Virus record (IMG/VR): IMGVR_UViG_3300044845_000167
Location: 1-30,526 of that record
Length of the DNA stretch: 30,526 nt
Direction: 5' to 3' (one strand)
From: a virus
The notes below the pieces were generated by a model, which worked only from the letters and a program-made list of their open reading frames with translations, was not told where the DNA came from and searched no databases. The position numbers and the translations under genes were made by a program. This document shows, one piece after another, positions 1 through 30,526 of this stretch (positions within the stretch are counted from its first letter, which is position 1; each line of letters begins with the position of its first letter).

Positions 1-356
1 ATCCACATCGTTTCGCTACGACGCACGTTGAGGATCTTGAGCACTGGAACACGTGCGAAGTGTTCACGGTTGAGGACTTCATCAAATACAACCTTGCATG
101 CGAAATCTATGACGGCAATAAGGAGATATACGGATACCGGTTGGACTTCCTCGATCTGATGCAGTCGACCGTTGAGGAGCTGACCGCTGAGGTCAATAGC
201 CTTCGCATTGAGTGCCGACGACAAGCTGAGCAAGAAGAAGCCGATCGCGTCTATGAAAAGGCCGAAGAAGAATACTCCAACTGGATGAATTCGGCACATG
301 AGGATCGCGCGATCCGGGATCGCTACGAAGACCTCGCCGAAGCAGCTGAATACTAA
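1..356 (+). CDS. Hypothetical acidic protein, 5'-truncated by window
   Basis: Reading frame open from the first complete codon (base 3) to the TAA at 354-356. The frame has no upstream stop, so the gene probably starts outside the window; the first usable in-window start is GTG at 60, which would give 98 residues. The C-terminal half is rich in Glu, Arg and Ala, with a heptad-like pattern from about residue 35 of the GTG form, suggesting a charged helix or coiled coil. No family recognised. One base separates its stop from the next ATG (TAATATG), so the two are probably translationally coupled. Codon use resembles the neighbours. That it is coding is likely; start and function are unknown. 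Confidence 0.6.
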   Translation, partial: PHRFATTHVEDLEHWNTCEVFTVEDFIKYNLACEIYDGNKEIYGYRLDFLDLMQSTVEELTAEVNSLRIECRRQAEQEEADRVYEKAEEEYSNWMNSAHEDRAIRDRYEDLAEAAEY

Positions 357-357
357 T

Positions 358-528
358 ATGAAACGCGGGGATACTCTTAAAATCACCAAGACCTTTAATG
401 ACAAGCCCGTCACGCTATCTTACTTGGTACTTGCCGTAAAGGAAAACATTGTTACCGTAAGAACTCCTAAAAGATACATTGCGCGTCTTAACATCAACAA
501 TTTTACACTCATCTCAAAACCACATTAA
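358..528 (+). CDS. Small hypothetical beta-rich protein (56 aa)
   Basis: The ATG at 358 directly follows the preceding stop in a TAATATG junction and starts MKRGDTLKIT. The frame can be extended to an ATG at 298, but that lies deep inside the upstream gene, so 358 is preferred. The product alternates hydrophobic and charged residues in short strands (LSYLVLAV, IVTVRT, FTLIS), like the small SH3/KOW-like beta-barrel proteins common in phage accessory regions. That fold is inferred from pattern only. No catalytic motif. It is followed by another TAATATG junction into the DNA ligase gene, so it belongs to the same coupled operon. Confidence 0.6.
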   Translation: MKRGDTLKITKTFNDKPVTLSYLVLAVKENIVTVRTPKRYIARLNINNFTLISKPH

Positions 529-529
529 T

Positions 530-1879
530 ATGAAAACATTTGAAAACGTACTATCCGCTCTGAACGAAATTGCTAGCGTTCCTGGTAAGAAGGACAAAGA
601 AGCGCTCGTCAAGAAGCACCTTGAAAACACACCTGACTTTGAAAAGGTCGTTGTGCTGATGCTGAATCCGTTCAAGCGATTCTACATCAAGAACTTCGAG
701 CCAGCGACCGATGCTCCATCAACCTGGAATTCTGATGACGCTTACTTTATCTTTGATGAATTGGCGAAACGGAATGTATCTGGAAACGAAGCGCGTTATG
801 CTTGCGGTCGCTTGGTTGCTGCTGGATTTCCCGCTGACCTCATGATCCGTATTCTTAACAAGGATCCTAAGGCAGGCTTCGGTGAATCCACTGTCAATAA
901 GGCAAAGAAAGGCATCATTCCTGACTTCCCTTATATGCGCTGTGCACTACCAAAGGATGCTAAGTTCTCTACTTGGGATTGGAAGAAGGGTGTGATTTCG
1001 CAGGAAAAGGCTGACGGAATGTACTGCACAATCAACAAGTCCACTGGAGATATCGCAATGATGTCCCGCAGTGGTAAGCCGTTTGACACCGACTCCTTCC
1101 CAGGTATTGTTGAAGCCGCAAAGAAAATGCTCAACGATAACACGCAGACTCAAGGCGAGCTGCTTGTAATCAATGCTGCTGGCGAAGTTCAGCCGCGGGA
1201 AATTGGTAATGGTATGCTCAACAAGATTGCGCAAGGTGGAGTATGGCCTGACGGCTTTTCTCCGATTTACCATGCATGGGATCAGATTCCGCTGTCCGAA
1301 GTAAAGACCAAGGTTAAGTACAACGTTGGCTATCTTGCGCGTCTCACTGCGCTTGAGGCTCAACTTGGCGAACATAGTCAGGCAATCGCAGTCATCGACA
1401 CTCGGGTTGTCCACAACATGGACGAAGCAAAAGCACACTATCGTGAAATGCTTGAAGCTGGCAAGGAAGGTACTATTCTGTCTGAGCCAAACGCTCCATG
1501 GGTTGACAGTACTTCCAAGTTTAAGATCAAGTTTAAGCTGACCGCTACATGTGAATTGGTTATCACTGGCTGGCGTCCTGGTAAGAACAAGAACAAGGAC
1601 TTGTTTGGCTCGCTAATTTGTGAATCATCTGACGGTCTGCTTGAGGTCGCTGTCTCTGGTTTTACCGACAGTCATCGTAAGGAAATCTTCGAAAGCATCG
1701 ACAGTTACATCGGTACGATTATGTCGGTTGACTCTAATATGATCATGGAACCTTCGCGCGGAGGTAAGAAGTGGAGCCTGTTCCTTCCACGATTTGCTGA
1801 ATTCCGTAAGGACAAGACTGAAGCCGATTCGCTTGACAAGATCAAGGAACAATTTGAAGCTGCTATCCAACTCGCATGA
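530..1879 (+). CDS. 30: ATP-dependent DNA ligase (T4 gp30-like)
   Basis: Seals nicks in double-stranded DNA through an enzyme-AMP intermediate; needed for phage DNA replication and repair. 449 residues, slightly shorter than T4 gp30 (about 487). The N-terminal helical part (FENVLSALNEIASVPGKKDK) resembles the T4 gp30 start. Motif I is K160-A-D-G with K160 as the adenylated lysine; motif III is around GEL with E210; motif IV is E313-G-T-I-L; motif V is K330-F-K-I-K. The C-terminal part, with GKNKNKDLFGSLICES, fits the OB-fold domain. The ATG at 530 was chosen because it follows the previous stop in TAATATG; a TTG-initiated extension to 479 would overlap the upstream gene. It overlaps the next gene by 4 nt (ATGA). 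Confidence 0.95.
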   Translation: MKTFENVLSALNEIASVPGKKDKEALVKKHLENTPDFEKVVVLMLNPFKRFYIKNFEPATDAPSTWNSDDAYFIFDELAKRNVSGNEARYACGRLVAAGFPADLMIRILNKDPKAGFGESTVNKAKKGIIPDFPYMRCALPKDAKFSTWDWKKGVISQEKADGMYCTINKSTGDIAMMSRSGKPFDTDSFPGIVEAAKKMLNDNTQTQGELLVINAAGEVQPREIGNGMLNKIAQGGVWPDGFSPIYHAWDQIPLSEVKTKVKYNVGYLARLTALEAQLGEHSQAIAVIDTRVVHNMDEAKAHYREMLEAGKEGTILSEPNAPWVDSTSKFKIKFKLTATCELVITGWRPGKNKNKDLFGSLICESSDGLLEVAVSGFTDSHRKEIFESIDSYIGTIMSVDSNMIMEPSRGGKKWSLFLPRFAEFRKDKTEADSLDKIKEQFEAAIQLA

Positions 1880-2259
1880 CAAACGAAGAATACAGTCAGT
1901 GGTATACTGACCATGAAAAGAGTAGTTATCGCCGCAGCCGAATCCTAAAAGGAACACGGGATGACATTCACATCATTGCTATTCCAACTGGACGCAAACT
2001 GGACCGATACATCGAAGGATTTGTAGTCCGTAGCGGAAATGAAAATGTATTCCCAGTTGGATACGTTTCACCCGCATGGATTGCCGAATCATTTGAATTT
2101 GATGATTCCTTCAAAATAACACTATCACCTAAATCGCATAGCATTTCCATGCCTGGTTGGATGTGGCTGATTAGTGTCCCGATTGGTTTAGTCATTCTTG
2201 GAGCAATCATGTATGTGTTGGTCTTTGTCGGATTTGCACGTGCTTTCCGTCCATGGTGA
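1876..2259 (+). CDS. Hypothetical membrane protein, single C-terminal TM segment
   Basis: 127 residues. The soluble N-terminal part (about 1-93) has a Tyr/Arg-rich start and beta-like strands. One strong hydrophobic segment at about 95-121 is followed by a basic tail (RAFRPW), the signature of a tail-anchored or single-pass inner-membrane protein. There is no signal peptide. The start overlaps the ligase stop by 4 nt (ATGA), so it is translated by coupling to an enzyme with no evident functional link. The gene ends TGA, followed after one base by the next ATG (TGATATG). No family recognised; function unknown. Confidence 0.75.
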   Translation: MTNEEYSQWYTDHEKSSYRRSRILKGTRDDIHIIAIPTGRKLDRYIEGFVVRSGNENVFPVGYVSPAWIAESFEFDDSFKITLSPKSHSISMPGWMWLISVPIGLVILGAIMYVLVFVGFARAFRPW

Positions 2260-2260
2260 T

Positions 2261-2599
2261 ATGTCTAAAATTTCTACAACTAACGGAGAATTACCTTGTC
2301 TTCAAGCAAGAGTAATATCGGCGGAAAACAATAATGTTCTCATTCAAGTAAGATGTCCTGCGGGGTTATCAACGCTGACTGGAGATGACGCACTAGAATT
2401 GGCCAACAACATCAAGCATCAGTTAACGCAAGTTGGATTTGAGTCTGCATCTGTCAGGGCATTCAAAGAAGAATTTGACCGCATTTTAGCGTCAAAGACA
2501 GATAGTCGTACATATCTTCTCTGTAGTGCTCTAGAATCATCTCTTTATTCCGATCTGGGTAAATTACTGCCAGGAATGCCACGAGGCGTTCTAGAATGA
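2261..2599 (+). CDS. Hypothetical protein (112 aa)
   Basis: Starts MSKISTTNGELP at the ATG one base after the previous stop. The frame also extends back to an ATG at 2198, but that would place 63 nt inside the membrane-protein gene, so 2261 is preferred. The middle (VLIQVRCPAGLSTLTGDDALELANNI) has a strand-then-helix pattern like a small alpha/beta domain; the C-terminal third is helical. No conserved motif recognised. It is the last gene of the first coupled run: the 95-nt gap after it holds an AT-rich stretch and a new promoter. Confidence 0.65.
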   Translation: MSKISTTNGELPCLQARVISAENNNVLIQVRCPAGLSTLTGDDALELANNIKHQLTQVGFESASVRAFKEEFDRILASKTDSRTYLLCSALESSLYSDLGKLLPGMPRGVLE

Positions 2600-2640
2600 C
2601 GAAAAATACGAAATTTTGTGAAAATTTACGAAAAAAGATA

Positions 2641-2669
2641 TTTACATCCGAGCATTTTCCGTTTATAAT
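2641..2669 (+). promoter_or_regulatory. Early-type sigma70-like promoter (TTTACA-17-TATAAT)
   Basis: The -35 box TTTACA (2641-2646) and -10 box TATAAT (2664-2669) are separated by 17 bp. Upstream 2599-2640 is very A/T-rich with three ACGAAA copies, as in an UP element. The predicted start near 2676 leaves a leader of about 18 nt before the ATG at 2695. The same layout recurs at 5646, 6132 and 9067. Confidence 0.8.
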
Positions 2670-2694
2670 AATTCCGTAAGGCAACCACTACAAA

Positions 2695-2937
2695 ATGAAT
2701 ACCAATTACGATACTGCTGAACAAGCTGAAGATGCCGCTAAGGCGTATGCCGAAGCAAATGGCGGTGTTGATACTTTTGACGGCATGAACTGCAACGATT
2801 ACCTCGAGGAAGGTCAAGTTGAGTGCAGCGGCTGGGACGGCTTCGACCGTCGTTGTGACTGCGGCAATCGTCGAGTCTATTGGGAGATCGAAAAAACCTC
2901 TGACGGAAAGTTTTACGCAGTCGCTCGCGCTTACTAA
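2695..2937 (+). CDS. Small Cys-containing hypothetical protein (80 aa)
   Basis: First gene after the 2641 promoter. Acidic N-terminal helix (residues 5-22), then four cysteines at 33, 44, 54 and 56 (C-x10-C-x9-C-x-C) that could hold a metal ion or disulfide, with basic residues between and after them (DRRCDCGNRR) and a final strand pair (YWEIEK, KFYAVARAY). The zinc idea is inference: the spacing fits no zinc-finger class I know. Small proteins made from strong early-type promoters in T4-like phages are often host-takeover factors; nothing here shows which target. Confidence 0.75.
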   Translation: MNTNYDTAEQAEDAAKAYAEANGGVDTFDGMNCNDYLEEGQVECSGWDGFDRRCDCGNRRVYWEIEKTSDGKFYAVARAY

Positions 2938-2955
2938 TTCTAATCACTACATAAC

Positions 2956-3111
2956 ATGACAGACGCTCAAAAGAAACTCGAAAAATTCAAAAAGGATTTC
3001 TCTGCATTACTAAATAAGCACCCTGAGATTACTGTTTCTGGAGATATAAATGGAGATCCAGTTGCGTATATTTTTGATGGAATTAAAACGAAAACGATCA
3101 ATCTTAAATAG
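2956..3111 (+). CDS. Small hypothetical protein (51 aa)
   Basis: Starts MTDAQKKLEKFKKDF 18 nt after the previous stop and ends TAG, with the next gene's ATG immediately following (TAGATG). Lys-rich N-terminal helix, then a short beta region (ITVSGDINGDPVAYIFDGI). The amino-acid composition and tight packing with both neighbours support a real gene. No family recognised. Confidence 0.6.
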   Translation: MTDAQKKLEKFKKDFSALLNKHPEITVSGDINGDPVAYIFDGIKTKTINLK

Positions 3112-3261
3112 ATGCAAGACGAATCAAAAGTCGATGATTACCTCGATGAACTTCGAGTGCTGATCCTCAAGTCAAAAACCAACTTAACCTTCGCCGACCG
3201 AAAAAGATTCCGCATCGTCTGTAAGGAACTTAAAGCTCTCGGATACACACTTACTCTATAA
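3112..3261 (+). CDS. Small hypothetical helical protein (49 aa)
   Basis: The ATG directly abuts the preceding TAG stop. The product begins MQDESKVDDYLDELRVLILK and is almost wholly predicted helix with an amphipathic pattern, ending ELKALGYTLTL. The stop TAA plus one base leads into the next ATG (TAATATG). The exact abutment on one side and the recurring junction on the other support the call despite its size. Function unknown. Confidence 0.6.
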   Translation: MQDESKVDDYLDELRVLILKSKTNLTFADRKRFRIVCKELKALGYTLTL

Positions 3262-3262
3262 T

Positions 3263-3721
3263 ATGAACTTCACCGTTTCTGCTTTCACCCCGCCAAAAGG
3301 CACCACAGTTACTCGCCCTATGACCTACGCTGAGCGTAAGCTTGAAGGTCGTAAAGGTTACGCTCGTCACATCCTCAGTAAATTGCTAGAGTTGCGTCAT
3401 TGGGCTGACGTGAATGACTTCAAATGCAAAGGTAACGGAACCAAAATTGTCCTTTCTTTCAAAGGCAATCGTGCAACTATCAATTTTCAATATTCCAACG
3501 GCGCAACTAAGTTTAACCCAATCGTTTGCCCTTTGTATGACAAAGGAGACGGTACATACACACTTGATCAATGGCTGACCGCTCAGGATCCATGCCTTGG
3601 TGCGCGTCTTCTCAAGAACGGACGTAAGCAGATTCTTGATCGTAAAAGTCGCGAAGGCGAAAAGAAAAAACAGACTTACACTGAGCCCCACTCTCCAATG
3701 GAAATTGATGAATTCATCTGA
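3263..3721 (+). CDS. Hypothetical basic protein (152 aa)
   Basis: The ATG follows the previous stop in a TAATATG junction. The N-terminal 20 residues are Pro/Thr-rich and probably flexible. Residues about 24-45 form a basic helix. The middle alternates as a beta-sheet (KIVLSFKGNRATINFQYSN), and a Lys/Arg-rich stretch (RKQILDRKSREGEKKKQ) lies at about 119-137. The basic patches would fit nucleic-acid binding, which is inference. No family recognised. The 3' end overlaps the next predicted start by 14 nt. Confidence 0.7.
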   Translation: MNFTVSAFTPPKGTTVTRPMTYAERKLEGRKGYARHILSKLLELRHWADVNDFKCKGNGTKIVLSFKGNRATINFQYSNGATKFNPIVCPLYDKGDGTYTLDQWLTAQDPCLGARLLKNGRKQILDRKSREGEKKKQTYTEPHSPMEIDEFI

Positions 3722-3914
3722 ACCACGTTATGAAATCCATGGCCAAAGCATCTTCTTCAAGAAAGTGCCGCTGGTCCTGCACATTTCATTTTCTCGCAAG
3801 TATTATGGACTGTCGATATCTGCCGCTCGTCGCAAGATGAAAGGATGGCATACTCGCGGCCAACAAGACGAAATCATTCACTACCTTAAAACACAAAAAT
3901 ACATAACACAATGA
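3708..3914 (+). CDS. Small hypothetical basic protein (68 aa)
   Basis: Read from the ATG at 3708 (MNSSEPRYEIHGQSIFF), which overlaps the previous gene by 14 nt; the frame runs further upstream to 3597 only as an out-of-frame shadow. The stop overlaps the next ATG (ATGA at 3911-3914), which supports this frame. The product has a beta-like first half and a basic helical second half (SAARRKMKGWHTRGQQDEIIHYL). A competing 36-residue frame from 3730 was judged less likely. Function unknown. Confidence 0.55.
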   Translation: MNSSEPRYEIHGQSIFFKKVPLVLHISFSRKYYGLSISAARRKMKGWHTRGQQDEIIHYLKTQKYITQ

Positions 3915-4423
3915 AAGTAAAATACAAAGGAAGCGCGCAATCTATCAACAACAACGACACTTATACGGTGCTTGATCGTTGTGGATACACCGATCGTTAC
4001 AAGATTCGCAATGATTCTGGTTGCGTTGAATGGTATGCGGCTAGGAAATTCGTTGAAGTCAATGAAAAGGTTGATACCTCGACGGCTATTAACAGCGATC
4101 TTGTGAATAAGATTCAGCGTGAACTTAAGGAGACCGAAGAACGTCTGGGCGTTCTCCGAAATGAACTTGAGAACGCAAAGAACCCGCCAAGCAAAAACAT
4201 TTTGGAACGTGCTACTCGTAAGCTTGGTCGCAGTTGGATAAACGAAGTTGGAGGTGCTTTAGATAACCTCGCAGATGATTTGGTGATTATCACCGGTGAA
4301 TGGGTTCGCGGCCTTTCCATTGGCGTATCTATTGAAGGTGATGGGATCATGCTTGACCGTGATTATGACTGGAACATCACGTATCGTAACGGACGTCCTA
4401 TTCTTCTAATTCTTGACAAGTAA
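3911..4423 (+). CDS. Hypothetical protein with beta N-domain and coiled coil (170 aa)
   Basis: Residues 1-50 have the strand pattern of a small SH3/KOW-like barrel (MKVKYKG, TYTVLDR, DRYKIRNDSGCVEWY, KFVEV). Residues about 63-90 are a convincing coiled coil rich in Glu, Leu and Arg. The C-terminal part (IITGEWVRGLSIGVSIEGDGIML) returns to beta structure. It could be a dimeric adaptor; that is inference from layout. The start overlaps the previous stop by 4 nt. No family recognised. Confidence 0.75.
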   Translation: MKVKYKGSAQSINNNDTYTVLDRCGYTDRYKIRNDSGCVEWYAARKFVEVNEKVDTSTAINSDLVNKIQRELKETEERLGVLRNELENAKNPPSKNILERATRKLGRSWINEVGGALDNLADDLVIITGEWVRGLSIGVSIEGDGIMLDRDYDWNITYRNGRPILLILDK

Positions 4424-4425
4424 TT

Positions 4426-4647
4426 ATGACAGGACAACTTCCAAGACCAGGTAGTGTTTGGCGCCAGACCGCTCTTAATCGGCAAATGCGTGTAGTCTTC
4501 TCAAGCATGAAGGAGATCATCGCGCATGATGCTGAAATGAGTGATCGTCTTGAACACATAGTTTCATGGGTAGGTACCGCCGATGAGTTTAACAAACTCT
4601 TTGAACCAGGTGACCCATCTAAATTCCCTCAGACCGCAAAGGCATGA
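4426..4647 (+). CDS. Small hypothetical protein (73 aa)
   Basis: The ATG lies 2 nt after the previous stop. The product starts MTGQLPRPGSVWRQT, with a mainly helical body (VVFSSMKEIIAHDAEMSDRLEHIVSWV) and a Pro-rich tail. Its stop overlaps the next ATG (ATGA, 4644-4647). No family recognised; the strong support is its place in a coupled gene run. Confidence 0.65.
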   Translation: MTGQLPRPGSVWRQTALNRQMRVVFSSMKEIIAHDAEMSDRLEHIVSWVGTADEFNKLFEPGDPSKFPQTAKA

Positions 4648-5042
4648 TTGTTGAAATTCAAACAACGAAGGAAATCCAATTGACGCATGTTTGGATTCAG
4701 GTGCCAGTGCGATATGAAGACCAAGACATTCCATACGATTTCCCTTTCAGAACAAAGAACGTATGGACGCCGGCAATTGAACTTGACACTGGACGTGTTG
4801 TCGATTGGCCAAAGGGCGTATCGGCAAATGTGTATCTAAAGGTATGCGATTCAGGTCGATATAATCTTATGGATAATGGGATGATCGTTGAGACAATTCA
4901 TGATTATGTCCCAGCCTTTATTCCAAATGAATATGGCGATTACATCAATTTTGACATCAATGAGGATGGTGTCATTCTTAATTGGTATAATCCCGAAAGT
5001 ATCAAAGATATGATCGAAGAATATCTAAACGAAAACTCATGA
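4644..5042 (+). CDS. Hypothetical beta-rich acidic protein (132 aa)
   Basis: Strands dominate: IVEIQTTKEIQLTHVWIQVPV, NVYLKVCDSGRYNLMD, YINFDINEDGVILNWY, ending in an acidic helix (DMIEEYLNENS). Net charge is clearly acidic. Overlaps both neighbours by 4 nt, so it is coupled to the phosphatase-like gene downstream. No catalytic motif or known family seen. Confidence 0.7.
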   Translation: MIVEIQTTKEIQLTHVWIQVPVRYEDQDIPYDFPFRTKNVWTPAIELDTGRVVDWPKGVSANVYLKVCDSGRYNLMDNGMIVETIHDYVPAFIPNEYGDYINFDINEDGVILNWYNPESIKDMIEEYLNENS

Positions 5043-5614
5043 AAAATCTGTATCTTATCCGACATGGCCAAAGCGTCGCGAATGTCGATCCTTCGCATTA
5101 CTTCACTCAGCATGATCATCTGATTAGTCTTACTGACCTTGGGCGCGAACAGGCAAAGGAGGCGGGCAAGCGAGTATCTTACTTGGTGCAGAACCGTCCA
5201 TTCACGATTGTTCATTCTCCATTTGTGCGTGCGTCTGAAACGGCGTCGATCATTGACAAGCAATGTATTCTTGACGGGAAGTATGCAGCGATCCATGAAT
5301 CTCCTCTGTTGTATGAACGCAGCTGGGGTAACCTACGTGAAATTGTCGACAGCCCTGAATTGGATGCTAACATGCATTTCAATTTCTTCTATCGACCTGT
5401 AAGCGGCGAAAGCTTTGCAGATACGTATGTTCGCGTTGTGACCTTCTTGCAAGAAGTTCGTATTGGGCGATATCCGCATGATGACATTGTGATTGTTGCT
5501 CATGGTGAATGGATTCGTTTAGCAATGATGTATTTGCGTAGTCAATCAGTAGATTACTTTAATCGCTATCATACAAATCCTGAAAATTGTAAGGTTATCC
5601 TAGAACAACTATGA
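5039..5614 (+). CDS. Histidine phosphatase superfamily protein (phosphoglycerate-mutase-like)
   Basis: 191 residues with the family's catalytic signature at the N-terminus: L-I-R8-H9-G-Q-S, H9 being the residue phosphorylated during catalysis. R64 in SPFVRASETA and H155 in VIVAHGEWIR complete the usual phosphate pocket. The family removes phosphate from small molecules (sugars, nucleotides, cofactors) or proteins. Substrate cannot be told from sequence. The start overlaps the preceding gene by 4 nt (ATGA). Phage members are known but mostly uncharacterised. Its position just upstream of an alarmone hydrolase could mean a shared role in nucleotide metabolism (inference). Confidence 0.9.
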   Translation: MKNLYLIRHGQSVANVDPSHYFTQHDHLISLTDLGREQAKEAGKRVSYLVQNRPFTIVHSPFVRASETASIIDKQCILDGKYAAIHESPLLYERSWGNLREIVDSPELDANMHFNFFYRPVSGESFADTYVRVVTFLQEVRIGRYPHDDIVIVAHGEWIRLAMMYLRSQSVDYFNRYHTNPENCKVILEQL

Positions 5615-5645
5615 TCATTTTGTCAAATTATTACAAATAATGTTG

Positions 5646-5674
5646 TTTACATTTTCCAGGAATCTGTTTATAAT
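5646..5674 (+). promoter_or_regulatory. Early-type promoter driving the HD hydrolase gene, apparently leaderless
   Basis: TTTACA (5646-5651), 17-bp spacer, TATAAT (5669-5674). Only 8 nt separate the -10 box from the ATG at 5683, so transcription should begin at or within about 3 nt of the start codon. Upstream 5615-5645 is A/T-rich. Confidence 0.8.
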
Positions 5675-5682
5675 ACTGTTGT

Positions 5683-6126
5683 ATGGATACCGATAAGATC
5701 ATTAACTCTGACGTTTTGGAATTTTCCACTCGTGCGCATGCCGGACAAACCCGAAAGTTTACGGGCACGCCTTACATCACGCATCCAATTGCGGTTGCAT
5801 CAATTGCAAAGGATATTGTTGATAGTGATTGGATTGACAATTCACTGCTTGAGAAGGTTGCATTGCTTCACGATGTTCTTGAAGATACTGATGTTACATA
5901 TGAAGAATTGCTTGAGGTATTTGGAGGAGAAGTCGCGGGCTGTGTTCGGATTTTGACTAAGATTCCAAGTGAAACTTATCTGCAAGCAATCTTGCGTGCG
6001 AAAAAGAATCCAATCACTCGCATTGTAAAGTATGCAGACAATGTGCATAACAGCTCAGATCTTAAGCCGGGTTGTCTAAAGGACAAGTACGAGATGTCAA
6101 TGTACATTCTTTCAGACGGACACTAA
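5683..6126 (+). CDS. Small HD-domain (p)ppGpp hydrolase, MESH1/SpoT-N type
   Basis: 147 residues covering only a RelA/SpoT-type HD hydrolase domain. R24 and H34 lie in TRKFTGTPYITHP, the metal-binding H63-D64 with E67-D68 in HDVLEDTD, and D119 with N123 in YADNVHN. These match the metal and substrate residues of SpoT hydrolase and MESH1. No synthetase, TGS or ACT domain follows, so this is a stand-alone small alarmone hydrolase by layout. Expected reaction: removal of the 3'-pyrophosphate from ppGpp/pppGpp (or a related nucleotide), lowering the stringent response in the infected host. It has its own promoter and seems leaderless. Family assignment is firm; the alarmone substrate is inferred. 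Confidence 0.88.
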   Translation: MDTDKIINSDVLEFSTRAHAGQTRKFTGTPYITHPIAVASIAKDIVDSDWIDNSLLEKVALLHDVLEDTDVTYEELLEVFGGEVAGCVRILTKIPSETYLQAILRAKKNPITRIVKYADNVHNSSDLKPGCLKDKYEMSMYILSDGH

Positions 6127-6131
6127 TTTGA

Positions 6132-6160
6132 TTTACATACAACCATAATCCATTTATAAT
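6132..6160 (+). promoter_or_regulatory. Early-type promoter, apparently leaderless
   Basis: TTTACA (6132-6137), 17-bp spacer, TATAAT (6155-6160), then just 6 nt (AACAAT) before the ATG at 6167. A normal sigma70 start would fall on or within 1-2 nt of the A of the ATG. The -35 box begins 6 nt after the stop of the HD hydrolase gene. Confidence 0.8.
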
Positions 6161-6166
6161 AACAAT

Positions 6167-6433
6167 ATGAAAAACAATATTGAACTTACGCGCGATTCAC
6201 TCCTACAGTCTCTCGGACAAGATGTATGTGAAGTGATCTTTACTAAAAAGGATGGCGGTGAACGCCTTATGCGTTGCACTCGCGATTTGAAACGAGCCAT
6301 CAATGCTCCGATTCCGAAGAATGAAAACTTCGTTGATGACAATCCTGACGTGATTCGCGCATATGATCTTGAGGCTGAAGGATGGCGTTCATTCATCATC
6401 GCTAATGTTAAGAGCGCAACCGTATTTGCATAA
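6167..6433 (+). CDS. DUF2693-like small phage protein (88 aa)
   Basis: The pattern CEVIFTKKDGGERLMRCT near residues 21-38, followed after a loop by a D-x-E-x-x-GWRSF strand, matches the small SH3-like-barrel proteins annotated in many T4-like phages as DUF2693 ('WRSF' proteins). Function is not established; the fold class is recognised from the motif only. First gene of a run driven by the 6132 promoter; its TAA overlaps the next ATG (TAATG). Confidence 0.75.
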   Translation: MKNNIELTRDSLLQSLGQDVCEVIFTKKDGGERLMRCTRDLKRAINAPIPKNENFVDDNPDVIRAYDLEAEGWRSFIIANVKSATVFA

Positions 6434-6744
6434 TGGATCAGTGGAGTCAAAATTTTGCGCTTGCTCGTCTCGTCGGATTAAATCCTGATGAATTCACGGG
6501 TAAGTGGATTGGAATTGGGTCTAACTTCCATGGGTATGATGATAAAAAACGTCTTGTCATCATACATGACTTCTACAATAGCCTTGATGAATTGCGATGG
6601 GTTGATGACGCATACGGCAATTCAGAAATCGCTCCATCCGATGTTTTTTCTCCAATTGAGATGACAGTTATGTTTCTTTCTTGTCGTCCTCATATGCGAA
6701 CCGAGGCAATCCTAAAATCACTTGACCTTTGGGTAGAGAAGTAA
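6433..6744 (+). CDS. Hypothetical protein (103 aa)
   Basis: Starts MDQWSQNFALARLVGLNPDE with a 1-nt overlap (TAATG) with the previous stop. The N-terminal helix is followed by a strand-rich middle (KRLVIIHDFYNSLDELRWVDD) and a helical C-terminus with two cysteine-free turns. No family recognised. It ends TAA, one base, then ATG of the next gene (TAATATG). Confidence 0.65.
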   Translation: MDQWSQNFALARLVGLNPDEFTGKWIGIGSNFHGYDDKKRLVIIHDFYNSLDELRWVDDAYGNSEIAPSDVFSPIEMTVMFLSCRPHMRTEAILKSLDLWVEK

Positions 6745-6745
6745 T

Positions 6746-6997
6746 ATGATATCCGAAACAATTAACACTGAGATCAATAATCACTGTGGTACAATTCAAT
6801 TGGATTATTACCATAGTCTTGACGCGATGCACATGGCTGAGAAGACATTGTCACCGCGCGTGTGGCTAACATATATCGACAATCTAAATGCAGTTGTTGG
6901 TGATTATGAAAGACCTAAAGGTGTTCAACATTCCGAATCATATCAAAAGGCACATGCATTCTACAAAACAATAACAGAATATGGCAAATCTCTTTAA
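6746..6997 (+). CDS. Small hypothetical protein (83 aa)
   Basis: The ATG follows the previous stop in TAATATG. The sequence is helical with many Tyr and His (LDYYHSLDAMHMAEKTLSP). The 3' end overlaps the start of the next, much larger gene by 17 nt, so initiation there must happen before this gene is finished. No family recognised. Confidence 0.6.
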   Translation: MISETINTEINNHCGTIQLDYYHSLDAMHMAEKTLSPRVWLTYIDNLNAVVGDYERPKGVQHSESYQKAHAFYKTITEYGKSL

Positions 6998-8210
6998 CAA
7001 GTCAGGTAAGGTTCATGCACCTGACTTTAAGTACACCGGCGAAGAACCCGATTGGCACAATTGGGAAAAGTGGACAGTAGAAAAGTTCTACCAAGTTCAA
7101 AGCAAAGCTTTACGTTTTTACAATTACTATCTTGATAGCAATGCATTTAAGCCTATCGTTTTGTCATGGATGAAGAAGAATGGATATACCAAAGATGAGA
7201 TGTCTCTAATTAAAGATTCAGCTCCATGGTATCTTCCGACAACAGTAGGTAAGCTTATTCGTATGATGGACGTGGGTATGCCAAGTATTCACCCGCAGGC
7301 TGAAGAATACTTTGAAGGTCTGTTGAGATATGACGAAGACGTACCGTTAAAGCCAAAGGATTCTATCGAAGCGGTAGATAGTTATATACGAAAAGCTCTT
7401 AAGACGATTAACGCTGACACACAAACTCCAGCGGTCGCACTGATAAAACAGGACGAAAAAAAGAAGATCACGCCACTGGATCGCATTCGTGAACGTGTTC
7501 AAAAAGATATTTTAATTTATTTAGATGAACTGAATGATAGCTGGACCGATACTTCAAAAGCGGTTGCATCTCTTAACTTAGGTAATATGTTAAGAGATCA
7601 TAAGATCCCTGCGCAAGGTCTAGGCGACATCATCAAATGGATTGAGCGCAACCTCGAAGAATATCGAGGCGCATACGAAAAGACTGATCCCCAATTGGTT
7701 GAAGGATATTCATACATGTCTAAGCCAAACCTACGTAAGATCGTTTCGATATTAGAGACTTTTAAAGCTGACGTTGAATCGCATGGCAAGATCAAAAATG
7801 CAATGCGTAAGCCGCGAACTAAGAAGCCTAAGGCTGCCGATAAGCAAGTGCAACGTCTTAAGTATCAGTCTAACTCCGCAGAATATGCACTTGAGAGTGT
7901 TTCACCGTCGCGTATCCCATACGCCCAACGTCTATACATATTCAATACCAAGACTCGACAAATTGGTGTTTACTATGCAAGCGGTAACAATGGATTTGAA
8001 GTTAAAGGTACATCACTTAAAGGATTTGATGATGCGCTTAGCTTCCATGCCACATTGCGCAAGCCAAAGGATATTCTTACTGGTGTACTATCGTCGACTC
8101 TGAAGAAGCTTGATAAAATCTTTGATGGAGTTAAGATCACTAAGAAGAAAGCTAATGGCCGTCTAAACGAACACACTATTATTCTCAAAGTACTTGAACA
8201 TCGACCATGA
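6981..8210 (+). CDS. Conserved T4-like phage protein of unknown function (409 aa)
   Basis: Large soluble protein directly upstream of gp33, gp59 and gp32. The N-terminal third is helical and aromatic-rich (WHNWEKWTVEKFYQVQSKALRFYNYYL). A Lys/Arg-rich linker lies at about 270-295 (MRKPRTKKPKAADKQ), followed by a compact C-terminal domain with RLYIFNTKTRQIGVYYAS and VKGTSLKGFDDA. I recall similar C-terminal domains in hypothetical proteins next to gp33 in marine T4-like phages; this needs a profile search. The basic linker suggests nucleic-acid contact. Given its neighbours, a role in replication or late transcription is plausible but unproven. Overlaps gp33 by 4 nt. Confidence 0.75.
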   Translation: MANLFNKSGKVHAPDFKYTGEEPDWHNWEKWTVEKFYQVQSKALRFYNYYLDSNAFKPIVLSWMKKNGYTKDEMSLIKDSAPWYLPTTVGKLIRMMDVGMPSIHPQAEEYFEGLLRYDEDVPLKPKDSIEAVDSYIRKALKTINADTQTPAVALIKQDEKKKITPLDRIRERVQKDILIYLDELNDSWTDTSKAVASLNLGNMLRDHKIPAQGLGDIIKWIERNLEEYRGAYEKTDPQLVEGYSYMSKPNLRKIVSILETFKADVESHGKIKNAMRKPRTKKPKAADKQVQRLKYQSNSAEYALESVSPSRIPYAQRLYIFNTKTRQIGVYYASGNNGFEVKGTSLKGFDDALSFHATLRKPKDILTGVLSSTLKKLDKIFDGVKITKKKANGRLNEHTIILKVLEHRP

Positions 8211-8455
8211 CAGATATTACTCCTGAAACAATCATTCCTATCCTAACTAAAGCAGATCTAATTTCTCAGGCTGAGGCATTAGTTCGTACTGAAAGTATGG
8301 GTTATGCTGAAGCAATCATTCACGTGTGTGATATGAAAGGTATTGACCCTGAGGACATCGCTAAGCTTGTTGGCGGAAGTCTTAAAGAAAAGCTTAAAGC
8401 TGAAGCACAACGAAACAACCTATTACCAAAACCAAATAGCCTGTTCGGTCTATGA
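8207..8455 (+). CDS. 33: Late-transcription coactivator (gp33-like)
   Basis: 82 residues, shorter than T4 gp33 (about 112). gp33 links the DNA sliding clamp to RNA polymerase carrying the late sigma-like factor gp55, activating TATAAATA promoters. The segment GYAEAIIHVCDMKGIDPEDIAKLV then LKEKLKAEAQRNNLLP matches the helical polymerase-binding core of phage late-transcription coactivators. The C-terminus NSLFGL is a hydrophobic tail suited to sliding-clamp binding. It sits next to gp59 and gp32, as in T4. ATGA overlaps on both sides couple it to its neighbours. Confidence 0.85.
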   Translation: MTDITPETIIPILTKADLISQAEALVRTESMGYAEAIIHVCDMKGIDPEDIAKLVGGSLKEKLKAEAQRNNLLPKPNSLFGL

Positions 8456-9087
8456 TTAGTGTTTCAGATGAAACAACTATAACCCCATTTGACGCTTGGA
8501 GTATATACACTGCGCTGTCATTGCATTTCCGTAAGGACAGCGGCTATGACGCATTTCGTTTTAACTTTAAAGGTCCGCGCTGCAAGCGTGAAACATTTAT
8601 GGCGTATCGGCAGCGCTATGCATTTGAGAAAATAGCACGTGCATATCCGAATAAGAACTCTACAATCGAATACTTCCTTGCAAACCTGCTAGACGGGAAT
8701 ACTTGGATTGGTTCAATGAATGACGATTCTTATGCAGGATGGCAAGGCCGCGTTCAACGAATGGACTATGACTTCCGTTCTGCAATGTCAGACTTGTCTA
8801 ACAATGCAAGTTCATTTGACTCTATCATCAAGCCGTCTTCACGTGAAGACATGCCGCCGATTTACCAGGCATACACTCGAGGAAAACTTCCAATCGAGAC
8901 GTTAGTAATCCTCGACACATTGGTGAACTACACGTCGAGTATAAATAAGTTTGTGAGCGACCCGCTAGAGATTGTCTCTGACATTACCTACCGTGTCTCT
9001 CGCTACAAGCCCTTCTTAAGATCGAAAATTGATGTTTCGAAGGCAAAACAAAATGTACTAAATTCGTTTACATATGTAAACAAATAG
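8452..9087 (+). CDS. 59: Replicative helicase loader (gp59-like)
   Basis: 211 residues, close to T4 gp59 (217). gp59 recognises forked DNA and loads the gp41 helicase onto gp32-coated single strands. The N-terminus (PFDAWSIYTALSLHFRKDSGY then FRFNFKGPR...Y-x-x-R-x-RYAFEKIAR) and the segment IEYFLANLLDGNTWIGSM align by eye with the T4 protein. The central ...TLVILDTLVNY matches the T4 FETFILLDSFLN region. It overlaps gp33 by 4 nt. The last codons also carry the -35 region and palindrome of the gp32 promoter. Helical and basic throughout, as expected. Confidence 0.9.
   Translation: MISVSDETTITPFDAWSIYTALSLHFRKDSGYDAFRFNFKGPRCKRETFMAYRQRYAFEKIARAYPNKNSTIEYFLANLLDGNTWIGSMNDDSYAGWQGRVQRMDYDFRSAMSDLSNNASSFDSIIKPSSREDMPPIYQAYTRGKLPIETLVILDTLVNYTSSINKFVSDPLEIVSDITYRVSRYKPFLRSKIDVSKAKQNVLNSFTYVNK
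9066..9081. promoter_or_regulatory. 16-bp perfect palindrome over the gp32 -35 box
   Basis: GTTTACATATGTAAAC equals its own reverse complement. It contains the -35 box (9067-9072) and lies inside the last codons of gp59. The other three promoters of the class share TTTACAT but not the palindrome. It could be an operator for a dimeric repressor; this is inference. Confidence 0.45.
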
Positions 9088-9095
9088 TATATAAT
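9067..9095 (+). promoter_or_regulatory. Early-type promoter of gene 32
   Basis: TTTACA (9067-9072), 17-bp spacer, TATAAT (9090-9095). The -10 box starts 3 nt after the gp59 stop. The predicted start near 9102 gives a leader of roughly 37 nt. Confidence 0.8.
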
Positions 9096-9101
9096 AACCA
9101 T

Positions 9102-9138
9102 ACAACGCAATACAACAACAACAACAATACAAAAACAT
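9102..9138 (+). promoter_or_regulatory. Unstructured CAA-rich leader of gene 32
   Basis: Almost only A, C and T with tandem CAA triplets and no Shine-Dalgarno sequence before the ATG at 9139. It should be single-stranded, the state gp32 binds cooperatively in T4, where it represses its own translation. A translation enhancer role is the alternative. Confidence 0.5.
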
Positions 9139-10080
9139 ATGTCGTTTGATAAACTGAAACAAAATCGTGCAGCCGCAATCTCAAAACTCGTGAATGCTGC
9201 TGAAAAGACAGGCGGAACTAAAACCTATGGCGATGATCGTCTGTGGGCACCAACCGTCGATAAGACTGGTAACGGGTATGCTATTATCCGTTTCCTCCCT
9301 GCTAAGGAAGGTGAAGATCTTCCATGGGTTCGCTATTGGGATCATGGATTCAAGGGACCAACTGGTCGTTGGTACATTGAGAACAGCTTGACCAGCATCG
9401 GTCAGACTGACCCAGTTTCTGAACTCAACTCTGTTCTTTGGAACAGCGGTAATGAAAAAGACAAGGAAGTTGCACGCGATCGTAAGCGTCGTCTGCATTA
9501 CGTTTCTAACATCCTGGTTGTTAGCGATCCTGCTAATCCAGCAAATGAAGGAAAGGTATTTATCTTCAAATATGGTAAGAAGATCTTTGACAAGATCAAT
9601 GATCTGATGCAACCGCAATTCCAGGACGAGACGCCGGTCAATCCGTTCGACTTCTGGGGTGGCGCAAGCTTCCGCTTGAAGATTCGCAACTTCGAAGGAT
9701 ATCGTAACTATGATAAGAGCGAGTTTGATAAACCAACCGAACTCTTTGGCGGTGACGATGCACGTCTTGAGGAAATCTATGGCCAGCTCCATAGCCTATC
9801 CGACTTCGTCGATCCGAAGAGCTACAAGTCCTACACTGAACTCAAGAAGAAGCTCATCGAGGTTCTTGGCGAAGAAGCAGTTAATGGATCAGCCTCAACT
9901 GCACATACTGCAGTTGCTGAAGTTAATGTTGGTCGTGCCGTTGAAGCACAAGCAGCACCAGCAGCTGGTAGCTCATATGACGATGTCAATGATGACATTC
10001 CATTCACGTCTGACGGCGGTACATCATCCGAAGGAGACGATGATGACATCAGCTACTTTGCTAAGCTTGCACGTGGTTAA
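9139..10080 (+). CDS. 32: Single-stranded DNA-binding protein (gp32-like)
   Basis: 313 residues, near T4 gp32 (301). It coats single-stranded DNA and organises replication and recombination. The N-terminal basic segment (residues 1-20, cooperativity domain) is followed by the OB core, with GYAIIRFLP, DHGFKGPTGRWYIE and NILVVSDPANPANEGKVFIFKYGKKIFDKI matching T4 gp32 closely. The acidic C-terminus (DDVNDDIPF, EGDDDDISYF) is the protein-interaction tail. Odd point: there is no cysteine in the protein. The T4 zinc ligands around CPVC are replaced (DPVS), although the His of DHGFK is kept. Has its own promoter and CAA-rich leader; a likely terminator follows. Confidence 0.95.
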   Translation: MSFDKLKQNRAAAISKLVNAAEKTGGTKTYGDDRLWAPTVDKTGNGYAIIRFLPAKEGEDLPWVRYWDHGFKGPTGRWYIENSLTSIGQTDPVSELNSVLWNSGNEKDKEVARDRKRRLHYVSNILVVSDPANPANEGKVFIFKYGKKIFDKINDLMQPQFQDETPVNPFDFWGGASFRLKIRNFEGYRNYDKSEFDKPTELFGGDDARLEEIYGQLHSLSDFVDPKSYKSYTELKKKLIEVLGEEAVNGSASTAHTAVAEVNVGRAVEAQAAPAAGSSYDDVNDDIPFTSDGGTSSEGDDDDISYFAKLARG

Positions 10081-10092
10081 TACCGCATCTGC

Positions 10093-12243
10093 TTAGTAAG
10101 CATATAACCCCATGGCGCTGCCGGTCAGAATTGGACCAGCGGCGCCATTTAAGTTTTGATTGACGTTGCTGTTCGAGACATTGTGTACGTCTCCTCCACG
10201 GCTGACATTGTTGACAACCATCATTCCACCACCTGAATTACCTGGACTATTGATTGCTGATACGGTATCAGCTGGAGATGGAGTTACTGTGCTGAGCCCG
10301 TTAGATGCGGCCGCAGCAGGCGAATTGGATGCAATGATTTGAATCGGAGTTTTGAAGTCCTTAAGTTCCTCAATCTTATCCCAAGGGAAGCTACCAAATG
10401 AAGCCCAATCAGTATTCAAATCAGATATGTACTTCATTCCTTCGCCCATAGCCTTGATAGACTGACCAATACCAATTAGATTATATCCTTCCTTTGACAG
10501 CTTCATCAGCTTTTCAAGCGGACTATCTGCTCCAAATGATAGAAGCTTGCCGATAAAATTACCTAAGCCAGCTGCTGCTTCACCAACACCAAACCCAGCA
10601 ATTGCTGCTCCTATTGCAGCAATACCTCCGGCGATACCAAATAACATTCCCCCGTCAAGCTTAGAAATTCTTTCACTAAATGAATCGAAGAATTCTCCAA
10701 TTTTGTTATCATCTCCTATTGCTAATTTCAATAGAGTCAATCCAGCTGATAGAGGTAGCATCGCTGCGCCTGCCAGAGTCATTCCAGGAGCTGCCAGTAA
10801 TAGGAGCAGCGATGCTTTAGCCAAAGATGCTGCTACACCGGTTAGACCTTCAAATGCTTTCATGTCAACCTTACTTAGAACATTTAGTCCATAAGCCAAA
10901 GGTATCAATGCAGCACCAAGTGCAGCAATTGCAAGTACTCCTGCTGCAAACAATGCGGCTTGTGGTCCCATTAACAATGCGCCTAATCCAGCAGCGGCTA
11001 ACGTTAGGCCAACTAATGCAACAGCAGCTATACCTAAAGATTTCCATGAGACATCTTTTAGAAGGTTAAGACCAAATGCTAATGGAATTAGCGAAGCTCC
11101 AAGTAATCCTATAGCCAATGCTCCTTTTGCGATCGTTGCCATTGACTTCCCTAAGAAAGTGCCAAGCAATGCTAGTCCGCCAAGTGCAACTGTCGCCTTA
11201 CCTAAATCTTCCCACTTAACAGATTCAAATGTACGAAGCGCAATTGCAGTTACTGCCAAAGCTGCACCCATTGCAGCAATTCCTAATGCACTCTTTAGCA
11301 ATGACCCCTGTATTTTTGATAAACCGTATGTTGCTGCAACAATTCCACCAATCACAAGACCGGCCTTACCTAAATCTTCCCACTTAACTTCTGAGAATGT
11401 CTTAAGAGATTTTCCAAGAACAAACAGTCCACCGGCAAATAGGATAAAGCCTCCTCCTACTTTTAGAATAGTGTTACCAAGTTTTGTTAGAGATGATACA
11501 TCAGCCTTACCAAGTTTAGTAACACCCTTTGAGATATTATCGGCGGATTTTACAAAATTACCAACTGTTGTATTATTGATTGCATCGATGAAATCCGTTA
11601 GTGGCTTTCTTATGAAGATTAAAGCCAATCCAAATTTCAGCATTGGACCCGCCTCTACCTTATTGAAATCAGAAAATGCTTCAGCTAATGCAGACAGCTT
11701 TTTAACACTGGCATCACTCAATTTACTTAGAGTTTCAACAAAACTTTTTATGCTTCCCCCTAGTAGACGTGATGCTACTCCAGCTTTAATTACTCCGCTA
11801 ACTCTGATCTTTGCAAATTCAGATATTGCCTTTGATGCTTCTGAGAATGTCTTTAGTTTTTCGAGTGATACATCATTGATATCTGACAATTCCGTAATCA
11901 AATTGCGCATGCCCTTTGCATATGCCTTAACTACTTTTGGGAAAACGCCAAAAGTAATTGACTTAACAATATCACTAGCTGAAGGTATGATTGACTGACT
12001 GCTATTGCCACCACCAGGCGCCCCTCCTTTGTTTTTTGCCAGAGTGTCAATTCCTTTGACCATGATACCCATTAGTTTGGATATTTCCTCAAGGAAAAGC
12101 TCAGACATAATCGATGAGTCCCTTAAAGGAGTCAGCGTATTGCCTACTTCATATGTGACTAGCTCGACAGCTGCAGCAATGTCAGTTTGATTACTGAACA
12201 TTTGCTGCAGGATGTTGGTCATTTCCTGGGATGTTTCTGGCAT
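10093..12243 (-). CDS. 29: Tail tape measure protein (gp29-like)
   Basis: 716 residues, longer than T4 gp29 (about 590). It sets tail-tube length and scaffolds tube assembly. The N-terminus is polar and helical. The central part (about 250-520) is extremely hydrophobic, rich in Ala, Gly and Leu, with amphipathic or membrane-like helices, as in other tape measures. A unit beginning VKWEDLGKA recurs at about 286, 342 and 398 (period 56) and degenerates near 459. The C-terminus is Gly/Asn/Ser-rich. It is last in the minus-strand operon, directly after the gp26 frameshift region, the classic place for a tape measure. The ATG lies 3 nt after the stop of the frameshift extension. No Shine-Dalgarno sequence is obvious. 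Confidence 0.9.
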   Translation of the reverse strand: MPETSQEMTNILQQMFSNQTDIAAAVELVTYEVGNTLTPLRDSSIMSELFLEEISKLMGIMVKGIDTLAKNKGGAPGGGNSSQSIIPSASDIVKSITFGVFPKVVKAYAKGMRNLITELSDINDVSLEKLKTFSEASKAISEFAKIRVSGVIKAGVASRLLGGSIKSFVETLSKLSDASVKKLSALAEAFSDFNKVEAGPMLKFGLALIFIRKPLTDFIDAINNTTVGNFVKSADNISKGVTKLGKADVSSLTKLGNTILKVGGGFILFAGGLFVLGKSLKTFSEVKWEDLGKAGLVIGGIVAATYGLSKIQGSLLKSALGIAAMGAALAVTAIALRTFESVKWEDLGKATVALGGLALLGTFLGKSMATIAKGALAIGLLGASLIPLAFGLNLLKDVSWKSLGIAAVALVGLTLAAAGLGALLMGPQAALFAAGVLAIAALGAALIPLAYGLNVLSKVDMKAFEGLTGVAASLAKASLLLLLAAPGMTLAGAAMLPLSAGLTLLKLAIGDDNKIGEFFDSFSERISKLDGGMLFGIAGGIAAIGAAIAGFGVGEAAAGLGNFIGKLLSFGADSPLEKLMKLSKEGYNLIGIGQSIKAMGEGMKYISDLNTDWASFGSFPWDKIEELKDFKTPIQIIASNSPAAAASNGLSTVTPSPADTVSAINSPGNSGGGMMVVNNVSRGGDVHNVSNSNVNQNLNGAAGPILTGSAMGLYAY
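10112..10148 (+). terminator. Rho-independent terminator of gene 32, inside the opposing tape-measure gene
   Basis: Arms 10112-10126 and 10134-10148 pair over 15 positions with one G-U and one C-A mismatch; the loop is 7 nt. A T-rich run (TTTAAGTTTTG) follows on the + strand, none on the - strand. It begins 32 nt past the gp32 stop. Confidence 0.6.
11195..11388. repeat. 168-bp period repeat in the tape measure gene
   Basis: An exact 26-bp direct repeat occurs at 11195-11220 and 11363-11388, offset 168 bp, which is 56 codons. It encodes the VKWEDLGKA unit. A third, diverged copy ends at 11052. Exact DNA identity suggests recent duplication or strong codon constraint. Confidence 0.85.
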
Positions 12244-12246
12244 ATA

Positions 12247-12438
12247 TTAAAGGTGGTTTTGTTTGTTATTTCGTTCTTGGTTTTCTTTCTTAATTTGGTC
12301 AGCTAATAACGAAATGTAAATTTCTCTCTCCCATGGTAGCATATCTTCAATTTCTGATATGCTATACTTATGATGATACATAAGTGCAAAGTTAGTCTTG
12401 TACAGATTAACCAATGACTCATGGGAGAGACTTATGAG
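12247..12438 (-). CDS. -1 frameshift extension of gp26 (tail assembly chaperone-like)
   Basis: In the -1 frame relative to gp26, the reading frame continues from the slippery site for 63 residues to a TAA at 12247-12249, just before the tape-measure ATG. The product (…LYKTNFALMYHHKYSISEIEDMLPWERE…) looks conserved: aromatic helix, then the IEDMLPWEREIY motif and a charged tail. There is no good start of its own; an internal ATG would give only 44 residues and lose the first helix. Expression as a fusion of about 297 residues is the simplest reading. By analogy with lambda G/GT, the long form may hold the tape measure during tube assembly. Confidence 0.7.
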   Translation of the reverse strand, partial: LISLSHESLVNLYKTNFALMYHHKYSISEIEDMLPWEREIYISLLADQIKKENQERNNKQNHL

Positions 12439-13139
12439 AAAAAAGATCTTATGCCGCTAAGAGACTGTTCATTTTCACATGAACATTTGCTGCATTTGAA
12501 TTTGATTGTATGTTCAACCTTTGGAAGGTTAGTGATGAATGCCTCAATCTTTTGCATCTGTAAACGCGCTAGAGAATTAACAAAGGTCTCCATATCAGAT
12601 CGACTGTAACTTGTTTTTGGATAAACTTTGTTTTCATCATAGATGCTATCAATACATGCAATAACAGATTCAGTCATTTGATCAGCAGTTGACATGTCCT
12701 TCTTAGATGCAATTTTACTCATGTCCTTGACACTCATCGGTTTCATGTTTACTCCAACAGTATCGGTAAGTTGAACGCGACCATCTGGAGCTGAACCCAT
12801 AACTTTGATTTCATCAAGATTAATGTCAATCTCGTTTTGAGAATCACATTCTGTACATTTAAGTCCAACCGTTGAAATTTCACCAACACTCTTTGAGCGT
12901 AACTTAATGAAAAGGTATTCAAGATCATACGATGTAAGATTATCAACATCGACTTTATTGTATGTACACGCACGAATGACATCTTTAATGGCATTCATAA
13001 TTTGCCCTTGGTCTTGACTTTCTTGAGCAATAAGCAATACCTTTTCTTCTTTAACTAAGAATGGGCGATATTCGGCGGCTGTACCAGTTGAAGGAATTTC
13101 AATGGTGTACTTAGGAGATGCAATAATTGGTAAACTCAT
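12432..13139 (-). CDS. 26: Baseplate hub assembly protein (gp26-like)
   Basis: 235 residues. The N-terminal part (YRPFLVKEEKVLLIAQES) is the most typical segment of the T4 gp26-type baseplate family; T4 gp26 is about 208 residues. Two CxxC pairs, C95/C98 and C216/C219 (plus C221), probably bind one zinc and frame a helical middle. It acts in assembly of the central baseplate hub. The short form ends RSFFS; the last codons contain the slippery TTTTTTC. It lies upstream of the tape measure as the assembly-chaperone genes do in other tailed phages. Whether it matches T4 gp26 or gp51 more closely needs a profile search. Confidence 0.8.
   Translation of the reverse strand: MSLPIIASPKYTIEIPSTGTAAEYRPFLVKEEKVLLIAQESQDQGQIMNAIKDVIRACTYNKVDVDNLTSYDLEYLFIKLRSKSVGEISTVGLKCTECDSQNEIDINLDEIKVMGSAPDGRVQLTDTVGVNMKPMSVKDMSKIASKKDMSTADQMTESVIACIDSIYDENKVYPKTSYSRSDMETFVNSLARLQMQKIEAFITNLPKVEHTIKFKCSKCSCENEQSLSGIRSFFS
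12438..12444 (-). other. Programmed -1 frameshift site TTTTTTC
   Basis: The heptamer reads T TTT TTC in the gp26 frame, a canonical X_XXY_YYZ slippery site, two codons before the gp26 stop. A -1 slip lets both tRNAs re-pair on TTT. No strong downstream stem is visible; a 5-bp CTCAT/ATGAG pairing is the best found. Confidence 0.7.
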
Positions 13140-13154
13140 AAATCTATATATTCA

Positions 13155-13706
13155 TTAATTTGGAATTGGCTCAACTTGAAAGCGATTAAAGGTTAGAGTG
13201 CAACTGAAACGAGATATTGCTGATTCGGCACTGTTGTCTAAGAACAATCCTTTGGACGCAAGTGGATATGCTCCCAGCAGTTTTACTCCATACTTAATGT
13301 TGTCATTTTCATCAAGCTGCCAAATGATGATGTCTCTTTTATATGCTTCATCATATTCAGCTAGGTAACTGCTTTGGTTGATAATGATTGCAGACCATGC
13401 ATCAATGATCTTCTTTGGCATGAAATCGTTTGTTAAGTTAAACACGATTTCGATATCATCTTCATCATAACCAATTGGAACCTTAATTGAATGATTCCAA
13501 ATTGCATACTCAAACGTATTGATGGCTCGGCCTGGAATACTGATGTTATCAACTAAGAAGTTTAAATCTTTAATTGTGCTTACGTCTAAACCTGGTATGG
13601 TCACAGGACCTGCTAGTAGTCCAGTGAAGTCGACTTTGAATCGGTTAGGCCGTGCTAATCCGCCGCGTTTACTAATTACTCCTTTTATGTCGTTGATTGT
13701 TGCCAT
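13155..13706 (-). CDS. Tail-tube-fold protein (gp54/gp19-like)
   Basis: 183 residues with the layout of T4-like tube proteins: an N-terminal KRGGLARPNRFKVDF segment, then the loop and strands VDNISIPGRAINTFEYAIWNHSIKVPIGY, the DIEIVFNLTNDFMPKKIIDAW core and a final sheet ending LTFNRFQVEP. Such proteins form the tail tube (gp19) or its baseplate initiator (gp54). No sheath gene is nearby and the neighbours are hub and tape-measure genes, so a gp54-like initiator is favoured. The start codon follows the upstream gene's stop in TAATATG. Confidence 0.7.
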   Translation of the reverse strand: MATINDIKGVISKRGGLARPNRFKVDFTGLLAGPVTIPGLDVSTIKDLNFLVDNISIPGRAINTFEYAIWNHSIKVPIGYDEDDIEIVFNLTNDFMPKKIIDAWSAIIINQSSYLAEYDEAYKRDIIIWQLDENDNIKYGVKLLGAYPLASKGLFLDNSAESAISRFSCTLTFNRFQVEPIPN

Positions 13707-13707
13707 A

Positions 13708-14295
13708 TTATAATGCTAAATTTTTAGAAGTATTCCAAACGCTGCGATTCTTTGCACCAACAAAATCTTCAGTTGGCATGAATAATGCAATCTCCCATTC
13801 GGATGGAGGAATCTCTACAGTATGACTTACCACATGTGAGTAGAGGTAGTGTTTAAAGCAAGGAGCAAAAGCTCGTAGCTTACTCACGCGTGATAGCGTA
13901 CTATATGCTAAACGAAATCGAGTCGACTCGTCCATCTTGTCATTGTTGAGAAACGACTGCAGTTCATCAAAGAAAACTGCGCGTGCACGTGGCGAAAGGT
14001 AATGTAGGTTAAGTCCATAGAACCCATTTTCAGCTGGACCCACCATAAGGATTAAAGGAAAGCGGTCATAGTATGGTAATGTATCCTTTCCTTTTGGATC
14101 ATACAGGAACATAAACATGCGACCAATTAAAGGCTTCTTGCGACGTGTCAATCTATCATCTGTCAATACTCGTTGTGAGCCGACATTTGACATCTTACGT
14201 AGTCTCTGAGTAAACCACTTACGAGACTTTTCAGTGTATGGTACTATTCCAGCGCGCTCAGCACGATCTTGGATCTTAGCAAATATAGAAGCCAT
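13708..14295 (-). CDS. Conserved T4-like phage protein, unassigned (195 aa)
   Basis: The N-terminal basic helix (RKWFTQRLRKM) is followed by MFMFLYDPKGKDTLPYYDRFPLIL and NGFYGLNLHYLSPRARAVFFDEL, a motif combination I associate with conserved proteins near gp4 in distant T4-like phages. A basic helical part and a C-terminal segment PPSEWEIALFMPTEDF follow. No enzymatic motif. The gene sits between gp4 (head completion) and a tube protein, so a virion-assembly role is likely; candidates include baseplate or DNA-end functions, but I cannot choose. It is preceded by a TATAAATA box only 6 nt from its ATG. Confidence 0.75.
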   Translation of the reverse strand: MASIFAKIQDRAERAGIVPYTEKSRKWFTQRLRKMSNVGSQRVLTDDRLTRRKKPLIGRMFMFLYDPKGKDTLPYYDRFPLILMVGPAENGFYGLNLHYLSPRARAVFFDELQSFLNNDKMDESTRFRLAYSTLSRVSKLRAFAPCFKHYLYSHVVSHTVEIPPSEWEIALFMPTEDFVGAKNRSVWNTSKNLAL

Positions 14296-14301
14296 ATCTG
14301 C

Positions 14302-14309
14302 TATTTATA
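14302..14309 (-). promoter_or_regulatory. Late promoter TATAAATA, 6 nt before the ATG
   Basis: Exact T4-type late consensus on the minus strand, in the gap between gp4 and the 195-residue gene, ending 6 nt before the ATG at 14295. Transcription from here would start at the start codon. Confidence 0.65.
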
Positions 14310-14313
14310 TGTG

Positions 14314-14757
14314 TCATGTCAACAGCTTAATTCCAAGCGACTTGATAGTCTTTTCGGTCCACACCTCGAAGATGCAGTTACGATCCTTTGCATATTCAGT
14401 TGCAGCTTCCCACTTTGAGATATTCTTGACGTATGTCATAACCTCCTTTATGTAAGCTGGTGTTTTGCGACTACGTGGGCGAGGTTCTTTTGTTTCCTTT
14501 TCAGGTTTGATCTCAATGAAGTAGGTCTGCCCTGTCTTGAATGTAACCTTTAGATCAACAAAGTAACGATGGATTTTGTTATCTGTCTTGCAACGATAAG
14601 GTATGATTGTTTCTTCGCTGTTCCACTTTTTGACGTTATCATTCTCGTCTAGCCAACGGAACACTTGTCGTTCCCAAAGCGAGCGATAGGTAACCTTTGT
14701 ATGATCGCCATCATACTTACCTGGGTTCTTGACTCGATATGTTCCGCGGTACGCCAT
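14314..14757 (-). CDS. 4: Head completion protein (gp4-like, TnsA-type nuclease fold)
   Basis: 147 residues (T4 gp4 about 150). The start MAYRGTYRVKNPGKYDGD, then KVTYRSLWERQVFRWLD, matches T4 gp4 well. Putative PD-(D/E)xK active-site residues are present: E29, D68 in RYFVDL, E82 and K84 in IEIKP. T4 gp4 acts at the portal after DNA packaging, before tail joining; family profiles relate it to the TnsA N-terminal endonuclease domain. First gene of the minus-strand late operon, with a TATAAATA box 16 nt upstream. Confidence 0.9.
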   Translation of the reverse strand: MAYRGTYRVKNPGKYDGDHTKVTYRSLWERQVFRWLDENDNVKKWNSEETIIPYRCKTDNKIHRYFVDLKVTFKTGQTYFIEIKPEKETKEPRPRSRKTPAYIKEVMTYVKNISKWEAATEYAKDRNCIFEVWTEKTIKSLGIKLLT

Positions 14758-14764
14758 ATAAATA
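14757..14764 (+). promoter_or_regulatory. Late promoter TATAAATA for the gp48 operon
   Basis: Exact late consensus ending 16 nt before the gp48 ATG. Its first base is the A of the opposing gp4 ATG read on the other strand. The leader would be about 11 nt and contains no Shine-Dalgarno sequence. Confidence 0.8.
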
Positions 14765-14773
14765 GATTCATAG

Positions 14774-14781
14774 TATTTATA
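14774..14781 (-). promoter_or_regulatory. Late promoter TATAAATA for the gp4 operon
   Basis: Exact late consensus on the minus strand, ending 16 nt before the gp4 ATG at 14757. Its upstream end coincides with the first base of the gp48 ATG (14781), mirroring the opposite promoter. Confidence 0.8.
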
Positions 14782-15761
14782 TGGAACTTATCTATTCACC
14801 AGTAATTCCGTCGGCTGTGCCAATGAAAGAGTGGGGTGTTCCTGGCAACACGTTATTCTATCCGATTGACATGGGGTCTGATCCTTCGAAGACTCCAGAC
14901 GCAATAAGCGTCAACCGACCAATCATTATGTTCACGTGCGCATCTCGAGTTGCAAATGGGGACTCACAATACATTGGTTTTCCAATTCCTCAGGGTATTG
15001 AGTTTTCGGATGGTGCAAGTTATGATGATGCTGCACTTGGATATGCTGGCGCAGCGACCGCAGCTGTTGTAAAAACTGGCATGGAAGCGAGTGATATTGC
15101 GTCTAAAGCAGCTGGAATTATTGGAGATATTGGAGATGGCGGAATTGATTCCCTAAAAAACAAATTTGGAAGTGCTGCAATTGCCGCAATTTCTAACTCT
15201 AAGCTTGGAGATAATATCAAATCTGGTGTTGGCATTGCAATGAAGATGACGACAAACAAACACATTGTGACTGAATTTACTGGAGTTTCTACTCGTTCAT
15301 TTGGTTTCAAATTTAAGCTTGTTGGTTCATCGAAGAAAGAATCTGAAATCATTCGCAACATCGGTACTGCGTTTCGTAATGGGCTATATCCAGAGGCAGA
15401 CCGCCTAGCGCTGAAATATCCGCCTACATGGACAATTCGCTTTATGATGGGTAATAATGATATTAGTTACCTTCCTAAGATTTGGGAATGCTACTTGACT
15501 GCTCTCAGTGTATCATACAACGGATCGGCTAATCTTTGGCATACTGACGGTGCTCCAATTGAATGTGAAATTAGCGTATCGTTTAAAGAAACCCGAGCAT
15601 TGCGTCATCAAGATATTCGCAACCTTGATACAAACGCATTTATCAATATTCCTCCAGGAAATCGAGATGGGTATAAAGTGTTGGGTGAAACTGAACCGTT
15701 GTTTGCAAATAGTGGAACAACCAATCTTTCAACAAAAACACCAGAAGAACAAACTAAATGA
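14781..15761 (+). CDS. 48: Baseplate tail tube cap (gp48-like)
   Basis: 326 residues (T4 gp48 364). It caps the baseplate hub and seeds the tail tube. The C-terminal domain (PPTWTIRFMMGNNDISYLPKIWECYLTALSVSYN, then APIECEISVSFKETRAL) has the tube-like strand order and resembles the end of T4 gp48. The middle is Ala/Gly-rich and helical. The extreme C-terminus is polar. First gene of the right-hand late operon; its stop overlaps gp53 by 4 nt. gp54 is the main alternative, since both share the tube fold, but the adjacent gp53 and the C-terminal pattern favour gp48. Confidence 0.8.
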   Translation: MELIYSPVIPSAVPMKEWGVPGNTLFYPIDMGSDPSKTPDAISVNRPIIMFTCASRVANGDSQYIGFPIPQGIEFSDGASYDDAALGYAGAATAAVVKTGMEASDIASKAAGIIGDIGDGGIDSLKNKFGSAAIAAISNSKLGDNIKSGVGIAMKMTTNKHIVTEFTGVSTRSFGFKFKLVGSSKKESEIIRNIGTAFRNGLYPEADRLALKYPPTWTIRFMMGNNDISYLPKIWECYLTALSVSYNGSANLWHTDGAPIECEISVSFKETRALRHQDIRNLDTNAFINIPPGNRDGYKVLGETEPLFANSGTTNLSTKTPEEQTK

Positions 15762-16741
15762 AATACTTCCGTAGCTTTCCAACAGTCCGATATGATACGT
15801 TAGGTGATGGTGTATCTTCACTGATGACTGACTTTACGCCTAACTTTAAAGTTAGAAACGCAAATCTAATTAAGAACATATCGTATATGAATTATACGAT
15901 TGGTGATGGAGAAAGACCTGACATCACGTCGCATATGTTGTATGGAACGACAGCATACCACTGGACATTTTTTACAATTAATGATCATCTACGAAAAGGC
16001 ATTTCCGAATGGCCTCTTTCTCAAAATGAACTTGACAATTACATATCATTGAAGTATGGAAAGTATGCATGTATAACGTTTGATCCAACCTCACCGTACA
16101 CAAACCTTTCATATGTCCCATTCACAACTGAGTACATAGATTCTTTATACCTTGCAGCTGAGACTGAAAACGGAATTGCATATCGTAAAATCATTAGTTA
16201 CGATACTCTATCTTGTCAGATGATTGTTGAAAGAGCTAATCCAATTTTTAACTTTTACACTGAAGCAGAACGAAATGAATATGATCCAGTTGACATAAGT
16301 ATATCTGACTTCATAAAGCTTGATTCATATCGTATAGTTTCAATACAGTTTGTTAACCACCCAAATGATAGCAAAGATTATGTCGATGGACCAAATGAGG
16401 CTTTTGCATTACAAGTTAACTCTGCATACCAATCAACCGATGATGAAGATGCTATGCAGTATTATTACAATGTAGCAGTTGACAGTTCTGGCAATGATCT
16501 TAATCATGAGCTAATGAAAAACGCAACATACCAGTTTTATACATACATCAATGAAGAACCAACTTCATTATCGACATATGATGTTATTGCAGGTGATAAC
16601 ATATACACTAATGTTAATCGCATCACATATGAAGAGATGGAGGAAATTAAGAATACCCAAAAACGAAATATTTCGGTTATTAATCCGGCTAACATTGCGA
16701 GATTTACTGAATCATACTTCACTGCGCTAAATAATGGATAA
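15758..16741 (+). CDS. 53: Baseplate wedge subunit (gp53-like)
   Basis: 327 residues, longer than T4 gp53 (196). The N-terminal signature, residues about 50-90 (GERPDITSHMLYGTTAYHW, then TINDHLRKGISEWPLS), is the hallmark of gp53 proteins, which join neighbouring wedges around the hub. The extra C-terminal region (about 180-327) is acidic and beta/helical, ending RNISVINPANIARFTESYF; it has no counterpart in the short T4 protein, as far as I recall. Starts by ATGA coupling to gp48, and overlaps the next gene by 8 nt. Confidence 0.9.
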   Translation: MKYFRSFPTVRYDTLGDGVSSLMTDFTPNFKVRNANLIKNISYMNYTIGDGERPDITSHMLYGTTAYHWTFFTINDHLRKGISEWPLSQNELDNYISLKYGKYACITFDPTSPYTNLSYVPFTTEYIDSLYLAAETENGIAYRKIISYDTLSCQMIVERANPIFNFYTEAERNEYDPVDISISDFIKLDSYRIVSIQFVNHPNDSKDYVDGPNEAFALQVNSAYQSTDDEDAMQYYYNVAVDSSGNDLNHELMKNATYQFYTYINEEPTSLSTYDVIAGDNIYTNVNRITYEEMEEIKNTQKRNISVINPANIARFTESYFTALNNG

Positions 16742-18191
16742 TGAACAATATAACACGTATGATCTTAACTCGCAAAACACACCTCGCGGGTTAAGCAATG
16801 ATGCAGCGCAGATACCTTCTTCATATAAGGTTGAAAAATTCATCATCTCTAATCAACAAGGTAGAACGATGGATATTCGCGGTCTTGTTGTCGGTTTTAC
16901 AATAACTGAAGAAATCTATTCTCCTATTGTTGTCTTTAACGCTCGCATACGTGATACGATCAATTTCTTTGAGGAATTTGCGTTAAGCGGTCAAGAAATT
17001 ATTAAGTTAGTTTTAAGAAAAGTTGAAGGACCTGACAACGAAGAAATGCAATTACCTTCAAGTAAGTGGAGAGTTCCAAAAACGATTGATTTATATCTTA
17101 CGGTTAAAGAGTACCCAAACTACGTTAAGTCAAATGAAACACTTGACGCTCAGGAATATAACTTGATCGCAATTTCTGATTATGCTTATTTAAGCAATCT
17201 TCAAAGAATCTCTCATAGTGTACATGGTAATACGATAGATAACATTAGCAAGATCTTCAATGAAAGCTTAAATGTAAAGCCTGATAAGATTACGTTACCC
17301 AAGAGCCGATATGCATGTGTTACACAATTTGATGGTGTCGTGACAGTTCAAACACCTCTTAAGGCAATTGAGTGGCTTCGTCAAAAATCGTTTGATCCAA
17401 AAGGCGCTCCGTTTTATGTTTACACGACAATAAGTGAAAATAAGGTTGTGTATAAGTCTTGGTCAGCAATGATTGATAATGACAATCGTTATCCTAACAA
17501 TGATTTTACTTACAAATTAAAGCAATACGTTGAGTCGACTCCATTGACTCAAGATGCATATGCTGAAAACATGGCGCGTATCTTAAGCGTCAATTCAAAC
17601 ATTAAGCTTGATAAGTTAGCACAGGCATCACGTGGTGGATTTGCTAACACGACGCAAATAACAGATTTTGGTACTAAGACATTTGTTGATCGTATCTTTA
17701 ATATCGACAAAGATGAACAGGTGCGAAAAAACCGTATGGCGCGAACGTTGTCGAATTACAAGTTTACGGAATGGGGCCAAGCGTTTGGGTTCTTAAGTGG
17801 CCTAAAGGAAATTAAAGCTCCTCTTGAACTAAACAGAGCTGTTGACGCAAACATCACCGAGGTTGCGGCTCAAGCTGGTAGTAATAATGCGTCGAGCGTT
17901 CTTGAACAGCAATCGTCTGCAGCCAAGTCATACCTTGCAAATATTGATTCACAATCACACGAAATTGTTGTATTTGGAGACTTTGGGTTGAATCCCGGAA
18001 GAAAGATCAATATTGAAATTCCAAAGTCAGCAAACATTAAGAAATTTTACGAAAAGCAAAAAGGTACTCCAGACGAAACTGATGATAAAGACTACTCGTT
18101 AAGTGGTAGTTACATTGTAGCGGTAGCAGTACACACTTTCGAAAACGGATATTACTTAACACGTGCTAAAATAATTAGAGATAACACATGA
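16734..18191 (+). CDS. 27: Baseplate hub subunit (gp27-like)
   Basis: 485 residues (T4 gp27 391). A trimer forms the ring through which DNA leaves and holds the gp5 spike. The N-terminal DIRGLVVGFTITEEIYSPIVVFNARIRD and SGQEIIKLVLR segments, an internal LKAIEWLRQKSFDPKGAPFYVYT, and the C-terminal NPGRKINIEIPK…SGSYIVAVAVHTFENGYYLTRAKI match the two tube-like domains of hub proteins in T4-like phages. The start overlaps gp53 by 8 nt; the stop overlaps the next gene by 4 nt (ATGA). Confidence 0.85.
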   Translation: MDNEQYNTYDLNSQNTPRGLSNDAAQIPSSYKVEKFIISNQQGRTMDIRGLVVGFTITEEIYSPIVVFNARIRDTINFFEEFALSGQEIIKLVLRKVEGPDNEEMQLPSSKWRVPKTIDLYLTVKEYPNYVKSNETLDAQEYNLIAISDYAYLSNLQRISHSVHGNTIDNISKIFNESLNVKPDKITLPKSRYACVTQFDGVVTVQTPLKAIEWLRQKSFDPKGAPFYVYTTISENKVVYKSWSAMIDNDNRYPNNDFTYKLKQYVESTPLTQDAYAENMARILSVNSNIKLDKLAQASRGGFANTTQITDFGTKTFVDRIFNIDKDEQVRKNRMARTLSNYKFTEWGQAFGFLSGLKEIKAPLELNRAVDANITEVAAQAGSNNASSVLEQQSSAAKSYLANIDSQSHEIVVFGDFGLNPGRKINIEIPKSANIKKFYEKQKGTPDETDDKDYSLSGSYIVAVAVHTFENGYYLTRAKIIRDNT

Positions 18192-19213
18192 GAATTAATG
18201 ATTGGTATGTAGGAGTAGTTGAGGACATCAATGATCCTCAAGGCCAAGGTCGTGTACGTGTTCGCTGCCTTGGGTATCATACGCCTGATCGTAATAAGCT
18301 GCCAACGCAGGACTTACCTCTTGCAACTGTTATGTTGCCGACAACGTCCGCAAGTGTTGCTGGTATCGGTTTAAGCGCGACGGCGTTAATCCCTAACACA
18401 TGGGTATTTGGTTTCTTCCGTGATGGTGCCGAGTTACAAGATCCAGTGATCATGGGAACAATTACGTCTGCAAGTGGGTATGACGTTGGATATGACGTGA
18501 CTGGAAACATTGGGTTTGGCGATCCACACGGAGTGCTTGATGGCTTTATAGGAAATGACATACCGCCTGAAGCTGGAACCGCAACATCCTCGACAGCTGG
18601 AACCGTTGCTAATAGCTTTGGAGCCGCAAACGCAGTTAATGGATCATATATGAATTCTAATGGTTTATCGACTTCGTTTGATCAACCTCAAGCTCAGTTT
18701 GTCCCAAATGGCGGAATGATTAATGTTGTAAATGTTGCACGTAGTCAACTGCATGTTAGAGAACAGCCGCCAGGCTCCAATAACGGAGCAGACATTAAAA
18801 AGTTTTGGAGTGCAACCGAATACCCAGGTGGATATGGTGGAGAAAAAGGAAAATGGTGTGCTGCATTTATAGCATGGTGTGTACAGCAAGCAGGCGTATT
18901 ATCTGAGGCTGAAAGACCTAAATCGGCAGCGGTCTTTGAATGGGAGAAATGGGCTAAAGGCAAATCATATGCGCAACTTCGCGAAAACCCAAGGTACATT
19001 AAAGCTGGAGATATAGTCATCTTTTCATATAGTCATATTGGTATTGCATCAACCGACAGTGACGCTTCAGGATCTTTTAAAACTATAGATGGCAATACAT
19101 CAGGTGGAGGGAAAGGAGTTGGATGGGGCGTCTTTGAAAAAAATCGAAATATTAGAACTAGTGTACAAAGCGCTATCACTATATCCAAGAATGCTTCTAT
19201 CATTGCAGCTTAA
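18188..19213 (+). CDS. gp5-like hub protein: OB-fold plus CHAP peptidase
   Basis: 341 residues. Residues 1-95 (INDWYVGVVEDINDPQGQGRVRVRCLGYHT…WVFGFFRDGAELQDPVIMGTI) are the OB domain that links gp5 to the gp27 ring. A Gly/Ser/Ala-rich linker spans about 120-175. The C-terminal domain is a CHAP amidase/endopeptidase: C224 in KWCAAFIAWC, H283 in YSHIGIAS, and N303 in DGNTSGG. T4 gp5 instead has a lysozyme domain and a fused C-terminal beta-helix; here the helix is in the next gene. Expected role: local cleavage of peptidoglycan cross-bridges or stem peptides during injection, at the tip of the tail. The domain swap is well supported; exact bond cut is unknown. Confidence 0.88.
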   Translation: MRINDWYVGVVEDINDPQGQGRVRVRCLGYHTPDRNKLPTQDLPLATVMLPTTSASVAGIGLSATALIPNTWVFGFFRDGAELQDPVIMGTITSASGYDVGYDVTGNIGFGDPHGVLDGFIGNDIPPEAGTATSSTAGTVANSFGAANAVNGSYMNSNGLSTSFDQPQAQFVPNGGMINVVNVARSQLHVREQPPGSNNGADIKKFWSATEYPGGYGGEKGKWCAAFIAWCVQQAGVLSEAERPKSAAVFEWEKWAKGKSYAQLRENPRYIKAGDIVIFSYSHIGIASTDSDASGSFKTIDGNTSGGGKGVGWGVFEKNRNIRTSVQSAITISKNASIIAA

Positions 19214-19228
19214 TCACTAAATACTATT

Positions 19229-20077
19229 ATGGCAGACATTCTTCCAATTTCATCTAATTCGTGGAGCCCGCCGTTACAAGGTGGTGAATCCATTTACCCG
19301 TTTAACTCAGTACAAAAGTCACGCAGCGGACACATTCATGAAGTAGACGATACTCTTGGAGCCGAACGAATTCATCGCCAACACAAGAGCGGAACATGTG
19401 ATACTTACAGCGCAGACGGCGGACGTACTTTAACGATTGTCGGTAGTGATTGGGTCACCATCATTCAAGATGGACACATCTTCATCGGCGGTAATGCATC
19501 TATCACTGTCATGGGTGATTGTGAAACAGTGGTTGAAGGTAATTACAATTTATATGTAAAGAAGGATGTCAACTTAAAAGTTGATGGTAAGATTAATACT
19601 AAGATTAATGGCGGCGGAATTGCGGCTGACATCGTCGGCGACATTGGAACAAACGTGTCAGGTAATGTCATTTCAACGGTACACGGAGCTCATCAGGAAA
19701 AGATTATGGGATCAAAGAGTTTAACAGTTGGTGAAAAAATGCAAACTGTTGTGTCCAGTGATTCCACTTCTACTGTCATGGGCAATTATGTTAACTCAGT
19801 TAGCGGAAAATCAATCATGGCTGCAGGAGGAGACGCGACCGTTGCTAGCGGTGCAAACTTAAACTTAGCGTCTGGGGGAGGAGTTATTGTAAACGCTCCA
19901 TCTGATATGCATCTTGAAGCAGGCGATCTTACAGTCGATGAAAATGTAAATGTAACAGGACAAGCTAGTGTAAAAGGAACAGTGACATCTGATATAGATG
20001 TTATTGGCGCATCAATCTCTCTTGTTAATCACGTTCACGTTGAAACCAATTCGGTTACATTACCTCCAACTCCATAA
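19229..20077 (+). CDS. Beta-helix spike protein (gp5 C-terminal equivalent)
   Basis: 282 residues. The N-terminal part has the gp5/VgrG-like neck pattern (SGHIHEVDDTLGAERIHRQHKSGT, then GRTLTIVGSDWVTIIQDG). The centre repeats short V-x-G and G-x strands (VMGDCETVVEGNYNLYVKKDVNLKVDG…), typical of the trimeric beta-helix needle. The C-terminal tip contains H268-V-H270, like the iron-binding HxH motif at the tip of phage spikes such as P2 gpV. It pierces the outer membrane, so a Gram-negative host is likely. Separated by 15 nt from the CHAP gene. T4 carries this part in the same polypeptide as gp5. Confidence 0.85.
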   Translation: MADILPISSNSWSPPLQGGESIYPFNSVQKSRSGHIHEVDDTLGAERIHRQHKSGTCDTYSADGGRTLTIVGSDWVTIIQDGHIFIGGNASITVMGDCETVVEGNYNLYVKKDVNLKVDGKINTKINGGGIAADIVGDIGTNVSGNVISTVHGAHQEKIMGSKSLTVGEKMQTVVSSDSTSTVMGNYVNSVSGKSIMAAGGDATVASGANLNLASGGGVIVNAPSDMHLEAGDLTVDENVNVTGQASVKGTVTSDIDVIGASISLVNHVHVETNSVTLPPTP

Positions 20078-20083
20078 TTTCAT

Positions 20084-21628
20084 ATGGCAAACACCCAACT
20101 ATCTTCGCTGACAGAATCAGTTAAAAACACGTTTAATAAATCAAAGTTATCATCCGATCCAACGGGAATATCTTTAGTTGGCACGTTAGCAGATCCAGCA
20201 AACTTATTGAATGTTTCGAATGCTAATACAGCAATGACTGTTGACAGCATGACTAACATTAGTGCTGTCATGGTTAAAGCGAATTTAGCGCTTAACTTGG
20301 AGCCAGCCGCAAATTTGTTCGATTGTGTAATGAATCTTGAGGATCGCATTATGGCTAAAGCTCAAGAAAAGGCAATGGAATTACTTACAAATAATTCAAC
20401 TGCAAAAGATGTAGTTTCGAAACTCGGCCAAGTTCAAGCATATGCTAGCACATTACAAGAAGTCATTAATGTTGCCAAGCTCATTAAGGAAAGAGATCTT
20501 CTCACAGAAATAGCAATCGCAAAAGGTTTACAAGGATTAGCGAAGGTCAAAAAGGTTCAGGAAATTTTAACTAAATTTGGAGGGGCGGTGAATAATATAA
20601 CAGATATGATTAACAATCTTGATGTTCTTGATATTTGTTCCGCGCCAAACTATACTGCAAATGGTGCGATTCTCAGCAATGGGATATCTTCACCAGCAAT
20701 TATCCCGATGGCGTCACCGCCAACACATCCGGGTGCAACCGTTAATACTCAAGTAATAACAGCTAAGAATGATTATGATGGTTTAATGTTCGAAATCAAG
20801 AATTACACCGGCAAGGATACATCAAAGACAGGCGACTCTTCATATGTTTCAATGATAACATCGGTAAATACAATTGCTCTTGCATATCATGATAAGTTAA
20901 TGAAGTCGAAGTCAAATGCCGATGATGCGCGATTTGCTTCTGAATTTAAGACGAGTGTTGGTATTGAATTGAATACTCATAATCTTCAATGGAATGAAGA
21001 AATCAAAACCGATTATAATAACAGATGTAATAATATCGGAATATCGCTTGGCCGTTCAGGTGACATTGTTCGCGCGTATGCAATGCGCAATCAAATCGGA
21101 CCAGTGACAGGCTCAATGCTTTCAACTGGTGTAACGGTGTATGGCGGGCCAAATACTGACTACACGACATTCTTAGACATTAAACCTTCACAGCGCCCGC
21201 CGGAATTAACAGCATATTGGCAATCCCGAGGCTATAAAATACCTTCTGGTAATACATATACAAATAGCAAAGGAAAGTCTTTCAGGATTGGCACTCTCGA
21301 TTATGAAGATGCGTTTAAAGGACCGTTTAGTGATAGATTGATTGATGGTTTTTCATGTGCAAGTACGCGTGTTCCAATTGGTAGCGTACTTGCTCTTAAG
21401 AATCCAGATGGTACTCCATACAACCCAAGTGGTAAAAATCCAAGTGGCGTATACACGGTTCATGATACTGGAAATCAGGAGCTAACATATAAAAAGGTTG
21501 ATATCTTTGCATTAAATCCTGAACCATATAAAGCATCTAATATGGCAGCAGTTCAAGTATTCCTAGTTTCACGTGGAAGCAAAGAAGCTCCACAATACAA
21601 GAAAGCTCAGGCGCGCTTCGGCCCATAA
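20084..21628 (+). CDS. Baseplate-associated protein with C-terminal 3D/RlpA-like domain
   Basis: 514 residues. The first half is helical (SLTESVKNTFNKSKL, then long Ala/Leu/Lys-rich helices to about 200). A variable middle follows, and the last about 100 residues contain IDGFSCASTRVPIGSVLALKNP and VYTVHDTGN…YKKVDIF. Those are the D461-T-G and D473 positions of the '3D' double-psi barrel found in lytic transglycosylases (MltA, RlpA) and resuscitation-factor proteins. The first Asp of the usual trio is not seen: the aligned site is Ala or Ser, so activity is uncertain. It lies between the spike and gp25 genes, so it is probably a virion protein near the hub acting on peptidoglycan. Confidence 0.78.
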   Translation: MANTQLSSLTESVKNTFNKSKLSSDPTGISLVGTLADPANLLNVSNANTAMTVDSMTNISAVMVKANLALNLEPAANLFDCVMNLEDRIMAKAQEKAMELLTNNSTAKDVVSKLGQVQAYASTLQEVINVAKLIKERDLLTEIAIAKGLQGLAKVKKVQEILTKFGGAVNNITDMINNLDVLDICSAPNYTANGAILSNGISSPAIIPMASPPTHPGATVNTQVITAKNDYDGLMFEIKNYTGKDTSKTGDSSYVSMITSVNTIALAYHDKLMKSKSNADDARFASEFKTSVGIELNTHNLQWNEEIKTDYNNRCNNIGISLGRSGDIVRAYAMRNQIGPVTGSMLSTGVTVYGGPNTDYTTFLDIKPSQRPPELTAYWQSRGYKIPSGNTYTNSKGKSFRIGTLDYEDAFKGPFSDRLIDGFSCASTRVPIGSVLALKNPDGTPYNPSGKNPSGVYTVHDTGNQELTYKKVDIFALNPEPYKASNMAAVQVFLVSRGSKEAPQYKKAQARFGP

Positions 21629-21638
21629 GATGTCACTA

Positions 21639-21646
21639 TATAAATA
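21639..21646 (+). promoter_or_regulatory. Late promoter TATAAATA before gp25, 6 nt from the ATG
   Basis: Exact late consensus in the 24-nt gap before gp25, followed by CGGTAA and the ATG at 21653. The spacing predicts a leaderless transcript of gp25-gp6-gp7. Confidence 0.75.
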
Positions 21647-21652
21647 CGGTAA

Positions 21653-22084
21653 ATGAATAGCATTCTTTCAGATTACAATCATCCGGGTTATGTGCCTATT
21701 GTAACTAGAGATATTATCTATTCTGATTTGGATATGACATTAACCAAAGGTAGCTCAAACGATATTGTTCCGCTAACTGATATTGATGCTATCAAAAATT
21801 CAATTCGCAATCTTGTCTTATGTACAACATATGACAGGCCATTTGAACCTTATCTTGGGACGCGCCTAAGAGGTCTTTTATTTGAAAACGTAACTCCTCT
21901 TACGGCAATTGCTGTTAAGGACGAAATTCTAAATGTCATTCGCAAATACGAATCTCGTGTCTCAACGGTCAAGGTTAACTTAATTGACATGTCCGATGAA
22001 AACGCATATCATGTCACAGTTGAATTTGCAATCAACAACCAAAATCCACAAACAGTGGAGTTCATAATCAATCGTTTACGATAA
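21653..22084 (+). CDS. 25: Baseplate wedge subunit (gp25-like)
   Basis: 143 residues (T4 gp25 132). It has the lysozyme-like fold shared with type VI secretion TssE, and joins wedges to the sheath. Key segment: IKNSIRNLVLCTTYDRPFEPYLGTRLRGLLFENVTPLTAIAVKDEI, with the conserved R-P-F-x-P…LFEN pattern; then IRKYESRVSTVKV and the final sheet (YHVTVEFAI). The N-terminus is about 15 residues longer than the closest forms I recall, so a later start cannot be excluded. The stop overlaps gp6 (TAATG). Confidence 0.92.
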   Translation: MNSILSDYNHPGYVPIVTRDIIYSDLDMTLTKGSSNDIVPLTDIDAIKNSIRNLVLCTTYDRPFEPYLGTRLRGLLFENVTPLTAIAVKDEILNVIRKYESRVSTVKVNLIDMSDENAYHVTVEFAINNQNPQTVEFIINRLR

Positions 22085-24015
22085 TGCCTGACAAACTTAA
22101 CATCACTGAGCTAGACTTTGATACAATCAAAAATAATCTTGTCACATACTTTAAGAATGTGACAGATGAAAGAGGACAAAAGCCTTATCAAGATTATGAT
22201 TTTCAGGGTAGTGCATTAAATACTCTTATGAGTATTCTTGCGTATAATACTCATTACAATGCAATGACGGCTCATATGGCTGTTAATGAAACTTTCATTG
22301 ACAGCGCACAGCTACGCAGCAGTGTAGTATCGGCCGCAAAGTTACTTGGTTACGTTCCCCGCAGTGCAACCTCTAGTCGTGTTGATGCATCAATTGTAAT
22401 CACTGCAACGCCAACAAACAATTCATATAGTCTACCCGATTCGTTATATTTGGATCGAAACACGACATTTAAAGTATCTTCTTTGTATAAGGTATACTAT
22501 TACACTCTTAAGGACGGCGCGACATTTCAAAAAGTAAGTGGTACGTCAACATATATTTCACAATCATCTCCTTTATTTTTAGTTGAAGGACAGCGTGTCA
22601 CAAAACGATATCCAATTAATGGAGCATATGACTATGAAAAGTATGTCATCGATGACGAGAACATTGACATGTCAAGTTTAATTGTTAGAGTTTATCCTAA
22701 TCCAAATGATACGGATAATGTAACAGAATATTCTCGATATGAAAATATCAGTCAGACATCGCCTGAAGCGGCTCTGTATTATGTAGCTGAAAATTCTTTA
22801 GGGAAGTTTGAAATTACTTTTGGTAATGGTGTAATTAGTCGCAAGCCAAATCCTCTTAGTGTATTAGAATTGGAATACATCATAACAAATGGTTCACAGG
22901 CAAACGGTGCCAGCGGCTCGTTTAGTTTAGTATCTAATCCATTTGCTAACACTTCAGAAATTGTATATTCATTTGCTATCAATGTAAACGGACCATCAAC
23001 TGGTGGAAACGATCGTGAAAGTGTCGATGAAATACGATCCAATGCAACATCCAGTTTCGTTTCACAAAATCGTGCAGTTACAGCTGATGACTATAACAGC
23101 ATCATCGTTAAGGAATTTCCTCTTGTTAAAAGCGTAAGCATTTGGGGTGGAGAAGATAACGATCCTCCTCAATATGGCAAGGTGTTTATCTCTCCTAGCA
23201 AAGAAGAGGCCAATGAAGAGGCTGACATATTAACTGAATCCGAGAAGAGACAGCTTTTAGGGATTATTGCAAATAAGAAAGTCATTGCTATAATACCCGA
23301 GATTGTTGATGCGGAACGTATTAACATTATTCTTGATGTTCTCTTCAAGTACAACAGTAACATTACGACTTCTACAAAATCTGAGCTTGAAAATAATTTA
23401 AGATCTGGGGTAATCACTGATTATAACAATGTTCAGCTAAAGGGGTTTGGTAAGATCTTTAGGCATTCGGAGTTTACAAAAAAGATTGATAACTCTTCGG
23501 CCGCAATACTAAATTCACATGTCCGAGTGTTCCTATCTAAGGATATAACCATTGATCCTACATCATTTGCAAACATTACGGTTAAGTATGGATCACCATT
23601 GACGGTTGACGATGGAATTGCGGTTGCCTCATCTGCAGTAACATCAGACACGCCATGGGAATACGACGGTATTCGGGTTTACCTCGCAGACAAAGAAGAT
23701 CCGACGTCAATGGATAAGAGAATACTATATACATACTCTATCGCAACAAATGGGTCTAGGTATACAGTAAATGATAATGTTGGAAGTATTGTTTTATCAA
23801 CCGGAATCCTGACAATATCACCTCTTGGAATATCGGACGATCCATTTGATGTCTCAATAGATTTGATTCCAATATCAGATGATGTTGTTTCAAAAAGAAA
23901 CCAAATTGTAAAAATCGATGTTGCGCGTTGCAACATCTTTGGATATGTAGACGAAATTGCGGTTGGTGGAACAAGCCGTAGTATTAACTATCAAACATTT
24001 AAGCGCGACCGATAA
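22084..24015 (+). CDS. 6: Baseplate wedge subunit (gp6-like, baseplate J family)
   Basis: 643 residues (T4 gp6 660). It forms the inner baseplate iris as a homodimer. The N-terminal YFKNVTDERGQKPYQDYDFQGSALNTLMSILAYNTHYNAMTAH is diagnostic, followed by the AKLLGYVPRSATSSRVDASI strand region. The middle (SVDEIRSNATSSFVSQNRAVTADDYNSIIVKEFPLVKSVSIWGGED) is the baseplate-J core, and an IIPEIVDAERINIILDVLFKYN domain precedes a C-terminal beta domain. Linked by TAATG overlaps to gp25 and gp7. Confidence 0.93.
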   Translation: MPDKLNITELDFDTIKNNLVTYFKNVTDERGQKPYQDYDFQGSALNTLMSILAYNTHYNAMTAHMAVNETFIDSAQLRSSVVSAAKLLGYVPRSATSSRVDASIVITATPTNNSYSLPDSLYLDRNTTFKVSSLYKVYYYTLKDGATFQKVSGTSTYISQSSPLFLVEGQRVTKRYPINGAYDYEKYVIDDENIDMSSLIVRVYPNPNDTDNVTEYSRYENISQTSPEAALYYVAENSLGKFEITFGNGVISRKPNPLSVLELEYIITNGSQANGASGSFSLVSNPFANTSEIVYSFAINVNGPSTGGNDRESVDEIRSNATSSFVSQNRAVTADDYNSIIVKEFPLVKSVSIWGGEDNDPPQYGKVFISPSKEEANEEADILTESEKRQLLGIIANKKVIAIIPEIVDAERINIILDVLFKYNSNITTSTKSELENNLRSGVITDYNNVQLKGFGKIFRHSEFTKKIDNSSAAILNSHVRVFLSKDITIDPTSFANITVKYGSPLTVDDGIAVASSAVTSDTPWEYDGIRVYLADKEDPTSMDKRILYTYSIATNGSRYTVNDNVGSIVLSTGILTISPLGISDDPFDVSIDLIPISDDVVSKRNQIVKIDVARCNIFGYVDEIAVGGTSRSINYQTFKRDR

Positions 24016-25628
24016 TGTCAATATCCGTGGCAAGTGCAGCATCAATAGCACACAACGAACCAACACGCTCAGCTTCTCTTTTTCCCGGATATGTTCGGGA
24101 AAACCCAGACGCTAAGATTGTGCAAATGATTCGTCACTATTATGAGTACCTAAATTCAAAAGATAATCCATCGCATGAATTAGAGAACTTAATTAGTAAT
24201 CATGACATTGATGAAATGTCTGACAAATACTTAACGGCTATTGAATTGCAAATTGCTAAGTCTGTTCCTAACAGTGTAACGCTTGATAAGAGACGTCTCT
24301 TTAAGATCATTGCTCAATACTACAAGACGCGCGGGTCTGAAGAAAGCATTCACATTTTCTTTCGTATATTTTTCAATGAGTTTGTGACTATATTTTATCC
24401 ATCGTCTGAGTTGTTTCATACATCAGACAATCAGTCCGAATCATCTACAAATTTTAGGTTACAGGATGGTGAACGTTGGCAAAAGTATTCGTATGAAATT
24501 CGAACACTCAATAACCCTTTACAATGGAAAGACTCTTTCCTTAAGTTTGTTCATCCAGCTGGATTAAAACTACTTATTGCAGTTATTGTTTTTTGCTTTG
24601 CTGAAAATAACTGGGAAGGATCACTAGAAGATTTTATTAACAATCCTGATGCATTATCTCCAGACGAATATTGGAACAACATCAAGATGGAGGCTATACT
24701 CGGAAAGCATTCTCCAAAATGGCAACCAAATACAGATGCACCAATCGACTATCTGTTCAAGGTAATTATTGATTCTGCTCATAGTTACAGAACGCATACA
24801 TACCCAATTCGTGGTATCAGCGAAGATGAACTTTATGCAGCTGTATTAAATGTACTTCTTGATTTAAGTTTACTTTCATATGGGTCGACACCTGGATTTC
24901 GCAGTGAATATCAGATATGGTTAAAATATAAGGATTCTCTAAAAATTTCTGATGGATATTCTAACCTAACGATTGATGACGCATCAGCTGCATATCGACC
25001 AATGAACGAATGTCGATTCGAAGTTATGACGCCGACGATTGAAATTGAAGACGACTATGTTTTAGGCTATGTAAATGCAACAATAGGTGCAAGCGGCTCT
25101 AGCGGATGCATTGGTGCCACAGGAGCAAGTGGCGCAACCTGTATTTGGGAAACTTCATCAGTTGAGGAGGTCATTCCTCCTGACATCAGCAATATGTATG
25201 ACTATACAACTGCAAGTGGAAACTTAACATATACTTCAGTTGATAACTTAACCAACACAATCGCAATCAGTGCTGACAATCGAGGTCCTGATGGTAATCT
25301 TATAGTTGTAAGACTGCTAAATCCAATCGCAACTGTTACACAAAACGATTTGGTTGCAATCGACATATTTGGAAATAACATTGCGATTACTCCAATGCCG
25401 GGTGCTCTATGCAGTCACATAACAGCTGCTCTGAATTTGTATGCAGGTAACCTTATAACAGCAACACAAACAACTCCAAATCGTGGAGAAGTAAAACCAA
25501 ATCTATCATTGACAGACGTTGCCTCCGTTACGTTAAGCGGCGGATCAAAAACAATCAATCTCGAAATCGCAATGCAGCGACAACATCGTTATGGTTACAT
25601 CCCGGAAGCAGATGAAATTATATTCTAA
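24015..25628 (+). CDS. 7: Baseplate wedge subunit (gp7-like, short) with collagen-like insert
   Basis: 537 residues, about half of T4 gp7 (1032). Residues about 35-105 (VQMIRHYYEYLNS…LFKIIAQYYKTRGSEESIHIFFRIFFNE) and 165-195 (LQWKDSFLKFVHPAGLKLLI) align by eye with the C-terminal part of T4 gp7. The large N-terminal region of the T4 protein is missing. Six consecutive Gly-x-y triplets at 358-375 (GAS, GSS, GCI, GAT, GAS, GAT) form a short collagen-like insert before a beta-rich C-terminal domain not found in T4. gp7 links wedge parts with gp8 and gp10. Starts by TAATG coupling to gp6. Confidence 0.82.
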   Translation: MSISVASAASIAHNEPTRSASLFPGYVRENPDAKIVQMIRHYYEYLNSKDNPSHELENLISNHDIDEMSDKYLTAIELQIAKSVPNSVTLDKRRLFKIIAQYYKTRGSEESIHIFFRIFFNEFVTIFYPSSELFHTSDNQSESSTNFRLQDGERWQKYSYEIRTLNNPLQWKDSFLKFVHPAGLKLLIAVIVFCFAENNWEGSLEDFINNPDALSPDEYWNNIKMEAILGKHSPKWQPNTDAPIDYLFKVIIDSAHSYRTHTYPIRGISEDELYAAVLNVLLDLSLLSYGSTPGFRSEYQIWLKYKDSLKISDGYSNLTIDDASAAYRPMNECRFEVMTPTIEIEDDYVLGYVNATIGASGSSGCIGATGASGATCIWETSSVEEVIPPDISNMYDYTTASGNLTYTSVDNLTNTIAISADNRGPDGNLIVVRLLNPIATVTQNDLVAIDIFGNNIAITPMPGALCSHITAALNLYAGNLITATQTTPNRGEVKPNLSLTDVASVTLSGGSKTINLEIAMQRQHRYGYIPEADEIIF

Positions 25629-25632
25629 CTCA

Positions 25633-25640
25633 TATAAATA
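25633..25640 (+). promoter_or_regulatory. Late promoter TATAAATA before gp8
   Basis: Exact late consensus in the 31-nt gap after gp7. Leader of about 13 nt to the ATG at 25660, including AAAGAGA, a weak Shine-Dalgarno-like run. This is the only late box here with a conventional leader. Confidence 0.8.
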
Positions 25641-25659
25641 CTTATAACATCAAAGAGAC

Positions 25660-27147
25660 ATGGCCGCAATCATCACTGAGAATTACAGAAAGTCTTTAGC
25701 TAAGCTATTGGACGAAAATCTACAAGATTCAATTAATAATTACTACATTGGCATTGGCAAATCTGATGAATGGTATGAAGATCTTTCGGGTGGATTGTCT
25801 GCTCCCTTTCCTCAAGGTACAACTGGAGATTCGTTAAACTTACTTGGTAATTTAACAGATCTGATAAAGATGAGTTTTGCTGACTATTCACGTGTCATAC
25901 CCAACGTAAATCCAACAACAGTTGCATCATACTATAAGAAATTTGACCCATATGATGCATCGTGTTTATATCCTTCTACAATAGGAGGTCTTAGTTATAA
26001 GCCTGCATACTTTATCGAGCCATCAAGCGGTAATGTGTTTTTAGTTTTAGACGCGCCGACGACGGCGACTACATTAGCAGTAACAAGCTCCGATCCAATT
26101 CCATACACATTTTTCTTAAATGGTAACACTGGAGACGGTGCGGTTGAAATGATAACAACCACTTCCGGATATACAATTGTATGCATTGGGAATATTGATC
26201 CAAACAGCAAATTTAATAATTCGCAATTTGTTGGAGTAGAAGAAGATCTTAATACATCAGGCACTCTTAAATACAAAGGAGTTGTTTATGGATTCCACGT
26301 CGCAAACGGTGGTGTGTATAGTGGTGATGGAACATCTGTCGCTGGAACTGTTACAGTGTATGAATCCGGCTCAACTGTAATGACGTACGCAGCTCCGCTA
26401 CAAATTCCAGTCCTATGCACAATTTTTGAAGGGAAGATAACTTCGGTTAGACCAACATCTGCATATTATTCCGACCTTGCGACAAACGCTTCTACCTTAA
26501 GCGGTTTTAGCTTTAAGAAGCCAACTGCTAAAATTGCGATTACAGCCGAAGGCATCACTCAGACCACTGAGGCCACCATTTATCCAAATGTTTCAAACAC
26601 AAATGGATTTAAGTACGACATGACTGAGTATACACCTGCATGGTATGTCTGCTTCCTCGCAAACACTAATGTATCGTCACAGGACGTTTATACAAAATAC
26701 TCTCAGGTTTCATTGATTAGAAATCCAACCTTAGACGGAGCTCTGTCTATTTTAAATGTAGCTTTTCAAAATATGAAGAAAAGCTTCACGCTGGCAGGTT
26801 ACACTGCTTCTTCGATTGATGAAACGTATTCTATTGTTCAAAAGAACGGCTCTGGTCAGATTGTAAAAAGACTTGGTACTGTTGATTCATATAAGCAAAA
26901 TGGAGACGATGTTGTCATCTATTACACAAACAGCGCTAAGCACGGATTTGATAAGCCACTCACTACTTCTGGAAATACAATTGTATTTGTAAGTTCAACT
27001 GGGGTTGAAACGGCTACATCAATTGTTCCAAGCAGCCCAAGCACTCCAACAGTTAATACCGCCGATGTACTCTTTATAGATAATCGTGCGACAATTAATC
27101 GTAGTGCTGATCAAAACGAAGAACTTAAAATCATCATCCAACTATAA
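25660..27147 (+). CDS. 8: Baseplate wedge subunit (gp8-like)
   Basis: 495 residues, longer than T4 gp8 (334). The N-terminus (NYYIGIGKSDEWYED, then PFPQGTTGDSL) corresponds to the IGRSEPW-type start of T4 gp8. The end (VLFIDNRATINRSADQNEELKIIIQL) matches the T4 gp8 end, with its ENRPPI…DQTEEINI pattern. The about 160 extra residues are beta-rich insertions in the middle, including a T/S/G-rich stretch. gp8 dimers sit at the wedge periphery with gp7 and gp10. Overlaps the next gene by 1 nt (TAATG). Confidence 0.85.
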   Translation: MAAIITENYRKSLAKLLDENLQDSINNYYIGIGKSDEWYEDLSGGLSAPFPQGTTGDSLNLLGNLTDLIKMSFADYSRVIPNVNPTTVASYYKKFDPYDASCLYPSTIGGLSYKPAYFIEPSSGNVFLVLDAPTTATTLAVTSSDPIPYTFFLNGNTGDGAVEMITTTSGYTIVCIGNIDPNSKFNNSQFVGVEEDLNTSGTLKYKGVVYGFHVANGGVYSGDGTSVAGTVTVYESGSTVMTYAAPLQIPVLCTIFEGKITSVRPTSAYYSDLATNASTLSGFSFKKPTAKIAITAEGITQTTEATIYPNVSNTNGFKYDMTEYTPAWYVCFLANTNVSSQDVYTKYSQVSLIRNPTLDGALSILNVAFQNMKKSFTLAGYTASSIDETYSIVQKNGSGQIVKRLGTVDSYKQNGDDVVIYYTNSAKHGFDKPLTTSGNTIVFVSSTGVETATSIVPSSPSTPTVNTADVLFIDNRATINRSADQNEELKIIIQL

Positions 27148-30100
27148 TGGCAATTACTGCATACAATACAACTTACTGCGACGACGTTAACGTGCCAGAC
27201 TCTAACGGTAAAACACCGTTGGATAAAAATTACATGCGTATCCTATTTAAGCCAGGATATGCAGTTCAAACACGTGAACTAAATCAGCTGCAGTCACTCA
27301 TTCAAGCTCAACTTGATCGTCTCGGCGATAGCATTTATCAGAGCGGTAAGCCAGTAATTGATGGTAGCGCTCGATTTGATGATCAGCTTGAAATCTATAG
27401 TGTAGATGTCACAACATCGACTCCGCTGATTGATTTAGACGAAAACCTTACGGATGATGTATTTGATTTTACATCATACAATCGTGTTACTCGCACTACA
27501 GTTGGAGTAAGCGCCGAACTACCACTGCGCGCAAAGGTTGTTATAGTTGAGCCGCTAGAGCCGCCTACTATAGATGGTCAATATCGTTACAAGCTTTTTC
27601 TTAAGAATACAAATTCCGAAACGAGTGCAACCCAAACAAATATCTCGAAGTATTCCGTCGGCGATCTTTTATCATTAGATAACAGTCAAGATGATACTGT
27701 TGGGTCAATTGGTTTAAACGTTACATCGGTACATTCTTCGGTGGGAGCACAGGTTGCAAAAGGGGTATACTTCATCAAAGGATGCTATGTTCCAGTCGAT
27801 GAGCAGTATGTTGCAACTGATATTCCAGCGAATTCTAAATTCACCGGATATGCAGTTCTTAAAGTAACCGAAGGCATTGCTACATCTGAGACCGACGAGA
27901 CTCTTCTTGACAATGCTCGAGGATATCTTAACTACAGCTCACCTGGAGCTGATCGCTATTACATCGATCTTAAGTTAGAATTGTTAAGCGGAACTGATAT
28001 ACCATCGGATGAAAAATACATTACGATCTTAAAGATTGTTGATGACAAGGTGATGGTCAATTACGCTGAAGCGGAATTTACTGGGATTGATGATAAACTT
28101 GCAAAGCGTACATATGAAGAGTCAGGTAACTATGAGGTTAACCCATTCCCAATTCATATTCGTGAAGCGTATAACGATCTAACAAATGGTGGTCTCTACG
28201 TAAATAACCAATTACTTGATAACGGCTACACAAATGCTGCGGCTGCGCAAGAAGACTTGATATGCACGCTCGATCCATCGGTTGCATATGTTAAAGGATA
28301 TCGTGTACAATTGAATTCTGCAATTCCTTTGAAATTTTCTAAAGCCAGAGAAACCGACAGTTTACAAAATGTTGGTATTTCAGCTGACATGGGAATGTAT
28401 GTCGATGGTATATTTGATTCGGGTAGTGACATTCCAGACATTGAGAATGTAGAAACGATCTATACTCTTAAGTCTGGGACTTACGGCGCCGCGACAATCG
28501 GAAGCACCCGCATCCGTTCAATTGAATCAAATGGTGATGGAACATATCGCCTTTTCCTATATGACATAAAATTTATAGGAACATCTGAAATTCGTACTAT
28601 TCACGAAGATACGAAAATCGTCTTAGGCAGTTCTATTACATTTATCTCAGACACAGTTCTTAAAGATGCTGATGTTCGCACTGCTCTTTATGATCTTCCA
28701 TTTTCTCCAATAAAGAACATCGAAGATGTACAAATTCTTAAGAAGAAAGTCTTTAGTAACGTATCTGTCACAAAGACCGACTCTACGGTTGGCACACTTA
28801 CAGTTGTAACTGATACTGGGAGCGCATTTGATAAGAGCCCGACAAACATTATTGTTCGAGTCGCTGGTCTTGTGAGTGGAGCTCCATCAACGGCAATAGT
28901 TACAGACATAAATGTTACTCAAGGAACCAGTTCAAATACTCTAACCTTGACATTGAACGGTTTACCCGCAGGCATCACGTCTGTAACGGCAACTGTTATT
29001 GCTTCTGTGACTGGCACTGCTAAGCGAGGTAATAAAATTCTTAAGACAGCGACACGCACAATAAGTAATCCTGTCAATGGAGTACGTACACTCACTGGCA
29101 TTAAGCATCTTGTGTCTGTTACTGGTCCTAGTGGTCCTACATATGAAATTGTTAATGATGGACAATATGATTCTCATTATGAAGACGCAACGATTAGAAT
29201 AACTAAAACGGGTGAGGACACTGTGCCAGTTACTCTTACCGTTACATACTATGACTTTGATACGTCCGACGCGGTTTATTATGACGCTCTCAGTTATAAG
29301 AAGACCGTCGTAAGCGGAGGAATAACATCGACAGTTCAAATACCTCTTGAGGATATTCCATCATATGGTACTACTCCGCTCATTGACGTTCTTGACTTCC
29401 GCTATGTACTTGGCGCATCACAATTTTCTCCAATTGATCCATACAGCACAATCACGTTTGATCTTGAATACTACATTCCTCGAATTGATAGCGTAGTCGT
29501 TAACAATATCGGAGAATTTTCAATTCTTAAAGGTGTTGCTTCAACTGAGCCTAGGAAGAGATCTATTCCATCAAACGCGATGGAGTTATACACTCTTAAC
29601 ATCGGCCCATATACATTCGGTCCTGACGACGTAGATATAGAAAAGATTGACAATAAGAGATACACAATGAGTAACATCCGCTCATTAGAAAAACGAATCT
29701 CAAATCTTGAATACTACACGACGCTTTCATTGCTTGAAAAGAACGCAAATGATGCGACTATTCTCGATGACCTCGGTATTGACCGATTTAAGAATGGTTT
29801 TGTAGTCGACAATTTCATAGGTCATAATGTAAGTGATACATCCGAAGGCAACAGCGTGTGCGCGGTTGATCCAGATACCAATGAGTGCCGCCCCGCTTTC
29901 TCAACAAGAAGTCTTAAACTTAAGGCATTTAGCACCGCTCAGGTAATGCCTGAAGGCTGGTTGAGCGGTGTACATGATCGTTCAATAACTTTACCGTATA
30001 AACCACTTGCTTATATCAAACAGAGCGCGGCAAGCGAATCACGCACAATTGTTCCTCTTGACACAGCAACAGCTGTTGGTAAATTAAGTCTTTACCCATC

Positions 30101-30526
30101 AGCAGATTATTGGTGTGAGACAAATGAAATTGCACCAAATGTTGTTCAAAATGACTCGCTTAAAGATTCATTTATAAACGTTCTAACCGGACTGGAAGAC
30201 GTGCTTGATGTTGACATTCTTGGCACTGAATGGAATAGCTGGACCGCATACTGGGGCGGGAAGCCGGTGAACTCATACAGAAAGAAGACTCGTAAGAAAA
30301 TAAGAAAACGTTTTGCTAATCAGATTGAATACCGCAGAGACGGATTAACCACATCGATTGGTACTGATAATACGACCGTTGATTTAGGTGAACGTGTGGT
30401 TGACCTTTCGGTTCGACCATATATTCGTCGCCGTTACATTTATTTCAGCGCCAAAGCTCTTAAGGCCAACACTATTTACTACCCATTCTTTGATGGAGTT
30501 GATGTTGGATTTACTTGTTACAATCT
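27147..30526 (+). CDS. Large DUF4815-type virion protein at the gp10 position (3'-truncated by window)
   Basis: Open from the ATG at 27147 to the window end (over 1,120 codons), so it is incomplete. The N-terminal RILFKPGYAVQTRELNQLQSLIQAQLDRLGDSIYQSGKPVIDG (about 31-73) is the signature of DUF4815 proteins in T4-like marine phages. Later, VRPYIRRRYIYFSAKALKANTIYYPFFDGVDV, near the window end, is another shared element. It is probably a peripheral baseplate component to which tail fibres attach, in the place of T4 gp9/gp10. A beta-rich middle (about 560-720) could carry Ig-like insertions. The minus-strand open frames inside it are shadows. Confidence 0.85.
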   Translation, partial: MAITAYNTTYCDDVNVPDSNGKTPLDKNYMRILFKPGYAVQTRELNQLQSLIQAQLDRLGDSIYQSGKPVIDGSARFDDQLEIYSVDVTTSTPLIDLDENLTDDVFDFTSYNRVTRTTVGVSAELPLRAKVVIVEPLEPPTIDGQYRYKLFLKNTNSETSATQTNISKYSVGDLLSLDNSQDDTVGSIGLNVTSVHSSVGAQVAKGVYFIKGCYVPVDEQYVATDIPANSKFTGYAVLKVTEGIATSETDETLLDNARGYLNYSSPGADRYYIDLKLELLSGTDIPSDEKYITILKIVDDKVMVNYAEAEFTGIDDKLAKRTYEESGNYEVNPFPIHIREAYNDLTNGGLYVNNQLLDNGYTNAAAAQEDLICTLDPSVAYVKGYRVQLNSAIPLKFSKARETDSLQNVGISADMGMYVDGIFDSGSDIPDIENVETIYTLKSGTYGAATIGSTRIRSIESNGDGTYRLFLYDIKFIGTSEIRTIHEDTKIVLGSSITFISDTVLKDADVRTALYDLPFSPIKNIEDVQILKKKVFSNVSVTKTDSTVGTLTVVTDTGSAFDKSPTNIIVRVAGLVSGAPSTAIVTDINVTQGTSSNTLTLTLNGLPAGITSVTATVIASVTGTAKRGNKILKTATRTISNPVNGVRTLTGIKHLVSVTGPSGPTYEIVNDGQYDSHYEDATIRITKTGEDTVPVTLTVTYYDFDTSDAVYYDALSYKKTVVSGGITSTVQIPLEDIPSYGTTPLIDVLDFRYVLGASQFSPIDPYSTITFDLEYYIPRIDSVVVNNIGEFSILKGVASTEPRKRSIPSNAMELYTLNIGPYTFGPDDVDIEKIDNKRYTMSNIRSLEKRISNLEYYTTLSLLEKNANDATILDDLGIDRFKNGFVVDNFIGHNVSDTSEGNSVCAVDPDTNECRPAFSTRSLKLKAFSTAQVMPEGWLSGVHDRSITLPYKPLAYIKQSAASESRTIVPLDTATAVGKLSLYPSADYWCETNEIAPNVVQNDSLKDSFINVLTGLEDVLDVDILGTEWNSWTAYWGGKPVNSYRKKTRKKIRKRFANQIEYRRDGLTTSIGTDNTTVDLGERVVDLSVRPYIRRRYIYFSAKALKANTIYYPFFDGVDVGFTCYN

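Follow-up and report, generated by a model that had tools for sequence, protein, structure and literature searches.

In phage lambda, a -1 frameshift immediately before the tape measure gene yields the two-domain tail chaperone of the gpG/gpGT pair. For T4-like phages, Vladimirov, Gautam and Davidson (Virology, 2022) are said to have identified the tail assembly chaperones, and reportedly placed a -1 frameshift in several groups, in the same genes and at the same position as here, with T4 itself having separate genes 26 and 51. The frameshift idea for these phages has thus been in print since 2022 and the contig analyzed here is a further case; what we add is the breadth of the survey, a codon-level test, a start-codon test and statistics on possible stimulators. 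PMC12846349 credits poly-T slippery sites in the TAC-N genes of T4-like phages to the 2022 Virology study, and describes for phage Adele (Vandenendeviridae/Andersonviridae) a -1 frameshift close to where TAC-N ends, together with an extension ahead of the tape measure gene that is mis-annotated. The Adele-type site is given there as a GTTTTT motif, whereas the site described below is TTTTTTN. Separate short and long chaperone genes are reported for some T4-like phages in PMC10885494, with citation of the 2022 study. A literature search by name for gp26/gp51 frameshifting returned nothing direct.

The window, i.e., the whole 30.5 kb virus contig IMGVR_UViG_3300044845_000167, carries T4-like tail genes, with head closure, DNA end protector, tail tube, gp26 and tape measure genes following one another on the minus strand (Table 1). 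The 3' end of gp26 reads GGC ATA AGA TCT TTT TTC TCA TAA, so that TTTTTTC lies in the X_XXY_YYZ phase, with TCA as the only sense codon left before the stop. In the -1 frame the sequence reads LISLSHESLVNLYKTNFALMYHHKYSISEIEDMLPWEREIYISLLADQIKKENQERNNKQNHL*, i.e., 63 residues with a stop at 12249-12247, and slippage would give a predicted fused product of 234 + 63 = 297 aa. A preliminary description of this DNA had pointed to both the in-phase heptamer and the 63-residue open frame, and the sequence bears it out on each. It had also placed the end of the extension 4 nt before the tape measure ATG; the two are indeed adjacent on the same strand, but the gap to the ATG at 12243 is 3 nt. Its statement that the extension lacks a start codon is close to the mark: a TAA closes the -1 frame just upstream of the heptamer, but a TTG occurs at residue 9 and a first ATG at residue 20. 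Among the 30 genes of the window (9,398 codons), TTTTTTN occurs in frame only once, at gp26. The DNA end protector gene (13708-14295, minus strand) has an in-frame AAATTTA two codons before its stop; the -1 frame shuts there after 7 codons, and this motif is probably due to chance.

Table 1. Features of the gp26 locus in the 30.5 kb contig.
Feature	Position	Strand	Evidence
gp26 (TAC-N, G-like; predicted short form of the tail assembly chaperone), 235 aa	12432..13139	-	PF12322, phrog_150, AlphaFold2 model
Slippery heptamer T_TTT_TTC, gp26 phase	12438..12444	-	Sequence; kept in relatives
gp26 stop TAA, predicted to be bypassed by the frameshift	12432..12434	-	Sequence
-1 extension (gp51 / TAC-C), 63 aa + stop	12247..12438	-	phrog_634, pN/pS, helical model
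Slip junction of the predicted fusion protein, FF-LISLSHESLVNLYK			
Candidate stimulator hairpin position, covarying in a subset of relatives	12394..12417	-	Covariation; downstream RNA structure excess
Tape measure protein, 716 aa	10093..12243	-	phrog_4372 tail length tape measure protein (E 5.7e-9); position
Tail tube protein, directly upstream of gp26	13155..13706	-	phrog_45 (E 2.9e-27)

Profile searches identified both parts of the predicted fusion. The product of gp26 matched Pfam T4_baseplate PF12322 (E 5e-59, 200 bits against a curated cut-off of 24.5) and phrog_150 baseplate hub (E 2e-61). The extension is no new domain and belongs to a known family: it matched positions 59-117 of the 121 in phrog_634, baseplate hub assembly catalyst, i.e., gp51 (E 1.3e-24), and also, at E 1e-6, the C-terminal part of phrog_150, the profile that gp26 matches. 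An AlphaFold2 model of gp26 reached a pLDDT of 93, and its best viral matches were mostly annotated as baseplate hub proteins. When this model was compared with solved structures, the HK97 tail assembly chaperone 2ob9 ranked second and tenth with weak E values of 0.24 and 1.8; since a match at E 0.24 is too weak, the fold search was dropped as proof of a chaperone role. The extension was modeled as helical (pLDDT 89) with helices from residue 2, and an internal start at Met20 would therefore remove nearly all of helix 1.

The set of relatives comprised 160 IMG/VR loci and twelve named phages besides T4. Both parts were detected by profile on one strand in 170 loci, which represented 154 distinct sequences and 116 clusters at 80% gp26 identity. 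The set covers cyanophages and phages of Pelagibacter, Pseudomonas, Nitratidesulfovibrio, Rhizobium, Sinorhizobium, Vibrio, Aeromonas and Xanthomonas. In a wider phage collection, 530 records contained the extension and 734 contained gp26. The preliminary description had named a lack of conservation of the heptamer or the -1 frame in relatives as grounds for refutation; the comparison did not refute it, and both turned out to be conserved: the extension lies in the -1 frame in 170/170 loci, and TTTTTTN stands in gp26 phase near the stop in all 154 distinct sequences (116/116 clusters), zero or one codon from the stop in 109 of the 116 clusters and at most 8 codons away in the remainder. Judged across these sequences, such conservation is far beyond chance. 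A one-base indel in a run of Ts is a common type of error, and a single in-frame gene might in principle have been split by sequencing or assembly; this explanation has a negligible probability, being refuted by the single register of all 170 loci, finished isolate genomes among them, and by stops and heptamer distances that differ among loci, which no single error explains. Stenotrophomonas phage Yut2 has the same slip site, with an extension so diverged that the profile does not reach it. In Ackermannviridae (L012, L183-L187), a gp51-like extension is kept in the -1 frame at a non-canonical slip site, RATTTTC or GGTTTTC; the P-site tRNA would re-pair only poorly on these sequences, and the conserved block around the site may have another mechanism behind it.

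We then considered selection at the level of codons. The first Phe codon of the slip pair is TTT in 116/116 clusters (78 expected), and the codon preceding the pair ends in T in every cluster as well, where codon use in the same genes predicts 62.6. The second slip codon varies among TTC, TTT, TTA and TTG, i.e., it encodes Phe or Leu, while the six Ts are invariant across the 116 clusters. FF is the usual C-terminus of the gp26 protein, and the heptamer might accordingly be seen as the mere codon run of a conserved dipeptide, with the -1 frame open by chance or as a relic. The switch between Phe and Leu with TTTTTT retained, and the fixation of TTT and of the preceding T against codon bias, refute the first part of this proposal and argue for selection on the slippery sequence; the match of the extension to a known family and a pN/pS well below 1 refute the second, and we regard the proposal as extremely improbable. 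The pattern indicates that selection acts on nucleotides, beyond the protein alone, a clear direction even though common ancestry of the relatives makes formal probabilities too small. Residues 1-17 of the extension are conserved (consensus xIxLSHESLxNYYKTNF), and over codons 1-17 pN/pS is 0.38 with stops in 0/107 sequences, as against some 200 stops and a pN/pS no lower than 1.1 in each of the other two frames.

The same residues bear on a rival view, in which gp51 starts at a codon of its own as a gene distinct from gp26 and is translationally coupled to it. Most public records annotate gp51 as a distinct gene (a separate CDS in S-PM2, P-RSM6, ValKK3, phiM12 and others). An ATG does fall within the first few codons of the extension at some loci, and the TTG and ATG noted above are available in the window. 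However, before codon 17 of the extension the -1 ORF lacks ATG in 86/116 clusters and lacks ATG, GTG and TTG alike in 53/116, so that residues 1-17, though under purifying selection, can in those phages be translated, barring use of a rarer start codon, only by ribosomes that come in from gp26. Moreover, start positions are not conserved whereas the heptamer is; the GAGGG element described below is at least 14 nt away from every -1 start past the heptamer, too far for most; and a separate gene would leave the selection for six Ts unexplained. We therefore consider a separate, coupled gp51 gene very unlikely.

The anatomy of the locus, its conservation and the selection on the slip site and the -1 frame are what the sequences show. 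Slippage itself, its frequency and the chaperone role are what we infer, and we give a probability of about 94% to the reading that a programmed -1 frameshift makes a gp26-gp51 fusion, i.e., a long chaperone. The majority of ribosomes would stop at the gp26 TAA and release a 235-residue short chaperone, and a minority would slip back one base on T_TTT_TTC to give the 297-residue fusion. If the parallel with lambda gpG/gpGT holds, the tape measure protein would be coated by the short form, and tail tube subunits would be recruited by the C-terminal domain of the long one. A lambda-like frameshift with gp26 as the G-like part had been proposed at the outset, and the comparative evidence strongly supports it. 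The lambda system shares the two-domain chaperone, the -1 frameshift and the position before the tape measure gene; it differs in its slippery sequence, and the short part here has 235 aa and the extension 63 aa. The likeness drawn is one of layout.

T4 offers a different arrangement. Its gp26 matched the gp26 profile (86 bits), and its gp51, encoded on the opposite strand, aligned over its length with a profile of the fused gp26-extension (46 bits), while its C-terminus matched the extension profile. On this profile evidence, T4 has a gene each for the two forms: the long one is a single ORF with gp26-like and gp51 domains in one frame, apart from gene 26, which encodes the short one. That both domains occur naturally joined in T4 gp51 speaks for the predicted fusion. 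The window does not fit this arrangement, since it has a single copy of gp26 with the gp26 and gp51 domains in different frames. Apart from T4 gp51, no in-frame gp26-extension fusions were found among the relatives fetched. T4 gp28 was also considered as a relative of gp26, and profile comparison gave no match.

In the public-record regions that we opened, gp51 is given either as a CDS in its own right or as a hypothetical protein, or it is missing; in ACG-2014i, S-MbCM7 and ACG-2014d the extension is unannotated, and the stretch from gp26 to the following gene looks intergenic. The preliminary description had raised the possibility that the fused form is not annotated, and no joined (ribosomal slippage) annotation was present in these regions. 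In cyanophage-like and numerous other T4-like phages, gp51 is thus very probably no free protein but the C-terminal part of a frameshift fusion, and its omission from records, or its listing there as a gene apart, is probably an error. The slip sites of the relatives also constitute a large natural set for the study of -1 frameshift signals.

The frameshift signal of E. coli dnaX combines an internal Shine-Dalgarno sequence with an A6G heptamer. Many of the relatives resemble it in having an upstream Shine-Dalgarno-like element and downstream RNA structure; they differ in the heptamer (T6N), and the contig under study lacks the upstream motif. In many relatives, GAG GGN codons (Shine-Dalgarno-like GAGGG) lie 8 nt upstream of the heptamer. 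Where the first of these residues is Glu, GAG outnumbers GAA 48:15, compared with a GAG share of 27% among Glu codons elsewhere in gp26 (P 7e-16; the relatives share ancestry, so that formal probabilities are too small, i.e., optimistic, with the direction of the effect clear). Predicted anti-Shine-Dalgarno pairing averages -6.27 kcal/mol in the relatives vs -4.90 kcal/mol for synonymous recodings. The corresponding duplex in our contig reaches only -1.7, and without GAGGG its slippage efficiency is uncertain. The RNA 3' of the heptamer is also more stable in the relatives than in synonymous recodings (z averaging -1.71 over 90 nt, as against -0.08 for a control window), with a modest downstream structure in the contig itself (z about -2). 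A hairpin at the position given in Table 1 has a covariation score of 0.217, vs at most 0.141 when slid, with only 58% of cells pairing; a single universal downstream hairpin was not found among the relatives, and the covarying one is confined to a subset. From their sequences, we infer that GAGGG and the downstream RNA act as stimulators of slippage. We suggest, tentatively and at somewhat less than even odds, that the gp26 slip site of marine T4-like phages is driven by interchangeable stimulators, namely an internal Shine-Dalgarno-like element 8 nt upstream in many of them and locally varied downstream RNA stems, with the present lineage lacking the upstream element. If true, this would make the site a natural series on the replacement of frameshift signals in evolution.

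Elsewhere in the window, two same-frame ORFs on the plus strand, 18188-19213 and 19229-20077, share between them what is the gp5 gene (baseplate hub/tail lysozyme), with 15 nt separating them. The first has an OB-fold N-terminus and an endolysin-like domain, and the alignment of the second to T4 gp5 begins at residue 377 and covers the beta-helix part. The split falls close to the site at which T4 gp5 is cleaved by proteolysis, 351/352. The gene is likewise split in two roughly 60%-identical relatives (L177, L178), and it is a single ORF in the more distant L180-L182.
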